Made by a program: the position numbers and the translations under genes. A stretch of 64,000 nucleotides of DNA from Cellulomonas humilata (GTDB lineage Bacteria > Actinomycetota > Actinomycetes > Actinomycetales > Cellulomonadaceae), in contig NZ_JABMCI010000070.1 of NCBI RefSeq assembly GCF_013359775.1, positions 310,001 through 374,000 of the forward strand. Direction: 5' to 3'. The notes beneath the pieces were generated by a model. The model was not told the DNA's origin. It worked only from the letters and a program-made list of their open reading frames with translations, and searched no databases. Positions 1 through 64,000 of this stretch are shown piece after piece. Numbering within the stretch: the first letter of the stretch is position 1; each line of letters starts with the position of its first letter.

Positions 1-465
1 CGCGGGGTGTTCGGCACCTGCCTCGGCGTCCTGCGGGACCCCGACCACGCCGCGGAGGTCGCGCAGGAGGTCTGGGTCGAGGTCTGGCGCACCGCCGCCC
101 GGTTCGACGCCGCCCGCGGCTCCGCCCGCACCTGGACGCTGACGCTCGCCCACCGGCGGGCCGTCGACCGCGTCCGTGCCGTGCAGGCCCAGCGCGACCG
201 CGACCAGCGCGTGCTCGACGCGAGCACCGAGCGGGAGTTCGACGTGGTCGCCGACGAGGTGGAGTCCGCTCTCGAGCAGGTCCGCGTCCGCGACTGCCTG
301 GGCACCCTGACGTCCACCCAGAAGCAGGCCGTGGTCCTCGCCTACTACGGCGGCCGGACCTACCGTGAGGTGGCCGACGACCTCGCCGCGCCGCTGCCCA
401 CCGTGAAGAGCCGGATCCGGGACGGCCTGCTCCGCCTGCGCGACTGCTTGGGGGTGACGTCATGA
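1..465 (+). CDS. sigK: ECF sigma factor SigK, 5' truncated by window edge
   Basis: Extracytoplasmic-function RNA polymerase sigma factor. The frame is open from base 1, so the true start lies upstream of the window. Visible are the end of region 2 (DPDHAAEVAQEVWVEVWR, RGSARTWTLTLAHRRAVDRVR) and a full region 4 with the -35-binding helix-turn-helix (TYREVADDLAAPLPTVKSRIR). The next gene starts within its stop codon (ATGA) and is an RskA-type anti-sigma factor, the classic SigK/RskA arrangement. A fasciclin lipoprotein and a DipZ-like protein follow, and both match the SigK regulon known from Mycobacterium tuberculosis (mpt70/mpt83, dipZ). The family is clear; the SigK name rests on this context. 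Confidence 0.9.
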   Translation, partial: RGVFGTCLGVLRDPDHAAEVAQEVWVEVWRTAARFDAARGSARTWTLTLAHRRAVDRVRAVQAQRDRDQRVLDASTEREFDVVADEVESALEQVRVRDCLGTLTSTQKQAVVLAYYGGRTYREVADDLAAPLPTVKSRIRDGLLRLRDCLGVTS

Positions 466-1289
466 CGATCTCCGACGACGACCCCCGCTCCCTGCTCGGC
501 GCGTACGCGCTGGACGCCGTGGACCCCGACGAGCGCGCGGTCGTGGAACAGCTCGTCGCCAGCGACCCCGAGGCCGCCGCCGAGCTCGCGCAGCTCGCCG
601 CCGTCGCGGCGACCCTGGGCGACGCCGTCGCCGGCGAACCCCCGGCCGCGCTGCGCGCCTCGGTCCTGGCCGCGATCGCCGACGTGCCGCAGCTCGGCCC
701 GCTAGCAGGCCCGCGCCACGCGGTGGCGGACGCTCCGGCGGGTCCCCCGTCCGCGTCGGATGGCGTCCCTGCGTCGCCCGAGGGTCCCGCATCGTCCGAC
801 GCCCAGACGCCGGGCGTCACGAACCTCGCCGACCGGCGTCGTCCGTCGCGCACGCGCTGGCTCGCCGTCGCGGCGGCCGTCGTCATCGGTGCCGCAGTGC
901 CGACCGCGCTCGCGGTCCAGCAGGCGCAGCGCGCCAACGAGGCGGAGCAGCAGCAGCAGGCGCTCGCGGACCTGCTCACCGACCCGTCGGCCGTCGTCGT
1001 GCACGGCGACGTCACCGGCGGCGGCACCGCCACGGCGATCCTCACCGACGACCGTGCCCTGTTCAGCGCGACCGGCCTGCCGGACCCCGGCGACGACAAG
1101 GCGTACCAGCTCTGGGTCGTCGACGCCGACGGCGCCGCCTCGGCGGGTGTGATGGCCGACGACGCCGGCTCGGTCCGTCAGCTGGCCGACGACTTCACCG
1201 CAGGCTCTGCACTGGCGATCACGATCGAACCGGCGGCCGGCTCCACGCAGCCGACGACGGACCCGCTGGTCGTCCTCTCCACCACCTGA
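462..1289 (+). CDS. rskA: Anti-sigma-K factor RskA family protein
   Basis: Membrane anti-sigma factor expected to hold SigK at the inner face of the membrane. It has 275 residues. The N-terminal helical part begins LLGAYALDAVDPDE, the usual RskA opening (residues 11-24), followed by an Ala/Pro-rich linker. One membrane segment lies at about 132-151 and an extracytoplasmic RskA domain at about 160-270. The start ATG overlaps the sigK stop by four bases, so the two are translationally coupled. Release in the family is by regulated intramembrane proteolysis; that is family knowledge, not visible here. Confidence 0.9.
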   Translation: MTISDDDPRSLLGAYALDAVDPDERAVVEQLVASDPEAAAELAQLAAVAATLGDAVAGEPPAALRASVLAAIADVPQLGPLAGPRHAVADAPAGPPSASDGVPASPEGPASSDAQTPGVTNLADRRRPSRTRWLAVAAAVVIGAAVPTALAVQQAQRANEAEQQQQALADLLTDPSAVVVHGDVTGGGTATAILTDDRALFSATGLPDPGDDKAYQLWVVDADGAASAGVMADDAGSVRQLADDFTAGSALAITIEPAAGSTQPTTDPLVVLSTT

Positions 1290-1340
1290 CCGGCTCCGCC
1301 CGCGCCGTCCCGCTGCGCGCCGCCCCGCGCCGTCCCGCAC

Positions 1341-1406
1341 GAGTTCGTGAGTTGCAGGCGTGATCGGCAGTTCGAGCTCACGAACTCGACCGGAACCCAC
1401 GAACTC
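1341..1406. repeat. Intergenic inverted repeat around CACGAACTC
   Basis: An 11-bp perfect inverted repeat, GAGTTCGTGAG (1341-1351) and CTCACGAACTC (1377-1387), is followed by a third partial copy, CACGAACTC (1398-1406). It lies between rskA and the convergent fasciclin gene. It could be a transcript-end hairpin or a dispersed intergenic element; only a genome-wide count can separate these. Confidence 0.6.
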
Positions 1407-1449
1407 GAGGACGGGTGACGGCCGGCTGATCCGCACCCGGACGCGACGA

Positions 1450-1479
1450 AGCCCCCTCGCCGTACCCTGCGAGGGGGCT
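1450..1479. terminator. Bidirectional hairpin terminator
   Basis: An 11-bp GC-rich stem (AGCCCCCTCGC paired with GCGAGGGGGCT, 8-base loop) sits between the convergent rskA and fasciclin genes. No U tract follows, as is common in high-GC actinomycetes. Confidence 0.75.
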
Positions 1480-1548
1480 CCGCTGCTCGCCCGCTGACCG
1501 GGCGAGCGCAGACGGGCCGATCGCCTCAGCGACCGGCCCGTCGGGTCG

Positions 1549-2229
1549 TCACATCGTCGGCATGAGCACCGAGTCGATGAGGTAGACGGTCGCGTTGGCG
1601 GTGTGCACGCCTCCGCAGACGACGGTGGCGCCGTTGACCATCAGCGAGTCGCCGGAGCCGGTGACCTCGACGGTCCCGCCCTGGACGGTGGTCTGCGTGC
1701 CGGCCACCATGTCGGGCGACAGCTGCCCGGGCACCACGTGGTAGGTGAGGATCGACGAGAGCGTCGTGGCGTCGGTCTTGAGCGACTCGATGGTGGCGGG
1801 GTCGATCTTGGCGAACGCGTCGTCGACCGGCGCGAACACCGTGAACTCGGCACCGTTGAGGGTGTCGACGAGGTTGACGTCGGGGTTGAGCTGCCCGGAC
1901 ACGGCCGCGACGAGGGTGGTCAGCAGCGGGTTGTTGGACGCGGCCACGGCGACCGGGTCGGTCGACATGCCGGTCACCGAGCCGGGGCCGTCGGGGACGG
2001 CGGCGGCGTAGTCGGCACAGCCGGGACCGACGAGGTCGGCGGCCGGGTCGGCCGTCATCATGTCGTCCTCGGTCGCCATGTCCGACGGCGTCTCCATGGG
2101 CGTCTCCATGGCCGACGAGTCGGAGCCGGCGGTGTCGTCGCTCGCGCCGGAGCTGCACGCGGTCAGGGCGAGGCCCGTGACGCCGGCGAGCAAGACGGCG
2201 GCGATGCGGGTGCGGTTCGTGGTGCGCAT
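1549..2229 (-). CDS. Fasciclin-domain lipoprotein (MPT70/MPT83-like)
   Basis: Surface lipoprotein of 226 residues. A signal peptide ends in a lipobox (LTAC, lipidated Cys at about residue 25), followed by a low-complexity Ser/Met/Thr/Asp linker and one fasciclin (FAS1) domain from about residue 90 to the end, with the typical [18 protein letters not shown] and [10 protein letters not shown] motifs. The start is supported by AAAGGAG upstream of the ATG. In M. tuberculosis, MPT70 and MPT83 are fasciclin proteins under SigK. The adjacent SigK/RskA genes and a SigK-type promoter 40-67 bases upstream argue that this is the regulon target. Adhesion is the usual role of the domain; the ligand is unknown. 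Confidence 0.92.
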
Positions 2230-2268
2230 GGTGACTCCTTTGACGGTTTCCGGTCATCTCTCGGGTGG

Positions 2269-2296
2269 GGTTCGGGACCGTCGGTGGAGCGGATGG
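2269..2296 (-). promoter_or_regulatory. SigK-type promoter of the fasciclin gene
   Basis: Read on the minus strand: CCATCC (-35, 2296-2291), 16-base spacer, CGAACC (-10, 2274-2269). This matches the CCATCC/CGAA pattern described for mycobacterial SigK promoters. A start near 2262 would leave a leader of about 33 bases carrying the ribosome site AAAGGAG. The same two hexamers with the same spacing occur on the other strand for the divergent gene. Confidence 0.7.
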
Positions 2297-2321
2297 GTGG
2301 GAGTTCCGACGAGTTCTCGAC

Positions 2322-2349
2322 CCATCCCCGGGGGCCGCCGCGGCGAACC
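2322..2349 (+). promoter_or_regulatory. SigK-type promoter of the dipZ-like gene
   Basis: CCATCC (2322-2327), 16-base spacer, CGAACC (2344-2349), identical in hexamers and spacing to the divergent promoter. The -10 lies only six bases before the ATG at 2356, so the transcript would begin at or next to the start codon and be leaderless. No Shine-Dalgarno sequence is seen. Confidence 0.65.
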
Positions 2350-2355
2350 CCCGCC

Positions 2356-4257
2356 ATGGACCTGCTCACGCTCGCGCTCATCGGGCTCGTCGGTGGCCTC
2401 ATCACCGGCATCTCGCCGTGCATCCTGCCCGTGCTGCCCGTGGTGTTCTTCGCGGGTGGCGTGCAGGGGGCACGCGGTCGACCCGCCACGAAGGTGGTCT
2501 CGGGAGGCGCCGGCAAGGGCGCGGCCGGCTCGGTGGGGGCGATGGCGCAACCGTCGTTCCTCTCGGGGACCCGGGTCGCGACCGGCACCGGCACGACGAG
2601 CACCGGATCAGCCCTCGGTGGCGTCGCGATCCTGGAACCGCCTGCCGAGGAGAACGAGAAGCGCGACACGTCGTCGGCGCGCCGCCCCTACCTCGTCATC
2701 GCCGGCCTGGTCACCAGCTTCACGCTGGTCACCCTCGTCGGCACCGTGCTGCTGAACCTGCTCGGGCTGCCGCAGGACCTGCTGCGCTGGGCGGGCATCG
2801 CGGTGCTGGCGCTGCTGGGGGTCGGCCTGCTGGTGCCCCGGTTCGAGGAGGTCCTGGAGCGCCCGTTCCAGCGGCTGACCCCGAAGCGCGCGCCGGGTGC
2901 CGGCCGCGGCGGCTTCGTGCTGGGCCTGGGGCTCGGCGCGGTGTACGTGCCGTGCGCGGGACCGGTGCTGGCGGCGATCACGGTGGCCGGAGCGACGGGC
3001 TCGGTGGGCCCGGGCACGGTCGTCCTGACGGTGTCGTTCGCGCTGGGCGCGGCGATCCCGCTGCTGATCCTGGCGCTGGCGGGCCGTCGCGTGGCCGAGC
3101 GCATCGCCGCGTTCCGCACCCACCAGCGAGCGATCCGCGCGGCGGGCGGGGTGCTGATGGTCGCGCTGGCCCTGGCGTTGGCATTCAACCTCACCGACGC
3201 CATCCAGCGCGCGCTGCCCGGCTACACGGAGCAGCTCCAGGCGAGGGTCGCCGCCAACGAGACCGTGCGCGAGCAGCTGGACCTCGGCGGGCTGGTGACG
3301 GACGAGAACCGGCAGCTGGCCGAGTGCAGCAACAACTCCGCGGAGCTCGAGGACTGCGGACCCGCGCCGGCCATCCGAGGCATCGACACCTGGCTGAACA
3401 CGCCGGACGGCGCCCCGGTGGACCTGGCGGACCTGCGCGGCAAGGTGGTCCTGCTCGACTTCTGGGCGTACTCCTGCATCAACTGCCAGCGCTCGGTGCC
3501 GCACGTCACGGCCTGGGAGGAGGCCTACCGCGACGACGGCCTGGTCGTGATCGGGGTGCACACACCCGAGTACGCGTTCGAGCGCGAGACCCGGAACGTC
3601 GTCGACGGCGCCGAGCGGCTGGGCATCACCTACCCCGTGGCGCAGGACAACGCGTACGCCACCTGGACCGCCTACCGGAACCGCTACTGGCCGGCGCACT
3701 ACCTGATCGACGCCGACGGTCAGATCCGCCAGGTGTCGCAGGGCGAGGGCGGCTACGCCCAGACCGAGACCCTGATCCGGGAGCTCCTGACGCAGGCGGA
3801 CCCGGGGGTGACCCTCGGCGCGCGGACGCAGGTGGACGACACCACCCCGGTGGCCGACGTGACCCAGGAGACCTTCCTGTCGGTGAGCAAGAAGTCCAAC
3901 GTGTCCGGCGAGTACCGCGAGGGCGAGTCGACGTACACGCTCCCCGAGGACCAGCCGGCGGACACGGTCGCGCTCGGCGGGACGTGGACCACCGACTACC
4001 AGGGGGCGACCGCGGGACCCGACGCACGGCTGCGCCTGCGATACCACGCCGAGGTGGTGCAGGTGGTCCTCGGCGGGACGGGGGCGGTCACGGCCACCGT
4101 CCGCGACGAGGACGGGACGGTCGTGGACCGGGTGGAGCTGGCGGTCGACGGCTCGCCGCGGGCGTATGCGCTGGTCGATGACGATTCAGTACGCAGCGGC
4201 ACCGTCGAGCTGACTGCGCAGTCAGGGGTCCAGGTCTTCTCGTTCACCTTCGGGTGA
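2356..4257 (+). CDS. dipZ: DipZ-like CcdA-thioredoxin membrane protein
   Basis: Thiol-disulphide electron carrier of 633 residues. The N-terminal part is a CcdA/DsbD-type membrane domain with its two signature cysteines in SPCILP (Cys22) and VPCAGP (Cys200), split by a non-conserved loop at about 37-110. An extracytoplasmic thioredoxin-like domain follows, with the redox motif CINC at 374-377 in FWAYSCINC. The C-terminal beta-rich region from about 490 matches the DipZ C-terminal domain. The ATG at 2356 was chosen because the frame upstream runs antisense through the fasciclin gene. M. tuberculosis dipZ is in the SigK regulon beside mpt70/mpt83, as here. Its likely role is to pass reducing power to exported proteins. 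Confidence 0.9.
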   Translation: MDLLTLALIGLVGGLITGISPCILPVLPVVFFAGGVQGARGRPATKVVSGGAGKGAAGSVGAMAQPSFLSGTRVATGTGTTSTGSALGGVAILEPPAEENEKRDTSSARRPYLVIAGLVTSFTLVTLVGTVLLNLLGLPQDLLRWAGIAVLALLGVGLLVPRFEEVLERPFQRLTPKRAPGAGRGGFVLGLGLGAVYVPCAGPVLAAITVAGATGSVGPGTVVLTVSFALGAAIPLLILALAGRRVAERIAAFRTHQRAIRAAGGVLMVALALALAFNLTDAIQRALPGYTEQLQARVAANETVREQLDLGGLVTDENRQLAECSNNSAELEDCGPAPAIRGIDTWLNTPDGAPVDLADLRGKVVLLDFWAYSCINCQRSVPHVTAWEEAYRDDGLVVIGVHTPEYAFERETRNVVDGAERLGITYPVAQDNAYATWTAYRNRYWPAHYLIDADGQIRQVSQGEGGYAQTETLIRELLTQADPGVTLGARTQVDDTTPVADVTQETFLSVSKKSNVSGEYREGESTYTLPEDQPADTVALGGTWTTDYQGATAGPDARLRLRYHAEVVQVVLGGTGAVTATVRDEDGTVVDRVELAVDGSPRAYALVDDDSVRSGTVELTAQSGVQVFSFTFG

Positions 4258-4378
4258 CCGGCGACGAGCGTGGAGCAACCGCTCAGATACGCCCGAGCGG
4301 GTGAAAAGGGCGTATGTCCGGTTCTGGTTGCGGTGACACGCTTCCACGGACTCTCATGTTGCTCTAATGTCGGACTTG

Positions 4379-4460
4379 TCAGCGAAACGGCAAACCCTCT
4401 GCAAGGAGGGGACGCAAAGCCACGGGACCTACAGGGTCAGCCGGGCTACCGAACAGACAG
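4379..4460 (+). promoter_or_regulatory. Cyclic di-GMP-I (GEMM-I) riboswitch
   Basis: The aptamer core is recognisable from its conserved strings: GGCAAACC, a P2 stem capped by a GCAA tetraloop (CCCTCT/GGAGGG), GGACGCAAAGCC, then the P3 arm (GACC/GGTC) ending in AGCCGGGCTACCGA. These are hallmarks of GEMM-I RNAs, which sense c-di-GMP (rarely cGAMP). The start codon of a 50-codon ORF lies about ten bases after the aptamer, so translational control is more likely than termination. A weak -10-like TAATGT at 4365-4370 could start the RNA just before the aptamer. Confidence 0.88.
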
Positions 4461-4469
4461 GACAGTCCC

Positions 4470-4622
4470 ATGGACCAGCGCGGATACTCAGCGGACCCTT
4501 CCGAGACCTCCAACATCACCCCGGTGATCCCGGCCCTGCGCGTCACCGCGTGGGCTGGGCTGGCTGCGCGTCGCAGCGTGATCGAGCTGGTTCCGGCCCA
4601 GCGTGAGCACGCGGCCGCCTGA
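4470..4622 (+). CDS. 50-residue ORF directly under the GEMM-I riboswitch
   Basis: A short ORF of 50 codons, beginning MDQRGYSADPSETSNITPVI, that I do not recognise. It starts some ten bases after the riboswitch and ends 25 bases before a strong terminator, so it is the only coding sequence on that transcript. The predicted peptide is soluble, has no signal peptide and carries a basic/hydrophobic middle (WAGLAARRSVIEL). The purine run GACAGGACAG precedes the ATG with no strong Shine-Dalgarno. It may be a real small protein, a leader peptide, or an incidental frame on a regulatory RNA. Confidence 0.6.
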   Translation: MDQRGYSADPSETSNITPVIPALRVTAWAGLAARRSVIELVPAQREHAAA

Positions 4623-4646
4623 GCACAGGCACCGCAACCCTCTTCC

Positions 4647-4683
4647 CAGAACCCCTCGGACCGTCATGGTCCGGGGGGTTCTG
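4647..4683 (+). terminator. Rho-independent-type terminator after the riboswitch ORF
   Basis: A 16-bp stem, CAGAACCCCTCGGACC against GGTCCGGGGGGTTCTG, with one T-G wobble and a 5-base loop (GTCAT). No long T tract follows. It closes the riboswitch transcript at about 300 bases. Confidence 0.8.
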
Positions 4684-4803
4684 TGATGCCGCAGGTCAGG
4701 GCCGCGCAGCCGCACGTCGAGGGTGCCGTTTGCGTGGGATGTCCGATACTGTCGGACGCGAGCGAGCTCGCCGCTCGGGGGGCTGCCGTCGAGAGAGGGT
4801 GCC

Positions 4804-5181
4804 ATGAACAGCTTCTTGGATTGGTTCTGGCTGCTGGTCTACTGGTTCCTGTTCTTCGCGTACCTCATCATCCTGTTCCAGATCATCGGGGACCTGTTCC
4901 GCGACCGGGATCTCGGCGGATTCGCGAAGGCCGTGTGGCTCATCGCGCTGGTCTTCCTCCCGTTCCTGACCGCGCTGATCTACGTGATCGCCCGCGGCAA
5001 GGGGATGGCGGAGCGCCAGGTCGAGGCGATCCAGAAGGCGAAGTCCGACACCGACACCTACATCCGCGAGGTGGCGGGCAAGTCTCCGGTGGAGCACATC
5101 GCGGAGGCCAAGGCCCTCCTCGACGCCGGCACCATCGACGCGGGCGAGTTCGCGACGCTCAAGGCCAAGGCCCTCGCCTGA
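4804..5181 (+). CDS. PLDc_N and SHOCT domain membrane protein
   Basis: Small membrane protein of 125 residues. Two hydrophobic helices (about residues 5-28 and 40-65) form a PLDc_N-type (cardiolipin synthase N-terminal-like) unit with the usual W..AL.FLPFL.ALIY.I.RG pattern. A C-terminal SHOCT motif follows (about 98-125: IAEAKALLDAGTIDAGEFATLKAKAL). SHOCT units are thought to mediate oligomerisation. The ATG follows GAGAGAGGG. The gene stands alone between the riboswitch terminator and a convergent gene; its precise role is unknown. Confidence 0.8.
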   Translation: MNSFLDWFWLLVYWFLFFAYLIILFQIIGDLFRDRDLGGFAKAVWLIALVFLPFLTALIYVIARGKGMAERQVEAIQKAKSDTDTYIREVAGKSPVEHIAEAKALLDAGTIDAGEFATLKAKALA

Positions 5182-5206
5182 CCGGTCGCTCTGACCGACG
5201 AGCTGC

Positions 5207-7744
5207 CTAGAGCTCGCCGGTCTTCTGCAGCACCCGCATGGCCACCCAGCCGAGGGGGATGCGCAGCCAGTAGGTGGCCACGCGGAACAGCACGGCGATC
5301 GACGTCGCGATACCGGGGTTGATGCCGGTGATGAAGGTGAGCGTGCTCGCGAGGGACAGCTCGATGGTGCCCATGCCGCCGGGGGTCGGGACGAGGGCGC
5401 CCGCGGTGTTGCCCGCCAGGTAGACGAGTGCCACCTGGATGAGCGTGGCGTCCTGCCCGAACGCGGCGAGGCTCGCGTCGAACGCGAAGATGAAGCCGAG
5501 CGTCATCAGCAGGTTGCCGCCCACGGCCAGCGCCAGCCGCCAGGGCTGCCCGAGCACCTCGATGAGGCGCGGCCACGTCTGGCGCAGGGTCGGCATGGTC
5601 TTGGCCAGCGCCCACTGACGCACCTTGGGCACCAGGAGCGCCGACGCGACCAGCGCGGCGACGATCCCCAGGACGAGCAGGACGACGGGCGAGACCGGCA
5701 GCGCCGACTCCTTGTTGCCGGACGCGATGGTCAGGACCAGCAGCAGACCGAGCGTGACGACGAACTGGCTCACCTGGACGAGTGCGACGGTGGCCGCGGC
5801 CAGGGTGGTCGACACCCCGCGCTTGGTGAGCATCCGCAGGTTCAGCGCGGCGGGTCCGATGCCGGCGGGTGCGGCCAGCCCGACGAAGGTGGCGGCGGTC
5901 TGCACCAGCGTGGCGCGCCACAGCGGGAGCTTGACGGGCGAGAACGCGACGAACGCCAGCGCCGCCCCGACGAGTGTGATGAGCCCGAGCGCGAACGCGA
6001 CCACCGTCCAGCGCCAGTCACCGGCGGCGAGCGCGGAGGTGATCTCGTCGACGTTGATGCTGGTGATGACGAAGACGATCGCGATGATCGGCACGACGAT
6101 CGTCAGCACGGTGCGGGCGCCGAAGCGGACCAGCTGCTGCGGCTCCACGTCGGCCTCGGGGAGCCGGGCGACGAGTGCCGACCGGAGCTCCGCCAGCACC
6201 TTCTTGTCCGCCCGCATCTCGTCGCGGGTCAGGCGGGGCAGCGTGATCGTCTGGAGCAGGGGGCCGATCGCCGCGACGTGCTCGGCGGGGACGACGTTCG
6301 CGGCCGACTCGAGCGCGCGCGTGGCCCCCACCCGCAGGGCGAGCAGCGCGACCAGCTGGGTGACGTCCATGCGACGGGCCAGCTCCGAGGAGGCGACGTC
6401 GCCCTGCTCCCAGCTGGTCAGCCAGACGACGGGGCGGCCGACGACCGTCTCGACCAGCAGGACGTCGCTGGTCAGCGAGCGGTGGGCGATCCCGGCGTCG
6501 TGCGCGAGCTGGAGCTGCGCCCAGAGCTCCTGGAGGACCTCGTCGGTGAGCTCCTCGGTGGCCAGGTCGCTCAGCGGGACCGCGTGCCCGGGGCGCTCCT
6601 GGACCAGCAGCATGGAGTCGTCGGCCTCGGCGATGCTCAGCAGCTTGGGGGTGCGGACGCCGGCGGCGCGCGCGGCGTAGGCGAGCAGGGCGGTCCGCTC
6701 GGCCGCCTGTCGCAGCGACACCACCGAGCGCCCTTCGATCCCGCGCAGCCGCAGCGACCGCCACAGCCGGGTCAGCATGCCGACCACCTGCCGGTCGCCG
6801 TCCACGACCACCAGGTCCAGCTCGTCGCCGTCGTCGGTCGTCAGCTCGTACACGCGGTGGTCGGTGGAGCGGGTGAGCGCCCGGGCGGCGGAGTCGCCGT
6901 CGAGCTCGTCGGCCCCGACCTCGGACTCCGCCTCCGTCGTCGCGTCCGCCACCCGGCTCAGCTGGACGGGCTCGAACCCGGCGCGCCGCACGCCGGCCAC
7001 CAGGCTCGCCCCGTACGCCCGCTCCGACTGCACGCCGGACAGGTAGCGCACCCCGAGCCCCGTCACCCGGCCGATCAGGAAGGAGACGGCCAGCCCCGGC
7101 AGCGAGACGCCGGCGGTGATGAGCAGCACGCCGACCGCGACCCAGATGAGGTTCCACGACCACTTGACCGTCCGGCGGCGACCACGCGGACCGACGACCG
7201 TGAGCAGGCCGACCAGCAGCGCGACGTACCCGGGGAGCGTGACGATCCACTCGTTGTCCGACCGGATCGACATGCCGATCACGAGCTCGTCGGACCCGAG
7301 CGTGGTGATCGCCCAGTAGACGGCCGCGTTGAGGGCGAGGGCGGCGAGCGCGGCGACCAGACCCTCGACCAGCTGCCGGCCGAGCCGGCGGATTGCGAGC
7401 TCGGTGATGACCGCGAGGGGGACGGCGACGATGACGAAGCCCTCGAGCAGCGTGACGGGGACGAAGAGGATCCGCTTGAGCAGCGTGGCGAAGCCCTGGA
7501 CGTCCTCCGCCACGCCGGTGGTCGTGTTGTGGGCGTACGTCGCCAGCACCAGCACGAGCGCGATGCCGAGGGCGGACAGCACGGTGCCCAGCAGGTCGCT
7601 CGGGTGGTGCACGCGGACGGTGGGCACGTCGTGGATCACGACCTCGCGTGCAGGATCTGCCGCCACCTCGACCTCGGCGGGCGCGACGACGTCCGTGGGC
7701 GCAGCGGCGTCTGCCGCTGCGCGACTGGCGGGCGTCGCGGGCAT
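5207..7744 (-). CDS. Pseudokinase fused to lysylphosphatidylglycerol-synthase-type flippase domain
   Basis: Integral membrane protein of 845 residues in three parts: an N-terminal block of about six membrane helices (about 40-230), a cytoplasmic protein-kinase-like region (about 270-520), and a C-terminal UPF0104/LPG-synthase-TM domain (about 555-840) with the conserved G(I)GPAALNLRML and PTPGGMGTIE motifs. In the kinase part the HRDLKPxN loop reads HRSLTSDVLL and the DFG site is not recognisable, so it is probably a non-catalytic pseudokinase. The LPG-type membrane domain flips lipids in known members. The ATG at 7744 opens the conserved part; an in-frame extension exists further up. Confidence 0.8.
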   Translation of the reverse strand: MPATPASRAAADAAAPTDVVAPAEVEVAADPAREVVIHDVPTVRVHHPSDLLGTVLSALGIALVLVLATYAHNTTTGVAEDVQGFATLLKRILFVPVTLLEGFVIVAVPLAVITELAIRRLGRQLVEGLVAALAALALNAAVYWAITTLGSDELVIGMSIRSDNEWIVTLPGYVALLVGLLTVVGPRGRRRTVKWSWNLIWVAVGVLLITAGVSLPGLAVSFLIGRVTGLGVRYLSGVQSERAYGASLVAGVRRAGFEPVQLSRVADATTEAESEVGADELDGDSAARALTRSTDHRVYELTTDDGDELDLVVVDGDRQVVGMLTRLWRSLRLRGIEGRSVVSLRQAAERTALLAYAARAAGVRTPKLLSIAEADDSMLLVQERPGHAVPLSDLATEELTDEVLQELWAQLQLAHDAGIAHRSLTSDVLLVETVVGRPVVWLTSWEQGDVASSELARRMDVTQLVALLALRVGATRALESAANVVPAEHVAAIGPLLQTITLPRLTRDEMRADKKVLAELRSALVARLPEADVEPQQLVRFGARTVLTIVVPIIAIVFVITSINVDEITSALAAGDWRWTVVAFALGLITLVGAALAFVAFSPVKLPLWRATLVQTAATFVGLAAPAGIGPAALNLRMLTKRGVSTTLAAATVALVQVSQFVVTLGLLLVLTIASGNKESALPVSPVVLLVLGIVAALVASALLVPKVRQWALAKTMPTLRQTWPRLIEVLGQPWRLALAVGGNLLMTLGFIFAFDASLAAFGQDATLIQVALVYLAGNTAGALVPTPGGMGTIELSLASTLTFITGINPGIATSIAVLFRVATYWLRIPLGWVAMRVLQKTGEL

Positions 7745-7893
7745 AGGGGCGAGTCTAGGCAGCCACGCCGCACGCGCTCGGTAGGGCGCGTGACCTGCCG
7801 GGACGGGTTCGCGCGCGTCGGGGTGCTTCGTCCGGATCCTCCAACTAGCGTGAGGAGCGGGATCATGTCGCTCCAACGTGCCGGGAGGCTCCG

Positions 7894-8481
7894 ATGTCCG
7901 ACGAACTCACGGCCGACGTCTCGTCCGCGCTCCGCCGGATCTGGTGGCTCCCGATCCTGCGCGGCGTGGTGCTGGTGATCCTGGGGCTGTTCATGCTGGT
8001 GCAGCCGCTGGGCACGGTGAAGGCGCTCGTGTGGGTGTTCGGGGTGTTCGCGATCATCGACGGGCTGGTGGCCATCGCGCAGTGGCTGGGCAACCGCAAG
8101 GAGCCGGGTGCCGGCTGGTGGCTGATCTCGGGCCTCGTCGGCATCGCGTTCGGTGTGACCGCCGTGGTGTGGACCGGGCCGACCGCGCAGGTGATCTTCT
8201 ACCTGATCGCGCTGTGGGTGCTGGTGCTCGGGATCCTGTCGGTGATTGCCGCGGTGGTCCTGTACCGGTCGCGGGACATCGGCTGGTACTGGGTGCTGAC
8301 CTTCGGCCTGATCGCGTTCCTGTTCGGGCTGCTGCTGATCATGAACCCGCAGACGTCGGTGAGCGTCATCGTCGTGCTGCTGGGCCTGTACGCGTTCGTC
8401 GGCGGCGTGGTGCTCATCGTGAGCGGCTTCGCCACCAAGCAGCTGGCGAAGCAGCTGGACCAGGGGTCGGCCACGGTCTGA
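7894..8481 (+). CDS. HdeD/DUF308 family membrane protein
   Basis: Membrane protein of 195 residues with about six hydrophobic helices in pairs, each pair carrying the DUF308 pattern of Gly-rich helices separated by short polar loops (for example WWLPILRGVVLVILGLFML near the start). HdeD of enteric bacteria supports acid resistance, but actinobacterial members have no defined role. It begins with ATG after GGGAGGCTCCG and ends four bases from the stop of the convergent protease gene. Confidence 0.85.
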   Translation: MSDELTADVSSALRRIWWLPILRGVVLVILGLFMLVQPLGTVKALVWVFGVFAIIDGLVAIAQWLGNRKEPGAGWWLISGLVGIAFGVTAVVWTGPTAQVIFYLIALWVLVLGILSVIAAVVLYRSRDIGWYWVLTFGLIAFLFGLLLIMNPQTSVSVIVVLLGLYAFVGGVVLIVSGFATKQLAKQLDQGSATV

Positions 8482-8485
8482 CGAC

Positions 8486-9319
8486 CTAGTTCAGCCCGAT
8501 CGCCGCGAGCCACGCGGCGGGGACGAGCGCGTAGCCGACGAACACGACCATGTCCATGAGCGTGTGCGCCATGACGAGCGGCATGACCCGTCGCCTGCGC
8601 CGGTAGTACTCGGCGAACAGCAGGCCCATGATCGCGTTCCCGACGAACGCGCCCCAGCCCTGGTACAGGTGGTAGGAGCCGCGTAGGAGGGCGCTGGCCA
8701 CGACGATCGCAGGCGCGCTCCAGCGCAGCTCGCGCAGCCGCTCCATGAGGTAGCCGACGACGATGACCTCCTCGAGCAGCGCGTTCTGCAGCGCCGCGAG
8801 CAGGAGCACGGGGATGGTCCACCAGGCGGCGTTCAGGGCGGACGCCTGCACCTCGACGGCCAGCCCGAGCGCCCGCGCCGCCGCGTACAGGCCGAGCCCG
8901 GGGATGCCGATCAGGGCGGCCAGGCCCACGCCCACCGCGAGATCCCGCCAGGGGCGCGTGAGCTCGAGCCCGATGCGGCGGACCGCCGACTTCCCGTTGG
9001 CCGAGAGCAGGTACAGGGCCAGCGCGACCGGGACCAGGGCGAAGCCGATCTGGAGCAGCTGGTAGGTCAGGTCGAGCCAGGGGCGCGGCGAGCGGCTGGG
9101 GTTGAGGGTGGTCGACTGGTCGGCCAGCGGGGGACCGGCGGTGAGCCGGTCGATGATGTTGACCACCGCGTAGAGCCCGGACTTGCCCAGCGACAGCCCG
9201 AGCACGATCCAGATCTCGGTGGTCAGCCGACGGCGGTAGGCGCGCTGGCTGGGCGGCGGGGCCGCGAGCGCCGAGGCGGCGAGGTCAGGGGTCGCGTCGG
9301 CGGGCGTCGGCGCAGTCAT
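8486..9319 (-). CDS. CPBP family intramembrane metalloprotease
   Basis: Membrane protein of 277 residues with about seven or eight helices. The three CPBP (Abi/CAAX protease-like) motifs are present: the di-glutamate motif ALLEEVIVVGYLMERLR, the middle NAIMGLLFAEYYRRR, and HTLMDMVVF near the C terminus, which supply the metal-binding Glu and His residues. Family members cleave membrane substrates or act in immunity to bacteriocins; no partner is visible here. ATG 9319 was chosen because upstream codons lack the family pattern. Confidence 0.85.
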   Translation of the reverse strand: MTAPTPADATPDLAASALAAPPPSQRAYRRRLTTEIWIVLGLSLGKSGLYAVVNIIDRLTAGPPLADQSTTLNPSRSPRPWLDLTYQLLQIGFALVPVALALYLLSANGKSAVRRIGLELTRPWRDLAVGVGLAALIGIPGLGLYAAARALGLAVEVQASALNAAWWTIPVLLLAALQNALLEEVIVVGYLMERLRELRWSAPAIVVASALLRGSYHLYQGWGAFVGNAIMGLLFAEYYRRRRRVMPLVMAHTLMDMVVFVGYALVPAAWLAAIGLN

Positions 9320-9430
9320 GGCTCGCAGCGTAGGCCGCGCACCTGGACGCCGGCTGGACCGGACCTGAAACTCCCCCTTGCCAGGATGCACGGTGACAAA
9401 CTACTTTGTGGTGCAAACCTAGGAGGAGCG

Positions 9431-10072
9431 ATGACGACCGAGCAGCCGCGCGACGCGAGCCCGGCCGGTGCGGACGAGGCACCGGACCCGGCGGACGCCC
9501 TCGCGATCATCGCCGCGCAGCGCGCCCGGGCCGAGGGCACCCGCCCGTCGAGCACCTGGATCTTCGGCCTCTGGGGCATCGCCTGGCTGGTCGGGTACGG
9601 CGCGATGTGGCTGACCGCCCGCGACGACCGCCGCCCGTCGGTGCTCGCGGTGGTCGTCGCGATCGGCCTCGGCCTGGTGGCCGTGACGCTGACGATCGTG
9701 CACGTGCTGCGCCGGACGCACGGGATCGCCGGGGCCGGGGCACGTCAGGGAGCCCTGTACGGCTGGGCGTGGCCGATCGGGTTCGCCGCGCAGAGCCTGA
9801 TCGTCGCCGGGCTGGGCCGGGCGGGGGCGTCGGACGAGGTGACCGGGCTGGCCGCCAACGCGATCGCCGCCCTGGTGGTGGGCCTGCTGTACCTCGCGGG
9901 CGGTCTGCTCTGGCAGGACACGCCGATGTACGTGATCGGCGGCTGGATGGCGCTCGTCGGGGCGGCCGCCGCGCTCACCGGCCTGCCGGGGTCGTACCTG
10001 GTCATGGCGCTCGCGGGCGGCGGCGGGATGCTCGTGCTCGGACTCGTCTCGCGGCTGCGGTCCCGTGCCTGA
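9431..10072 (+). CDS. Five- to six-helix membrane protein of a regulator/ABC operon
   Basis: Hypothetical membrane protein of 213 residues. A polar N-terminal tail of about 45 residues (ADALAIIAAQRARAEGTR) precedes about six hydrophobic helices arranged in pairs. AGGAGGAGC lies directly before the ATG, an unusually strong ribosome site. Its stop overlaps the next gene, a winged-helix regulator, by eight bases, and an ABC-2 transporter follows, so the four genes form one operon. Similar regulator/membrane/ABC sets are common in actinomycetes. No function can be assigned. Confidence 0.75.
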   Translation: MTTEQPRDASPAGADEAPDPADALAIIAAQRARAEGTRPSSTWIFGLWGIAWLVGYGAMWLTARDDRRPSVLAVVVAIGLGLVAVTLTIVHVLRRTHGIAGAGARQGALYGWAWPIGFAAQSLIVAGLGRAGASDEVTGLAANAIAALVVGLLYLAGGLLWQDTPMYVIGGWMALVGAAAALTGLPGSYLVMALAGGGGMLVLGLVSRLRSRA

Positions 10073-10363
10073 CGAGCAGCTGGACCCCGTCATCCACGCG
10101 CAGGCGCGGCTCCGGGTCGTCGCCACCCTGGCGTCCCTCGGTGCGCGCGACCGCATCTCCTTCCCGCGGCTGCAGAAGCTGCTCGACATGACCGCGGGGA
10201 ACCTGTCCACCCACCTGCGCCGACTCGAGGAGGCGGACTACGTGCAGATCACCAAGACCCATGAGGGCCGGACCCCGGCCACGTACGTGGAGCTGACGCT
10301 GGCCGGACGGCTCGCGTTCGAGAGGTACACGCAGTCGCTGCGTGCTCTGTTGGGAGGAACGTC

Positions 10364-10367
<4 letters not shown>
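10065..10367 (+). CDS. Winged-helix transcriptional regulator (MarR/ArsR-like)
   Basis: DNA-binding protein of 100 residues, one winged helix-turn-helix domain. The recognition region reads ISFPRLQKLLDMTAGNLSTHLRRLEEADYV (about 26-55), followed by a wing (KTHEGRTPATYVELT). It lacks the metal-binding cysteines of classical ArsR members and belongs to the transcriptional-regulator HTH_27 (DUF2087/PadR-like) set. The GTG start lies inside the upstream gene and its own end overlaps the ABC gene (ATGA). It probably controls this operon. Confidence 0.85.
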
Positions 10368-11262
<895 letters not shown>

Positions 11263-11266
<4 letters not shown>

Positions 11267-12036
11267 GCACCGTGCTCGCCCCACGCCCGTTCTGGTCGCT
11301 GGCCGTCCTGCACGCCAGGTTCCAGTTCCTGGAGACCGTCCGCATCCCCATCGCGGTGATCGGCAACCTGCTGTTCCCGTCGCTGGCGCTGCTGTTCTTC
11401 GTCATCCCGCAGCGGGCGGTCGCCGACGACCCAGGGATCGCCACCGCCGCGATCGCGCAGCTCGGGGTGTTCGCGGTGATGTCCACGTGCCTGTTCTCGT
11501 TCGGCGTGGGGGTCTCCGAGGACCGTGCGCTGCCGTTCGACCCGTTCCTGCGCACGCTGCCCGCGGGCGCCGGACCGCGGCTGGTCGGACGCGTGCTCAA
11601 CGGCGTGCTCTGGTCCTACCTCGCCCTGGTGCCGCTGGTCCTGCTCGGGACGTTCCTCACGGCGGCCACGCTCACCCCCGGCCAGGCGGTCGCGGCGATC
11701 GCGATGGTGCCCGCCGTGGCGGTGCCGTTCCTGCTGCTCGGGCTGGCGATCGGGTACCGGCTGAGCTCGAAGGCCGCGATCGCGGTGGTCCAGGCGACGC
11801 TGTTCCCGCTCGCGTTCGCCGGCGGGCTGTTCCTGCCGCCGGAGGCGTTCCCGGGGTGGCTGGACACCCTGTCGAAGTTCCTGCCGTCGCGGGCCGCCCG
11901 TGACCTGGCCGTGCAGGCGGTGACCGGGTACGAGGCCTACGCGGGGGCGCTCGTGGTGATCCTCGCGTGGACGGCGGTGTTCGCGGCCCTCGCCGTGACG
12001 GCGTACCGCCGCGACGAGGGCCGCCGGTTCCACTGA
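11263..12036 (+). CDS. ABC-2 type transporter permease
   Basis: Membrane partner of the preceding ATPase, 257 residues with six predicted helices and the ABC-2 permease layout: N-terminal cytoplasmic stretch, helix pairs at about 28-75, 100-135 and 135-175, then a loop LPPEAFPGWLDTLSKFLPSRAARDL and a final helix at about 225-245. It overlaps the ATPase gene by four bases and ends four bases before the convergent copA, so it closes the operon. Confidence 0.9.
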
Positions 12037-12039
12037 GCC

Positions 12040-14409
12040 CTACTCGAACCGTCGCAGCCGCAGGGAGTTGCCCACCACCAGCACCGACGAGAGCGCCATC
12101 GCGGCGCCCGCGATCATCGGGTTGAGCAGGCCGAGGGCGGCCAGCGGGATCGCGGCGACGTTGTAGGCGAACGCCCAGAACAGGTTCTGCTTGATCACGC
12201 GGAGGGTGCGCCGGGACAGCCGGATCGCGTCGCCGGCGGAGCGCAGGTCACCGCGGACCAGCGTGATGTCGGCGGCCTCGATGGCCACGTCGGTGCCGGT
12301 GCCCATGGCAAGGCCAAGGTCGGCGGTGGCCAGGGCGGCGGCGTCGTTGACCCCGTCGCCGACCATCGCGACGCGCGCGCCCTCGGCCTGCAGCCGGGCC
12401 ACGACCGCGACCTTGTCGGCGGGCAGCACGTGGGCGATGACGTCGTCCTCGGAGATCCCGACCTCGCGCGCGGCCGCGCGGGCCGCGCCCGCGTTGTCGC
12501 CGGTGAGCAGGACCGGGCGCAGGCCGAGCGCGCGGAGCTCGGCGACCGCCTGCGCGGAGGTCGCCTTGACCGGGTCGCGCAGCACCAGCACGCCGCGTGG
12601 CGAGCCGTCCCAGGCGACCATCACCGCGGTGGCGCCGTCGGCCTCGGCGGCGTCGAACGGGCCCTGGAAGCCGGTCGGGTCGATGCCCTGCTCCGTCAGC
12701 CACGCGGGCTTGCCGACGAGGACGCGACGACCCAGCCCGACGCCCGCGTGCGCGGTGCGGACCACGCCGGAGACGCCGTGCCCGGCCTCGGCGCGGAAGT
12801 CGAGCACCTGGTCGGAGCCGATGATGACGCCGTCGCCCCCGGTCGGGCCGTCCGTGCGGCCGGCGGCCGCGGCGATGGCCTGACCGATCGGGTGCTCGGC
12901 GAGCTGCTCGACGGCGGCGGCGTACCGCAGGACCTCGTCCCCGCCGACCACCTGGACCAGGGACATCCGGCCCTCGGTCACGGTCCCCGTCTTGTCCAGC
13001 ACGACGGTGTCGATGGTGCGGGTCTGCTCGAGGATCTCGGGGCCCTTGATGAGGATGCCCCGCTGCGCGCCGCGGCCGGTGCCGACCAGCAGCGCGGTGG
13101 GCGTGGCCAGGCCGAGGGCGCAGGGGCACGCGATGATCAGCACGGCGACCGCGGCGGTGAACGCGGCCTGCACGCCCGAGCCGGTGAGCAGCCAGGCGGC
13201 CAGCGTGCCGAGCGCGAGGACGAGCACCACGGGGACGAAGACCGCGGAGATCCGGTCGGCGAGCCGCTGCACGGGGGCCTTGCCGGTCTGCGCGGCCGCG
13301 ACCAGCCGGCCGATCTGCGCCAGCCGCGTCTCGGCGCCCACGCGGGTGGCCCGCACGACGAGCGCGCCGGAGGTGTTGATCGTCGCGCCGGTGACCTCGT
13401 CGCCGGGGCCGACGTCGACCGGCACGGGCTCGCCCGTGAGCAGCGAGGTGTCCAGCGCGGAGGTGCCGCTGACCACCAGCCCGTCGGTGGCCACCTTCTC
13501 CCCCGGACGCACGACGAACTCGTCGCCGACGACCAGCCGGTCGACGGGGACACGCCGCTCGATGCCGTCGACCAGCAGCGACGCGTCCTTGGCGCCCAGG
13601 TCCAGCAGCGCGCGCAGGGCGTCGCCCGCACGGCGGCGCGACCGGTGCTCGGCGTACCGGCCGGCCAGCAGGAACGTGGTGACGACGGCCGCGACCTCGA
13701 AGTACAGCTCGGGGACCGTCATGCCCTCCTCGGCCGCCCGGGGCCAGAGCGTGGGCGTCATGGTCATGCCGGGCTCGCCGGCTCCGCCGACCAGGAGGGC
13801 CCACAGGGACCACGCCGTCGCGGCGATGATGCCGATGGAGACCAGCGTGTCCATGGTCGAGGCGCCGTGCCGGGCGGCCCGGAACGCGGCGCGGTGGAAC
13901 GGCCAGGCCGCCCAGGTGACCACGGGCATGGCCAGCGCGGCGACGACCCACTGCCAGCCGGTGAACTGGAGCGCGGGGATCATCGAGATCAGCAGGACGG
14001 GGACCGTGAGCACCGCGGCGACGCGCAGCCGGCTGCGCAGGTCGTTGCCGCGGGTGTCGGTCGGGGCCGACGTGTCCTCGTCGGGGTCCATGTCGTGGCC
14101 GGGCGCCATCGAGTGGCCCGAGAGGGCGTGCTCGATCGGGTCCATGTCGGCGTGGTGCGGCTGCTGCTGGTGGGGCGGGGTGACGACCGTGGCGCCGTAC
14201 CCGGCGGCGCGGACCGCGGCGAGCAGGTCCTCCGTGGCAGTGGGCCCGTCCACGCGGACGTGCGCCGACTCCAGCGGCAGGTTCACGGTCGCCTCGACGC
14301 CCGGCAGCCGGTTCAGCTTCTTCTCGACGCGCGCCACGCAGGAGGCGCAGGTCATGCCCTCGATCGCGAGATCGACGGTCCGCTCGGTCCGGGCCTCTGT
14401 CTCTGTCAC
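12040..14409 (-). CDS. copA: Copper-translocating P-type ATPase CopA
   Basis: P1B-type ATPase of 789 residues that exports Cu(I) from the cytosol. An N-terminal heavy-metal domain has GMTCASC (CASC at 21-24), and a His/Met-rich linker at about 90-120 (HQQQPHHADMD, HSMAPGHDMD) follows. The transmembrane CPC motif (IACPCALGLATP), the phosphorylation site DKTGT, and MVGDGVNDAAAL near the C terminus are all present. CPC plus that linker indicate copper rather than zinc. The GTG start overlaps the stop of copZ (GTGA). The CsoR gene sits upstream, so copper derepression is expected. Confidence 0.95.
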   Translation of the reverse strand: MTETEARTERTVDLAIEGMTCASCVARVEKKLNRLPGVEATVNLPLESAHVRVDGPTATEDLLAAVRAAGYGATVVTPPHQQQPHHADMDPIEHALSGHSMAPGHDMDPDEDTSAPTDTRGNDLRSRLRVAAVLTVPVLLISMIPALQFTGWQWVVAALAMPVVTWAAWPFHRAAFRAARHGASTMDTLVSIGIIAATAWSLWALLVGGAGEPGMTMTPTLWPRAAEEGMTVPELYFEVAAVVTTFLLAGRYAEHRSRRRAGDALRALLDLGAKDASLLVDGIERRVPVDRLVVGDEFVVRPGEKVATDGLVVSGTSALDTSLLTGEPVPVDVGPGDEVTGATINTSGALVVRATRVGAETRLAQIGRLVAAAQTGKAPVQRLADRISAVFVPVVLVLALGTLAAWLLTGSGVQAAFTAAVAVLIIACPCALGLATPTALLVGTGRGAQRGILIKGPEILEQTRTIDTVVLDKTGTVTEGRMSLVQVVGGDEVLRYAAAVEQLAEHPIGQAIAAAAGRTDGPTGGDGVIIGSDQVLDFRAEAGHGVSGVVRTAHAGVGLGRRVLVGKPAWLTEQGIDPTGFQGPFDAAEADGATAVMVAWDGSPRGVLVLRDPVKATSAQAVAELRALGLRPVLLTGDNAGAARAAAREVGISEDDVIAHVLPADKVAVVARLQAEGARVAMVGDGVNDAAALATADLGLAMGTGTDVAIEAADITLVRGDLRSAGDAIRLSRRTLRVIKQNLFWAFAYNVAAIPLAALGLLNPMIAGAAMALSSVLVVGNSLRLRRFE

Positions 14410-14648
14410 AGCAGTGACCTGCGCGGGGTCACGGCGTAGCCGGCCTCGACGACTGCCGCCGCGATCGCGTCGTCGGCCAGGGGCGTGTCGGAGACGACCG
14501 AGACCGTCGACGACCCGCCGACCACCAGCTGGACGGTGACGTCCTTGACGCTCGGCACGGCGGACAGCTCGGAGGTGACCGCGGAGACGCAGTGGCCGCA
14601 GGTCATGCCGTCGACGCCGAACGTGGTGGTGATCGTGTTGGTGCTCAT
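14406..14648 (-). CDS. copZ: Copper chaperone CopZ (HMA domain)
   Basis: Cytosolic metallochaperone of 80 residues with one heavy-metal-associated domain. The metal motif GMTCGHC puts the ligands at Cys17 and Cys20, and the beta-alpha-beta pattern with SAVPSVKDVTVQL follows. The family hands Cu(I) to CopA. Its stop overlaps the copA start by four bases, and it lies 24 bases after csoR with AAGGAGCACC before its ATG. Confidence 0.93.
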   Translation of the reverse strand: MSTNTITTTFGVDGMTCGHCVSAVTSELSAVPSVKDVTVQLVVGGSSTVSVVSDTPLADDAIAAAVVEAGYAVTPRRSLL

Positions 14649-14672
14649 GGTGGTGCTCCTTGGTTGGGTGTC

Positions 14673-14954
14673 TTAGCTGCGGACGAGGCGGGCGATGGCG
14701 TCGGAGGCTTCCTTCACCTTCGCCGCTCCCTCCTCGGGGGACTGGCGGGCGGCGTCGACGACGCAGTGCGCGAGGTGGTCCTCGACCAGGCCGATGCTCA
14801 CGGCCTGGAGGGCCTTCGTGACGGCGGCGACCTGGGTGAGGATGTCGATGCAGTACACGTCCTCGTCGACCATCCGGGCGATGCCGCGCACCTGGCCCTC
14901 CACCCGGCGCAGGCGCTTGAGGTAGTCGTCCTTGGCGTCCGTGTAGCCGTGCAT
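14673..14954 (-). CDS. csoR: Copper-sensing repressor CsoR
   Basis: Helical metal-responsive repressor of 93 residues. The Cu(I) ligand triad is Cys35 (EDVYCIDIL), His60 and Cys64 (VEDHLAHC), spaced exactly as in M. tuberculosis CsoR. ATG 14954 was chosen because the family begins right at the YLKRLRRVEGQVRGI helix; more N-terminal codons overlap the operator. It is the first gene of csoR-copZ-copA and faces a palindrome at 14999-15015 that fits its known GC-rich operators. Confidence 0.93.
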   Translation of the reverse strand: MHGYTDAKDDYLKRLRRVEGQVRGIARMVDEDVYCIDILTQVAAVTKALQAVSIGLVEDHLAHCVVDAARQSPEEGAAKVKEASDAIARLVRS

Positions 14955-14998
14955 GGGGGCCTCTTTCGTCGTCGAGCGGGTGCTCTTTGCGCAACACG

Positions 14999-15015
14999 AT
15001 ACCCCCATGGGGTAT
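14999..15015. promoter_or_regulatory. Probable CsoR operator
   Basis: The near-perfect palindrome ATACCCCCATGGGGTAT has the T/A-flanked poly-C/poly-G structure of known CsoR boxes (consensus like TACCCCNNNGGGGTA). It lies 45 bases before csoR and 34 bases before the divergent Rrf2 gene, so it may affect both. Confidence 0.75.
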
Positions 15016-15048
15016 TCCGGACGCAGCCGGGGGGGCAGAATCAGCGGC

Positions 15049-15507
15049 ATGCGGGTCTCGGCGAAGGCGGACTATGCGGTGCGGGCGTGCGCCGAGCTGG
15101 CGGCGTCCCCTCACGGGGACCCGGTGCGCGCGGACGACCTGGCCGGCGGGCAGCAGCTCCCGGTCGCGTTCCTGGAGCGCATCCTCGGTGACCTGCGACG
15201 CGGCGGCGTGGTGTCCAGCGTCCGCGGGCGGTCCGGTGGCTACCGCCTGGCGCGGCCGGCCGACGAGATCACGCTGGCCGACGTCATCCGCGCGGTCGAC
15301 GGTCCGCTGGTCACCGTCCGCGACGAGCGGCCCACCGCGCTCGAGTACGGCGGGTCGGCGGAGGCGCTGCTCCAGGTGTGGGTCGCGCTGCGCGTGAGCG
15401 TCCGCGACGTGCTCGACCAGGTGACCTTGGCGGCGCTGGTGTCCCGTGAGCTGCCCCCGCACGTGCGGGAGCTCGGCGCCCGCGAGGACGCCTGGCTCAA
15501 CCCGTAG
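15049..15507 (+). CDS. Rrf2 family transcriptional regulator
   Basis: Regulator of 152 residues. The N-terminal winged helix has the Rrf2 opening MRVSAKADYAVRACAELA and the wing VSSVRGRSGGYRLARPADEITLADVIRAVDG. The three cysteines used by IscR/NsrR-type members to bind an iron-sulphur cluster are absent; the only Cys is in the N-terminal helix. It is therefore probably not a cluster sensor. It is divergent from csoR, sharing a 94-base promoter region, and convergent with hemL. The regulated genes are unknown. Confidence 0.88.
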   Translation: MRVSAKADYAVRACAELAASPHGDPVRADDLAGGQQLPVAFLERILGDLRRGGVVSSVRGRSGGYRLARPADEITLADVIRAVDGPLVTVRDERPTALEYGGSAEALLQVWVALRVSVRDVLDQVTLAALVSRELPPHVRELGAREDAWLNP

Positions 15508-15513
15508 GGACGG

Positions 15514-16854
15514 TCAGTCGGTCGGCGCCGTGGCCTGCGCGGCCGCGCGGACGGCGACCGGGAGGGCGGAGACGATCCGGTCCACCGCGGCGTCGTCGTG
15601 CGCAGCCGAGACGAACCAGGCCTCGAACGGCGACGGCGGCGCGTACACCCCGGACTCCAGCAGCGAGTGGAAGAACGGCGCGTACCGCCACGACTCGGTG
15701 GCCAGCACGGCGTCGTAGTTCCGAGCCCCGTGCGCGGCGGCGTCGGCACCGAAGAACGTGCTGAACAGGTTCCCCGCCCACTGGATCGCGTGCGGCAGAC
15801 CCTCGGCGGACAGGGCGGCACCCAGCTCGGCGCGCAGCTGCGCGGAGACGGCGTCGACCCGCGCGTACACGTCCAGGTCGGCCAGCCGCAGCGTCGCGAG
15901 GCCCGCGGCCGTCGCCACCGGGTTCCCGGACAGCGTGCCGGCCTGGTAGACCGGGCCGACGGGGGCCAGCAGCGCCATGACGTCCCGGCGCCCACCGACC
16001 GCGGCGACCGGCAGGCCACCGCCGATGACCTTGCCGAACGTGTGCAGGTCCGCCGACCAGCCCTCGCGCAGGCCCTCGAGCCCCCACCAGCCGGAGTACC
16101 CGACCCGGAAGCCGGTGAGGACCTCGTCCTGGATGAGCAGCGCGCCGTGCAGGAGCGTGAGGCGGCGCAGGTTGGCGTTGAACCCGGGCAGCGGCGGGAC
16201 CACGCCCATGTTGGCGGGTGCGGCCTCGGTGATCACCGCGGCGATGCGGTCGCCGTGCTCGGCGAACGCGGCCTCGAGGGCCTCGACGTCGTTGTAGGGG
16301 ACGACGATCGTCTCGGCGGCGACCGCGGCGGAGACGCCGGCGGAGTCGGGCAGGCCGAGGGTCGCGACGCCGGAGCCGGCCGAGGCCAGGAGCGCGTCGA
16401 CGTGGCCGTGGTAGCAGCCGGCGAACTTCACGATCAGGTCCCGGCCGGTGAACGCCCGGGCGAGACGCAGCGCGGTCATGGTCGCCTCGGTGCCGGTGGA
16501 CACCAGGCGCACCTTCTCGGCCGGGGGGACCCGCGAGCGGATCTCGTCGACGAGGTCCACCTCGGTGACGGTGGGTGCGCCGAAGCTCAGACCGTGTCCG
16601 GCGGCCTCGCGGACCGCCTCCACCACCTCGGGGTGCGCGTGGCCGAGGAGGGCCGGGCCCCAGGAGCCGACCAGGTCGACGTACTCGTTGCCGTCGACGT
16701 CCGTGACGTAGGCGCCCTGGGCGGACGCGAGGAACCGGGGGGTGCCGCCGACGTTGCCGTACGCGCGGACGGGGGAGTTGACCCCGCCTGGGATGACGGC
16801 TTGCGCGCGCGCGAACACCGTCTCGCTCGTCGTCGCGTTGGTGGTGACGCTCAT
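15514..16854 (-). CDS. hemL: Glutamate-1-semialdehyde 2,1-aminomutase
   Basis: PLP enzyme of 446 residues converting glutamate-1-semialdehyde to 5-aminolevulinate, step two of the C5 haem pathway. The PLP lysine is Lys275 in [12 protein letters not shown], the [13 protein letters not shown] phosphate-binding stretch is at 121-133, and [10 protein letters not shown] supplies the conserved Asp. The opening [18 protein letters not shown] is diagnostic. The ATG overlaps the hemB stop by four bases; it is the last gene of the haem operon. Confidence 0.95.
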
Positions 16855-17840
16855 CGGATCTCCTCTGCCAGCCATCCGGCCAGCTCTGTCGCAGAGTACG
16901 TAAGCACGTGATCGGCACCGGCACGACGGATGCTGAGCACGGACTCCAGGATCGCCCGTCTGCGCTCGATCCACCCTCTCGCGGCGGCGGCCTCGATCAT
17001 GGCGTATTCGCCGGACACCTGGTAGGCCGCGACCGGAACTGACGACATCGCGGCCACGTCGGCGAGGATGTCGAGGTACGCCAGGGCCGGCTTGACCATG
17101 ACGATGTCGGCGCCCTCCGCGATGTCGAGGGCCACCTCGCGGACGGCCTCCCGACGGTTCGCCGGGTCCATCTGGTAGGTCCGGCGGTCGCCGTCGAGCT
17201 GCGACTCGACCGCGTCGCGGAACGGACCGTAGAAGGCCGACGCGTACTTGGCGGCGTAGGCCAGCACGGCGACGTCGTCGCGACCGGCCGCGTCCAGGGC
17301 GTCCCGCACGTACCCGACCTGGCCGTCCATCATCCCGCTGAGCCCCACCAGGTGGGCGCCCGCCTCCGCCTGCGCCAGGGCCATCTCCGCGTACCGCACC
17401 AGGGTCGCGTCGTTGTCCACGGCCCCGCCGGGCGTGAGCACCCCGCAGTGCCCGTGGTCGGTGAACTCGTCGAGGCACAGGTCGGCCTGGACGACGAGCG
17501 CGTCCCCCACCTCGGCGACCGTGTCCGCGATCGCGAGGTTGAGGATGCCGTCGGGGTCCGTGGCCTGCGACCCGACCGCGTCCCGCACCGTCGGGATGGC
17601 GAAGAGCATCACGCCGCCCAGCCCCGCGCCGGCCGCCTCGGCGACCGCCTTCCGCAGCGAGTCGCGGGTGTGCTGGTAGACGCCGGGCATGGAGCTGATC
17701 TCGCGCGGCTCGGCCAGCCCCTCCTTGACGAACACCGGGAGCACCAGCTGCGCGGCGTCGAGGCGCGTCTCGGCGGTCAGGCGGCGCAGCGCCGGGGTGG
17801 CGCGCAGGCGCCGGGGGCGGATCCGGCGTGCGTCCGTCAT
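16851..17840 (-). CDS. hemB: Delta-aminolevulinic acid dehydratase (porphobilinogen synthase)
   Basis: Condenses two 5-aminolevulinates to porphobilinogen; 329 residues. Schiff-base lysines are Lys198 ([16 protein letters not shown]) and Lys250 ([12 protein letters not shown]). The metal motif reads [14 protein letters not shown], with Cys122 and Cys132 but Asp124 where the classic zinc enzymes have the middle Cys, a mixed site. The ATG coincides with the hemD stop (one-base overlap) and its own end overlaps hemL, so translation is coupled along hemC-D-B-L. Confidence 0.95.
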
Positions 17841-18667
17841 CAGAGCTCCTCGGGGCTGGGGATCGGGCCGGGCAGCACGGTGGTGACCGCGCGGGTCAGG
17901 GCGTCGACCATGCCGAGCATCGTCTGCTCGGTCGCGATGCCCGCCAGCGGCAGGCCCAGGCGGGCGGCCTCCGCGGCGGTCGACGGGCCGATGCCGATCA
18001 GCAGCGTGGTCGTCGGGGGTGTGCCCAGGCGCGCGGCGAGCTCCCGGACGGTGCTCGCCGAGGTGAGCAGGGCGGCGCGGATGGTGCCGTCGGTCCAGGC
18101 CTCGCGGACGTCGTCGGGGGGCGGTGCCGCCGAGATGGTCCGGTAGGCCACGACGTCGGTGACGTCCCAGCCGCGGTCGCGCAGCCCGTCGGTGACCGTC
18201 GCCGCCGCCAGGTCGCCGCGGGGGAACAGCACGCGGGCGGGATCGGCGGGTTCCGGCCACGCCTCGACGAGGGCGCGGGAGGAGGACTCGCCGCGCGGCA
18301 CCAGGTCGGCCTCGACGCCGGCCTCCCGCAGCGCGCGAGCGGTGCCGGGGCCGATGGCGGCGACGCGCACCTTCCCGTCGGCGAGCAGCTGCGTCAGGCT
18401 GCCGGCGCTCTCCTGCGCACGGTCCACCAGCACCGGGACCGCGGCCGCGCTGGTGAGCACGAGCCACGAGTACCAGCCCGACTCCAGGGCCAGCAGGGCG
18501 TCGTCCAGCTCGGTGGGGTCCTCGGGCGGCACGGTCTCGATGAGCGGCACGACGACCGCCTCGGCGCCGGCGGCGGCGAGCGCGACCTCGGCGGGGCTGC
18601 GGCCGGCAGAGGGGCGGGGGACGAGCACGCGCCAGCCGGACAGGGGGAGCACGGGCGGCGCGGTCAT
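17840..18667 (-). CDS. hemD: Uroporphyrinogen-III synthase
   Basis: Cyclises hydroxymethylbilane to uroporphyrinogen III; 275 residues, standard length. The sequence is weakly conserved as in all HemD proteins, but the opening [21 protein letters not shown], the central [15 protein letters not shown] (canonical W-[LV]-[VI]-[LF]-T-S), and [18 protein letters not shown] are clear. It overlaps hemC at its start and hemB at its end. No methyltransferase (CobA) domain is fused. Confidence 0.92.
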
Positions 18668-19635
18668 CGGGCGGCGCCCAGGACGGCGAGGTCGGCGGCG
18701 CCGGCTCCGAGCAGGAGCTCGGCCAGCTCCACGCCCAGGCGGCGGGCGTCGGCGGCGCTGTCCGCGCCGAGCGTGGTCGCGGCGCCGCGGCGCAGGGACG
18801 CGGAGCCGTCGGGGCGGGCGATCACCGCCTCGAGGCTCAGCGACCGGCCGTGGTCGGCCAGCTGGGCGACGGCGCCGATGGGCGCGGCACAGCCGGCCTC
18901 GAGGCGGGCGAGCAGGGCCCGCTCGGCGACGACGGCCAGGTGGGTGGGTCGGTGGTCGAGCGCGCGCAGGGCCGCGTCGAGGGGGGTGCCGGGCACGCGG
19001 TCGGCGGTGCGGACCTCGACCGCGAGTGCCCCCTGCCCGGGCGCGGGGGCCATGACGTCCACGCCGAACGTCTCGGTGACCGCATCGAGGCGGCCCAGCC
19101 GGGCCAGACCGGCTCGCGCCAGGACCACCGCGTCCAGGTCGCCCGTCCCGCTGCGCGCGCCCGCCACGCGCCCGAGGCGGGTGTCGACGTTGCCGCGGAT
19201 GTCGACGACCACGAGGTCGGGGCGGGCGGCGAGCAGCTGGGCGGCCCGGCGCGGGGACCCGGTGCCGACGGTGGCGCCCTGTGGCAGGCCCGCCAGCGTC
19301 AGGCCGTCGCGGGCGCAGAGCGCGTCGCTCGGGTCCTCGCGCGGCGGCACGACGACCGAGATGCCGTCGACGTCACCCGTGGGCAGGTCCTTGAGCGAGT
19401 GCACCGCGACATCGCAGCGGCCGTCGAGCAGGGCGTCGCGCAACGCGGTCACGAAGACGCCGGTGCCGCCCAGGCTCTGCAGCGAGCCGGTCAGCCGGTC
19501 GCCGTCCGTGCGGACGTGGACGGTCTCGAGGGTGAGGTCGCCGCGCCCCAGGGTGGACAGGGCGTCGACCACGTGGCCGGTCTGGGTGAGCGCGAGGGCG
19601 CTCGCGCGGGTCCCGACCCGCACGTGCTGGAGCAT
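18664..19635 (-). CDS. hemC: Porphobilinogen deaminase (hydroxymethylbilane synthase)
   Basis: Polymerises four porphobilinogens; 323 residues. The dipyrromethane-cofactor cysteine is in [12 protein letters not shown]. The N-terminal [13 protein letters not shown] and the active-site [16 protein letters not shown] stretch are as expected, and HSLKDLPTG holds the conserved Lys-Asp pair. It starts 179 bases after hemY across an AT-richer gap with repeats, so it may have its own promoter and head a hemC-D-B-L subunit. Confidence 0.95.
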
Positions 19636-19726
19636 GCCGTCAGTGTCCCCCTCCGTCGCGGGGATGTCGAAGTGCGGGAGAAGTCCGGGGACTTCCGAGA
19701 AAAACTGTGACGCGGTGGTGACAGCC

Positions 19727-19797
19727 TGTCAGAAAATATCGGCGGAGAATGTGACCTGCGACATTCTTCCACCGTTGGCGACGCGTTGTCAGAAAAT
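19727..19797. promoter_or_regulatory. Repeat-rich gap between hemY and hemC
   Basis: TGTCAGAAAAT occurs twice in direct orientation exactly 60 bases apart (19727-19737 and 19787-19797). Between them lies the inverted repeat AGAATGT-N8-ACATTCT (19746-19752 and 19761-19767). The block is about 90-160 bases upstream of hemC (minus strand) and AT-richer than its surroundings, fitting a promoter/operator. No known regulator box is recognised. Confidence 0.5.
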
Positions 19798-19814
19798 GAC
19801 CCGGTGAATGTCGA

Positions 19815-21107
19815 TCAGAGCACCGAGAGCGCTGCGGCGCGGGCATCGGGGATCACCGACGCGAGCCCGTTGCCGGCCACCCAGGCGCCGCAGACGGCCA
19901 CCCCCGGCATCGCGTCCACCGCGGCCCGGACGTCGGTCACCACCCGCGCGTGCTCCGCGCTGGGCCGCGGGAGGGCCTGCGTCCACCGGACGGCAGCCTG
20001 ACCGACCAGCTGGTCCCGGGTCAGCGGGACGCCCAGCAGCGTCGCCGCGTCGCGCAGGGCCAGGTCCACGTCGGGCTCGGGGGCGTCGACGCCCGCCCGG
20101 CCGTACGACAGCCGCACGACGTGCCGCCCGGGGCCGGCCGCCCGCGCGAGCCAGGCCCACTTGGCGGTGCCGTGCGTGAGCGCCTTGGCCGTGACGTCGG
20201 TGGCCTCGCGCGCGACGAGCACGCCGGTGCCGCGTGGTGCGGCGTCGAGCGCGGGGGCGTCGAGCACCAGCGTGACCAGCGTGACCTGCGCCCCCGGGTC
20301 GGGACTGCCGACCGACAGGCCGAGCAGGTCGCGCGCCGCCGGGGTGGCGAGCACCCAGCGGTCCGTGCGCTCGTCGTCCAGGGACGTGACGGTCGCGTGC
20401 GTGCGGACCGTGCCCCCGTGCGCCTCGATGTCCGCGACGAGGACGTCCACGAGCACGTGCAGCCCGCCGTCGATCCCCTGCACTGCCGAGCCGGCGGGCG
20501 CCGCCGCGCGCAGGCTCCGGACCGCCCGGGAGAGGGAGCCGCGCTCGCGGCGGAGGGCGTCGGGCAGGCCGGGTGAGACCGCGTCGACCGCGAGATCGTC
20601 GGGATCGGCTGCGTGCACCCCGCCGACCACGGGCCGCACCAGGCGGTCCAGCACCCGGGCGCCCATGCGTCGGCGGACCAGCTCGCCGAGCGTGTCCGCG
20701 TGGGTCGGCGGGAGCGCGAGGTCGAGGCTCGCGCGCAGCGCACCCAGCGGTCCGAGCGTGCGGCGCACGTCGGCCGCCCACGGGTCCGCGGGGATGCCGA
20801 GCAGGCCGGTGCGCGGCAGCGGGCCGTCGCCGTGCGGCAGGTGCACCCAGGAGCCGTGCGGCTCGGGCGTGCGGACGCGGTCGGTCAGGCCGAGCTCGTC
20901 GAGCAGCGCCGTCACCGTGCCGCCGCGCGTGGCGAAGGACTCCGCGCCGGCATCGAGCCGCAACCCGGCGACCGTGTGCCCGCGGACCGCCCCGCCGGGT
21001 GCGTCGCGCCCCTCGAGCACGAGCGTGCGCACGCCCTCGTGGACGAGCTCCCGGGCCGCGACGAGGCCCGCGATGCCGCCGCCGACGACGACCGCGTCCC
21101 AGGTCAT
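19815..21107 (-). CDS. hemY: Protoporphyrinogen/coproporphyrinogen III oxidase
   Basis: FAD enzyme of 430 residues of the HemY/CgoX type, which in Gram-positive bacteria oxidises coproporphyrinogen III to coproporphyrin III. The N-terminal dinucleotide fold reads VVVGGGIAGLVAAREL, followed by LEGRDAPGGAVR, and the C-terminal FAD motif MPGVAVCGAWVAGNGLASVI is present. Slightly shorter than the usual 450-480. It begins two bases after the hemE stop, so the two are co-transcribed. hemH and hemQ, the later steps of this route, are not in the window. Confidence 0.92.
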   Translation of the reverse strand: MTWDAVVVGGGIAGLVAARELVHEGVRTLVLEGRDAPGGAVRGHTVAGLRLDAGAESFATRGGTVTALLDELGLTDRVRTPEPHGSWVHLPHGDGPLPRTGLLGIPADPWAADVRRTLGPLGALRASLDLALPPTHADTLGELVRRRMGARVLDRLVRPVVGGVHAADPDDLAVDAVSPGLPDALRRERGSLSRAVRSLRAAAPAGSAVQGIDGGLHVLVDVLVADIEAHGGTVRTHATVTSLDDERTDRWVLATPAARDLLGLSVGSPDPGAQVTLVTLVLDAPALDAAPRGTGVLVAREATDVTAKALTHGTAKWAWLARAAGPGRHVVRLSYGRAGVDAPEPDVDLALRDAATLLGVPLTRDQLVGQAAVRWTQALPRPSAEHARVVTDVRAAVDAMPGVAVCGAWVAGNGLASVIPDARAAALSVL

Positions 21108-21109
21108 CG

Positions 21110-22195
21110 TCAGATCTCGTGGACCAGCTGGGCCACCCGCGTCAGGACGGTCGGGTCGGTCTCCGGCGGCACGCCGTGACCGAGGTTCACCACGTGCCCG
21201 GGGGCCACCGACCCGCGCGCGACGACGTCCCGGACGTGCGCCTCCAGCACCGGCCAGGGGGCGGCCAGCAGGGCCGGGTCGATGTTCCCCTGGAGGGGCG
21301 TCGTGCCGCCGAGCCGCCGGTTCGCCTCGTCCAGCGGCAGCCGGTAGTCGACGCCGATGACATCCGCACCCACGTCCCGCATGGCGCCGAGCAGCTCGCT
21401 GGTGCCGGTGCCGAAGTGGACCTTCTTCACGCCCAGGTCCTGCACGTGGCTCAGTGCGCGGGCCGACGCCGGCGCGACGTGGGCCGTGTAGTCGGCCAGG
21501 CCCAGCGAGCCCGCCCACGAGTCGAAGAGCTGCGTCGCGCTGGCGCCGGCCAGCACCTGCGCGCGCAGGAAGGCCCCGGTCACGTCCGCGGCCCACTCGG
21601 TGAGCGCGGTCCACGTGGCCGGGTCGGCGTGCATGAGGGTGCGGGCGGCCAGGTGGTCGCGCGACGGCCCGCCCTCGACCAGGTAAGCGGCGAGCGTGAA
21701 GGGCGCACCGGCGAAGCCGATCAGGGGTGTGGAGCCGAGGGCCGCGACCGTCAGCGCGACGCCGTCCGAGACCGGCTGGAGCGCCTGCGGGGTCAGCGGG
21801 CCGAGGTCGCGCAGGCGCGCCACGTCGTCGGCCGTCCGGACCGCGGAGCCCATCACGGGGCCGACGCCCGGCTTGATCTCCACGTCGACGCCCGCGAGCT
21901 TGAGTGGCACGACGATGTCCGAGAAGAAGATCGCCGCGTCCACGTCGTGCCGGCGCACCGGCTGCAGGGTGATCTCGCTGGCCAGCGCCGGGTCCAGGCA
22001 GGCGTCCAGCATGGCCGTGCCGACGCGCGCCTCGCGGTACTCGGGCAGGGACCGTCCGGCCTGCCGCATGAACCACACCGGCCGACGCGCGGGCCGCTCG
22101 CCGGAATAGGCGCGCACGAGCGAAGAATTCTCCGTGCGGCCGTCGACGAGGGGGTGCGAGGAAGGAAGGATCACGGGTTCGATTGTGCCGGACAA
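21110..22195 (-). CDS. hemE: Uroporphyrinogen decarboxylase
   Basis: Decarboxylates uroporphyrinogen III to coproporphyrinogen III; 361 residues. The signature RPVWFMRQAGRSLPEYREAR lies near the N terminus, followed by the second motif AAIFFSDIVVPLKLAGV (DIVVPLxAxG type). The start is uncertain: TTG at 22195 gives this length and GTG at 22174 a shorter protein. Neither has a clear ribosome site. It heads the minus-strand haem genes and is divergent from hemA across a very short gap. Confidence 0.93.
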   Translation of the reverse strand: MSGTIEPVILPSSHPLVDGRTENSSLVRAYSGERPARRPVWFMRQAGRSLPEYREARVGTAMLDACLDPALASEITLQPVRRHDVDAAIFFSDIVVPLKLAGVDVEIKPGVGPVMGSAVRTADDVARLRDLGPLTPQALQPVSDGVALTVAALGSTPLIGFAGAPFTLAAYLVEGGPSRDHLAARTLMHADPATWTALTEWAADVTGAFLRAQVLAGASATQLFDSWAGSLGLADYTAHVAPASARALSHVQDLGVKKVHFGTGTSELLGAMRDVGADVIGVDYRLPLDEANRRLGGTTPLQGNIDPALLAAPWPVLEAHVRDVVARGSVAPGHVVNLGHGVPPETDPTVLTRVAQLVHEI

Positions 22196-22200
22196 TTGTC
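22191..22200. promoter_or_regulatory. Palindrome in the hemE/hemA divergent start region
   Basis: GACAATTGTC is a perfect 10-bp palindrome between the hemE start region and hemA (GTG at 22221), in an AT-rich patch. It could be an operator for both genes or part of overlapping promoters. No matching regulator is known to me. Confidence 0.35.
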
Positions 22201-22220
22201 GAGATGATTAACTCGGGGAC

Positions 22221-23480
22221 GTGGTGCTGCTGTCCCTCGCTGCCAGCCACCACGACCTCGACCTCGATGTGCTGGAACGTCTCTCGTCGGACGTGCAGGC
22301 CGTCGCGTCCGAGCTCGTGGGCTCGGTCGCGTCCGTGTCCGGTGCCGTCGTCCTGGCGACGTGCAACCGGTTCGAGCTGTACCTGGAGGTCGACGACGCC
22401 GCCGACACCCCGTCGGCTCTGGCCACCGCTGCCGTCGCCGTCGCCGGCCGCTCCGGCTACACCGCCGACCAGGTCTCCGGCCACCTCCGCGTGCGGACCG
22501 GGACCGAGGCGGCCGCCCACCTGTTCTCCGTCGCCAGCGGCCTCGACTCCATGGTGGTCGGCGAGCGGGAGATCGCCGGTCAGGTCCGCCGCGCGCTGAC
22601 CACCGCCCGCCGCGACCGCACCACCACCTCCGGCCTCGAGTCCCTGTTCCAGGCGGCGTCGCGCGTCTCACGCTCGGTCGAGAGCCGGACCGGGCTCGGC
22701 GCCACCGGACGCTCGGTGGTCGGCGTCGCGCTGGACATCGCCGAGCAGCACCTGCCCGACTGGTCCGCCGTGCGCTGCGTGCTCATCGGCACCGGCTCCT
22801 ACGCGGGGGCCTCGCTGGCCGCCCTCAAGGCCCGGGGCGCGCGGGACATCCGCGTCTACTCCGCCTCCGGCCGCGCCGGTTCGTTCGCGGCCGCCCGCGG
22901 CGTCCGCTCGCTGCCGGCGTCGGCCGACCTCGCGGCCGAGGTGTCCGACGTGGACCTGGTGGTCGCGTGCAGCGGTGCCGCGGGTGCGGTGCTCGGCGTC
23001 GACGCGCTCGCCGCCGCGCGCGTCGGGACGCCGTCCTCGCTCACCGTCGTGGACCTCGCCCTGCGGCACGACGTCGATCCGGGCGTCCGCAGCCTGCCCG
23101 GCGTCCGGCTGGTCAGCCTGCACACCGTCGCGGAGCACGCCCCCGCCGAGCACGCCGCGGTGCGCGCCGCGCACGAGGTCGTCGAGGCCGCAGCCGAGGC
23201 GTACGAGGCCGACCGTCGGGTGCGCGACTGGAACCCGGCCGTCGTCGCGGAGCGGACCCGCGTGCTCGGCGGGCTCGAGGCCGGCCTGAGCGCGCTGCCC
23301 ACCGAGCTTCGCGACGAGCGCGCGGAGCGGGCCCTGCGCCGCCGCACCCGTGCGGCGCTGCACGCACCGACCGTCCGCGCCCGCGAGGCGGCCCGCGCCG
23401 GTGACGCGGCGACCTACGCGGTCGCGCTGACGGAGCTGGCGTCGATCCCGGTGCCGGCCGTGGCGGCCAACGCGCACTGA
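22221..23480 (+). CDS. hemA: Glutamyl-tRNA reductase
   Basis: First committed enzyme of C5 tetrapyrrole synthesis; 419 residues. The catalytic cysteine is Cys48 in VVLATCNRFELYLEV, and VASGLDSMVVGEREIAGQVRRAL is the HemA signature. The NADPH fold GTGSYAGASLAALKARG begins near residue 190. The dimerisation helix domain is C-terminal. It lies divergent from the other hem genes, so the entry enzyme may be controlled separately. Its end faces a hairpin at 23572-23610. Confidence 0.95.
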   Translation: MVLLSLAASHHDLDLDVLERLSSDVQAVASELVGSVASVSGAVVLATCNRFELYLEVDDAADTPSALATAAVAVAGRSGYTADQVSGHLRVRTGTEAAAHLFSVASGLDSMVVGEREIAGQVRRALTTARRDRTTTSGLESLFQAASRVSRSVESRTGLGATGRSVVGVALDIAEQHLPDWSAVRCVLIGTGSYAGASLAALKARGARDIRVYSASGRAGSFAAARGVRSLPASADLAAEVSDVDLVVACSGAAGAVLGVDALAAARVGTPSSLTVVDLALRHDVDPGVRSLPGVRLVSLHTVAEHAPAEHAAVRAAHEVVEAAAEAYEADRRVRDWNPAVVAERTRVLGGLEAGLSALPTELRDERAERALRRRTRAALHAPTVRAREAARAGDAATYAVALTELASIPVPAVAANAH

Positions 23481-23571
23481 GCCTGCTGGGGCGCTGACCA
23501 CGTCCTTGTGATCGCTCAGAGGACGGATACCGAGCTCAACGACATGGTCGTCGGCGATCCGGAGGTGGAGC

Positions 23572-23610
23572 GTGCCGGGCCTGGACGGGGGGGAGGGCCA
23601 GGCCCGGCAC
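23572..23610. terminator. Long perfect hairpin between convergent genes
   Basis: A perfect 13-bp stem (GTGCCGGGCCTGG and CCAGGCCCGGCAC) with a 13-base G-rich loop lies between the stop of hemA and the convergent hypothetical gene. No U tract. A bidirectional terminator is the simplest reading. Confidence 0.75.
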
Positions 23611-23674
23611 GCGTTCCGCGAGGGTCACAGCAGCTGTGGCGTGACCCTGGTGAGGAACCCTCGGGATGATGCGC

Positions 23675-24538
23675 TCAGGAGCGCACCACCTGCTGTCGGG
23701 GGGCAGCAGGTCCGGGGGCCCAGGTGTGAGGGACCACCTGGTTGGTCTGGATGTCGGTCAGCTCGGCGGCGTAGACGATGCCCTCGTACACGCCGGCCTC
23801 GACGCGGTTGAGGTGCAGACGCTCGGCACGCTCGATGTCGTCGCCCAGGTGCGAGATGCGGGCGACGACGTAGCGCTGGGCGTCCTGCCACTGGTCGACG
23901 ACCCGGACGCTCAGGCCGTTCCAGCGGGCCGTCAGGTCCAGCTCGAACAGCTCGGTGACGTCCTCGCGGGCCACACGGCGGTACCAGCGGCCCGACGGCG
24001 ACTGGTGGAACCCGGTCTCGGCCAGCGGGGGGTTGGCCAGGGCGAGGACCACGGTGTGGCCGTTGTCGACCACGTCGGCCTCGAGGTAGGCGCCGTGCCA
24101 CTTGGCGACGGGCCCGACGCAGCGGGACAGGGAGGCGAGCGAGGGGCGGGGCGCGCCCAGCTGCGTGACGGTCCAGCCGGCGCCGACGTCGCCGTAGCGG
24201 GCCAGCAGCGTGGACGTGCCGTTGTCGTAGATGCGGATGAGCTCGGCGCCCGGGGGGATGCGGGAGTGGCGGAGCCACCACAGCGGCAGGATGTAGCCCG
24301 GCACGTCGCGGTACTGGAGCTGCGGGGACGACTCGAAGCGCAGCACGTCGATCGAGCGGTCGTACGGGCTGAAGGGGGAGCCCTCATAGCCCAGGCCGTG
24401 CACCTCGAACAGCTGGGCCGGAGTCGTCGCGAAGGCGACGTCCTCGGCGCGCACCACGTACCCCGCCAGACGATCGTGCCCCGCGGTGAGGTGAGCGCGG
24501 GTGAGCGCTGGCGTGATCGCCTTCTGCATGAGCGTCAC
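23675..24538 (-). CDS. Hypothetical protein, no family recognised
   Basis: Cytoplasmic-looking protein of 287 residues without signal peptide or membrane helix. It is rich in Trp/Tyr and beta-type segments (YILPLWWLRHSRIPPGAELIRIYDNG). A repeated pattern of charged residues near Trp suggests a carbohydrate- or nucleotide-related fold, but no motif is recognisable. The GTG at 24538 was chosen because AAGGAAG lies 6-7 bases upstream; an ATG three codons later is possible. It is single, between hemA and purB, with a small inverted repeat upstream. Confidence 0.6.
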   Translation of the reverse strand: MTLMQKAITPALTRAHLTAGHDRLAGYVVRAEDVAFATTPAQLFEVHGLGYEGSPFSPYDRSIDVLRFESSPQLQYRDVPGYILPLWWLRHSRIPPGAELIRIYDNGTSTLLARYGDVGAGWTVTQLGAPRPSLASLSRCVGPVAKWHGAYLEADVVDNGHTVVLALANPPLAETGFHQSPSGRWYRRVAREDVTELFELDLTARWNGLSVRVVDQWQDAQRYVVARISHLGDDIERAERLHLNRVEAGVYEGIVYAAELTDIQTNQVVPHTWAPGPAAPRQQVVRS

Positions 24539-24634
24539 GATGGGCTTCCTTGCCAGAAAAGGGATGAACCGGATGTTTCCGACCGGTCGGTGCACGATTG
24601 TGCAACCCAAATAGGGCACGTGTCCAGGAGGGAT

Positions 24635-24648
24635 CACTCATTTGAGTG
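24635..24648. promoter_or_regulatory. Inverted repeat upstream of the hypothetical gene
   Basis: CACTCA-TT-TGAGTG, a 6-bp inverted repeat, lies about 100 bases upstream of the minus-strand gene at 23675-24538, in a 237-base gap with no other feature I can name. Operator or chance; low support. Confidence 0.3.
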
Positions 24649-24775
24649 AAGATGCAGGTCAGAGGCCCTGAGAGCGGTCCCGTCGAACCGATTCGCCTTC
24701 CGTCGGGCGGCAGGCATAAGTGGCAAAGTGGACGCCCCGCGTTCACCCGAACGGCCTAGTTGCTCTGGCGGTCCG

Positions 24776-26206
24776 TCAGGCGTCGAGGTATACGACCAGA
24801 TCGCCCGCCAGTCCCGTGTAGGACGCGGGCGTGAGGGCGGCGAGGCGCGCGGCGACGTCGTCGGGAAGCCCGAGCCCGCCGATGAACTCGCGCATGTCGG
24901 CGGCCGTCAGGCGGCGGCCCCGGGTGAGCTCCTTGAGCCGCTCGTACGGGTTCTCCATACCGGTGACGCCGGCCACCGACGCGGCGCGCATCGCCGACTG
25001 CACGGGCTCGCCGAGCGTCTCCCAGTTCTCGTCGAGCTCGCGCGCCAGCAGGGCCGTGTCGACCGACAGCGCGCGCAGACCGCGGGCCACGTTGTCGATG
25101 GCCAGCAGCGAGTGCCCGAAAGCGGGACCGATGTTGCGCTGCGTGGTGGAGTCGGTCAGGTCGCGCTGGAGCCGGCTGGTCACCAGGGTGCTGGCCAGGG
25201 TGTCCAGCAGGGCCGACGAGAGCTCCAGGTTGGCCTCGGCGTTCTCGAACCGGATCGGGTTCACCTTGTGCGGCATGGTCGAGCTGCCGGTGGCGCCCGC
25301 GACCGGGATCTGGATGAAGACCCCGCGCGAGATGTACGTCCACACGTCGGTGGCCAGGTTGTGCAGCACGCGGTTGAACCGCGCGACGTCGGCGTACAGC
25401 TCGGCCTGCCAGTCGTGCGACTCGATCTGCGTGGTCAGCGGGTTCCAGGTCAGGCCCAGGTGCTCGACGAACGTCTTGCTGACCGCGGGCCAGTCCGCAC
25501 CCGGGACCGCGACGACGTGGGCCCCGTACGTGCCGGTCGCGCCGTTGAGCTTGCCCAGGTACTCGTCGGACGCGATCCGCCGCAGCTGGCGCCGCAGCCG
25601 GTGCGCGAGGACCGCGAGCTCCTTGCCGAGCGTCGTCGGCGTCGCCGGCTGCCCGTGCGTCAGCGCCAGCATCGGCTGGTCCTTCAGCTCGTGCGCGAGC
25701 CCCGCGACCTGGTCGACGAGCTCCGTCGCCGCGGGTGCCCAGACGTCCTGCACCGCACCGCGGACCATCAGCGCGTACGACAGGTTGTTGATGTCCTCGC
25801 TCGTGCACGCGAAGTGCACCAGCTCGCCGACGTCCCGCAGCGCCGACCCCTCGGGCGCGGACGCGAGCCGGCTCTTGAGGAAGTACTCCACCGCCTTGAC
25901 GTCGTGCACGGTGATCTTCTCGATCGCGGCCAGCTCCGCGACCTCGTCGGGACCGAAGGTGTCGACGACGTCCCGCAGGTACTGCTCGTCGGCCGCCGTG
26001 AGCGTGGGGGCGCCCGGGACGACTGGGCTTCCCGAGTACCCCGCCAGGTGGATCAGCCACTCGACCTCGACGTGCACCCGCTCGCGGTTGAGCGCGGCCT
26101 CGCTCAGGTGGTCGACCAGCGGCGCGACGGCGGCACGGTAGCGACCGTCGAGGGGGCCGAGCGCGATGGGGGGCGTGACGTCCGCGAGCCGGACACGAGA
26201 AGGCAT
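24776..26206 (-). CDS. purB: Adenylosuccinate lyase
   Basis: Cleaves adenylosuccinate and SAICAR in purine synthesis; 476 residues, full length. The fumarase/aspartase superfamily signature GSSTMPHKVNP is at 308-318. The catalytic histidines lie in LVHFACTSEDINN (about 131) and LTHGQPATPT (about 184). The ending fits the longer E. coli-type enzyme. It is single, divergent from the DUF4129 gene, with ATG 26206 following the expected N-terminal PPIALGPLDGRY. Confidence 0.95.
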   Translation of the reverse strand: MPSRVRLADVTPPIALGPLDGRYRAAVAPLVDHLSEAALNRERVHVEVEWLIHLAGYSGSPVVPGAPTLTAADEQYLRDVVDTFGPDEVAELAAIEKITVHDVKAVEYFLKSRLASAPEGSALRDVGELVHFACTSEDINNLSYALMVRGAVQDVWAPAATELVDQVAGLAHELKDQPMLALTHGQPATPTTLGKELAVLAHRLRRQLRRIASDEYLGKLNGATGTYGAHVVAVPGADWPAVSKTFVEHLGLTWNPLTTQIESHDWQAELYADVARFNRVLHNLATDVWTYISRGVFIQIPVAGATGSSTMPHKVNPIRFENAEANLELSSALLDTLASTLVTSRLQRDLTDSTTQRNIGPAFGHSLLAIDNVARGLRALSVDTALLARELDENWETLGEPVQSAMRAASVAGVTGMENPYERLKELTRGRRLTAADMREFIGGLGLPDDVAARLAALTPASYTGLAGDLVVYLDA

Positions 26207-26315
26207 GGGGCCAGTGTCCCAGAGCGGTCCGGTCGCGTGCGGCGGTGTCCGAGGACGCGGTCAGTAGCCTGACCCCACCGGCGCATCCCGTCGGTTCCCG
26301 ACGACGAGGAGCTCC

Positions 26316-27038
26316 GTGGCGCCCCCAGCACGCAGGCCCGGCGCGGTCCTGCTGGTCGGCGCGTTCGTGGTGGTCGCGGTCGTCGGAGCCGCGCTGGCAG
26401 GTCCGTTCCGGCTCGGCCGGCGCAACGCGGTCCGTGAGCCGTTCACGTTCCCTCCGCCGGTGCTCGCGACGAGCACCGCCACCCCGATCCCCGTGGAGAC
26501 GCCCCTCGACGGCGAGCTGGTGTCGCTGGGGGGCCAGCGCTGGGTCTACCTGCTGCTCACCGCGATCATCGGTGCGCTCATCGTGATCGGTGTCGGGCTG
26601 CTGGTGCGGCGGATCCGGGAGCTGTTCGGCCGGCGGGCACCGCAGGAGGTGGACTCGGCGGCGCCGGACATCGAGCTCGGTGGTGACGTCGTGGACAGTG
26701 CGACGCCCGCGCTGCGCGAGGGGGTCCGGCGGGCCGCGCAGGTGCTCGAGGACGAGGTGCCGCCCGGGGACGCGGTGATCGCCGCCTGGGTCGCGCTGGA
26801 GGCGTCGGCTGAGCGCAGCGGGCTCGTGCGGGACCGCGCGCAGACGGCGACGGAGTTCACCGTCGAGGTGCTCGATGCCACTCGGGCGGACCCGGACGCG
26901 ACCCGCGCGCTCTTGCAGCTGTACCTGGCGGCGCGGTACTCCGAGCACGTGCTCACCCCCGAGGACGTCGCGCGCGCCAGGGACAGCCTGGCCGCGATCG
27001 CCGACGACCTCGGCCGACGGCCGGAGGAGGACGCATGA
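26316..27038 (+). CDS. DUF4129 domain membrane protein
   Basis: First gene of a MoxR/DUF58 operon. Of its 240 residues, 11-29 form an N-terminal membrane helix, a Pro/Thr-rich external loop follows, a second helix is at about 76-97, and the cytoplasmic C-terminal DUF4129 domain lies at about 140-235 (QTATEFTVEVL, TRALLQLYLAARYSEHVLTPEDV). DUF4129 is usually found with transglutaminase, MoxR and DUF58 proteins. The GTG start follows GAGGAGCTCC. Its stop overlaps the next gene by four bases. Confidence 0.85.
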   Translation: MAPPARRPGAVLLVGAFVVVAVVGAALAGPFRLGRRNAVREPFTFPPPVLATSTATPIPVETPLDGELVSLGGQRWVYLLLTAIIGALIVIGVGLLVRRIRELFGRRAPQEVDSAAPDIELGGDVVDSATPALREGVRRAAQVLEDEVPPGDAVIAAWVALEASAERSGLVRDRAQTATEFTVEVLDATRADPDATRALLQLYLAARYSEHVLTPEDVARARDSLAAIADDLGRRPEEDA

Positions 27039-27523
27039 GGTGGTGGGACTGGCGACCGCTCGCCGGGTTGGCCGTCGGCTTCCTCGGAGCGTGGGCGGCG
27101 GGGCTGGCCGTGCAGACGTCCGCGCTGCTCGGCCTGATGGTCGCCGTCGGGGTGCTGCTGCTCACGCGCCTGGACGGCACCCCGGACCCCGGGTGGACCC
27201 GTGATCGCCTGGACCGCCGGCACGGTGCGCGTGGCGAGGTGCAGGACCTGGCGTGGGCGATGGTCGGGCGGGACGGGCGGATCGGCGAGCGCGTGCTGCG
27301 GCGGCTGCGCGAGGTGGCGCGGAGCCGGCTCGCCCGGCACGGGCTGACGATCGACGACCCCGGGACCGAGACCCTGCTGGGCACCCGCGCCGTCCGCACC
27401 CTGACCCGGACCAGTGCGCCGCTGCCGACCATCGCCGACGTGGCGCACACCCTGGACGTGCTCGACCGCCTCGGACCGAGGCGTGCCACCCCGACCGACG
27501 ATGGAGCCCCCGCCGATGACTGA
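27035..27523 (+). CDS. Small membrane protein of the MoxR operon
   Basis: Protein of 162 residues. Two membrane helices in the first 50 residues (WDWRPLAGLAVGFLGAWAAGLAV and ALLGLMVAVGVLLLT) are followed by a cytoplasmic Arg-rich helical part (RDGRIGERVLRRLREVARSRLARHGLTIDD). No known domain. It overlaps the genes on both sides, so it is a dedicated operon member, often found between DUF4129 and MoxR genes in actinomycetes. Confidence 0.75.
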   Translation: MRWWDWRPLAGLAVGFLGAWAAGLAVQTSALLGLMVAVGVLLLTRLDGTPDPGWTRDRLDRRHGARGEVQDLAWAMVGRDGRIGERVLRRLREVARSRLARHGLTIDDPGTETLLGTRAVRTLTRTSAPLPTIADVAHTLDVLDRLGPRRATPTDDGAPADD

Positions 27524-28496
27524 CCAGCCCACGCCCCTGACCGTCGCGCAGGTCGCGGACCGTGGGAGCGCCGTGCTCGACGAGGTCGCGACGCTCGTCG
27601 TCGGCATGCGCGAGCCCCTGAAGGTCGCGCTCGCGGCCATCCTCGGCGGCGGCCACGTGCTCTTCGAGGACGTGCCGGGGCTCGGCAAGACGCTGGCCGC
27701 ACGGAGCCTGGCCACCGCGCTCGGCCTCGCGTTCCGGCGGGTGCAGTGCACGCCCGACCTGCTGCCGTCGGACATCACCGGGTCCAGCGTCTTCGACCCG
27801 GCGACGGCGTCGTTCCTGTTCCGGCCCGGACCGGTGTTCGCGGGTCTCCTGCTGGCCGACGAGATCAACCGGACCGCCCCGAAGACGCAGTCGGCGCTGC
27901 TGGAGGCGATGGCGGAGCGGCAGGTGACCGTGGACGGGGAGACGTACCCGCTCCCCGACCCGTTCCACGTGGTCGCGACGTCCAACCCGGTGGAGTACGA
28001 GGGCACCTACCCGCTGCCGGAGGCGCAGCTCGACCGGTTCATGGTCCGCGTGGCAGTCGGCTACCCGGAGCGGGACGCGGAGGTCGACGTGCTGTCGCGG
28101 CGGCTCGCGCGGCGGCAGGAGATGGGGTCGGTGCGGACCGTCGTCGACGCCCCCACCCTGCGGGCGATGCAGGCAGGGGTCGAGGAGGTCACGGTCGACG
28201 GCGACATCCTGCGGTACTGCGTCGACCTCGCGGCGGCCACCCGCACGCACGACGCCGTCGAGGTGGGTGCGTCGCCGCGCGGGTCGCAGGCGCTCGTGCT
28301 CGTCGCGCGGTCGCTCGCCGTGCTGAGCGGCCGTGACTTCGTCACCCCCGAGGACGTCAAGGCGGTCGCTGTTCCCGCGCTCGCGCACCGGCTCTCCCTG
28401 ACCCCGCAGGCGTGGGCCACCGGCACGGCGCCGCAGAAGGTCGTGGCGGACGTGCTGACGCGGGTGGCGGGGCCGACGACGGCGCGACGCGGATGA
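27516..28496 (+). CDS. MoxR family AAA+ ATPase
   Basis: AAA+ chaperone-type ATPase of 326 residues. Walker A is in FEDVPGLGKTLAARSLA, Walker B LLLADEINRTAPKTQSALLEAM, and sensor 1 in FHVVATSNPVEYEGTYPLPEAQLDRF, diagnostic of the MoxR family. The C-terminal lid holds the helical AAA_lid region. The ATG at 27516 has GGAG nine bases upstream. MoxR ATPases act with DUF58/von Willebrand proteins to mature or insert cofactors; both adjacent genes fit. Confidence 0.93.
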   Translation: MTDQPTPLTVAQVADRGSAVLDEVATLVVGMREPLKVALAAILGGGHVLFEDVPGLGKTLAARSLATALGLAFRRVQCTPDLLPSDITGSSVFDPATASFLFRPGPVFAGLLLADEINRTAPKTQSALLEAMAERQVTVDGETYPLPDPFHVVATSNPVEYEGTYPLPEAQLDRFMVRVAVGYPERDAEVDVLSRRLARRQEMGSVRTVVDAPTLRAMQAGVEEVTVDGDILRYCVDLAAATRTHDAVEVGASPRGSQALVLVARSLAVLSGRDFVTPEDVKAVAVPALAHRLSLTPQAWATGTAPQKVVADVLTRVAGPTTARRG

Positions 28497-29764
28497 TCTG
28501 GGAGCGCTCGCGCGCGACGGCTGCCGGGGTCGTCGTCGGCCTCGCGCTCGTCGCCGTCGGGGCGCTGGCCGGGCGGCCGGACGTCGCGGTGCTCGGCGCG
28601 GCGCCACTGGTCGCGGGGGTGTGGGACTGGCGTCGCCGACCGTCGACGGACCCGACCGTGCGGCTGGAGGCGTCGGAGGAGCCGCCCGCCGCCGGGAGCC
28701 TGCGCGCCGACATCGTGACCACCGCGCCCACCGACGTGCTGGTCGGGGTGCGCCGCGGGGCGCGCGTGCTCACGGAGGCGTGGGTGCGGGTCGAGCGCTC
28801 GCGGCGGCTCCCGCTCGTCGTCCACACGGTCCGGACGGGTCCGCAGGAGGTGGCGTTCGTCGACGTGCAGGGCGTCGGGCCCGGCGCCGCCAGCGTGTCG
28901 GAGCCCAGCCCGGTCGCGTCGCGCTCCGCCCTCGTGCTCCCCGCTCCTCGACCGCTCGGCGACCTGCCGCTGCCCCCGCGGCTGCGCGGGCTCACCGGCG
29001 CGCACGAGTCCCGACGGCCCGGCGAGGGCGGTGGCCTGCGCGACGTCCACCCGTTCTCGCCCGGCGACCGGCTGCGGCGGATCGACTGGCGCGTCACCGC
29101 CCGACGCGCCCCCGACCTGCACGAGCTCTACGTCCGGCGGGAGCACGCGCTCGCGGAGGCGGTCGTGGTGCTCGTCGTGGACTCGCGCGACGACGTCGGC
29201 CCCGACCCGATGACCTGGCGCGGCTCGACCCCGGCGAAGGCCGAGGACCCGACGTCCCTGGACCTGGCCCGGCAGGCTGCGACGTCCGCGGCGCAGGGGT
29301 TCCTCGACCTGGGCGACCGCGTCGGGCTCGACGACCTCGGCGCGCTGCGCCGACCGCTCCCGCCCGGCGGCGGACGCCGGCAGCTGGACCGCATCCGGCA
29401 CGCGCTGGCCCTGACCCGGCCGGAGGGGGACCCGCTGCGCCGGCTGCGCGCCCCGCAGATCCCGTCGGGTGCGCTGGTCCTGCTCTTCTCCACGTTCCTC
29501 GACGACGAGGCCGCGCTGGTCGCCTCCGTCTGGCGGCGTGCCGGGCACCGCGTGATCGCGGTCGACGTGCTGCCCACCCTGCGCGAGCGCCAGCTGGGCG
29601 ATCGCGAGCGGCTGGCGATGCGGTTGATCCGGGTGGCGCGCGAGGACCGGCTGGCCGAGCTGGTGGACCTCGACGTCGAGCTGGTGACCTGGCGCGACCA
29701 GCCGCACCTCGCGCTCGCGTCCCTGGCTCGGCGGGCGCAGCGGCGGGCGGGGGCGTCGCGATGA
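28493..29764 (+). CDS. DUF58 domain protein
   Basis: Partner of the MoxR ATPase; 423 residues. Two short membrane helices near the N terminus (about 10-45) are followed by an external stretch and the DUF58 core at about 175-235 with RRPGEGGGLRDVHPFSPGDRLRRIDWRVTARR. A von Willebrand A-like domain follows, with VVLVVDSRDDVG. Overlaps MoxR by four bases. DUF58 proteins are linked to stress or cell-envelope assembly; the exact role here is unknown. Confidence 0.9.
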   Translation: MIWERSRATAAGVVVGLALVAVGALAGRPDVAVLGAAPLVAGVWDWRRRPSTDPTVRLEASEEPPAAGSLRADIVTTAPTDVLVGVRRGARVLTEAWVRVERSRRLPLVVHTVRTGPQEVAFVDVQGVGPGAASVSEPSPVASRSALVLPAPRPLGDLPLPPRLRGLTGAHESRRPGEGGGLRDVHPFSPGDRLRRIDWRVTARRAPDLHELYVRREHALAEAVVVLVVDSRDDVGPDPMTWRGSTPAKAEDPTSLDLARQAATSAAQGFLDLGDRVGLDDLGALRRPLPPGGGRRQLDRIRHALALTRPEGDPLRRLRAPQIPSGALVLLFSTFLDDEAALVASVWRRAGHRVIAVDVLPTLRERQLGDRERLAMRLIRVAREDRLAELVDLDVELVTWRDQPHLALASLARRAQRRAGASR

Positions 29765-30276
29765 GCGAGATCACGCTGGAGCTGGACCGGCCGGTGCCCG
29801 CGTGGGCGCTGCGCGCCTCCCTGGCGCTCCTGTCGGCGGCCTCGCTGGCGGTGGTGTGCGCGGGCCCCGGCCCGCGGCCGCCCGCGGTGCTCGTCGCCGG
29901 GCTCGTCGCGCTGGTCGGGGCCGCGGTGCTCTCCCCGGGACTCGGTCTGGCCGCGCTCGTGGTGCTCGTCGCCGGGACGCGGCTGCTCGTCGGCGACCCG
30001 CCCGCGCTCTCCGTGGTGATGGTCCTCGTCCTGCTCGTGCACCTGACCCTGTGGGCGGGAGCCGTCTGCGCGCGGACGTCGTGGCGGACGCGGGTCGAGG
30101 TCGCCGTCCTCGTGCGCGGGCTGCGCGAGGTGGCGGTCGTGCAGGTAGGCGCGCAGCTGCTGACCGTGGTGGCGATGCTGCTGGTCGGCGTGGCGGAGGG
30201 CGACCTCTGGCGCGCGGCAGCGCTGGTGGCCGCCCTCACGCTCGCCGCGGTGATGCTTCCGCGACCGACCGCCTGA
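29761..30276 (+). CDS. Membrane protein ending the MoxR/DUF58 operon
   Basis: Integral membrane protein of 171 residues with about five to six hydrophobic helices in a continuous stretch (about 15-170) and few charged residues. The ATG overlaps the DUF58 stop by four bases, placing it fifth in the operon. It has no recognised domain. The remaining 69 bases to the next gene suggest a separate start there. Confidence 0.75.
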   Translation: MSEITLELDRPVPAWALRASLALLSAASLAVVCAGPGPRPPAVLVAGLVALVGAAVLSPGLGLAALVVLVAGTRLLVGDPPALSVVMVLVLLVHLTLWAGAVCARTSWRTRVEVAVLVRGLREVAVVQVGAQLLTVVAMLLVGVAEGDLWRAAALVAALTLAAVMLPRPTA

Positions 30277-30345
30277 TCCGCCCACAGCCCCCGGGCGCGC
30301 ACAGGTCAGGTCCACAGGTTCGTCGGGCTTCGTAGCGTCCTGCGC

Positions 30346-30591
30346 ATGCATCGCGACGCCGGACTCCCCCTCGTGCTCCGGGCCCTGGACGACGTCGAGG
30401 GCGCGACCCGAGCGCTGCGCGGCGCCGCGCAGACCGAGTGGTCCTCCGACGCCGCCGACCGGTTCCGCATCGCCCTGGACGAGGCCACGGTGTGCGTCGC
30501 GCAGGTGCGGACGGTGATCGAGCAGACCGTGCAGCCGGTCGCCGCGAGCGACGTGGAGGCGCAGTCGCTCGCCCCGGCGTGGTACCGGTGA
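30346..30591 (+). CDS. WXG100-like small helical protein
   Basis: Protein of 81 residues, all helical, with the central motif TEWSSDAADRF in the place where ESAT-6-like proteins carry WxG (here W-S-S). Hydrophobic residues in heptad positions flank it on both sides, as in a helical hairpin. The next gene starts within its stop (GTGA) and encodes an alpha/beta hydrolase with a helical N terminus. Type VII secretion genes are not in this window, so export by that route is a guess. Confidence 0.65.
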   Translation: MHRDAGLPLVLRALDDVEGATRALRGAAQTEWSSDAADRFRIALDEATVCVAQVRTVIEQTVQPVAASDVEAQSLAPAWYR

Positions 30592-32087
30592 GCGCGGTGG
30601 CCGACTGGGCCAGCGGGTACCGCGTCCTCGGCGGTCCCGGCCCGACGGTCGTCGACCTCGAGGAGCTCACCTTCGCGTGCCGGCTGCTGGAGGGCGCCGC
30701 GGACCGGCTCGACGCGGCGGCGTGGTCCCTGGGGCTGGCGTCGCGGACGTGCTCCGTGACCCCGGTCGGTGCCGAGGCGCGGCGCGCCCTCACCGACGCC
30801 CGGGAGGCGTCCAGCTCGCCGGGTCGGGTCGCGGACCACCTGCGCGAGCTGGCCGCCGCGCTGTGCCGGGTGGTCGAGGTGTACACGGAGGCCGAGTCGA
30901 TGGCGCACCTTGCCCTGCGGGTGGGTGTCGTCACCACGGCGTCGCAGCTCGGCGAGCAGCCGGTCGCCGCGGGCCTTCTCGGGGCCGCCGGCGTCGTGCT
31001 CGGGGTGGCGGCGGTCGGCAGCGTGCTCGCGGGCAGCGTCGGACGCGCCCTGCTCCTGCGCCGGCCCGACCCGGTGCTCCCCTGGCTCGCGCGGCGCCTG
31101 GGCCCGGCGGCGCGCGAGACTCCCGGGATGCTCACGGCCGACGGCCGCGCGGAGCTGGGCATCCTGGCGGCCGGCGCGTTCGTTCGCTCGGCGGCGCCCG
31201 GGCGCCAGATCCCCAGGCTCCGGCCCGTGCAGGACGCCGCCGGGCTCCTGTCCGGTCTGCTCCCGCCGGCAGGTCCCACGGCTCTCCTGGTGCGGGCGCG
31301 TCCTCCGCAGCTGCCCGTGCCACGGACGACCGCGGGAGTGCTGGCCAACGTGGGCCGGAGCTACCAGGACGGCACGGAGACCGGCCTGGCGGGCACCCCC
31401 ACGGGCGTCATCTCGGTGCAGCAGCTCACGCACCCCGACGGCACGCGCGCCTGGATCGTCGAGATCCCGGGCACGGAGAGCTGGCTGCCCAACGACGTGA
31501 CGCCGCTGGACCTGACCACCGACCTGCGGCTGCTCGCCGCGCTGTCGGACGACGTGACGGACGCGGTGCTGGACTCGATGCGGCGGGCGGGGATCCGGGC
31601 CGACGAGCCGGTGATGCTCGCGGGGCACAGCCTGGGCGGGATGGTCGCCGTGTCGGTCGCCGCGGCCGTCGGGAGCACGTACACCGTGCGCGCCATCGCC
31701 ACGGCGGGCAGCCCGGACCTCCCCCGGTCTGCACCCGCCGGCGTGGAGGTCCGGCACTACCGGCACACGGGCGACGCCGTCCCTCAGCTCGACGGCACGC
31801 CGGACACGACTGCCGGCCGGGTGACGGTGGTGACCCGCGACCTGGACGTGACGGGCGGCCCGCCCGTGCCCGACCCGGTGGGTGCGCACGCGATCGCGCG
31901 GTACGTCGAGACCGCGGACGTCGCCGACCGTGAGCTGGCGGGCAGCCCTGGCCTGCGGGCGTTCGACGCCGCCGTCGCGGACGTGCTCGGTCCGCCGGGC
32001 ACCACGGGAGTGACCCGGCAGTTCCAGGCGACGCGGGACCCGGCGCTCGTCGCCGCGCAGCCGCCGAGGGTGTGGCCTAGTAGCTGA
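30588..32087 (+). CDS. Alpha/beta hydrolase with WXG-like helical N-terminal region
   Basis: Protein of 499 residues. The N-terminal ~120 residues are helical and resemble a WXG/ESX-type domain. A hydrophobic stretch at about 125-150 (AGLLGAAGVVLGVAAVGSVLAG) follows. The C-terminal half (about 250-480) is an alpha/beta hydrolase with the nucleophile elbow LAGHSLGGMV, an acid in GDAVPQLDG and a His in VGAHAIARYVE. It is translationally coupled to the WXG-like gene. Probably a lipase or esterase at or outside the membrane; substrate unknown. Its end overlaps the convergent gene by 11 bases. Confidence 0.75.
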   Translation: MSAVADWASGYRVLGGPGPTVVDLEELTFACRLLEGAADRLDAAAWSLGLASRTCSVTPVGAEARRALTDAREASSSPGRVADHLRELAAALCRVVEVYTEAESMAHLALRVGVVTTASQLGEQPVAAGLLGAAGVVLGVAAVGSVLAGSVGRALLLRRPDPVLPWLARRLGPAARETPGMLTADGRAELGILAAGAFVRSAAPGRQIPRLRPVQDAAGLLSGLLPPAGPTALLVRARPPQLPVPRTTAGVLANVGRSYQDGTETGLAGTPTGVISVQQLTHPDGTRAWIVEIPGTESWLPNDVTPLDLTTDLRLLAALSDDVTDAVLDSMRRAGIRADEPVMLAGHSLGGMVAVSVAAAVGSTYTVRAIATAGSPDLPRSAPAGVEVRHYRHTGDAVPQLDGTPDTTAGRVTVVTRDLDVTGGPPVPDPVGAHAIARYVETADVADRELAGSPGLRAFDAAVADVLGPPGTTGVTRQFQATRDPALVAAQPPRVWPSS

Positions 32088-32487
32088 CCTCGGTCGACGA
32101 CGAGCTCCGCGTGCGGTCGCCGGGGATCAGGACCGACAGGACGAGGCTCACGATCGAGACGATGATCGCCCCCCAGCAGGCGGTGCCGAAGTTGTCGATC
32201 CGCAGACCCCAGCTGGTCGCCTCGGTGATCCAGGCGGTGAGCATGAGCATGAGCGCGTTCACGATGATGGTGAACAGGCCGAGCGTGAGGATGTACAGCG
32301 GGATCGAGATGAACGCGACGATCGGCTTGACGATCGCATTGACGAGCCCGAAGACCAGCGCGATGAGCAGGATGATCCCGAGGGTCTCCCAGTTGCTGTC
32401 GCCGCCGACGATGTGGAGCCCCGGCAGGATCAGCGTCGCGAACCAGAGGGCGACTGCGTTGATGAGGACGCGGACGAGGAAGGCCAT
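32077..32487 (-). CDS. Phage-holin-family (DUF360/PF04020) membrane protein
   Basis: Four-helix membrane protein of 136 residues with the family pattern LINAVALWFATLILPGLHI at the N terminus, then VNAIVKPIVAFISIPLYILTLGLFTIIVNALMLML. Despite its name, this family is chromosomal and no phage genes are nearby. The C-terminal 20 residues are polar. ATG 32487 with GAGGAAGGCC upstream. Confidence 0.88.
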   Translation of the reverse strand: MAFLVRVLINAVALWFATLILPGLHIVGGDSNWETLGIILLIALVFGLVNAIVKPIVAFISIPLYILTLGLFTIIVNALMLMLTAWITEATSWGLRIDNFGTACWGAIIVSIVSLVLSVLIPGDRTRSSSSTEVSY

Positions 32488-32591
32488 GCGGTCGATCCTG
32501 CCACCGCAGACCGGGGCACTGTCGAGAACTACGGGAGTCGCGTTCTGCGGTCGCGCCGGGGTCCTAGGTGCGCGGTGGCATGCTGAGGCCC

Positions 32592-33659
32592 GTGACCCGC
32601 GTCCCCCTCCGCCAGGCACTGTCCGACCTGCCGCCGTACGTCCCGGGGGCGCGCGTCCCCGTCGGTGCGGCCGCGTACAAGCTGTCGTCCAACGAGAACC
32701 CGTACCCGCCGCTGCCCTCGGTGATCCTGGCCATCTCCGACGCGGCCGAGGACGTCAACCGGTACCCGGACATGTACGCCACGGAGCTGACCGGGGCCAT
32801 CGCGGCGTCGCTGCGGGTGGCCCCGGAGAACATCGTTGCGGGCTGCGGCTCGGTCGCGGTGCTGGGCCACGTGCTCACCGCGGTGTGCGAGCCCGGCGAC
32901 GAGGTCGTGGTCCCGTGGCGCTCCTTCGAGGCGTACCCGATCGCCATCACGCTGGCAGGCGGTGTCGGGGTGCACGTGCCGGTGCGCGACGACGGCCGGC
33001 TGGACCTGGAGGCGATGGCGGCGGCGATCACCCCGCGCACCAAGGCGGTGCTGGTCTGCACGCCCAACAACCCGACCGGCCCCGCGGTGCACGCCGACGA
33101 GCTGGCCACGTTCCTGGCCGCCGTCCGCAAGGACGTGCTGGTGGTGCTGGACGAGGCCTACGTCGAGTTCGTCCGCGACGCCGACGCCCCCGACGGCCTG
33201 GCCGTGTTCGCCGACCACCCCAACGTGGTGCTGCTCCGCACGTTCTCCAAGGCGTTCGGGCTGGCCGGTCTGCGGGTGGGCTACGCGGTGGCGCGTCCGC
33301 GGCTGGCGGCGGGGATCCGCGCGGCGTCGACGCCGTTCGGGGTGTCCCACGTCGGCCAGCTGGCCGCACTGGCGTCGCTGCGCGCGACGGCCGAGCTGAT
33401 GACCCGGGTGGACGCGATCGTGGTCGAACGTTCGCGCCTGCTCGCCGGGCTGCGGAAGCAGGGGTGGACCGTGCCGGACAGCCAGGCGAACTTCGTGTGG
33501 CTGCCGCTCGCCGACCAGTCGTCGGCGTTCGCGGAGCGATCCGGCCGCGCCGGCGTGCTCGTCCGGCCGTTCCAGGGCGACGGCGTCCGGGTGAGCGTCG
33601 GGGAGCCCGAGGCCACCGACCTGCTGCTCGAGATCACCTCGGAGTGGCTGGCTCGCTGA
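32592..33659 (+). CDS. hisC: Histidinol-phosphate/aromatic aminotransferase
   Basis: Fold-type I PLP aminotransferase of 355 residues. The PLP lysine is in TFSKAFGLAGLRVGYAV; NENPYPPLP near the N terminus and NNPTG (VCTPNNPTGPAV) are the HisC/Pat signatures. It is assigned to the HisC family, but the location directly before a branched-chain 2-oxoacid dehydrogenase operon and away from other his genes makes an aromatic or branched-chain aminotransferase (Pat) plausible. The start is ambiguous: GTG 32592, ATG 32580 or GTG 32568. Confidence 0.85.
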   Translation: MTRVPLRQALSDLPPYVPGARVPVGAAAYKLSSNENPYPPLPSVILAISDAAEDVNRYPDMYATELTGAIAASLRVAPENIVAGCGSVAVLGHVLTAVCEPGDEVVVPWRSFEAYPIAITLAGGVGVHVPVRDDGRLDLEAMAAAITPRTKAVLVCTPNNPTGPAVHADELATFLAAVRKDVLVVLDEAYVEFVRDADAPDGLAVFADHPNVVLLRTFSKAFGLAGLRVGYAVARPRLAAGIRAASTPFGVSHVGQLAALASLRATAELMTRVDAIVVERSRLLAGLRKQGWTVPDSQANFVWLPLADQSSAFAERSGRAGVLVRPFQGDGVRVSVGEPEATDLLLEITSEWLAR

Positions 33660-33739
33660 GCGTGCTAGCCGATCCGTGGTGGGTGTAGACAGTCCACAAG
33701 GCCGTGCGCCGAGGCTTGTCGGGGTCCTTCGCGCGCTAC

Positions 33740-33769
33740 CTACGGTGCCGTAGCCTACGCTGACGTAGG
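33740..33769. promoter_or_regulatory. Tandem inverted repeats upstream of the bkd operon
   Basis: Two adjacent inverted repeats share the CTACG half-site: CTACGG-TG-CCGTAG (33740-33753) and CCTACG-CTGA-CGTAGG (33754-33769). They lie 56-85 bases before the E1-alpha start, in the expected promoter position. The form resembles TetR-family operators. No TetR gene is in the window. Confidence 0.7.
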
Positions 33770-33824
33770 TTTCGAGACTGATCCCGGCGCGGCCCCCGCC
33801 GCAGCACCCGCGAAGGAGAACCGC

Positions 33825-34958
33825 GTGGTCCCGAACGGCCCGCTGACCGACGACGGCCTCGTGCAGCTGCTGACCCCCGCAGGTCACCGCACGGCTCACC
33901 CCGACTACGACCCCCGCGTCGCGCACCTCGACGCCGACGCCCTGCGCGGGCTGTACCGCGACATGGTGCTGGTGCGCCGGTTCGACAACGAGTCGACGTC
34001 CCTCCAGCGCCAGGGCGAGCTGGCCCTGTACGCCCAGTGCCTCGGCCAGGAGGCCGCGCAGGTGGGCTCCGGCCGCGCGCTCCTGCCGCAGGACCAGGTG
34101 TTCCCCAGCTACCGCGAGCACGGGGTCGCCCACACGCGCGGCGTCGACCTGGCGGAGGTGCTGCGGCTGTTCCGCGGCATCGACCACGGCGGCTGGGACC
34201 CGACGGCGTACGGGTTCCACCTGTACACGCTGGTCATCGGCTCGCACACGCTGCACGCCACCGGCTACGCGATGGGCCTCCAGCGCGACGGGGCGGTCGG
34301 CACGGGCGACCCGGCGCGGGATGCGGCCGTCGTCACGTACTTCGGTGACGGCTCCACCTCGCAGGGCGACGTGAACGAGGCGCTCGTCTTCGCCGCGGTG
34401 AACAACGCCCCGGTCGTCTTCTTCTGCCAGAACAACCAGTGGGCCATCTCGGAGCCCACGAGCCGGCAGTCCCGCGTTCCGCTGGCCGACCGCGGTCCCG
34501 GCTTCGGCATCCCGAGCGTCCGGGTGGACGGCAACGACGTGATCGCCACGTACGCGGTCACGGCGGAGGCCCTCGAGCGGGCGCGGTCCGGTGGCGGGCC
34601 GACGTTCATCGAGGCGTTCACCTACCGGATGGGCGCGCACACCACCTCCGACGACCCGAGCAAGTACCGCTCGGCCGCCGAGGAGGAGTACTGGCGTCAG
34701 CGCGACCCCATCGACCGGCTCCGGCTGCACCTCGAGGACCGCGGCGAGCTGCCGCAGGACTACGTCGACGGGCTGGCCGCCGAGGGCGACGCGCTCGGCG
34801 AGCGCATCCGGACCGCGGTGCGGGGGATGGGTCGCCCGTCGGCCGCCTCGATGTTCGAGCACGTGTACGCGACGCCGCACGCGGTCGTCGAGTCCGAGCG
34901 CCAGTGGTTCGAGGCCTACGAAGCCTCGTTCCTGGAGGGCGAGGGGAGCCACCGATGA
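33825..34958 (+). CDS. bkdA: 2-oxoacid dehydrogenase E1 component, alpha subunit
   Basis: Thiamine-diphosphate-dependent E1-alpha of a branched-chain-type complex; 377 residues. The ThDP motif is GDGSTSQGDVNEALVFAAVNNAPVVFFCQNNQWAIS (GDG...NN), and phosphorylation-loop-like TYRMGAHTTSDDPSKYR follows. The GTG start has AAGGAGAA six bases upstream. Coupled by ATGA to E1-beta. The split alpha/beta form and the E2 sequence favour branched-chain oxoacids over pyruvate, but pyruvate cannot be excluded. Confidence 0.9.
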   Translation: MVPNGPLTDDGLVQLLTPAGHRTAHPDYDPRVAHLDADALRGLYRDMVLVRRFDNESTSLQRQGELALYAQCLGQEAAQVGSGRALLPQDQVFPSYREHGVAHTRGVDLAEVLRLFRGIDHGGWDPTAYGFHLYTLVIGSHTLHATGYAMGLQRDGAVGTGDPARDAAVVTYFGDGSTSQGDVNEALVFAAVNNAPVVFFCQNNQWAISEPTSRQSRVPLADRGPGFGIPSVRVDGNDVIATYAVTAEALERARSGGGPTFIEAFTYRMGAHTTSDDPSKYRSAAEEEYWRQRDPIDRLRLHLEDRGELPQDYVDGLAAEGDALGERIRTAVRGMGRPSAASMFEHVYATPHAVVESERQWFEAYEASFLEGEGSHR

Positions 34959-35941
34959 CTACGATCACGTTCGCCAAGGCGATCAACCTCGGGCTGCGCA
35001 AGGCGCTCGAGCAGAGCCCCAAGGTGCTCCTCATGGGCGAGGACATCGGGGCGCTGGGCGGGGTGTTCCGCGTGACCGACGGCCTCCAGAAGGACTTCGG
35101 CCAGGACCGCGTCGTCGACACGCCGCTCGCGGAGTCGGGCATCGTCGGGACCGCGATCGGCCTGGCCCTGCGCGGGTACCGGCCGGTGTGCGAGATCCAG
35201 TTCGACGGGTTCATCTTCCCGGCGTTCGACCAGATCACGACGCAGCTGGCCAAGATGCACTACCGGTCGAAGGGCCGGCTGACCCTGCCCGTCGTCATCC
35301 GCGTGCCCTACGGCGGCGGCATCGGCGCGGTCGAGCACCACAGCGAGTCGCCCGAGGCGCTGTTCGCGCACACGGCAGGCCTGCGCGTGGTCAGCCCGTC
35401 CAGCCCGGCCGAGGCGTTCGCGATGATCCAGCAGGCGATCGCGTCGCCGGACCCGGTGCTGTTCTTCGAGCCCAAGGGTCGCTACTGGGAGAAGGGCGAC
35501 GTCGACCTCGACGGCGCGGTGGACGCCCCGCACCCCGCGCTCGACACGGCCAAGGTGCTGCGCGAGGGGACCGACCTCACGCTCGTCGCCTACGGCCCGA
35601 CCGTGCAGACCGCGCTGAAGGCCGCCGAGACGGCCGCCGCCGAGGGCACGAGCGTCGAGGTCGTCGACCTGCGGACCCTGTCCCCGCTGGACACCGCGAC
35701 GGTCGCAGCCTCCGTCAAGCGGACCGGCCGCTGCGTCGTCGTGCACGAGGCGCCCGTGCTCTACGGCACCGGCGCCGAGGTGGCCGCGCGCATCACCGAG
35801 GAGTGCTTCTACCACCTGGAGGCCCCCGTGCTGCGGGTCGGCGGGTTCCACACCCCCTACCCGGTGGCCAAGATCGAGCACGACTACCTGCCCGGGCTCG
35901 ATCGCGTCCTCGATGCGGTCGACCGCTCGCTGGCCTTCTGA
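34955..35941 (+). CDS. bkdB: 2-oxoacid dehydrogenase E1 component, beta subunit
   Basis: E1-beta of 328 residues, partner of the preceding subunit. Diagnostic stretches are MGEDIGALGGVFRVTDGL and TPLAESGIVGTAIGLALRGYRPVCEIQFDGFIFPAFDQI, where the Glu contacts ThDP. The C-terminal transketolase domain is complete (VVHEAPVLYGTGAEVAARI). It overlaps E1-alpha by four bases; the E2 gene follows after 11 bases. Confidence 0.92.
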   Translation: MTTITFAKAINLGLRKALEQSPKVLLMGEDIGALGGVFRVTDGLQKDFGQDRVVDTPLAESGIVGTAIGLALRGYRPVCEIQFDGFIFPAFDQITTQLAKMHYRSKGRLTLPVVIRVPYGGGIGAVEHHSESPEALFAHTAGLRVVSPSSPAEAFAMIQQAIASPDPVLFFEPKGRYWEKGDVDLDGAVDAPHPALDTAKVLREGTDLTLVAYGPTVQTALKAAETAAAEGTSVEVVDLRTLSPLDTATVAASVKRTGRCVVVHEAPVLYGTGAEVAARITEECFYHLEAPVLRVGGFHTPYPVAKIEHDYLPGLDRVLDAVDRSLAF

Positions 35942-35952
35942 GGAGACACCCC

Positions 35953-37395
35953 GTGCCGACGTACCAGCAGTTCCCGCTCCCCGACGCGGGCGAGGGCCTG
36001 ACCGAGGCCGAGATCGTCGCGTGGCACGTGGCGGTCGGCGACACGGTCGAGGTCAACCAGACGATCGTCGAGATCGAGACCGCCAAGTCGCTGGTCGACC
36101 TGCCGAGCCCCTGGGCCGGCGTCGTCACCCGCCTGATGGTCGAGCCGGGGCAGACGGTGGACGTCGGGACGCCGATCATCGAGGTCGACACGGACCCGAC
36201 CGGCGCGGCGCCCGTCGACGAGACACCCGCACCGGTGGCGGCCGCGCCGAAGGGTGGCGCGATCGAGCACGGGCACCGAGGCGGCGGCAACCGGCACGCG
36301 GGCGTCGAGCCGGGCGGGTCCGACGAGATCGAGGCGGCACGTCCGGCGCGCGCCCCCGAGAAGGAGCCCGAGCCCGCCCGCGAGGCCGTGCTCGTCGGCT
36401 ACGGGTTGGCCGAGACCAGCACGACCCGGCGGGACCGGACCCCCGACGGGACCCCGGCGGCGGCCACGCCCTCGCAGCGCGAGGCCACCCGGCACGCGCT
36501 GGCCAAGCCGCCCGTCCGCAAGCTCGCGCGCGAGCTCGGGGTGGACCTGGACTCGGTCTCGCCGACCGGCCCCGGCGGCATCGTCACCCGCGAGGACGTG
36601 CTCGGCCGTGCGGCCCAGGCCGAGGCGCGGACGCTGGCCACCTACCCCGGCGACGACGCGCCCTGGCTCGCCAGCGGCACGGTCTCCTCCGACGGCCGCC
36701 AGACGCGCGTCCCGGTGAAGTCGGTGCGCAAGCGGACCGCCGAGGCCATGGTGACCAGCGCGTTCACCGCCCCGCACGTCACGGTCTTCCACACCATCGA
36801 CGTCACCAAGACCATGAAGCTGGTCGAGCGCCTGCGGGCCGACCGGGAGTTCGCCGACGTCCGCGTCACGCCCCTGCTGATCGCCGCCAAGGCGCTCATG
36901 CTCGCCGTGCGCCGGCACCCGGACGTGAACGCCAGCTGGGACGACGCGTCGCAGGAAATCGTCTACAAGCACTACATCAACCTCGGCATCGCGGCGTCGA
37001 CCCCCCGCGGCCTGGTGGTCCCGAACATCAAGGACGCGCACCGCCTGGGGCTCAAGGAGCTGGCGACCGCCCTGGCGGAGCTCACCGCAACCGCCCGGTC
37101 GGGGAAGGCGACGCCCGCCGACATGTCCGACGGCACCATCACGATCACCAACGTCGGGGTGTTCGGCATCGACACGGGCACGCCGATCCTCAACCCGGGT
37201 GAGGCCGCGATCCTCGCGTTCGGCGCCATCCGCGAGCAGCCGTGGGTGCACAAGGGCAAGATCAAGATCCGCCACGTCACGCAGCTGGCCCTGAGCGTCG
37301 ACCACCGGCTGGTGGACGGGGCGCTCGGGTCGCAGGTGCTGGCCGACGTGGCCCGCGTGCTGCACGACCCGTCCCACGGGCTCGTGTGGGGCTGA
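35953..37395 (+). CDS. bkdC: 2-oxoacid dehydrogenase E2, dihydrolipoamide acyltransferase
   Basis: Core acyltransferase of 480 residues. One lipoyl domain (residues 1-80) has the lipoylated Lys in EIETAKSLVDLPSPW. Long Ala/Pro/Glu-rich linkers surround an E3-binding domain at about 185-220 (PPVRKLARELGVDLDSVSPTGPGGIVTREDVL). The catalytic domain carries HRLVDG in SVDHRLVDGALGSQVL. GTG start with AGGAG seven bases upstream. No E3 (lpd) gene is in the window; it is presumably shared. Confidence 0.93.
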   Translation: MPTYQQFPLPDAGEGLTEAEIVAWHVAVGDTVEVNQTIVEIETAKSLVDLPSPWAGVVTRLMVEPGQTVDVGTPIIEVDTDPTGAAPVDETPAPVAAAPKGGAIEHGHRGGGNRHAGVEPGGSDEIEAARPARAPEKEPEPAREAVLVGYGLAETSTTRRDRTPDGTPAAATPSQREATRHALAKPPVRKLARELGVDLDSVSPTGPGGIVTREDVLGRAAQAEARTLATYPGDDAPWLASGTVSSDGRQTRVPVKSVRKRTAEAMVTSAFTAPHVTVFHTIDVTKTMKLVERLRADREFADVRVTPLLIAAKALMLAVRRHPDVNASWDDASQEIVYKHYINLGIAASTPRGLVVPNIKDAHRLGLKELATALAELTATARSGKATPADMSDGTITITNVGVFGIDTGTPILNPGEAAILAFGAIREQPWVHKGKIKIRHVTQLALSVDHRLVDGALGSQVLADVARVLHDPSHGLVWG

Positions 37396-37423
37396 GCCTC
37401 GCCTGCCGTGTGACACTCGCGGG

Positions 37424-38071
37424 ATGACCCGCACCCTCACCGCGCACGACGACCTCGAGCTGCACCGGGTCGGCTACGAGCGCGGCGACGTGCTGGTGCG
37501 CACCCCGCTGGGCCCGGTCGCGCACCGCTACCGGGTGGACACGACCAGCCCGCTGGTGGTCGACGGGCTGGTCCGCCTCGACGAGGTCGGGGACGACGGA
37601 GTGCGGTTCCTCGACACCAACCTGGTCCCGCTGACCGTCCGGGACCTGCGGCGGTTCCGGATCCTGGTGAAGGTGGCTGGTGCCGTCCGGTCGCCTTCGA
37701 CACCGACCGGCACGTCATCCCCGGCGGGATCCCCGGACCTAGCCGACCTGCGCGACGACGCCCTCGACAACGGCCTGGTCGACGGCGCGGACTTCACGGT
37801 CGGCGGTCCGCCGGGCGACGAGTGCATCACGTTCGTGGACGGGCCCGACGGATTCGTCGTGGGCTACCGGGACGCCGGCGCCGAGAGCACCCTGTTCGCG
37901 TCGCGGTCGTTCGCGCAGGCGCGGGCGGTGTTCCTCGACGAGGCGTGCTGGCTCGGCGCCGAGCGGGGCCGCGGACCGTACGTCGGCCGCGACCAGGCCG
38001 TCGGCACCGAGGGCTGGACGTCTGCGCAGGTGGTGGCCGCCTACGAGCGCCGGCTGCTCGACGGCGCGTAG
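37424..38071 (+). CDS. Hypothetical protein
   Basis: Soluble protein of 215 residues with no signal peptide or membrane segment. The first half is beta-rich with an alternating pattern; a Pro/Ser/Thr insert (STPTGTSSPAGSPD) occurs around 92-105; the second half includes GFVVGYRDAGAESTLFASRSFAQARAVFLDEACWLGAERGRG. No family is recognised. The ATG is 29 bases after the bkdC stop on the same strand; it may be read through from that operon, but a separate start is equally likely. Confidence 0.6.
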   Translation: MTRTLTAHDDLELHRVGYERGDVLVRTPLGPVAHRYRVDTTSPLVVDGLVRLDEVGDDGVRFLDTNLVPLTVRDLRRFRILVKVAGAVRSPSTPTGTSSPAGSPDLADLRDDALDNGLVDGADFTVGGPPGDECITFVDGPDGFVVGYRDAGAESTLFASRSFAQARAVFLDEACWLGAERGRGPYVGRDQAVGTEGWTSAQVVAAYERRLLDGA

Positions 38072-38147
38072 CCCGGACTGCACACCTGGGCGTCGAGCCG
38101 CGTTCTAGGGGGGTAAGCCCATCCGCACGCAGCTCCCGGAGGACGCC

Positions 38148-38684
38148 ATGAACCCCAGCACCACCCGCACCCGACGCTTCGTCGCCGTCGGAGCCGTCGC
38201 CGTCGGCCTCTGCGTCGCCGGCACCGGCGTCGCCACGGCGGCCGCCCCCACCTCGGCCCTGTCGCGGTCGGTCACCGAGATCCTGCAGTCGGCGGGCGTC
38301 GACTGGTCGACGATGCCCGACGGGTACACGCCGGAGCAGTACCAGGCCTTCTGGGGTGCGGGGTACACGCCCGAGAACGTCGAGGAGCTGGGTGCGCTCT
38401 GGAACCTGGACACGACGGAGACCAAGGCGCGGGCCGGCCAGCTGCTGCTCGACGGGCAGCCCGTGCCGGTGGCGCCGGGCGGCGGCGAGTCGACCCCGAC
38501 GGTCGAGATCACCGGCGCCCAGCTCGACGCGCTCTTCGGCGCCGGGTACACGGGGGAGGACGTCGAGGCGCTCGCCGAGCTCTGGCACAGCGAGTTCGGC
38601 GAGACCAAGGCGCGCGCGGGCCAGATGATCCTCGACGGGCAGACTCCTCCCGTGGCCCCGAGCGGTACCCCCGCCACCTCCTGA
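38148..38684 (+). CDS. Secreted two-repeat protein (AGYT/ETKARAG repeat)
   Basis: Exported protein of 178 residues: a Sec signal peptide (about 1-33, cleavage near ATA-AAP) and two copies of a ~39-residue repeat at about 65-103 and 126-164. The shared core is AGYTxExV..L..LW followed by ETKARAG(Q)xxLDGQ; both copies are preceded or followed by Pro-rich spacers (PVAP). The same repeat occurs twice in the membrane protein at 40265-40900. I do not recognise this repeat as a named domain. GGAGGA lies seven bases before the ATG. It heads an apparent operon with the amidoligase gene 28 bases later. Confidence 0.75.
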   Translation: MNPSTTRTRRFVAVGAVAVGLCVAGTGVATAAAPTSALSRSVTEILQSAGVDWSTMPDGYTPEQYQAFWGAGYTPENVEELGALWNLDTTETKARAGQLLLDGQPVPVAPGGGESTPTVEITGAQLDALFGAGYTGEDVEALAELWHSEFGETKARAGQMILDGQTPPVAPSGTPATS

Positions 38685-38712
38685 CCTGACGACCTTCGCG
38701 AGGGGAGACGAC

Positions 38713-39735
38713 GTGGACGTGCTGTCGCTGCGGACCGGCTTCGAGATCGAGCTGCTGGCGCCCGCCGGTTCCGACCGGCAGGTGCTGGCCGACGAGCTCG
38801 CGGCGCGCTGCGACGGCCGGGTGCGGCGGTCCTTCCACACCGACTCCGAGCCGTCGGTGGTGCCCGGCGTGGGCGTCTTCCGGCACCTGTCGCCGGCGTT
38901 CGACGTGGTCGACGCCGACGGTCGTCCGGTGGCGCGGCTCGTCGACGACATCACCCTCGAGGCCGATCTGCTCCCGGTGCCCGGACGCTCCGGGCACCGG
39001 GGCTGGTACCGGGTGCTGTGCGACGACGCCCGGCTGCTGCGCCTGGTCGAGCGGCACGCGGACCCGGACGCACCCCTGACGACGGTGCTGGACCGGGTGG
39101 CCGAGCTGTTCGGGGTGCGGGCGGAGGTCGTCGGCTCGGCGGTGCGCGTCGACGACACCCGCGGCGCCACCGTCGCCGTGGCGATGCCGCTGCCGGCGGG
39201 TCGGGAGCGACCCTGCGAGATCATCACGCCGCCGCTGTCCGCCGACCACGCCGTCGCGCTGGAGCGGCTGCTCGCCCCGGCTCGCGAGCTCGGCTTCACC
39301 GTTCCGCAGGAGGCCGCGGTGCACCTGCACGTGGACGGGGCACCGTTCCGCCGGCCGGAGTCGTTCGCCAACCTGGTACGGCTGTTCGGCCACCGGCGCG
39401 AGGAGCTGTGGGCCGCCCTGGGCACCAACCCCGCCTGCCGACGGCTCGCGCCGCTGCCCGACGCGTTGCTCGAGCTCGTCGAGCAGCCGGGGTTCACCGT
39501 CGCCGCAGCGCGCTCGATCGGCCTCACCAAGTACGCCGACGTGAACCTCACCCAGCTCGTCACCGACCGCCCCCTGCGCGACACCGTCGAGGTGCGGATC
39601 CTGCCCGGCGACCTCGACGGACCCGCGATCGTCAGGCGCGCCGCGTTGGTGGAGGCCCTGCTCGCCCGGTGCCTCGACCCGCGCCCCCTGCCCCGGGGCG
39701 CGCCGCTGGACGACCTGGCCGGAGTCCGACGATGA
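38713..39735 (+). CDS. Putative amidoligase (glutamine-synthetase/GCS-fold COOH-NH2 ligase)
   Basis: Cytoplasmic enzyme of 340 residues with the amidoligase (PF12224-type) motif order: GFEIEL at 9-14, CEIITPP at 168-174, VHLHVD at 203-208, KYADVNL at 273-279 and VEVRILPG at 292-299. These acidic and His residues match the metal/ATP-binding positions of the glutamine-synthetase-like fold. The family was proposed to join amino and carboxyl groups in peptide modification or metabolite synthesis; substrates of nearly all members are unknown. GTG start behind AGGGGAG. Its stop overlaps the sigma factor start (ATGA). Confidence 0.8.
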   Translation: MDVLSLRTGFEIELLAPAGSDRQVLADELAARCDGRVRRSFHTDSEPSVVPGVGVFRHLSPAFDVVDADGRPVARLVDDITLEADLLPVPGRSGHRGWYRVLCDDARLLRLVERHADPDAPLTTVLDRVAELFGVRAEVVGSAVRVDDTRGATVAVAMPLPAGRERPCEIITPPLSADHAVALERLLAPARELGFTVPQEAAVHLHVDGAPFRRPESFANLVRLFGHRREELWAALGTNPACRRLAPLPDALLELVEQPGFTVAAARSIGLTKYADVNLTQLVTDRPLRDTVEVRILPGDLDGPAIVRRAALVEALLARCLDPRPLPRGAPLDDLAGVRR

Positions 39736-40268
39736 GCGTCGACAGCGCCGCGATCCCCGTGGTGGAGCCCGCGCTCGACGACCTCGTGCGCGTCCACCTG
39801 GCCGGGCTGCTGCGGTACGCCACCGTGCTGACCGGCGACGGCCACACGGCTGCCGACCTCGTGCAGGAGGTCCTGCTGCGTGCGCACGTGCGCTGGACCC
39901 GGATCGCCCTGCTGGAGCGGCCCGACCTGTACCTGCGCCGGATGGTCACCAACGAGCACCTGTCCTGGCGCCGGCGCTGGCACGTGCGGACCATCCGCCC
40001 GGCCACGGACGAGGTCCTGGCCGCCCACTCCGACGCGCACGGCGACCACGCCGACGACGTCGTGCACCAGGACGCGATGTGGAGACGCCTCGAGGCCCTG
40101 CCTCCGCGTCAGCGCGCGGTGCTGGTGCTCCGGTACTACGAGGGCCTCAGCGACATGGAGATCTCCCAGGTCCTGGGCACGTCCCCGGCCACGGTCCGCT
40201 CCCACGCCTCGCGGGCGCTGGCGACCTTGCGTGACACCGACAGCTCGACCCGAACGGAGAAGCGATGA
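39732..40268 (+). CDS. ECF sigma factor, SigE family (actinobacterial)
   Basis: Sigma factor of 178 residues. Region 2 includes LLRYATVLTGDGHTAADLVQEVLLRAHVRW and RRMVTNEHLSWRRR; region 4 has LPPRQRAVLVLRYYEGLSDMEISQVLGTSPATVRSHASRALATL with a complete helix-turn-helix. The pattern matches the actinobacterial SigE-type (TIGR02983) group. It overlaps both neighbours by four bases. The downstream gene has the position and topology of an anti-sigma factor, so this sigma probably responds to an envelope signal and may drive its own operon. Confidence 0.9.
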   Translation: MSVDSAAIPVVEPALDDLVRVHLAGLLRYATVLTGDGHTAADLVQEVLLRAHVRWTRIALLERPDLYLRRMVTNEHLSWRRRWHVRTIRPATDEVLAAHSDAHGDHADDVVHQDAMWRRLEALPPRQRAVLVLRYYEGLSDMEISQVLGTSPATVRSHASRALATLRDTDSSTRTEKR

Positions 40269-40900
40269 GCGAGCACCCGCACGACGACGAGCTGATCGCC
40301 CGGATCACCCGTGCGCTGCACTCTCGCGACGCCGAGCAGCCCGACCCTGCTCTCGTCGCGGCCCGGCTCCGGGCCGAGCTCGCCCACCCGCCGGAGGCCA
40401 CGGTGACCACCCTGCGGCGACGCGGCGGGAAGCTGGTCGCGGCCGGCGTCGTCACGTCCGCGCTGGCCGTCGCCGGGGCGGGTGCGGCCGCAGCGGCCAA
40501 CCCGTACTCCGACGCCGCCCGCAGGTTCGAGGTCGTCGTGCAGTCGGTGGGGATCGACTGGTCGGCGATGCCGGCGGGCTACACCCGGGAGCAGTACGAG
40601 GCCTTCTGGGCTGCCGGGTACACCCCCGAGGACGTCACCGCGCTCGAGGAGCTGTGGCACACCGACACCACCGAGACGAAGGCGCGCGCCGGGCAGCTGC
40701 TCCTGGACGGCGACACGCCCCCCGTGGCACCCGGCCGGGTCGCGCTGCCCGGGCAGGCCGAGGCGGACGCGTTCTGGTCCGCCGGCTACACGATCGAGGA
40801 CGTCGAGACGCTCAGTGCGCTGTGGCAGACCGACCCGTTCGAGACGAAGGCGCGCGCGGGCCGGCTCATCCTCGACGGACAGCAGCTCCCGCTGGACTGA
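40265..40900 (+). CDS. Membrane-anchored two-repeat protein, candidate anti-sigma factor
   Basis: Protein of 211 residues. Residues 1-55 are cytoplasmic and charged (HPHDDELIARITRALHSRD), one membrane helix lies at about 57-78, and the outside part contains two copies of the AGYT/ETKARAG repeat (about 111-149 and 167-205) found in the secreted protein at 38148-38684. The DWSxMPxGYTxEQY lead-in is also shared. It directly follows the sigma gene (ATGA), the usual place and topology of an anti-sigma factor, but no HxxxCxxC zinc motif is present. The cytoplasmic part as sigma-binding is inference. Its last 35 bases overlap the convergent gene. Confidence 0.7.
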   Translation: MSEHPHDDELIARITRALHSRDAEQPDPALVAARLRAELAHPPEATVTTLRRRGGKLVAAGVVTSALAVAGAGAAAAANPYSDAARRFEVVVQSVGIDWSAMPAGYTREQYEAFWAAGYTPEDVTALEELWHTDTTETKARAGQLLLDGDTPPVAPGRVALPGQAEADAFWSAGYTIEDVETLSALWQTDPFETKARAGRLILDGQQLPLD

Positions 40901-41258
40901 CCGCACCCCGGCGTTCCACGACGAGCGCCGCGCCGCCGAGCACGATCGCGCCGATCTCCGAGATGGCCGACAGCCACACCGGCAGACCCACCCAGCGCTC
41001 GTGCACCCCGAAGAACCCGCTCGGCGTCGTCGAGATGACGAACGCCGTCAGCGTGGCGACGCCGAACCCCACCGCGCCGAGCAGCGGGATCCAGTGCCGC
41101 CAGACGATCACCAGGACGGCGATCACCAGGCCGCCGACGCCGTTGAGCAGGAACGCCGGGCCGACGACGTCGACGGACTTCATCCCGTCCTGCCACAGGT
41201 AGAGGTGGACGACCGCCGACACCGCGACGCAGACCGCTGTGAGCACCCGCAGGACCAT
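40866..41258 (-). CDS. Small four-helix membrane protein
   Basis: Hypothetical protein of 130 residues with about four helices, the first opening MVLRVLTAVCVAVSAVVHLYLW. A short His/Trp-rich loop follows (HERWVGLPVWLSAISEIG). The N-terminal pattern AVVHLYLW is typical of small actinobacterial membrane proteins of unknown role. It lies three bases after the Rieske gene on the same strand, so the pair is probably one transcript. Confidence 0.75.
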   Translation of the reverse strand: MVLRVLTAVCVAVSAVVHLYLWQDGMKSVDVVGPAFLLNGVGGLVIAVLVIVWRHWIPLLGAVGFGVATLTAFVISTTPSGFFGVHERWVGLPVWLSAISEIGAIVLGGAALVVERRGAVSPAGAAVRRG

Positions 41259-41261
41259 GGC

Positions 41262-41771
41262 TCAGGCCTTTCCCGCGAGGACCGCGCCGTCGCTCACGTG
41301 CACGTCGAACGCGGGCAGGGGCTTGTCCGCCGGTCCGGAGACGTTGGCACCGGTCAGGTCGAAGACCGACCCGTGGCAGGGGCACGCCAGCTCCTCGCCG
41401 TCGACCGCGACCGTGCAGCCCTGGTGCGTGCAGACGGCCGACAGGCCGACCACCGTGCCGGCCTCCGGCTGCACCAGGAAGATCGGCTTGCCGTCGGCGT
41501 CCGTCGCGGAGATCGCCCCGCCCACCGGGATGTCGGAGACCTGCGCCAGGGCACCCCCCGCCGCCGCGGACGACTCACCCGCCGATCCGTCGGACGAGCC
41601 TTCCGACGGGGTGTCCGTCCCGCCGCCGCAGGCAGCCAGGACACCCGCCGCGGCGACGCCCATCGTCACGAGGCCTGCCCGGACGAGCACCTCCCGACGT
41701 TCCAGACACCCGTCACACGTGTGCGAGTCGAGCGGTGCTGCTGCGGGAAGCTCCTTCGTCGACCGGGACAT
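41262..41771 (-). CDS. Exported Rieske [2Fe-2S] protein
   Basis: Rieske protein of 169 residues. Ligands are Cys114 and His116 (CTHQGC) and Cys130 and His133 (CPCHGS), with Cys119 and Cys132 in place to form the Rieske disulphide. The N-terminal segment has a twin-arginine-like start (ERREVLVRAGL) and a lipobox-like end (AACGG), so it is probably a Tat-exported lipoprotein. ATG 41771 has GGAGG five bases upstream. It is not the bc1-complex subunit; it is a short stand-alone electron carrier. Confidence 0.9.
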   Translation of the reverse strand: MSRSTKELPAAAPLDSHTCDGCLERREVLVRAGLVTMGVAAAGVLAACGGGTDTPSEGSSDGSAGESSAAAGGALAQVSDIPVGGAISATDADGKPIFLVQPEAGTVVGLSAVCTHQGCTVAVDGEELACPCHGSVFDLTGANVSGPADKPLPAFDVHVSDGAVLAGKA

Positions 41772-41858
41772 CTCCACCTCCGTGTCGGGACGTGCTCGGG
41801 ACCATCACCCAGTGTCACGGTGCCGGGGCCGTCCAGGTTCACCGATCAGCAGACCAGT

Positions 41859-43646
41859 TCACTCGGTCCGGTGGGAACCCTGCGCGTGCGCGCGGTCGAC
41901 GGCGGCCTCGTCGGCGACGATCCCCGCGACCCCGCCGACAGCGGTCGCGGCGGCGGCGGGCTGCGGCTGCGCGGCGGCCGCGGCGTCGTCGTCGAACCTC
42001 CCCTGGATGCCGGACACGTTCCGCAGCGGGAGCTCGGGGAGCAGGACCGTGAGGATCACGCCGAACGCCATGATGATCGCGGCGAGCAGCAGGACGGTGT
42101 CCACCGACTGCGCGAACCCGTCGAGGAACGGCTGCGCGAGGCGCGGGTCGAGGTTGTTGATGAACGACGAGTCGTCCAGCGACGGCACTCCACCACCGCC
42201 CTGCACCATCGCCAGGACCGGGGCGTTCGCCGGGTCGGCGACGACCGCGGGGTCCGCGAGGGCGGCCTGGAACTCGGGCGTCGCCGACGCGGTCCGGAAC
42301 GCCGACGCGATGTTGCCGCCGACCGTGGAGAAGAGGACGGAGAGGAACACGGCGGTGCCCAGCGTCCCGCCCATCTGCCGGAAGAAGAGGGACGACGAGG
42401 TGGCGACGCCCATGTCCCGCACGGGCACCGCGTTCTGCACGGCGAGCACGAGCGGCTGCATGGTGAGCCCCAGCCCCAGCCCGAACACGATCGACACCGC
42501 GAACACGTAGGGCAGGCCGGTCCCGGCCTCGAGGCGCGAGAACAGCAGGGCGCCGATGCCCATGAGGATCGTGCCGATCACCGGGAAGATCTTGTAGCGC
42601 CCGGTGCGGGAGGTCATCTGACCCGCGACGATCGAGCCGGTCATGATGCCGAGCGTGAACGGGATGAGCGTCAGGCCGGCCTCGGTGGGCGACTGGCCCT
42701 TGACGATCTGGAGGTAGAGCGGGAGCGTCGCCAGGCCGCCGAACATGCCCAGACCGATGACGGTGTTGGCGCCCGCGCCGACCGAGAAGGTGCGGTTGCG
42801 GAACAGGTAGAGCGGCAGGATCGCGTCCGCCTTGGCGTACCGCTCGGCCAGGATGAACGCGACCACCCCGACCACCCCGATCACGTAGCAGGCGATCGAG
42901 CGGGTGGAGTCCCAGCCCCAGATGCGGCCCTGCTCGGCCACCACCAGCAGCGGGACCAGGGCGACCACCAGCGCCAGCGCGCCCGGGTAGTCGATCCGGT
43001 GGTCGACGCGCTTCAGCGGCGGCAGGTGCAGCACGCGCGAGATGACGAGGATCGCGACGATCCCGATGGGCACGTTGATCAGGAAGACCCAGCGCCAGCC
43101 CTCCACCCCGAGGATCGTGTCGGCGCCCGCGAAGAACCCGCCGACCACCGGCCCGAGCACCGACGACGTCCCGAACACGGCGAGGAAGTACGCCTGGTAG
43201 CGGGCGCGCTCCCGGGGGGCGACGAGGTCGCCGAGGATCGTGATGGCCAGCGCCATGAGCCCGCCGGCGCCGAGGCCCTGCACGCCGCGGTACACGGCCA
43301 GCTGGTACATCGAGTCCGCCGTGCCGGACAGCAGCGAGCCGACGACGAAGATCGAGATCGAGATCATGTACAGCGGCTTGCGGCCGTAGATGTCGGAGAG
43401 CTTGCCGTACAGCGGGGTCGAGATCGTGGCGGTCAGCAGGTACGCCGTGGTGACCCACGCCTGGAGGGACAGTCCGTGCAGGTCGTCGCCGATGGTCCGG
43501 ATGGAGGTGGCGACGATGGTCTGGTCGAGCGCGGCCAGGAACATGCCGAGCATCAGCCCGCCGAGGATCGTGAGGATCTCGCGGTGGGTCGGCGGCGTGA
43601 AGGTGGCCGGTGCGGCGTCGGCCGGGGCGGTGCTCTGCTGCGACAT
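41859..43646 (-). CDS. MFS drug exporter, DHA2 (EmrB/QacA) family
   Basis: Proton-driven exporter of 595 residues with 14 predicted helices. Motif D1/C-type stretches are visible: LGMFLAALDQTIVATSIRTIGDDL in helix 1, GKLSDIYGRKPLYM (loop 2-3 motif A) and GPVVGGFF in helix 5 (motif C of antiporters). The C terminus carries a long acidic/Ala-rich tail (AAAAAQPQPAAAATAV) lacking a known domain. A composite inverted repeat lies directly upstream of its start, suggesting TetR-type control. Confidence 0.92.
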   Translation of the reverse strand: MSQQSTAPADAAPATFTPPTHREILTILGGLMLGMFLAALDQTIVATSIRTIGDDLHGLSLQAWVTTAYLLTATISTPLYGKLSDIYGRKPLYMISISIFVVGSLLSGTADSMYQLAVYRGVQGLGAGGLMALAITILGDLVAPRERARYQAYFLAVFGTSSVLGPVVGGFFAGADTILGVEGWRWVFLINVPIGIVAILVISRVLHLPPLKRVDHRIDYPGALALVVALVPLLVVAEQGRIWGWDSTRSIACYVIGVVGVVAFILAERYAKADAILPLYLFRNRTFSVGAGANTVIGLGMFGGLATLPLYLQIVKGQSPTEAGLTLIPFTLGIMTGSIVAGQMTSRTGRYKIFPVIGTILMGIGALLFSRLEAGTGLPYVFAVSIVFGLGLGLTMQPLVLAVQNAVPVRDMGVATSSSLFFRQMGGTLGTAVFLSVLFSTVGGNIASAFRTASATPEFQAALADPAVVADPANAPVLAMVQGGGGVPSLDDSSFINNLDPRLAQPFLDGFAQSVDTVLLLAAIIMAFGVILTVLLPELPLRNVSGIQGRFDDDAAAAAQPQPAAAATAVGGVAGIVADEAAVDRAHAQGSHRTE

Positions 43647-43669
43647 CGGACCTTCTCGCGGATTGATTG

Positions 43670-43699
43670 CGCAGGACAACCATCCTGCGACGTGTCGCA
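43670..43699. promoter_or_regulatory. Composite inverted repeats upstream of the MFS gene
   Basis: CGCAGGA-N6-TCCTGCG (43670-43689) overlaps TGCGA-N4-TCGCA (43686-43699). They begin 24 bases before the MFS start on the minus strand, where a repressor would block transcription. The divergent gene at 43787 may share the site. Confidence 0.6.
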
Positions 43700-43786
43700 A
43701 CAACCGGCCACCCGGGATGTGTTCCCCGTGCGGATAATCGCTTCGCACCTGCGGACGCGCGGTGCGCCGGCCGCTACCGTGTCGGG

Positions 43787-44431
43787 ATGCCTGCGCCCGC
43801 GACCGGACCGTTGCGCCTCGTGCGCGCCGGGGTGGTCGCCGCCGTCACCGTCGCGCTGGCGTCGCTGGCGCACGTGCTGGCGGGCGGGGCGCTGCCGCCG
43901 ACGGTCGTGCTGGTCACCCTGACCGCCGTCACCCTCGCGGCCGCCGTCGTGCTCACCGCGCGACGCGTCGGCACGGTCGGGGCGCTCGCGCTCCTCGGCG
44001 TGGGCCAGCTCGCCATCCACTCGTCGTTCAGCCTGTTCACCACGATGGCCTGCGTACCGGGTCCGGACGGCCAGGCCGCGCTGTTCGGGCACGTGCACCA
44101 CGCGGGCATGGCGATGGAGCCGCTGGCAGCCTGCTCGGCTGTCGAGCAGACGCTCGCGCCGCCGCTGCTGGGCGCCTCGGCCGTGCTCGTCCTGCACGTC
44201 GCCGCGGCCGTCGTCGCTGCGCTCGTCCTCGCCGGCGCCGACCGCGCACTGTGGGGGATCGCCGCCTGGCTGGCGCCGCTGGTCGGCTCGGAGGCGGCCG
44301 CCGTCGTCGTCCCGCGGCCGACGCTGCCGACGCCCGTCGACGTCCCCTGGTCCGGGTACGCGTGGTGGCGCGACGCGGTGCCCCTGCGCGGTCCACCCGC
44401 CTGGCAGTCGCCCGTGGTCCCTCCGCGCTGA
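43787..44431 (+). CDS. Membrane protein upstream of copC
   Basis: Membrane protein of 214 residues with about five helices. A His/Met-rich loop (LFGHVHHAGMAMEPLAACSAV, about 100-120) lies between helices, a composition seen in copper-handling membrane proteins. The neighbours copC and copD-ctaG support a copper link. No named family is assigned. It starts with ATG after TCGGG. Confidence 0.65.
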   Translation: MPAPATGPLRLVRAGVVAAVTVALASLAHVLAGGALPPTVVLVTLTAVTLAAAVVLTARRVGTVGALALLGVGQLAIHSSFSLFTTMACVPGPDGQAALFGHVHHAGMAMEPLAACSAVEQTLAPPLLGASAVLVLHVAAAVVAALVLAGADRALWGIAAWLAPLVGSEAAAVVVPRPTLPTPVDVPWSGYAWWRDAVPLRGPPAWQSPVVPPR

Positions 44432-44498
44432 TCGGTCGTCGAGGGAGCCGCCCGCCCGCGTCCGCCCTCACCCCTCGTCCCGATCCCAAGGATCCGTC

Positions 44499-45161
44499 AT
44501 GCCCTCGCTCCGCCCTGTCCGCACCGCCACCCTCGCCGGGCTCCTCGGCGTCGCCCTCGCGCTCGCCGCGGTGGTCCTCGCCGCCCCCGCCGCGCAGGCG
44601 CACACCGTGCTCCAGAGCACCGACCCCGCCGCCGGCTCGACCGTCCCCGTGGTGCCGGAGATCATCACGATGACCTTCAGCGAGCCGGTGCTGGCCGTGG
44701 GGACGACGATCATGGTGCACGCGTTCGACGAGCGCATGGTGAACATCGGACCGCCGGTGCTCGTCGACAACACCGTCTCCCAGGCCGTCACCGGCGAGCT
44801 CCCGGCCGGCGAGTACACGGTCCTGTACCGGGTCACGGCGGCGGACGGGCACCCCGTCGAGGACCAGTTCCGGTTCACGGCCGCGGGGGCCACGTCGTAC
44901 GGGGTCGCGACGCCTGCGCCGACCATGACGGCGTCGCCGACACCGACACCGACGCCCAGCACCTCGGCCGAGGTGACGCCGGCACCGTCGGCCTCGCCCA
45001 CCTCCCTGGCCGCCACCGAGCTGGCGGGTCGCGTCTCCGGGCCCGTGCTCGTCGGCGTCGTCGCCGTGCTCGTCGTGGTCGGCGGCGTGGTCGCGTTGCT
45101 GCTGGTGCGCAGGCGGCCCGCACCCACGGCGACCGGGTCGTCGGAGGGCCCGACGCCGTGA
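44499..45161 (+). CDS. copC: CopC-domain copper resistance protein
   Basis: Exported copper-binding protein of 220 residues. A signal peptide ends at AAQAHT, leaving the N-terminal His of the CopC domain that serves as a copper ligand (about 36-130: HTVLQSTDPAAGSTVP...DGHPVEDQFRF). A Thr/Pro/Ser linker and a C-terminal membrane helix at about 180-200 anchor it. It is followed after 46 bases by copD-ctaG, its usual partner for copper import or delivery to cytochrome oxidase. Confidence 0.92.
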   Translation: MPSLRPVRTATLAGLLGVALALAAVVLAAPAAQAHTVLQSTDPAAGSTVPVVPEIITMTFSEPVLAVGTTIMVHAFDERMVNIGPPVLVDNTVSQAVTGELPAGEYTVLYRVTAADGHPVEDQFRFTAAGATSYGVATPAPTMTASPTPTPTPSTSAEVTPAPSASPTSLAATELAGRVSGPVLVGVVAVLVVVGGVVALLLVRRRPAPTATGSSEGPTP

Positions 45162-45207
45162 CCGACGGCATGTTCGACGGGCGCGCAGAGCGACCTACGC
45201 TGGTGAG

Positions 45208-47310
45208 ATGACTGCGCCGGTGACGAGCGCCGGCCGCGCGGGCGCCGGCAGGCCCGGGGTCGACGAACGTCGGCCGCCGAGCCCGTGGCGCGTCCTCGCC
45301 CTGGTGGTCGCGGCCGTCGTCGCCGCGCTGCTGGGCGTCGCGTTCTCCGGAGCCGCCCTCCCCGCGCTGCTGCGCGACCCGGGCTCCGCGGTCCGCTGGG
45401 GTCTGCCCGCCACCGAGGCGCTCACCGAGCTCGCCGGGACGGTGACGCTCGGCGCACTCGTGCTCGCCGTGTGCGTGCTGCCCCGCCGGGCGGCCGTGGC
45501 GTCGACGCGCACCGCCCGGGCGGGAGTCGGCACCGCGGACGGGCGGGCGTACCCGCGCAGCACGGTCCTGGCCGGGTTCGCCGCCGGCGTGTGGACGCTC
45601 CTGTCGATCGCGCACCTCATCCTCACGTACGCCGGCGTCGCCGGCCGGAGCCTGGACTCCGCGACGTTCGGCGCCGAGCTCGGCGTGTTCGTCACGCAGA
45701 TCGACCTCGGGCGCACCCTCCTGCTCGTCACCACGGTCGCCGCCGTGGTCACCGCCCTCGCGCTCGTCGTCGCCACACCCACCGGCGCGGCCTGGACCGC
45801 GGCGCTCGTGCTGGTCGCGCTCTGGCAGCAGGCTCAGCTCGGGCACGCCGCGGGAGCCTCGGGGCACGACATCGCGACGTCGTCGATGGTGGTGCACCTG
45901 GTCGGCGCGGCGATCTGGATCGGGGCCCTCACCGCGCTGGCGCTGCTGGTCCGGCGCGTCGGCACCGACCTGCCCGCGTCGGTCGCGCGGTACTCGGCCA
46001 TCGCCGGCTGGTGCTTCGCGGCCGTGGCCGTGTCGGGGCTGGTCAACGGGCTGCTGCGCACCAGCGGCTGGTCGGACCTGACCAGCTCGTACGGTCTGCT
46101 CCTGCTCACCAAGGTCGCCCTGTTCGGCGTGCTCGGGCTGCTCGGTCTCGCGCACCGGCGGTCCGTCCTGCCGCGACTCGCGGCGCGCACCAGCGACTGG
46201 CTGTTCTGGCGCCTCGTGCTCGTCGAGCTCACCGTCATGGGGGCGGTCTCCGGGGTCGCGGTCGCGCTCGGGGAGACCGCGCCGCCGGTGTCGGAGGAGC
46301 CGCCGCTCGACCAGTCCCCGGCCTACCAGCTGACCGGTCACCCCCTACCGCCGGTTCCCACCGGCCTCCGCTGGCTCACCGAGTGGCGCTGGGACCTCGT
46401 GCTCGCGTCCGCGGCGGTGGCCGGCCTGATCGTCTACTGGCGCTGGGTGCTCCGGCTCCGTCGGCGCGGCGACACCTGGTCCTGGCTGCGCGCCGCGTCG
46501 TGGACCGTCGGCATGGTCCTGTTCTTCTGGGCCACCAACGGCGGACCCGCGCTCTACGGGCACGTCCTGTTCAGCGCGCACATGGTCCAGCACATGGTGC
46601 TCGCGATGGTCGTTCCCCTGTTCCTGGCCCTCTCCGCCCCCATCACCCTGGCCTTGCGCGCCCTGCCCGTGCGGTCGACGCAGCTGCGCGACGACGCCTC
46701 CCGCGGCCCCCGCGAGTGGATCCTCACGATCGTCGACAGCCGCGTCGGGCACTTCCTGGCGCACCCCGTCGTCGCCGCCGTGAACTTCATCGGGTCGATG
46801 CTGCTCTTCTACTACTCCGGCCTGTTCGAGTGGTCGCTGCGCAGCCCCGTCGGGCACCTGGCGATGGTCGTGCACTTCACCGCGGCCGGGTACCTGTTCG
46901 TCAACGCGCTCGTCGGGATCGACCCCGGTCCGCGCCGGCTGGCCTACCCGCAGCGCCTCCTGCTCCTGTTCGCGACGATGGTGTTCCACGCGTTCTTCGG
47001 AGTCACCCTCGTCACCGGGGACGTGCTGCTGGTCGCCGACTGGTTCGGCCTCATGGGCCGCCCCTGGGGCGCGTCCGCGATCGCCGACCAGCAGGCCGGC
47101 GGGGCGATCACCTGGGGCATCGGGGAGATCCCGACCCTGGCCCTGGCGATCGGGGTCGCGATCGCCTGGTCGCGCGACGACGACCGCACCGCCCGCCGAC
47201 GCGACCGGCAGGTGGACCGCGACGGCGACGTGGAGATGGACGAGTACAACGCGATGCTGGCGCAGCTGGCCGACCGCGACGCGCACCCGGAGCTGCCCCC
47301 GAGGCCCTGA
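45208..47310 (+). CDS. copD: CopD and CtaG-like fusion membrane protein
   Basis: Fusion of 700 residues with about fourteen helices. The N-terminal half is CopD-like, with a conserved His/Trp region (GHDIATSSMVVHLVGAAIWIG). The C-terminal half is a cytochrome c oxidase assembly factor (caa3_CtaG) domain with VLFSAHMVQHMVLAMVVPLFLALSAP and the WFGLMGRPWG motif. This arrangement is common in actinomycetes and couples copper uptake to cytochrome oxidase assembly. It follows copC. Confidence 0.92.
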   Translation: MTAPVTSAGRAGAGRPGVDERRPPSPWRVLALVVAAVVAALLGVAFSGAALPALLRDPGSAVRWGLPATEALTELAGTVTLGALVLAVCVLPRRAAVASTRTARAGVGTADGRAYPRSTVLAGFAAGVWTLLSIAHLILTYAGVAGRSLDSATFGAELGVFVTQIDLGRTLLLVTTVAAVVTALALVVATPTGAAWTAALVLVALWQQAQLGHAAGASGHDIATSSMVVHLVGAAIWIGALTALALLVRRVGTDLPASVARYSAIAGWCFAAVAVSGLVNGLLRTSGWSDLTSSYGLLLLTKVALFGVLGLLGLAHRRSVLPRLAARTSDWLFWRLVLVELTVMGAVSGVAVALGETAPPVSEEPPLDQSPAYQLTGHPLPPVPTGLRWLTEWRWDLVLASAAVAGLIVYWRWVLRLRRRGDTWSWLRAASWTVGMVLFFWATNGGPALYGHVLFSAHMVQHMVLAMVVPLFLALSAPITLALRALPVRSTQLRDDASRGPREWILTIVDSRVGHFLAHPVVAAVNFIGSMLLFYYSGLFEWSLRSPVGHLAMVVHFTAAGYLFVNALVGIDPGPRRLAYPQRLLLLFATMVFHAFFGVTLVTGDVLLVADWFGLMGRPWGASAIADQQAGGAITWGIGEIPTLALAIGVAIAWSRDDDRTARRRDRQVDRDGDVEMDEYNAMLAQLADRDAHPELPPRP

Positions 47311-47381
47311 GCTGCCTCGGTTCAGCGCGGTCCTGCGCGGCCCCGCCCGGCCCTGCACGCGTCTGCTCGGCGTCTGCTCGG

Positions 47382-48254
47382 TCAGCCGCATCCGGGCTGG
47401 TCGGGGTTCTGGTTGCAGTCCTCGGCGACCAGGTGCGAGCGCCGTTCGACGATCTCGAACGGTGCCGTGGTGCTCGTCGTCTCGGCGGTTCCGACGACCT
47501 CGCGCCACGTGCCGTCGCCGTCGACCCGGTAGCGGCCGGACCACGTGGTGGTCAGGCTGATCGCGGTGGTGCCCGGTTGGTCGTAGACGTGGAAGACATC
47601 GAAGCCCGGGTATGGGTGGCCGGGGCTGTCCGTGGTGAGGTGCGTGGACTCGTCGCGGAAGTCCCACGTGTACTGGGTTGGCGTGGCGATGACGTCGATG
47701 CCGTAGCCGAACAGGTCCGTGCGGAACGTCTGCTCGGCGGGGTCGGTCAGGACGATGGTCTCCTTGTTCACCAGCACCCACCCACGGTCCGGCTGCATCT
47801 GGATGACCTGCGGGACGATCGGCAGACGGCGGAAGTCCTCCGCGGTGAGGGTGGGCAGCAGGTCGTCAGGGCACGACCAACCGGCAATCATGCGCCAGGG
47901 TTGCCACGGGTCGGTGGGCAGCGCACGGTCGCGGCGCCAGAGGGGTTGCACGGGTGGATCGCCGTCGCAGTTGGGGACGACCGACCCGTCGGCGGGGGCG
48001 CACACGCCGCCGATGTCGGACTCCAGGGTGCCGGAGGTGACATTGCACAGGGCGGCGCGGCGCAGCTGGTAGAGCTCGATGCGCGGCGAGACGGCGGCAC
48101 GGACGTAGGCGCGCAATGCCTGCTCACCTTCGAATGCGGTCACGCTGACGGCATCGCCACCGGCCGTTCCGTCATAGCTCCTGGCCGCGGATGGGGCTGC
48201 GAAAGCAACCAGCAGGAACACCGCAGACAGAGCGATCGCGGCAGGTCGCTTCAC
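47382..48254 (-). CDS. Secreted hypothetical protein with PKD-like segment
   Basis: Exported protein of 290 residues with a signal peptide (1-24). A Cys pair at about 70-86 (ALCNVTSGT, GGVCAPADG) and another at the end (EDCNQNPDQPGCG) suggest disulphides. Near residue 200 a PKD-like motif (YTWDFRDESTHLTT) occurs, typical of surface beta-domains. Overlaps the upstream lipoprotein gene by four bases, so the two form an operon. Function unknown. Confidence 0.7.
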   Translation of the reverse strand: MKRPAAIALSAVFLLVAFAAPSAARSYDGTAGGDAVSVTAFEGEQALRAYVRAAVSPRIELYQLRRAALCNVTSGTLESDIGGVCAPADGSVVPNCDGDPPVQPLWRRDRALPTDPWQPWRMIAGWSCPDDLLPTLTAEDFRRLPIVPQVIQMQPDRGWVLVNKETIVLTDPAEQTFRTDLFGYGIDVIATPTQYTWDFRDESTHLTTDSPGHPYPGFDVFHVYDQPGTTAISLTTTWSGRYRVDGDGTWREVVGTAETTSTTAPFEIVERRSHLVAEDCNQNPDQPGCG

Positions 48255-48895
48255 GAGCCAGGCGCCCTTGTCGGGGTTGCCTCACGGATGGCCCACCGGC
48301 CCTCTTCCCAGACTGCGGCGATGTCGAAGTGGAATGCATGCGGCCCGGGATACTCCTCCACGGTCTCGCCTGCTGCGTTCACGGACCGCGACGCCGACTG
48401 AGTCAGGTCAATGTCCACCTTGTAGAACGCGCCGGGGCTCACTTCAGCACCACTCGCGGACTGGACGACGGCTTCTCCGCCTACGTCGTGAAGCCCCTGG
48501 GCAAGCTGATCCTGTACTTCCGTCCGGACATTGGCGCAGTAGAGGCACTTGGGATGGCCGAGCGCGTCCCACGGTTCTAGGTCGCCCGTCGCGAACGCGT
48601 ACGGATAGAGCGCTAGGAAGTACTTCGCCACCGCCACCGCTCCCTCGACACTCGGCGGCTCGTCCAGCGCCGCCGGCCGCTCGGGTTTCACGGTGACGTC
48701 CACCGTGGGCGTGGGCGTCGGGGTCGGGGTCGGGGTCGGGGTGGGGGTCGGCGTAGGCGTCGAGGTCTCCACCGGGGGAGCCGTCGTCGACTCGGTCGCA
48801 GTCGGTGGACCTCCGGTGCAGCCGGTCAGGAGCAGCACGGCAGTCACAGGCACAGCGATCAGGGCACGTGCGCGACGACCGCTCCACCAGGGCAT
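48251..48895 (-). CDS. DUF6318-type lipoprotein with Thr/Pro spacer
   Basis: Lipoprotein of 214 residues: signal peptide with lipobox LLTGC, then a long PT repeat spacer (nine to ten TP units) and a globular domain of about 130 residues (EGAVAVAKYFLALYPYAFATGDLEPWDALGHPKC and CLYCANVRTEVQ). The domain matches the DUF6318 pattern common in actinomycetes. ATG 48895 was chosen; an upstream GTG (48922) is possible. It is coupled to the following secreted protein gene. Confidence 0.75.
   Translation of the reverse strand: MPWWSGRRARALIAVPVTAVLLLTGCTGGPPTATESTTAPPVETSTPTPTPTPTPTPTPTPTPTVDVTVKPERPAALDEPPSVEGAVAVAKYFLALYPYAFATGDLEPWDALGHPKCLYCANVRTEVQDQLAQGLHDVGGEAVVQSASGAEVSPGAFYKVDIDLTQSASRSVNAAGETVEEYPGPHAFHFDIAAVWEEGRWAIREATPTRAPGS
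48703..48764. repeat. Simple sequence repeat coding for a Thr-Pro spacer
   Basis: A run of GGGGTC/GGCGTC hexamers within the DUF6318-type gene encodes about ten TP dipeptides between lipobox and domain. Such tracts tolerate unit gain and loss. Not a CRISPR or other element. Confidence 0.8.
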
Positions 48896-49054
48896 GCGGG
48901 CGAACGTACCGAAACCGGACACTCCCCGTCACGGCCGCCCACGCAACTGTGGACAACGGGTGTGACCCGCACGGTTCCCGCCATCCGTCCACAGCCCACC
49001 AGATGCGCGCTCGAACCACCGGTCGGACGGGTGTGCGCCCACCGCGGAGCGTCT

Positions 49055-50017
49055 GTGGCTGTGCTGGTGGACGTGCGTACTCCGCGGCCCGTGCCCCCGA
49101 CGCTCAGGTCGCTCGCGTTTCGGCAGGAAGGGCTCCTGGCAGCGGCTCAGCTCGCGGCGGCTGGCGTCGACGCGCACCGACGCGGACGCCTCGTCGACGC
49201 AGGAGTGGTCCAGCGGGTGACTCATGGCGTCTACGACATCGAGCCGGCCCGGGATCGTCGGCGTGACGCGGATCATCGGCGTCGTCGTGCCGCGTGGATC
49301 GGTCTGCTCGCGTACGGACCCGACGCGATCGCGGTGGGGTCGTGTGCGCTCGCCCTGCTCGGAGTGGCGGGTCTGCCGCTGGACATCGTCCCCGAGGTGG
49401 CGCTGCCCGAGGGCCGGTTCGGGCGCGGCAGGGACGGGATCCGCGTACGGCAGGTGAGGGCGCCGGTCGTGGGCACGTTCGCCGGGCACGGGATCGTGGC
49501 GCTGGGCTCGGCACTCGTGCAGGCGCTGCCAGGGCTACCTCGTGCGAACGGGGTCGCGGTGCTCGACGACTGCCTCCGGCGGGGGCTCCAGACGCCTGCC
49601 GATCTCGACGACATCCGCCACCGCCTCCGGGGCCGACGCGGGAGCGCACGGCTCGCTGACCGGGTGTTCGGACACGTGGATCCCCGCGCAGAGTCTCCGC
49701 TCGAGACGTTCGCGCGGCTCCAGTGCGTGGACGCCGGTGTTCCGCCGCACCAGCTCCAGGTCGAGATCAGGTCACCGAGCGGTCGGTTCCTGGGCCGCGG
49801 CGACCTGGGCTGGCGGCTGGACGACGGTGGATGGCTGATCGCCGAGATCGACGGGCGGGAGTTCCACGAGACACCCGACGCGCTCTTCCACGACCGTCAC
49901 CGGCAGAACGCGCTCGTCACCTGGGGCTCGGCACGGGTGCTCCGCTTCACGGCATCAGACGTCGCCACCGGCACCACGATCCCCACCGCGATCCGAGCAG
50001 CGCTGAGAACAACATGA
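49055..50017 (+). CDS. AbiEi-like/DUF559 (Vsr-fold) protein
   Basis: Protein of 320 residues. The N-terminal part (about 15-75) is a winged helix of the AbiEi antitoxin type (RQEGLLAAAQLAAAGVDAHRRGRLVDAGVVQRVTHGVYD). A middle domain follows, and the C terminus (about 235-315) has a PD-(D/E)XK-like layout of DUF559/Vsr proteins: E in ESPLETF, D in RGDLGW, and ExD in IAEIDGREFHE. These proteins are widespread in actinomycetes and usually without a cognate toxin. GTG 49055 has GGAG six bases upstream; longer starts exist. Its stop lies inside an inverted repeat. Confidence 0.7.
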   Translation: MAVLVDVRTPRPVPPTLRSLAFRQEGLLAAAQLAAAGVDAHRRGRLVDAGVVQRVTHGVYDIEPARDRRRDADHRRRRAAWIGLLAYGPDAIAVGSCALALLGVAGLPLDIVPEVALPEGRFGRGRDGIRVRQVRAPVVGTFAGHGIVALGSALVQALPGLPRANGVAVLDDCLRRGLQTPADLDDIRHRLRGRRGSARLADRVFGHVDPRAESPLETFARLQCVDAGVPPHQLQVEIRSPSGRFLGRGDLGWRLDDGGWLIAEIDGREFHETPDALFHDRHRQNALVTWGSARVLRFTASDVATGTTIPTAIRAALRTT

Positions 50018-50150
50018 GTCGCGCTTCGGGGCTGCATTCCGCGACTCATGTTGTTCTCACCGCCGACCTCCAACCACGACCGGGACCGTCGGTGCCGAGA
50101 ACAACGAGGGTGGCGGATGGGCCGTCGAGACAGTCACTGGTGTTGTTCTC
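50005..50150. repeat. Twin 54-bp hairpin elements (GAGAACAAC...GTTGTTCTC)
   Basis: Two 54-base units, 50005-50058 and 50097-50150, each begin with GAGAACAAC and end with GTTGTTCTC; the offset is exactly 92. In the first unit the stem is a perfect 19 bp (GAGAACAACATGAGTCGCG and its complement). Both are followed by a similar NCCGCC stretch. The first overlaps the end of the DUF559 gene. The rest of the 229-base gap holds nothing else I can name. Confidence 0.8.
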
Positions 50151-50246
50151 GCCGCCCGACCGGCGGCGGACCGCGCCGGCCGTGGGAACCAACCGGCCGC
50201 GCAACTCGGCGGACGGGGCCCAGGTCGGGGTGGTAGGACGGTGCGC

Positions 50247-52298
50247 ATGACTTCGACGCCCTTTGATGACCTCGACCAGTACGTCGCCGTCCCTCGGCTG
50301 AGCGGCCTCGTGCTCGATGCGGACGGCACCCGGCTCGTGACCAGCGTCGCGACGCTCGACGCCAAGAAGACCAAGTTCGTGACCGCCCTCTGGGAGGTTG
50401 ACCCGACCGGCGAGCGGCCTGCGCGCAGGCTCACGCGCAGTGCCAAGGGCGAGTCGAGCGCCGCGTTCACCAGCAGCGGGGACCTGCTGTTCACCAGCGC
50501 TCGGCCGGACCCGGACGGGAAGGACGGCGGCGACGACGAGCCGGTGCCGGCGCTGTGGCTGCTGCCGCGGGACGGTGCGGAGGCGCGCGTGGTGGCGGAC
50601 CGGGCGGCCGGTCTGGGCGGGGTGCACGTGGCCAAGGACGCGGACGTCGTCCTGGTCGGCTCCGACGTGCTGCCCAGCGCCACGGACGCCGAGGCCGACG
50701 AGAAGCTGCGCAAGACGCGCAAGGAGAAGAAGGTCGCGGCGATCCTGCACGACGGCTACCCGGTCCGGTACTGGGACCACGACCTCGGCCCCGAGTCGCC
50801 GCACCTGTTCGTCGCGGATGTCGGCTCGGACGTCGTCGCACCCCTGGCCGACGCCAAGGACCCGCGGCTCACCCTCAAGGACGTGACTCCCGGGGCGCGG
50901 TCGGCGCTGGTGGAGCAGGGCTCGGCGATCAGCCCCGACGGTCGCACCGTGGTCACCGGGTGGAACCTGCCGTTGGCCAAGGGCGAGCAGCGGGGGCGGC
51001 TGGTGGCGATCGATGTGGCGTCGGGGGAGCACCGCGTCCTCGTCGACGACCTGGGCGCCGACCTGTGGTCGCCCGTCATCTCGCCGGACGGGCAGTGGGT
51101 CGTGTTCGCGCGCGAGTCCCTGAGCACGCCGCACGTCGCTCCGCGCGTCACCCTCCAGATCGTCCCGCTGGCCGGCGGCGAGGCGCGGACGCTCGTCGAG
51201 AGCTGGGACCGGTGGCCGTCGGCCTCGGTCTGGCTGCCGGACAGCACGGGCCTGCTGGTGACGGCGGACGACGACGGCCGCGGCCCGGTGTTCCGGCTCG
51301 ACCTGGAGTCGGACGAGATCACGCGTCTGACCAGCGATGACGCGACGTTCACGGACGTGTCGGTCAGCCCGGACGGCACGGTCGCGTTCGCGCTGCGGTC
51401 GTCGTACGAGGCGCCCTCGCACCCGGTGCGGATCGACCTGGAGACGGGGGCGACGACCCCGCTGCGCAGCCCGGCCGCGACCCCGGAGCTGCCCGGCACG
51501 CTGACGGAGGTCGAGACGACCACGGAGGACGGCCGACGGGTGCGCGGGTGGCTGGCGCTGCCGACCACCACGGAGAAGGCGCCGCTGCTGCTCTGGATCC
51601 ACGGCGGCCCGCTCGGCTCGTGGAACGCGTGGTCGTGGCGGTGGAACCCGTGGATCCTCGTCGCGCGGGGGTACGCGGTGCTCCTCCCGGACCCGGCGCT
51701 GTCCACCGGCTACGGCCAGGAGTTCATCCAGGACGGCTGGGGGGCGTGGGGCGCGGCGCCGTACACCGACCTCATGGCGATCACGGACGCGGTCGAGGCG
51801 CGCGACGACATCGACGAGACGCGCACGGCCGCGATGGGTGGCTCGTTCGGCGGCTACATGGCCAACTGGGTGGCGGGGCACACGGACCGGTTCCGGGCGA
51901 TCGTCACGCACGCGAGCCTGTGGGCACTGGACCAGTTCGGGCCGACGACGGACGCGGCCTACTACTGGCAGCGCGAGATGACCGACGAGATGGCGCTGGA
52001 GAACTCCCCGCACCGGTTCGTCGACAAGATCGTCACGCCCATGCTCGTCGTGCACGGCGACAAGGACTACCGCGTGCCCATCGGCGAGGGTCTGCGCCTC
52101 TGGTACGAGCTGCTGGCCAAGAGCGGCCTGCCCGCCGACGAGGACGGCAAGACCCCCCACCGGTTCCTCTACTTCCCCGACGAGAACCACTGGGTGCTCA
52201 GCCCGCAGCACGCCGTGGTCTGGTACCAGGTGGTCGAGGCATTCCTGGCCGAGCACGTCCTCGCCCGATCGGGTGAGTATCCGCAGATCCTCGGGTGA
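50247..52298 (+). CDS. S9 family prolyl oligopeptidase-type peptidase
   Basis: Serine peptidase of 683 residues. An N-terminal WD/beta-propeller-like region (about 20-430) gates a C-terminal alpha/beta hydrolase (about 440-683). The nucleophile is in GGSFGGYMANW (GxSxGG), the acid in VVHGDKDYRVP and the His in FPDENHWV. No signal peptide, so probably cytoplasmic. It cleaves short peptides in the family. ATG 50247 with AGGA eight bases upstream. Confidence 0.93.
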   Translation: MTSTPFDDLDQYVAVPRLSGLVLDADGTRLVTSVATLDAKKTKFVTALWEVDPTGERPARRLTRSAKGESSAAFTSSGDLLFTSARPDPDGKDGGDDEPVPALWLLPRDGAEARVVADRAAGLGGVHVAKDADVVLVGSDVLPSATDAEADEKLRKTRKEKKVAAILHDGYPVRYWDHDLGPESPHLFVADVGSDVVAPLADAKDPRLTLKDVTPGARSALVEQGSAISPDGRTVVTGWNLPLAKGEQRGRLVAIDVASGEHRVLVDDLGADLWSPVISPDGQWVVFARESLSTPHVAPRVTLQIVPLAGGEARTLVESWDRWPSASVWLPDSTGLLVTADDDGRGPVFRLDLESDEITRLTSDDATFTDVSVSPDGTVAFALRSSYEAPSHPVRIDLETGATTPLRSPAATPELPGTLTEVETTTEDGRRVRGWLALPTTTEKAPLLLWIHGGPLGSWNAWSWRWNPWILVARGYAVLLPDPALSTGYGQEFIQDGWGAWGAAPYTDLMAITDAVEARDDIDETRTAAMGGSFGGYMANWVAGHTDRFRAIVTHASLWALDQFGPTTDAAYYWQREMTDEMALENSPHRFVDKIVTPMLVVHGDKDYRVPIGEGLRLWYELLAKSGLPADEDGKTPHRFLYFPDENHWVLSPQHAVVWYQVVEAFLAEHVLARSGEYPQILG

Positions 52299-52390
52299 CG
52301 AGCGCTCTCGACGTGCGGGGTGGCCCGGTCGGCACCAGACTCACCGGTCAAGGCCGCGCGACACCCGCGCGCCTCGACGGAAGGACCGAC

Positions 52391-52699
52391 ATGGGTATCG
52401 GAGGCGGAATCGCCCTCATCGTCATCGGCGCGATCCTCTCGTTCGGCGTCAGCGACGCCGTCGAGGGTGTCAACCTGACGGTGATCGGCTACATCTGCAT
52501 GGGCGCCGGTGTCATCGCGCTGATCCTGGCGATCGTCCTCAACAGCCAGCGCAACCACACGTCACACACGGCGGTCGTCGAGCAGCGCACCACGCCGAAC
52601 GCGCCGCCCGCCCAGGCAGCTCCCGCGGCCCCGCCGGCCGCGCCGGTGCAGCAGACGTACCAGCAGCAGCCGCCGCCGGCGGCACCGCCCGCCGTCTGA
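52391..52699 (+). CDS. DUF6458 family small membrane protein
   Basis: Protein of 102 residues with two membrane helices (MGIGGGIALIVIGAILSF and LTVIGYICMGAGVIALILAIVL) and a Pro/Ala/Gln-rich cytoplasmic tail. The pattern is that of DUF6458, found throughout actinomycetes. AAGGACCGAC precedes the ATG. Function unknown. It is followed by a strong terminator. Confidence 0.85.
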   Translation: MGIGGGIALIVIGAILSFGVSDAVEGVNLTVIGYICMGAGVIALILAIVLNSQRNHTSHTAVVEQRTTPNAPPAQAAPAAPPAAPVQQTYQQQPPPAAPPAV

Positions 52700-52712
52700 C
52701 GCAGTGCACCAC

Positions 52713-52747
52713 GAGAACGCCCCCTCCCTCGGGAGGGGGCGTTTCTC
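52713..52747. terminator. Bidirectional terminator
   Basis: A long near-perfect stem, GAGAACGCCCCCTCCC against GGGAGGGGGCGTTTCTC with one bulge, lies between the stop of the DUF6458 gene and the convergent anti-sigma gene, whose stop it touches. Confidence 0.85.
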
Positions 52748-53468
52748 ATGCCTCGAGCGGTCCCCGCACGATCGAGTCGCCGGAGTGCGCCGGGTCGCCG
52801 TCGAACTGCTCCTCGGACACATCGACCACGGAGAACTGGCTGAGGTCGAGGCCCGCGGGCAGGTCGAACCGCCCGGACGTGCCCTCGAGGGTGCCCAGGC
52901 TCACCAGCCCGCTGACGTCGGGCTTGAGCAGCCAGACCTCGCGGAACGCGTCGTCCGACGGGGTGTCCTTGGCGAGGTCCACCACCAGCACGCGGCTGCC
53001 GTCGGAGCGCGTCTCGACGACCGCGGACCCCGACGCGTCCCAGCCCGGCAGGGGCTCGAGCACCGCGGTCGCCTGCACGGTCACCGGGTCGGCGCGGTTG
53101 GCCACCCACCAGGCACCGCCGCCCCCGACCACCAGGCCCGCGGCCGCAGCGCCGGCGATCCAGCCCCACGCGGTCGGGCGTCGGCGGCGGGAGTCCAGGG
53201 ACACGACCGGTGCGGGCTCTGCCGCGGCGGCGACGGCGGCGAGGCCGAGCTCGCCGGCGATCCGGTCCCACACCTGCGGGGCGGGCGCGACGAGCGGACC
53301 GTCGCCGGTGCGGGCCAGGACCACGACGTCGCGCAGCGAGTCGAGCTCGTCGGAGCACCGCTCGCACTCCTCGATGTGGGCAAGGTCCGACGTCGACGCC
53401 ACGGGCTCCCCGAGGGCGAGGAGCGCGAGCACGTCGTCGTCCACGTGGGACTCATCGAACGGCACCAT
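52746..53468 (-). CDS. RskA-type anti-sigma factor with zinc motif
   Basis: Membrane anti-sigma factor of 240 residues. The cytoplasmic anti-sigma domain has the zinc motif [12 protein letters not shown] (HxxxCxxC) at about residues 31-38. One helix lies at about 100-122 ([23 protein letters not shown]), and the external RskA-like domain fills the rest. It starts inside the sigma gene (17-base overlap). Unlike the first RskA of the window this one keeps the Zn ligands. Confidence 0.9.
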
Positions 53469-54066
53469 CCACCTCCCATCGGGTCCGCAGCCGGGCGAGG
53501 CTGCGCCGGACGTGGCTCTTCACCGTGCCGAGCGGCAGGTCGAGCCGGGTCGCGATCTGGTCGTGCGTGAGGTCGTCGAAGAACGCGAGCCGCAGGATCG
53601 TGCGCTGCGGGTCCCCGAGCCGGTCGAGCTCGTCGGCGACGACCACCCGGTCGACCACCCGGCCGTCGACCGATGGCACGGGCAGGTCGGAGGCGCCGGC
53701 CACCGTCTTGTCGCGCAGACGGCGGTCGCGCGAGCGTCTCTCGTGGGTGTCGGCGACGACGTGCCGCGTGATGCCGAGCAGCCAGGCGGGGAGCCGGGAC
53801 TTGTCCGGGTCGAACCGCTCGCGGCTGCGCCACGCCTCGACGAACACCTGCTGCGTGACGTCCTCCGCGTCGGTGACGCTGCCGAGCGAGCGGAGCGCGA
53901 CCGTGTGCACGAGCGCGGACCAGCGCCGGTACGCCTCGGCGATCGCCGTCTCGTCGCCGCGCACGAACGCGGCACCGAGCTCCTCGACACCCTCGCCGTC
54001 GGGGTCGAGCCGATGCACCGCACGAGGGCGCGTCGAGTCAGCGGACCCGGTCCCGGGTGCGCTCAC
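53452..54066 (-). CDS. ECF sigma factor, SigK-like
   Basis: Sigma factor of 204 residues. Region 2 reads [23 protein letters not shown] and [24 protein letters not shown]; region 4 has [42 protein letters not shown]. Closest in style to SigK (as the first gene of the window). GTG start 54066. The 17-base overlap with the anti-sigma gene couples the pair. The sortase and DUF4397 genes upstream on the same strand are its likely targets. Confidence 0.92.
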
Positions 54067-54125
54067 GGACGGCTCCTCCCTCGTCGGCCCCCGACGGACG
54101 GGAGCGCTCAGCAGCGTAGTCACGG

Positions 54126-54836
54126 CTACCCACCGATCGGCTCGGCGGTGACGACGACGTTGTCCGTATAGTGCCCGATGTCGCGGCGGAACGTGCCACC
54201 GCAGGTCACCAGCACGAGTCGCGGCGCGCCGGACCGGTCGAACCACTGGTCCACGGGCGCACCCTCCTTCGCGATCCTCTCGACGCCGACTACCCGGTAC
54301 TCGCGCACGCCGCCGTCGGCCGACGTCACGGTGATCCCCGCCCCGACCGCCACCTCGAGCAGCCGGGCGAACTGGCCGATCCCGGTCTGCACGCTGTCCA
54401 CGTGCGCGGCGACGACGGTCGCACCGGTGGGGTCGGCGGGCGCGGGACCGAAGCGGTACCACCCCGCGCGGTCGGCGTCCTCGGGGATCTCCATCTCGCC
54501 GTCGTCGCGCACCCCGACCGGGTCGACGGCCATGTCGATGCCCACGTCCGGCACGACGAGGCGCACGGGCGGGGGTGTCGCGGCGACGGGGGCGCCGAGG
54601 GCGGCGTCGACCACCGGGACCTGCGGGAGCACCGTGGTGGGGGTCGGTCGCGGCGTCGCCGTGGGAGACGGTGACGCCGCGACCACCGGTCCGGCAGAGG
54701 GTTCCGGGCCGGTGCACGCGGTCAGCGGGCTGATCATCAGACTCAGAGCAGCGCCGAGTGCGACGATGGCCGCGAGCGCGCGTGCCGAGGCCCGGGAGCG
54801 CGCGAACGCTCTCCCGGGCCGCGACGTGACGTTCAT
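54126..54836 (-). CDS. Class F sortase
   Basis: Membrane-anchored cysteine transpeptidase of 236 residues. An N-terminal signal-anchor (about 20-42, ending LTACTG, a possible lipobox), a Pro/Thr linker, and the sortase domain (about 90-236) carry His in VAAHVDS, Cys in LVTCGG and Arg in FRRDIGHY. These are the class F (actinobacterial) triad. It lies eight bases after the DUF4397 gene, presumably its substrate or partner. Start ATG 54836. Confidence 0.9.
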
Positions 54837-54844
54837 GTGCAGGA

Positions 54845-55669
54845 TCAGCTCCGCTGCATCGCGGCGCGACGTGCGAACCCGGCACCGACCAGGCCGGCGA
54901 CGGCCAGCCCCGCGATCGCGAAGGTCCACGCGGACGAGCCGTCGTCGGAGACGAGACCGACCTGGCCCGCGTTCACGCCGGACGGGTTGCTGTGCAGGCC
55001 GGCGATGGTCTGCGTGGCGAGCGCCAGGGTGGACGGCGACGCGGTCGCGTTGCCCCAGGCGTAGACGATCGTGCTGGTGCCCTCGACGATCGCGACGTCG
55101 GCCGGGCCGAGCAGCGCGGGCGTCGTGGTCCCGGTGGCGGTCACGCTGGCGGACACCGTGCCTGCCGGGAGGTTGAGCACCTTCTCGGTCGGGTTGGTGA
55201 GGTTGGTGATCACGGGCGTCGTGCCGGCGAGCACGTCGACCCCGGGGGCCGCGGCGACGTGCCGGACCGTGAGCCGGCCCTCGCCCGCGGCGGTGGTGGA
55301 GATGTCGTTGGTGAACAGGGTGGCGGTCGGCGCGGCCGCGGCGTCGAGGTGCGCGACGGCCGTGTAGTTCTTGCCGGCCTCGAGAGCGAGGTCGACCGGG
55401 CCGATGGCCGGCGAGCTGGCGTCTGCCGCGTCGGCCGCCGTGATGGCGACCGTGTACGTGCCGGCCGGCAGGTCGAGCGGGCCGGCGAGCGAACCCGGCG
55501 TGAAGTCGTCGAGCGTGCGCTCGCCGTTGACCCAGACGTCCACGGTGAGGCCGGGGACGCCGTGGAGCACGCTCAGCTTGGCGGGGTCGGCCGCGGTCGC
55601 GGGGACCGCGGCGAGCGTGACGAGGGCGAGGGTTCCGGCGGCGATGCCGGAGAACAGGCGTGTGCGCAT
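54845..55669 (-). CDS. DUF4397 surface protein
   Basis: Exported protein of 274 residues: signal peptide (1-26), two DUF4397 units (about 29-125 and 130-215: [18 protein letters not shown] and [16 protein letters not shown]), and a C-terminal membrane helix ending in RRAAMQRS at about 245-270. No LPXTG motif is seen before the helix, only LVSDDGSS. It is first in a four-gene operon DUF4397-sortase-sigma-anti-sigma. The domain resembles fasciclin-type beta folds in position and size; ligand unknown. Confidence 0.88.
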
Positions 55670-55732
55670 GGTGCGTCCTTCGAGGACTGGCCCTGGCGGG
55701 TACGCCGGGGCGGCCGATGTGCTGACACCCCC

Positions 55733-55761
55733 TCTTCGGCCGCGTGCCCGTCCGTGGATGC
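55733..55761 (-). promoter_or_regulatory. Possible SigK-like promoter of the DUF4397 operon
   Basis: On the minus strand: GCATCC (55761-55756), 17-base spacer, CGAAGA (55738-55733), about 64-92 bases before the DUF4397 start. The hexamers differ by one or two bases from the two SigK-type promoters at 2269-2349. It supports autoregulation by the sigma factor of this operon. Confidence 0.45.
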
Positions 55762-55768
55762 ACCTCGA

Positions 55769-57460
55769 TCACTTGGCGATGGCGATGCTGTGCTGGAAGC
55801 CCGCGGCCGCGTCCACCCACTGCCGGCCGAGGCCCACCTGGACCGGCGTCGGGCGGGCGGTCGTGGTGCCGTCGCCGAGCTGGCCGTCGTCGTTGGCCCC
55901 CCACGCCCAGAGGCTCCCGTCGGCCCGCAGCGCGAGGCCGTGCCCGCCGCCCGCGGAGGCCCTGACCCAGCCCGCGTCGGTGCCCACCTGCGTGAGGGGC
56001 GTGAAGGGTCCGAACGTCCAGAGGGTGCCGTCGCTCCGGATCGCGACGTCGAAGCTCCATCCCACGTCGATCGCGACCCAGGTGTACCCGGCGCCGAGCT
56101 GGACGGCTGCGTCCATGAGCATCCACATCGTGCCGTCCTTCTTCAGCGCGACGGTGTGGGAGTCGCCGCCGGAGGAGACCACAGCCCAGTCGGTGTCCGT
56201 CCCTACCTGGAAGGGGATGGTTCTGGTCCCACCTGAGGGATCGCCGAACGGCCCGGGGTCGTTGGCGCCCCACCCCCAGAGCGTGCCGTCGGTGCGCACG
56301 CCGGCAGAGTGGAACAGCCCGGCGGCGATGGACGCCCAGTTCCGGTCGGTCCCGACCTTGACCGGCGCGTCCTGCGTCTGCGGTTCCGGCCCGGGGTACG
56401 GGCCGGTGCCGAGCGCGTAGTACTCGTTGTCGCCCCAGCCCCACAGGCTGCCGTTGGTCCGGATGGCCATCGTGTGCTGGTAGCCGGCGGCGACGACCCC
56501 CCAGTCGGCCTGGGTGCCCACCTGGCGCGGGAGCAGGGTCCCGTAACCCGGTCCGGTCCCTACCTGACCCCAGCCGTCGTTACCCCAGCCCCACAAGGTG
56601 CGGTCGGCCCGGATGGCGAAGTCCGACCACGTGCTGGTCTCGACGTCCGCCCACTCTCCGCTCAGGACGCGCACGGGCAACGATCGATCGGCGGTCGTGC
56701 CGTCGCCGAGCACGCCCGTCTGGCCGTCCCCCCAGGTGTAGACGCCTGCGGTGCTGGTGACGGTGACGGTCAGAGTGCCGGTGATCGTGGTGTCGGTGGC
56801 GGTCAGGGTGCGGGGTCCGGGGCTGCGCAGGACGAGGCCGGGGAAGGTGTGCACGCCGTTGTCGGTGGCGGTGAACGTGTAGGGAGCGGGCAGGGTGGCG
56901 GCGGGGTCGGTGCTGGTGAAGGTGATGGTGCCGCGGTAGGTGCGGGCGTAGTTGAACCAGGGGTCCTTGGCGACGACCTGCACGGTGAACGGTTGGCCGG
57001 GGTCGGTGGTGGTGGGGCCGGTGACGGCGAACCGGGTGGCGGCTGCGGCGGTGACGGTGGTGCGGGCGGTGCCGGTGAGGGTGGTGCCGGTGCCGGTGGC
57101 GGTCAGGGTGTGCGCGCCGGCGGTGCGCAGGGTGGCGACGAAGGTGTGCACGCCCTTGTCGGTGGCGGTGAAGGCGTAGCCGCTGTGCAGGGTCGGGTTG
57201 CGGGGGTCGTCGCTGGTCAGGGTGACTTTGCCGCGGTAGCCGGTGGCGATGTGCCCGGCCGAGTCCCTGGCGGTGACTGTCACGGTGAACGCCACGCCGG
57301 CGGTCGCGCTCGCCGGTGCCCGCACCGACAGGGTCGTCGCCGGACCGGGGCCGGCCGCCACCGAGGGCGGAGCCCCCAGCAGGACCAGCGCGACCAGCGC
57401 CCACGCGCTGACGAGGACCGTCAGAGTCCGACGGACCGAGGTGGCTGCTGCGACACCCAT
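55769..57460 (-). CDS. Secreted RCC1-repeat protein with Ig-like domains
   Basis: Exported protein of 563 residues. Signal peptide (about 1-36), two ~95-residue Ig-like units (about 40-135 and 136-230) that share the phrase YxFTATDxGVHTF, then about seven RCC1-type propeller blades (GVYTWGDGQTGVLGDGTTADRSLPVRV through SLWAWGANDDGQLGDGTTTARPTPVQV). RCC1 propellers bind protein partners; in bacteria they appear on secreted or surface proteins. No anchor is visible at the C terminus. Nearest gene is the sortase operon, but a link is not shown. Confidence 0.88.
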   Translation of the reverse strand: MGVAAATSVRRTLTVLVSAWALVALVLLGAPPSVAAGPGPATTLSVRAPASATAGVAFTVTVTARDSAGHIATGYRGKVTLTSDDPRNPTLHSGYAFTATDKGVHTFVATLRTAGAHTLTATGTGTTLTGTARTTVTAAAATRFAVTGPTTTDPGQPFTVQVVAKDPWFNYARTYRGTITFTSTDPAATLPAPYTFTATDNGVHTFPGLVLRSPGPRTLTATDTTITGTLTVTVTSTAGVYTWGDGQTGVLGDGTTADRSLPVRVLSGEWADVETSTWSDFAIRADRTLWGWGNDGWGQVGTGPGYGTLLPRQVGTQADWGVVAAGYQHTMAIRTNGSLWGWGDNEYYALGTGPYPGPEPQTQDAPVKVGTDRNWASIAAGLFHSAGVRTDGTLWGWGANDPGPFGDPSGGTRTIPFQVGTDTDWAVVSSGGDSHTVALKKDGTMWMLMDAAVQLGAGYTWVAIDVGWSFDVAIRSDGTLWTFGPFTPLTQVGTDAGWVRASAGGGHGLALRADGSLWAWGANDDGQLGDGTTTARPTPVQVGLGRQWVDAAAGFQHSIAIAK

Positions 57461-57547
57461 GCTTCCCCCGAGGGACGGCGCGACCAGGCACCCCCTGGCC
57501 GACGTCCGCGCCGTCCACCGTGCTCCCGTGGGACAAATCGTGTCAAG

Positions 57548-58249
57548 TCACGCGCGGGCGGCCTCCGCGAGGACCGCGGCGAGGTCCGCCGGCCGCGAGA
57601 ACATCGGCCAGTGGCCCGTCGGCAGGTCCACCCAGGCGAGGTCGTGGATCTCGCCGAGCTCGGTGTGGAACGGCGGCCCGCCGTTCACCATCGTCTTGAG
57701 CTGCGCCGCCGGGATGCTCGTGCAGACCGCGGTGGCCGGCACGTCGAACCGCCGCGGGTCGCCCACGTGCACCGCGCCGCGCACGACCTCGGCCGGGTGC
57801 GGGACAGCGCGGCGACGGAACTCCGCGAGGCCCTCGTCGTCGATGCCCTCGGTGCTCGACCCCTGGGCCGCGAACTCCTCCCAGCTGGGCAGCGGGACCT
57901 CGACCTGCTCGGTCGCGGAGGCGTCGATCGCGGCGCCCTCGACGAGCGGGCCGGAGTCCACGTAGATCGCGCGCCGCACGCGGTCGGGTCGCTGGTCGAC
58001 GACCTCGCCGACGAGCGCTCCACCGCCGCTGTGCCCGACGAGGACGACGTCGCCCTCCAGGGAGTCGACGAGGTCGGTGACGGCGCGGACGTGGTCGGCG
58101 CGCGTGATGCCGGCACGGTCGGCTCCGGGCTCGACACCGGGCAGGGTCGGTGCGTGCACGTCGAGCTCGTCGGGCAGGGCGGCGACGACGTCGTCCCACG
58201 CCCAGCCGCCGAGCCAGAAACCGGGGATGAGGATCAGTGAGGTGGTCAT
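57548..58249 (-). CDS. Alpha/beta hydrolase, esterase-like
   Basis: Soluble hydrolase of 233 residues. The oxyanion region is ILIPGFWLGGWAWDDV, the nucleophile elbow VLVGHSGGGAL (GxSxGG) and the catalytic His in LPTGHWPMFSRP. Similar to the methylesterase/EstC-like group. It is divergent from a WYL regulator with a repeated operator between them, so it is probably the regulator's target. Substrate unknown. Confidence 0.88.
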   Translation of the reverse strand: MTTSLILIPGFWLGGWAWDDVVAALPDELDVHAPTLPGVEPGADRAGITRADHVRAVTDLVDSLEGDVVLVGHSGGGALVGEVVDQRPDRVRRAIYVDSGPLVEGAAIDASATEQVEVPLPSWEEFAAQGSSTEGIDDEGLAEFRRRAVPHPAEVVRGAVHVGDPRRFDVPATAVCTSIPAAQLKTMVNGGPPFHTELGEIHDLAWVDLPTGHWPMFSRPADLAAVLAEAARA

Positions 58250-58271
58250 GGACCCAGCGTGAACCCGGGCT

Positions 58272-58302
58272 GGTGACAACGGGGTGTCACCTTTGTGTCA
58301 CC
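58272..58302. promoter_or_regulatory. Operator between hydrolase and WYL regulator genes
   Basis: GGTGACA (58272-58278) forms an inverted repeat with TGTCACC (58285-58291), and TGTCACC is repeated at 58296-58302, eleven bases (one helical turn) further. The cluster lies 23 bases before the hydrolase start and 12 before the regulator start, ideal for control of both. Confidence 0.75.
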
Positions 58303-58313
58303 ATGCTGGAACC

Positions 58314-59027
58314 ATGAACCGCACCGACCGTCTGTACGCGCTCGCCGAGGAGCTGCGCCGCGTCGGCCGCTCCGGCACGACGAGCACGCGGCTGGCCCGC
58401 CTCTTCGAGGTGTCGCCGCGCACGGTCAAGCGGGACGTGTCGGCGCTCCAGCAGGCCGGGCTGCCGGTCGTTGCGCAAGCGGGTCTCGGCGGGGGCTACG
58501 TGCTCGACTCGTCGGTCGGCCTGCCGCCGGTGAACTTCACGCCTGCGCAGGCGGTCGCCCTGTCGCTCGCCGTCCGGGCGCTGCCGGCGGGGAGCCCGTT
58601 CGGCACCGACGCCGCGGCCGCCCGCGCCAAGGTGCTCGACGCGCTCCCGCCGGCCGACCGCGCCCGCGCCGACGAGCTGGCCGGTCGGGTCTGGTCGCGG
58701 CCGGACCGGGCGGGGGACGACGTGCCACCGCAGGTGCTCCGCGGGGTCGAGGAGTCGCTGGGGCGACGCCGCGTGCTGGCCATCGAGTACCGCCGCACGG
58801 ACGGCATGGTCAGTCGTCGGCGCATCGAGCCGGTCGTCCTCGCCCGGACCGAGGGCACCTGGTACGTCGTCGCGTGGTGCCAGGCCCGGCAGGACCTGCG
58901 GTGGTTCCGGCTCGGGCGCATCTTGCGTGCGGACGCGACGCCCGAGCCGTACGAGCCGCGTCCCGTGGCGGACATCGGAACCGCGCCACCGGACGCCCGC
59001 CCGGTGTCGTCACGCCCCTCCGACTGA
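58314..59027 (+). CDS. WYL-domain transcriptional regulator (YafY/DeoR type)
   Basis: Regulator of 237 residues. N-terminal helix-turn-helix (RLARLFEVSPRTVKRDVSALQQAGLPV, about 23-50) with the GGYVLDSS wing, and a C-terminal WYL domain (about 138-205: VLAIEYRRTDG, WYVVAWCQARQDLRWFRLGRI). WYL domains sense small ligands or nucleic acids; many members regulate a divergent gene. The divergent hydrolase and the operator cluster fit that. ATG 58314. Confidence 0.92.
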   Translation: MNRTDRLYALAEELRRVGRSGTTSTRLARLFEVSPRTVKRDVSALQQAGLPVVAQAGLGGGYVLDSSVGLPPVNFTPAQAVALSLAVRALPAGSPFGTDAAAARAKVLDALPPADRARADELAGRVWSRPDRAGDDVPPQVLRGVEESLGRRRVLAIEYRRTDGMVSRRRIEPVVLARTEGTWYVVAWCQARQDLRWFRLGRILRADATPEPYEPRPVADIGTAPPDARPVSSRPSD

Positions 59028-59105
59028 GCCTCGCCAAACCTCGTGCACCGGGTGAGGCCCGCCACTAGGTTGGACGCGCTCCCACAGCCCGGTCGAAGGA
59101 GTCCC

Positions 59106-60989
59106 ATGCTCCGGTCCTGGTACCGCACCGCGGTCCTGCCCCGCCGGGACATCGCGCGCCTGCTGCCCACGGCGGGCTCCGGCCTGGTGATCGGGCTGAC
59201 GACGCTCAACCTGGTGCTCGGTCTCCTCCCGGTCGCGTTCGTGCTGGCCACCAGCGTGGTGGTCGGGCAGGTGCCCGCGGCGGTCGAGGGCGGCACGGGC
59301 TCTGCCGCGTGGAGCTCGCTCGTGCGGACCTTCGTGCTGGCGGCGGTCCTGTTCCTGGCCAGGCAGGTGCTCGCGCCCGTGCAGACCGCGCTGGGTGTGC
59401 GGATGCAGCGCCGGATCGACGGCGCCCTGCGCGACCGGGCGCTGCGCATCGCCCTGCGGTCCACCTCCATCGCGCCGATGGAGGACCAGGCCACCCTCGA
59501 GGCGCTGACGGAGGCGACGAGGGAGTTCGAGGCCGACTTCCGCAGCCCGGGGGCGTCGGCCGCGGGGCTGCTCGCCCTGGTCGCGCGGTACGTGCAGCTG
59601 CTCGGTTTCGTCGCAGTCATCGGCGTGGTGGTGTCCTGGCCGGCCGCGGCGGCGGTCCTCGCGGCCACCCTCGTGTTCCGGTACGGGCAGCGCGGCGGGC
59701 TGCGGCGGTACTCGCAGGTGTGGAGGAACGTCATCGGCTTCCGTCGGAGGTCCGTGTACCTGCGCGAGGTGGCCATGGGCCCGGCGGCCGCCAAGGAGAT
59801 GCGGGTGTTCGGGCTGGCCGGCTGGTTCACCGACGAGTACAGCGACGCCACCCGGCGGATGCTCGACCCGGTCGCGGCGCGCCGCCGGCAGATCTACCTG
59901 GTCCCCTACCTCGTCTACACGGCGATCGGGCTGGTGGTCGGCGCCGCGGTGCTGGTGTCGATCGGGCGGTCGGCGGCCGCGGGCGAGATCACGCTCACCG
60001 CGCTGGCGCTCGGCATCCAGGCGGTCGTCGCCGCGATCGCGCTCGGCGAGTACTACCCGGAGTCGGACGTGCAGACGCAGTACGGCATGCAGGCCGTCGC
60101 GGCGCTGGCCGAGTTCGAGGAGCGGATGGACGCGGCCGAGGCGCGGCTGGCCTCGTCGGGACCCGGACGGCCCGTTCCGCCCGGGGCGCCCGAGGCGTCG
60201 GTGCGGTTCGAGGACGTGCACTTCACGTACCCCGGCAGCGGTCGGCCGGTGCTCGACGGCCTCGACCTGGACCTGCCGGCGGGGCTGTGCACCGCGATCG
60301 TCGGCGTCAACGGTGCCGGCAAGACCACGCTGGTCAAGCTGCTGACCCGGCTGCACGAGCCCACCGCGGGCCGCCTCACGGTCGACGGGACCGACCTGGC
60401 CGACCTCGACGTCGCCGCCTGGCGCCGCCAGGTCAGCGTGGTCTTCCAGGACTTCGTCCGCTACGAGCTGTCGGCGTCGGACAACATCCTGGTCGGCGCC
60501 GTGCACGCCCCGCGGGACCCGGCCGTCGTCCGCGGCGCGGCGGAGCGCGCGGGGATCGCCGACGCCGTTGACGCCCTGCCTGCCGGCTTCGACACCACCC
60601 TGTCCCGCGCCTACGAGGGCGGCGCGGACCTGTCCGGCGGCCAGTGGCAGCGGATCGCCATCGCGCGCTCGCTGTACGCGCTGGAGGCGGGAGCGCGGCT
60701 GCTGGTGCTGGACGAGCCGACCTCCGCGCTCGACGTCCGGGCGGAGGCGGCGTTCTTCGACCGGTTCGTCGACCTCACGCGCGGGGTGACCTCGGTGCTC
60801 ATCTCGCACCGGTTCTCCAGCGTGCGCCGGGCGGACCGGATCGTCGTCATCGACGCCGGCCGGGTGGTCGAGCAGGGCACCCACGACGAGCTCGTCGCGG
60901 CCGACGGGCACTACGCGCGGCTGTTCCGGCTGCAGGCAGAACGGTTCGCCGCCGGGCTGGACGCGGACGGGAACGAGGTCGACGCATGA
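59106..60989 (+). CDS. ABC exporter half-transporter A (permease-ATPase)
   Basis: Half-transporter of 627 residues: six-helix export domain (about 20-330) and an ATPase with Walker A GVNGAGKTT, signature LSGGQWQ, Walker B LLVLDEPTSALD and switch His in SVLISHRFSS. GGAG lies five bases before the ATG. The next gene overlaps by four bases and has the same architecture, so the two form a heterodimeric exporter. Drug, lipid or peptide export is possible; no peptidase domain is fused. Confidence 0.92.
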   Translation: MLRSWYRTAVLPRRDIARLLPTAGSGLVIGLTTLNLVLGLLPVAFVLATSVVVGQVPAAVEGGTGSAAWSSLVRTFVLAAVLFLARQVLAPVQTALGVRMQRRIDGALRDRALRIALRSTSIAPMEDQATLEALTEATREFEADFRSPGASAAGLLALVARYVQLLGFVAVIGVVVSWPAAAAVLAATLVFRYGQRGGLRRYSQVWRNVIGFRRRSVYLREVAMGPAAAKEMRVFGLAGWFTDEYSDATRRMLDPVAARRRQIYLVPYLVYTAIGLVVGAAVLVSIGRSAAAGEITLTALALGIQAVVAAIALGEYYPESDVQTQYGMQAVAALAEFEERMDAAEARLASSGPGRPVPPGAPEASVRFEDVHFTYPGSGRPVLDGLDLDLPAGLCTAIVGVNGAGKTTLVKLLTRLHEPTAGRLTVDGTDLADLDVAAWRRQVSVVFQDFVRYELSASDNILVGAVHAPRDPAVVRGAAERAGIADAVDALPAGFDTTLSRAYEGGADLSGGQWQRIAIARSLYALEAGARLLVLDEPTSALDVRAEAAFFDRFVDLTRGVTSVLISHRFSSVRRADRIVVIDAGRVVEQGTHDELVAADGHYARLFRLQAERFAAGLDADGNEVDA

Positions 60990-62773
60990 GGCAGACGGTG
61001 CGGGGGAGCTGGGCGCTGCTGCGGCTGGCGGCGAGCATCAGCCCCGGCAAGCTGACGCTCTCCGCAGTCCTCATGGTGCTGCAGTCGGTGGCGCTGCCGC
61101 TGGCTGCGCCCGCGCTCGCCGCGCTGACCGACGCGGCCGTGGCGGGGGACGCCCGGCGTGCGTCGGTGGCGGCGGTGCTCGTCGCGGTGCTGGTGGTCGC
61201 CGCGCTCACGGCCGGGCACTTCGCGCACATCTTCTACTTCGAGCTCGGTGACGAGGCGGTCATGCGCCTGGAGCGCGACCTCATCGGGCTCTCCCACGAC
61301 TCCCCCGGCATCGAGCACCACGAGCGGCCGGAGTATGCGGACCGGCTCCAGGTGCTGCGCACCGAGCTCGACCGTTCCGGCTGGGGGTCCATGCAGGCGC
61401 TGCTGTCGGCGATCGGGCTCGGCGTCGCGCTGCTCATCACCGGCGTCCTGCTGGCGCAGCTGAACCCGTGGCTCCTGCTCCTGCCGCTGGCCGCCGTGCC
61501 GCCGCTGGTGCTCGGCCGCCGCGCGGAGAGCGTGCTGGGTGCCGCGCGGACCGCCGCCGCGACCGACAACCGCCGCGCACGGCACCTGTTCGTCCTGTCG
61601 CTCGACGCCAACGCCGCCAAGGAGCTGCGCACCTGCGGGCTGGGCGAGGAGGTGCGGACGCGGCTGGCTCGGTCGTGGGACGCGGCCACCGCGGTGCTCT
61701 GGGCGGGCGAGGTGCGTGCCGACGCCCTGCGTGCCGCCGGTCAGCTGGCGTTCGCGGTCGCGTACGTCGCCGCGACCCTGCTCGTCCTGCGCGACGCCGT
61801 CGCCGGCCGCCGGACCGTCGGCGACGTCGTGCTGGTGATCACGCTGGCGTCGCAGGTGAATCAGCAGGTCACCGCCGCGGTCACGATCCTCCAGCAGCTG
61901 CAGCGGGCAGCCCGGACCATGACCGACCTCGCCTGGATGCGGTCGCTGGTGCAGGCACAGACGGTGCGGGGAGCGTCCGTCTCCGCCCCGGACGTGCTGC
62001 GCGACGGCATCCGGTTCGACGGCGTCTCGTTCACCTACCCCGGCACGGACGCGCCCGTCCTGGAGGGCGTCGACCTGGTGCTGCCGGCCGGCACCAGCGT
62101 CGCCATCGTCGGCGAGAACGGTGCCGGCAAGACCACGCTGGTCAAGCTCCTGTGCCGGTTCTACGCACCGACGACCGGCACGATCACGGTGGACGGCGTC
62201 GACCTGCACGACCTCGACCCCGTGGCCTGGCGCGACCGCACGGCTGCGGGGTTCCAGGACTTCTGCCGGTTCGAGCTGCTCGCGCGGCAGAACGTCGGTG
62301 TGGGGGACCTGCCCCGGATCGGGTCCGACGACGCGGTGCTCGGCGCCCTGGACCGGGCGCACTCCGCGGACGTGCTGGACCGCCTGGAGGACGGGCTCGA
62401 CACGCAGCTGGGCACCAGCCACGCGGACGGCGCCCAGCTGTCCGGCGGGCAGTGGCAGAAGCTCGCGCTCGGCCGGGCGATGATGCGCGAGCAGCCGCTG
62501 CTGGTGGTGCTCGACGAGCCGACGTCGGCCCTCGACGCCCAGGCCGAGCACGACCTGTACGAGCGGTACGCGGCCCACGCGAGGGCCGTCGGCGCGACGA
62601 CCGGCGCCGTGACCCTGCTGGTCTCGCACCGGTTCTCCACCGTCCGCATGGCCGACCTGATCCTGGTGGTCGCCGACCGCCGGATCGTCGAGTCCGGCTC
62701 GCACGAGGAGCTGGTGGCCCGTGGCGGCCTGTACGCCGAGCTGTTCGGGATCCAGGCGGCGGCCTACCTCTGA
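60986..62773 (+). CDS. ABC exporter half-transporter B (permease-ATPase)
   Basis: Partner of 595 residues with the same order: export domain (about 20-310), Walker A GENGAGKTT, signature LSGGQWQ, Walker B LVVLDEPTSALD and switch His in TLLVSHRFST. Both ATP sites appear intact, so the heterodimer has no obvious degenerate site. It overlaps gene A by four bases and ends the operon. Confidence 0.92.
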   Translation: MRQTVRGSWALLRLAASISPGKLTLSAVLMVLQSVALPLAAPALAALTDAAVAGDARRASVAAVLVAVLVVAALTAGHFAHIFYFELGDEAVMRLERDLIGLSHDSPGIEHHERPEYADRLQVLRTELDRSGWGSMQALLSAIGLGVALLITGVLLAQLNPWLLLLPLAAVPPLVLGRRAESVLGAARTAAATDNRRARHLFVLSLDANAAKELRTCGLGEEVRTRLARSWDAATAVLWAGEVRADALRAAGQLAFAVAYVAATLLVLRDAVAGRRTVGDVVLVITLASQVNQQVTAAVTILQQLQRAARTMTDLAWMRSLVQAQTVRGASVSAPDVLRDGIRFDGVSFTYPGTDAPVLEGVDLVLPAGTSVAIVGENGAGKTTLVKLLCRFYAPTTGTITVDGVDLHDLDPVAWRDRTAAGFQDFCRFELLARQNVGVGDLPRIGSDDAVLGALDRAHSADVLDRLEDGLDTQLGTSHADGAQLSGGQWQKLALGRAMMREQPLLVVLDEPTSALDAQAEHDLYERYAAHARAVGATTGAVTLLVSHRFSTVRMADLILVVADRRIVESGSHEELVARGGLYAELFGIQAAAYL

Positions 62774-62853
62774 ACCCCTGCGCGTGTGGGCGGTGACCGG
62801 CAGACTGGCAGCGCTCCGGGACGGACCGGGCGAACCGACCAGCAGGGGGATGC

Positions 62854-63849
62854 ATGGACAAGGGCAAGGCACGCGAGGTCAAGGCACAGGCGACGGACCT
62901 GGTCAGGGAGCTGTCCGAGCGGGTGGTGCGGCCGTCGGACCTCGCCGACGGCGGCCCGGCGCTGGCCATCGGTCTCGCACCTCAGCCCGACGGGTCGTAC
63001 GCGCTGGCGGTCCGCTACCGCCTGGGGCTGCCGTCCGTCCGCAGCATCGCGCGCAAGGTCGTCGCCGAGGTCGGGCCGGACGTCGACGTCCGCCGCACGG
63101 GCCGGATCTCCACCCTGGCCGACGACCCGACCAAGGTCCGGCCGCGCCCCCCGGTGATCACCGCCCGGTCCCTGGGCGAGACCGGTCGCGTGCGTCCGCT
63201 GCGGCCGGGCGTCTCGATCGCCCACGTCGACGTCACCGCCGGGACGCTCGGCGCGTTCGTGCACAAGGACGGGGTGGTGCATGCCCTGTCCAACTACCAC
63301 GTGCTCTCCGGCCGCCCGCAGGCCCGGGTGGGCGACGTCATCCTCCAGCCCGGGCCGGCGGACGGCGGACGGTCGCCGCGGGACCAGGTCGGCACGCTCG
63401 CCGCGCGGGTGGACCTGGAGCCCGGCCGTGACGCCACGGTGGACTGCGCGCTCGCCCTCCTGACCGACCAGGAGGTGGACCCGGAGTACCCGGTCGGCCG
63501 GATCACCACCACGGCGGTCGCGCTGGGCGGCGAGAAGGTCAGCAAGATCGGCCGCACCACGTCGATCACCTACGGGCAGGTGACGGCGATCGAGCTCGAC
63601 AACGTGGTCGTCGGCTACGGCGAGGAGCTCGGGGAGCTGAGCTTCGACAACCAGATCGAGGTCGAGTCCACCGGCACCGGTCCGTTCTCCCGCGGCGGTG
63701 ACTCCGGCTCGCTCGTCTTCCGCGAGGACGGGGTCGCCCTCGGTCTGCTCTTTGCAGGCTCGGAGTCGGGAGGGGACAATGGCACCGGGTTGACGTACCT
63801 CAACCCGATCGATGCCGTTCTGGACGCACTCGGGGTCACACTGGTCTGA
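62854..63849 (+). CDS. Trypsin-like (chymotrypsin-fold) serine peptidase family protein
   Basis: Protein of 331 residues with a serine-peptidase triad: His149 in LSNYHVLS, Asp197 in TVDCAL, and Ser284 in GGDSGS. The N-terminal ~110 residues are a separate alpha/beta unit (VKAQATDLVRELSERVV), and no signal peptide is visible, so the protein is probably intracellular. This combination resembles the Nal1/trypsin-like family of actinomycetes. Another gene begins 56 bases later. Confidence 0.8.
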   Translation: MDKGKAREVKAQATDLVRELSERVVRPSDLADGGPALAIGLAPQPDGSYALAVRYRLGLPSVRSIARKVVAEVGPDVDVRRTGRISTLADDPTKVRPRPPVITARSLGETGRVRPLRPGVSIAHVDVTAGTLGAFVHKDGVVHALSNYHVLSGRPQARVGDVILQPGPADGGRSPRDQVGTLAARVDLEPGRDATVDCALALLTDQEVDPEYPVGRITTTAVALGGEKVSKIGRTTSITYGQVTAIELDNVVVGYGEELGELSFDNQIEVESTGTGPFSRGGDSGSLVFREDGVALGLLFAGSESGGDNGTGLTYLNPIDAVLDALGVTLV

Positions 63850-63904
63850 CGATCGTCGGACCGTAGCCCCCGCTGCGGTCGCGGTCGGCGGGAGGCGGGA
63901 CACC

Positions 63905-64000
63905 ATGGCGGACCTCGAGCAGGCCCGGGCAGCGAAAGAGCACCTGCGGATGGCCTTGAAGGGGCGCTCGGACGTGCGCGGGATCGGCATCGCCCGCGCC
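63905..64000 (+). CDS. Hypothetical protein, 3' truncated by window edge
   Basis: Thirty-two codons are visible, beginning MADLEQARAAKEHLRMALKG. GGAGGCGGGAC precedes the ATG. The charged helix followed by DVRGIGIAR resembles the N-terminal element of stand-alone trypsin-like proteins of this type, so a second copy of the preceding kind is possible. Too short to name. Confidence 0.45.
   Translation, partial: MADLEQARAAKEHLRMALKGRSDVRGIGIARA

Follow-up and report, generated by a model that had tools for sequence, protein, structure and literature searches.

A predicted amidoligase, its exported repeat partner and a putative sigma/anti-sigma pair in Cellulomonas and related bacteria

The window analyzed in this work is a stretch of 64,000 nucleotides of Cellulomonas humilata (contig NZ_JABMCI010000070.1, positions 310,001 to 374,000). 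At positions 38148-40900, its open reading frame (ORF) list contains four consecutive genes on the + strand, here named A, B, C and D. These genes, the features that they carry and the evidence for each are as follows.

38078..38104, + strand: ECF-type promoter, CTGCACA / 16-base spacer / CGTT (upstream alignment, strict-motif counts)
38148..38684, + strand: A, exported protein of 178 aa (ORF, hydropathy, aligned orthologues, dN/dS 0.11-0.36)
38325..38471, + strand: A repeat 1, its sole Lys being residue 93 at 38424-38426 (repeat alignment, lysine counts)
38511..38654, + strand: A repeat 2, its sole Lys being residue 154 at 38607-38609 (repeat alignment, lysine counts)
38713..39735, + strand: B, predicted amidoligase (Amidoligase_2, PF12224) of 340 aa with a GTG start (Pfam, 22-protein alignment, hydropathy)
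39732..40268, + strand: C, ECF sigma factor of 178 aa (Sigma70_r2 and r4_2 over cut-off, TIGR02937)
40265..40900, + strand: D, membrane protein of 211 aa, predicted anti-sigma factor (position, topology, homology to A)
40433..40510, + strand: transmembrane (TM) segment of D and juxtamembrane motif GAAAAANPYS (hydropathy, 17 orthologues)
40580..40726, + strand: D repeat 1 (repeat alignment)
40754..40894, + strand: D repeat 2 (repeat alignment)

The first-pass annotation had described a linked four-gene set at this place, with a gap of 28 bases between A and B and ATGA overlaps at the B/C and C/D junctions, and the ORFs confirm this layout in every respect. In three pairwise comparisons among the window and the loci L037 and L038, dN/dS ranged from 0.10 to 0.38 across the four genes, as is expected of real genes that are subject to purifying selection. 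A 215-aa ORF located upstream (37424-38071) was considered as a fifth member and discarded: it adjoins A only in L037-L040 and L054, is displaced in L041 and has no match in the 15 other named loci.

The assignment of B comes from a match to the Pfam family Amidoligase_2 (61.8 bits, cut-off 22, E 1.2e-16), which covers residues 6-316 of the protein and positions 3-244 of the 245 of the model and is the sole family over the Pfam cut-off. The motifs GFEIEL, VHLHVD and VEVRILPG, from which an amidoligase had initially been recognized, were all found in the protein. In a set of 22 B proteins that are 63-90% identical to that of the window, residues E11, E13, E169, H204, H206, E293 and R295 are invariant. 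The same seven residues are kept among 45 B proteins (one row of this alignment is cut before E11/E13), except that H206 is replaced by Asn in the distant member L105; they are the likely active-site residues of B. The E-[IL]-[IV]-T-x-P, H-x-H and E-x-R blocks align with a distant Amidoligase_2 protein of genome G391, in a comparison whose score is itself not significant, and a PDB sequence search for solved relatives of B returned one match only (E 0.3). Hydropathy gave no strongly hydrophobic export segment in B. The Amidoligase_2 family was reportedly predicted by Iyer et al. in 2009, and we know of no experimental test of the roles in peptide or protein modification predicted for it. Within the family at large, B forms a compact subfamily that has an exported repeat protein as its partner, whereas three further genomes of our phylum-wide set (G315, G391 and G403), which hold another Amidoligase_2 gene, are not among the repeat matches.

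This partner, A, consists of an N-terminal signal sequence (signal-peptide-like hydrophobic segment at residues 11-29), a lead-in of ∼25 residues containing VGxDWSxMPxGYT, two repeats of 48 residues and a Ser/Pro/Gly tail, while D has a single TM segment by hydropathy (residues 57-75) and two such repeats. That A and D share a repeat had been noticed at first sight; the likeness is in fact broader and extends to the whole ectodomain and the signal/TM segment, with 54% identity over 168 columns when this segment is included (E 2.3e-73). The initial description of the repeat as Lys/Asp/Glu-rich holds for Asp and Glu and fails for Lys, since each of the four repeats has only one. A contains two lysines in total, and Lys accounts for ∼1% of residues in the called ORFs of the window. 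Trp25, Lys33 and Pro47 are invariant in 168/168 distinct repeats, Arg being found at position 33 in none of them (0/168), and Lys33 is kept throughout in proteins with 1 to 5 repeats. The invariant lysine might alternatively have a structural role or bind a ligand, Trp25 and Pro47 being equally invariant. Searches of the repeat against Pfam, NCBIfam and PDB yielded scattered weak matches, none of which passed a curated cut-off (best E in PDB 0.11), and as judged from these three libraries, the repeat is a domain family without description in them. A UBA-like fold, an idea that came from the helix pattern, received no support from the PDB sequence search and is not claimed.

Precursors of graspetides, sometimes with several core repeats, are described in PMC8939145 as lying next to a ligase that forms side-chain amide bonds. 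The pair A-B is similar in that a multi-repeat putative precursor adjoins a predicted amide-forming ligase, but the ligase is of the ATP-grasp type there and of the Amidoligase_2 family here, and the repeats of A resemble domains, span 48 residues and sit on an exported protein. In a graspetide-like manner, B could cross-link repeats, between or within them, from Lys to Asp/Glu, resulting in a protease-stable surface or a cyclized peptide. The presence of a multi-repeat substrate next to its ligase, the invariance of Lys33 with acidic residues common nearby and the existence of graspetide precursors with several core repeats (PMC8939145) would all suit such a reaction. We nevertheless consider it improbable, as no acidic position is invariant (Asp at position 17 in 66/67 repeats of a first set and 156/168 of the wider set of distinct repeats; Glu or Asp two residues before the repeat lysine in 58/67) and as B matches Amidoligase_2 and, in the Pfam search, no ATP-grasp family. 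The Lys-Asp bond is weakened in particular because position 17 is not always Asp; A repeat 1 of the window itself has Asn there, and an Asp-Lys cross-link within each repeat was kept as a minor rival only.

On the basis of synteny and co-occurrence, the gene set is conserved in Cellulomonas and related bacteria. Among 148 related genomes, 36 carry B and 37 carry the repeat, every B genome being one of the repeat genomes, and both are distributed over the same six genera of 46; among 346 phylum-wide genomes, the same two yielded B and the repeat. Stand-alone repeat genes are present at L006 and L114, in genomes that hold a B elsewhere, and genome G072 has a one-repeat gene without B. For 37 of the 40 B genes, some of them at loci devoid of a sigma gene, the gene immediately upstream encodes the repeat, and A is therefore the closest partner of B. 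C and D come next after A-B in 29 of the 37 readable cases, while six readable A-B pairs, distant families included, have no adjacent sigma gene. These pairs indicate that A-B is the core and C-D a common regulatory add-on, and they rule out the sigma factor as the heart of the system. Four-gene synteny in relatives, whose lack had been proposed as a ground for rejecting a shared system, is thus strongly supported together with co-occurrence, but the envelope sensing initially attributed to the whole system would be, because of the same six pairs, a role of the add-on module. Spread by viruses or plasmids was also discarded, since no relatives were encoded in 75 viral candidate stretches (0/75) and there was no plasmid match. 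The distribution bears as well on the view that the locus is a plain ECF sigma/anti-sigma operon, of which A and B would be mere regulon members with separate functions. A sigma and an anti-sigma factor with a self-controlled promoter are a common arrangement and the frequent linkage of C-D to A-B is in line with it, but the occurrence of A-B without sigma and the presence of the repeat in every B genome of both genome sets make this view very improbable.

Regarding the add-on module, C displays Sigma70 regions 2 and 4 over the Pfam cut-offs and passes the ECF superfamily model TIGR02937 (81.9 bits, cut-off 42.9); its best match, SigE-fam_strep (TIGR02983), falls just under its cut-off (137.4 versus 141.55 bits). 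D had no match in Pfam at E up to 1 and passed no NCBIfam cut-off, and its 17 orthologues matched three other families only, all of them at E 0.008 or worse and none being RsgI_N. Zinc-binding anti-sigma factors (ZAS) have the signature HxxxCxxC, a motif that is absent from the D protein of the window, which contains zero cysteine. From gene overlap, topology and conservation, D is predicted to be the anti-sigma factor of C. Its juxtamembrane motif GAAAAANPYS resembles a signal-peptidase site; among the 17 orthologues, G73-A77 and P80 are invariant and A78, N79, Y81 and S82 nearly so. Similarly, the anti-sigma factor RsiV has an AXA-like signal-peptidase site beside its TM segment, as reported in PMC4183432, although D has no RsiV family match and its cleavage is speculative. 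Besides, PMC4711584 describes RsgI anti-sigma factors of Clostridium thermocellum in which homology can link the outer domain to a secreted protein. D would likewise be a membrane anti-sigma factor with an outer domain homologous to a secreted protein, but it differs in having no RsgI_N match, in sharing an undescribed repeat rather than a carbohydrate-binding module and in belonging to an operon with an amidoligase.

The ECF-type promoter, whose last base is 43 bases upstream of the A start codon, is conserved in a 22-locus upstream alignment, its flanks being far less so. Of the 21 named loci, 19 have the strict motif, as against 0/6 of the sigma-less A-B pairs, and the window contains one match for a chance expectation of 0.29. 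L074, an A-B-C-D locus, does not have the strict motif, and L110, the G072 remnant without C, has retained it. The proposal that transcription from 38072-38147 depends on the sigma factor is strengthened by this conserved promoter, which lies within that interval and tracks the sigma gene. C itself would act on it. As described in PMC4711584, Clostridium thermocellum sigma genes have their own sigma-I-type promoters. A search of the own genome gave 18 motif matches, 14 of them inside called ORFs, versus 18 in a control read backwards; no wider regulon is therefore visible, and this idea was ruled out.

The interpretation that we favor, with a confidence slightly short of even, is that A and B are an exported substrate and its modifying enzyme, B acting on the repeat lysine and C-D sensing the repeats. 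B, as a cytoplasmic ATP-dependent amidoligase, would join a carboxylate, which may belong to a free amino acid, a small acid or a peptide, to the amine on the side chain of the invariant lysine of every A repeat, before export of A through its N-terminal signal sequence. The repeat lysine of D would likewise be ligated before export. D, as the anti-sigma factor of C, would display both repeats outside the membrane and report either their state or a partner bound by both A and D. It would then release C, perhaps via cleavage at its signal-peptidase-like site, and the freed C would transcribe A-B-C-D from the promoter. The reaction and its substrate, the anti-sigma activity and cleavage of D and the action of C on this promoter are what we infer from the sequences. 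The previous suggestion that the repeat proteins undergo modification or binding is compatible with the pairing of A with B and with the invariance of the lysine. The Pup ligase PafA, presented in PMC3511204 as a glutamine-synthetase derivative acting on protein lysines, offers an actinobacterial parallel, in which an amidoligase derived from glutamine synthetase targets lysines of proteins. However, the Pup ligase family is absent among the Pfam matches of B at E up to 1 and the presumed target is here an exported repeat dedicated to the enzyme; the search for a Pup-like modifier covered the four genes only.

Alternatively, B might make a diffusible amide (e.g., a conjugated amino acid) or alter a wall precursor, and the repeats would bind the product. 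A would be a secreted binding protein, D a ligand-sensing anti-sigma factor, and the invariant Lys and Trp would line the pocket. Such a scheme explains equally well the co-occurrence of B and the repeat, the sigma-less A-B pairs, the shared A/D ectodomain and the invariant Lys, Trp and Pro, and it has a precedent in RsgI6/Xyn10D, where an anti-sigma ectodomain is like a secreted enzyme (PMC4711584). It appears rather unlikely to us, as no third neighbor gene common to different mapped lineages was found by eye and as the close association between this enzyme subfamily and this repeat family would be explained no less well by an enzyme acting on its protein substrate.

To return to A as substrate of B, the gene set suggests a new type of protein modification that is sensed by the cell itself. 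More tentatively, and with doubts prevailing, it may define a new class of repeat proteins that actinobacteria modify by an enzyme and export: a glutamine-synthetase-fold ligase would add a group to the one invariant Lys of each repeat, and a dedicated sigma/anti-sigma pair would sense the product by virtue of an anti-sigma factor built from the substrate repeat itself. One Amidoligase_2 subfamily has here a well-marked partner, a small exported protein with, in the window, a single Lys per repeat, so that the question of the B substrate comes down to a one-experiment test. If true, a regulator built from the likely substrate's own domain would constitute an unusual self-monitoring circuit.

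The cassette consists of four genes preceded by a promoter motif, all on the + strand of the window:

38078-38104, promoter motif upstream of A
38148-38684, +, A, exported protein with two copies of a 48-residue repeat
38713-39735, +, B, Amidoligase_2 protein
39732-40268, +, C, ECF sigma factor
40265-40900, +, D, membrane protein with two copies of the same repeat

A and B are spaced by 28 bases, and the B/C and C/D overlaps are both ATGA. B matches Amidoligase_2 across almost the full Pfam model, and C is an ECF sigma factor scoring just under the SigE-subfamily cut-off. For A and D, no family exceeded its cut-off in Pfam and NCBIfam searches, and the repeat had no significant PDB match. Hydropathy gives A a signal-like N-terminus and D one transmembrane segment, and a profile comparison aligned the two proteins from the hydrophobic segment through the last repeat (168 columns, 54% identity, E 2.3e-73). 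On the basis of this alignment, D is in effect a copy of A behind a cytoplasmic N-terminal piece. The organism is a Cellulomonas close to strain Root930 (B is 90% identical in locus L037). Across the three pairwise comparisons between the window, L037 and L038, dN/dS was 0.11-0.36 (A), 0.21-0.35 (B), 0.10-0.17 (C) and 0.18-0.38 (D). The adjoining 215-aa ORF (37424-38071), which lies beside the cassette in close relatives only, had no Pfam/NCBIfam match at E up to 1.

The distributions of B and the repeat are nearly superimposable. Expressed as counts and not probabilities (related species are not independent), B was found in 36 of 148 related genomes (profile A1) and the repeat in 37 (profile A5), including all 36 with B, by a search that scored only some first-look candidates per genome and from which weak cases can escape. 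The sole genome with the repeat and without B, G072, has a gene with a single repeat. Of 46 genera, an identical six hold both families. When protein A alone served as query, the repeat count rose to 38 genomes, the added one (G050) by a weak partial match. In a phylum-wide set of 346 genomes, B and the repeat were each found in G000 and G419 only, 5 of up to 80 listed first-look candidates being scored for B; the whole Amidoligase_2 Pfam family occurs in five of 346 genomes drawn by the same request, and the other three (G315, G391 and G403) are absent among the repeat matches of that search. Genome G000 has a third repeat protein (G000:C68:141576-141962, in L006 4574-5560, - strand), which keeps the invariant lysine and stands alone, with neither amidoligase nor sigma factor adjoining; locus L114 holds a similar stand-alone copy.

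Gene order is largely constant. B occurs in 21 loci of named genomes (Cellulomonas, Actinotalea, Kineococcus, Sanguibacter and Myceligenerans), and A-B-C-D is whole and ordered in 16 of them. A wider sample covered 40 B genes from 37 genomes (G419 plus 36 of the 148-genome set; the short second piece of B in G067 was excluded). A repeat gene lies directly upstream of B on the same strand in 37 of the 40. The contig extends past the downstream side of 37 B genes, and 29 of these are followed by C and a repeat-coding D, among them G003 despite a deletion. The departures are as follows, with L046 to L056 among the 21 named loci, G052, G003 and G067 on the upstream side of the 40 and the remaining eight on the downstream side of the 37:

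L046, L049: A-B, followed by the contig end
L048: B-C-D behind an A truncated by the contig end
L043: B-C-D behind a remnant of A left by a deletion
L056: C, D with five repeats, then B
G052, first copy: A reduced to a remnant
G003: A ~7 kb upstream of B, other genes between
G067: contig break upstream of B
G134: order C-D-A-B
G102: contig end inside A
G077, G078, G008 second copy, G103, G135, G419: A-B without adjacent sigma

In a tree built from 45 B proteins, rooted at the midpoint and printed without support values, loci without sigma occupy two places: the Cellulomonas A-B type is nested in the A-B-C-D clade, and the remaining ones fall in the other clade alongside C-D-B and C-D-A-B loci. 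The sigma module is thus recurrent yet dispensable, and the core is A-B.

The short A remnant of L043 (about 4857-4960) retains the promoter and the last residues, and the same genome has a second intact cassette ~7 kb off (L051, L116). The G003 cassette (L112) is decaying, with four ORFs of about 300-950 aa separating A from B (3159-9088) and the end of C and front of D deleted (about 11050). Loci L107, L108, L109 and L115 represent a second Cellulomonas subtype, made of repeat protein and amidoligase without sigma; it adjoins what we take from its sequence to be a dNTPase-like gene, and in L107-L109 a presumably aminoglycoside-acetyltransferase-like gene is nearby on the opposite side.

Upstream of A, an alignment of 22 loci revealed a prominent CT[CG]CACA, 16-17 bases, CGT[CT] motif. 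Its strict form is present in 19 of the 21 named loci, the exceptions being L048, where the contig ends, and L056, which is ordered C-D-B. Of 29 further loci, many of which share genomes, 25 have it; the four without it are L074, a genuine A-B-C-D cassette, L084, in which A is displaced, L097, at a contig break, and L098, which has no sigma. It is also missing in L105 (C-D-A-B order), the stand-alone repeat genes of L006 and L114, and G013, where the contig stops too early to show C; it was not seen in G102, where the upstream side is unreadable. None of the six sigma-less A-B pairs carries it, and the G072 remnant without B, C and D (L110) does. The organism's own genome contains 18 matches, 14 of them inside called ORFs, versus 18 in the control; no wider regulon is therefore visible from these matches, and C may serve mainly its own operon. 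One of the four intergenic matches (L132 1501-1527), which could be chance, sits 132 bases upstream of a ~455-residue ORF, presumably a D-alanyl-D-alanine carboxypeptidase-like protein.

Since D overlaps C and bears the same repeats outside, it is best read as a predicted anti-sigma factor, which would monitor the repeat or the repeat's partner. RsgI offers a precedent for domain sharing between an anti-sigma factor and another protein (PMC4711584), as does RsiV for a signal-peptidase-like cleavage site (PMC4183432), both as proposed for D. No paper joining "ECF sigma factor" with "amidoligase" was found in the library searched, an earlier mention in the family's founding 2009 paper being possible; among the matches listed for amidoligase, Amidoligase_2 and COOH-NH2 ligase, nothing of this kind appeared by title.

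Trp25, Lys33 and Pro47 are present in 168 of 168 distinct repeats from 49 loci, many of which share genomes, followed by Leu21 (165) and Gly37 (160). These repeats were drawn from 239 domains (domain E up to 1e-3; more than 8 gaps dropped, identical ones counted once) by a profile search that favours look-alikes and may miss weaker repeats. No arginine occurs at position 33 in the 168, and lysine makes up ~1% of residues locally (134 of 12867 in 39 roughly called ORFs, window 20001-64000). The window's A has two lysines in all, both being the invariant ones; other A proteins can carry more, and a count across 26 proteins gave 85 lysines in repeats, 9 in linkers beyond residue 35 and a few within the N-terminal 35 residues. 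Exported proteins hold from one repeat (L110, L048) to four (L100, L104, L106), and D from one (L105, L048) to five (L056). A cross-link between the lysine and Asp17 is unlikely, because position 17 varies (Asp in 156 of 168).

On the enzyme side, all of 22 B proteins keep E11, E13, E169, H204, H206, E293 and R295. The same seven residues hold in the 45 of the tree (one alignment row begins after E13), except for Asn in place of H206 in L105. These residues, to which the family motifs presumably point as well, form a putative active site, and they line up with a distant family member in a match that is not significant in itself. L140 (3219-4502, - strand) encodes an Amidoligase_2 protein of another kind, whose N-terminus is rich in cysteine and zinc-ribbon-like; a 256-aa ORF follows it on the same strand.

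One enzyme subfamily is tightly paired with one exported repeat family in constant order, and some lineages share nothing else beside A-B. A-B is therefore most likely a putative pairing of an enzyme with its dedicated protein substrate. Counting against this reading, the same observations also suit a repeat acting as a ligand-binding unit. As a COOH-NH2 ligase, B would use the invariant repeat lysine as its natural acceptor, much as PafA, a glutamine-synthetase-derived ligase from the same phylum, acts on lysines (PMC3511204). Because hydropathy gave no export signal in B, modification of A would take place prior to export.
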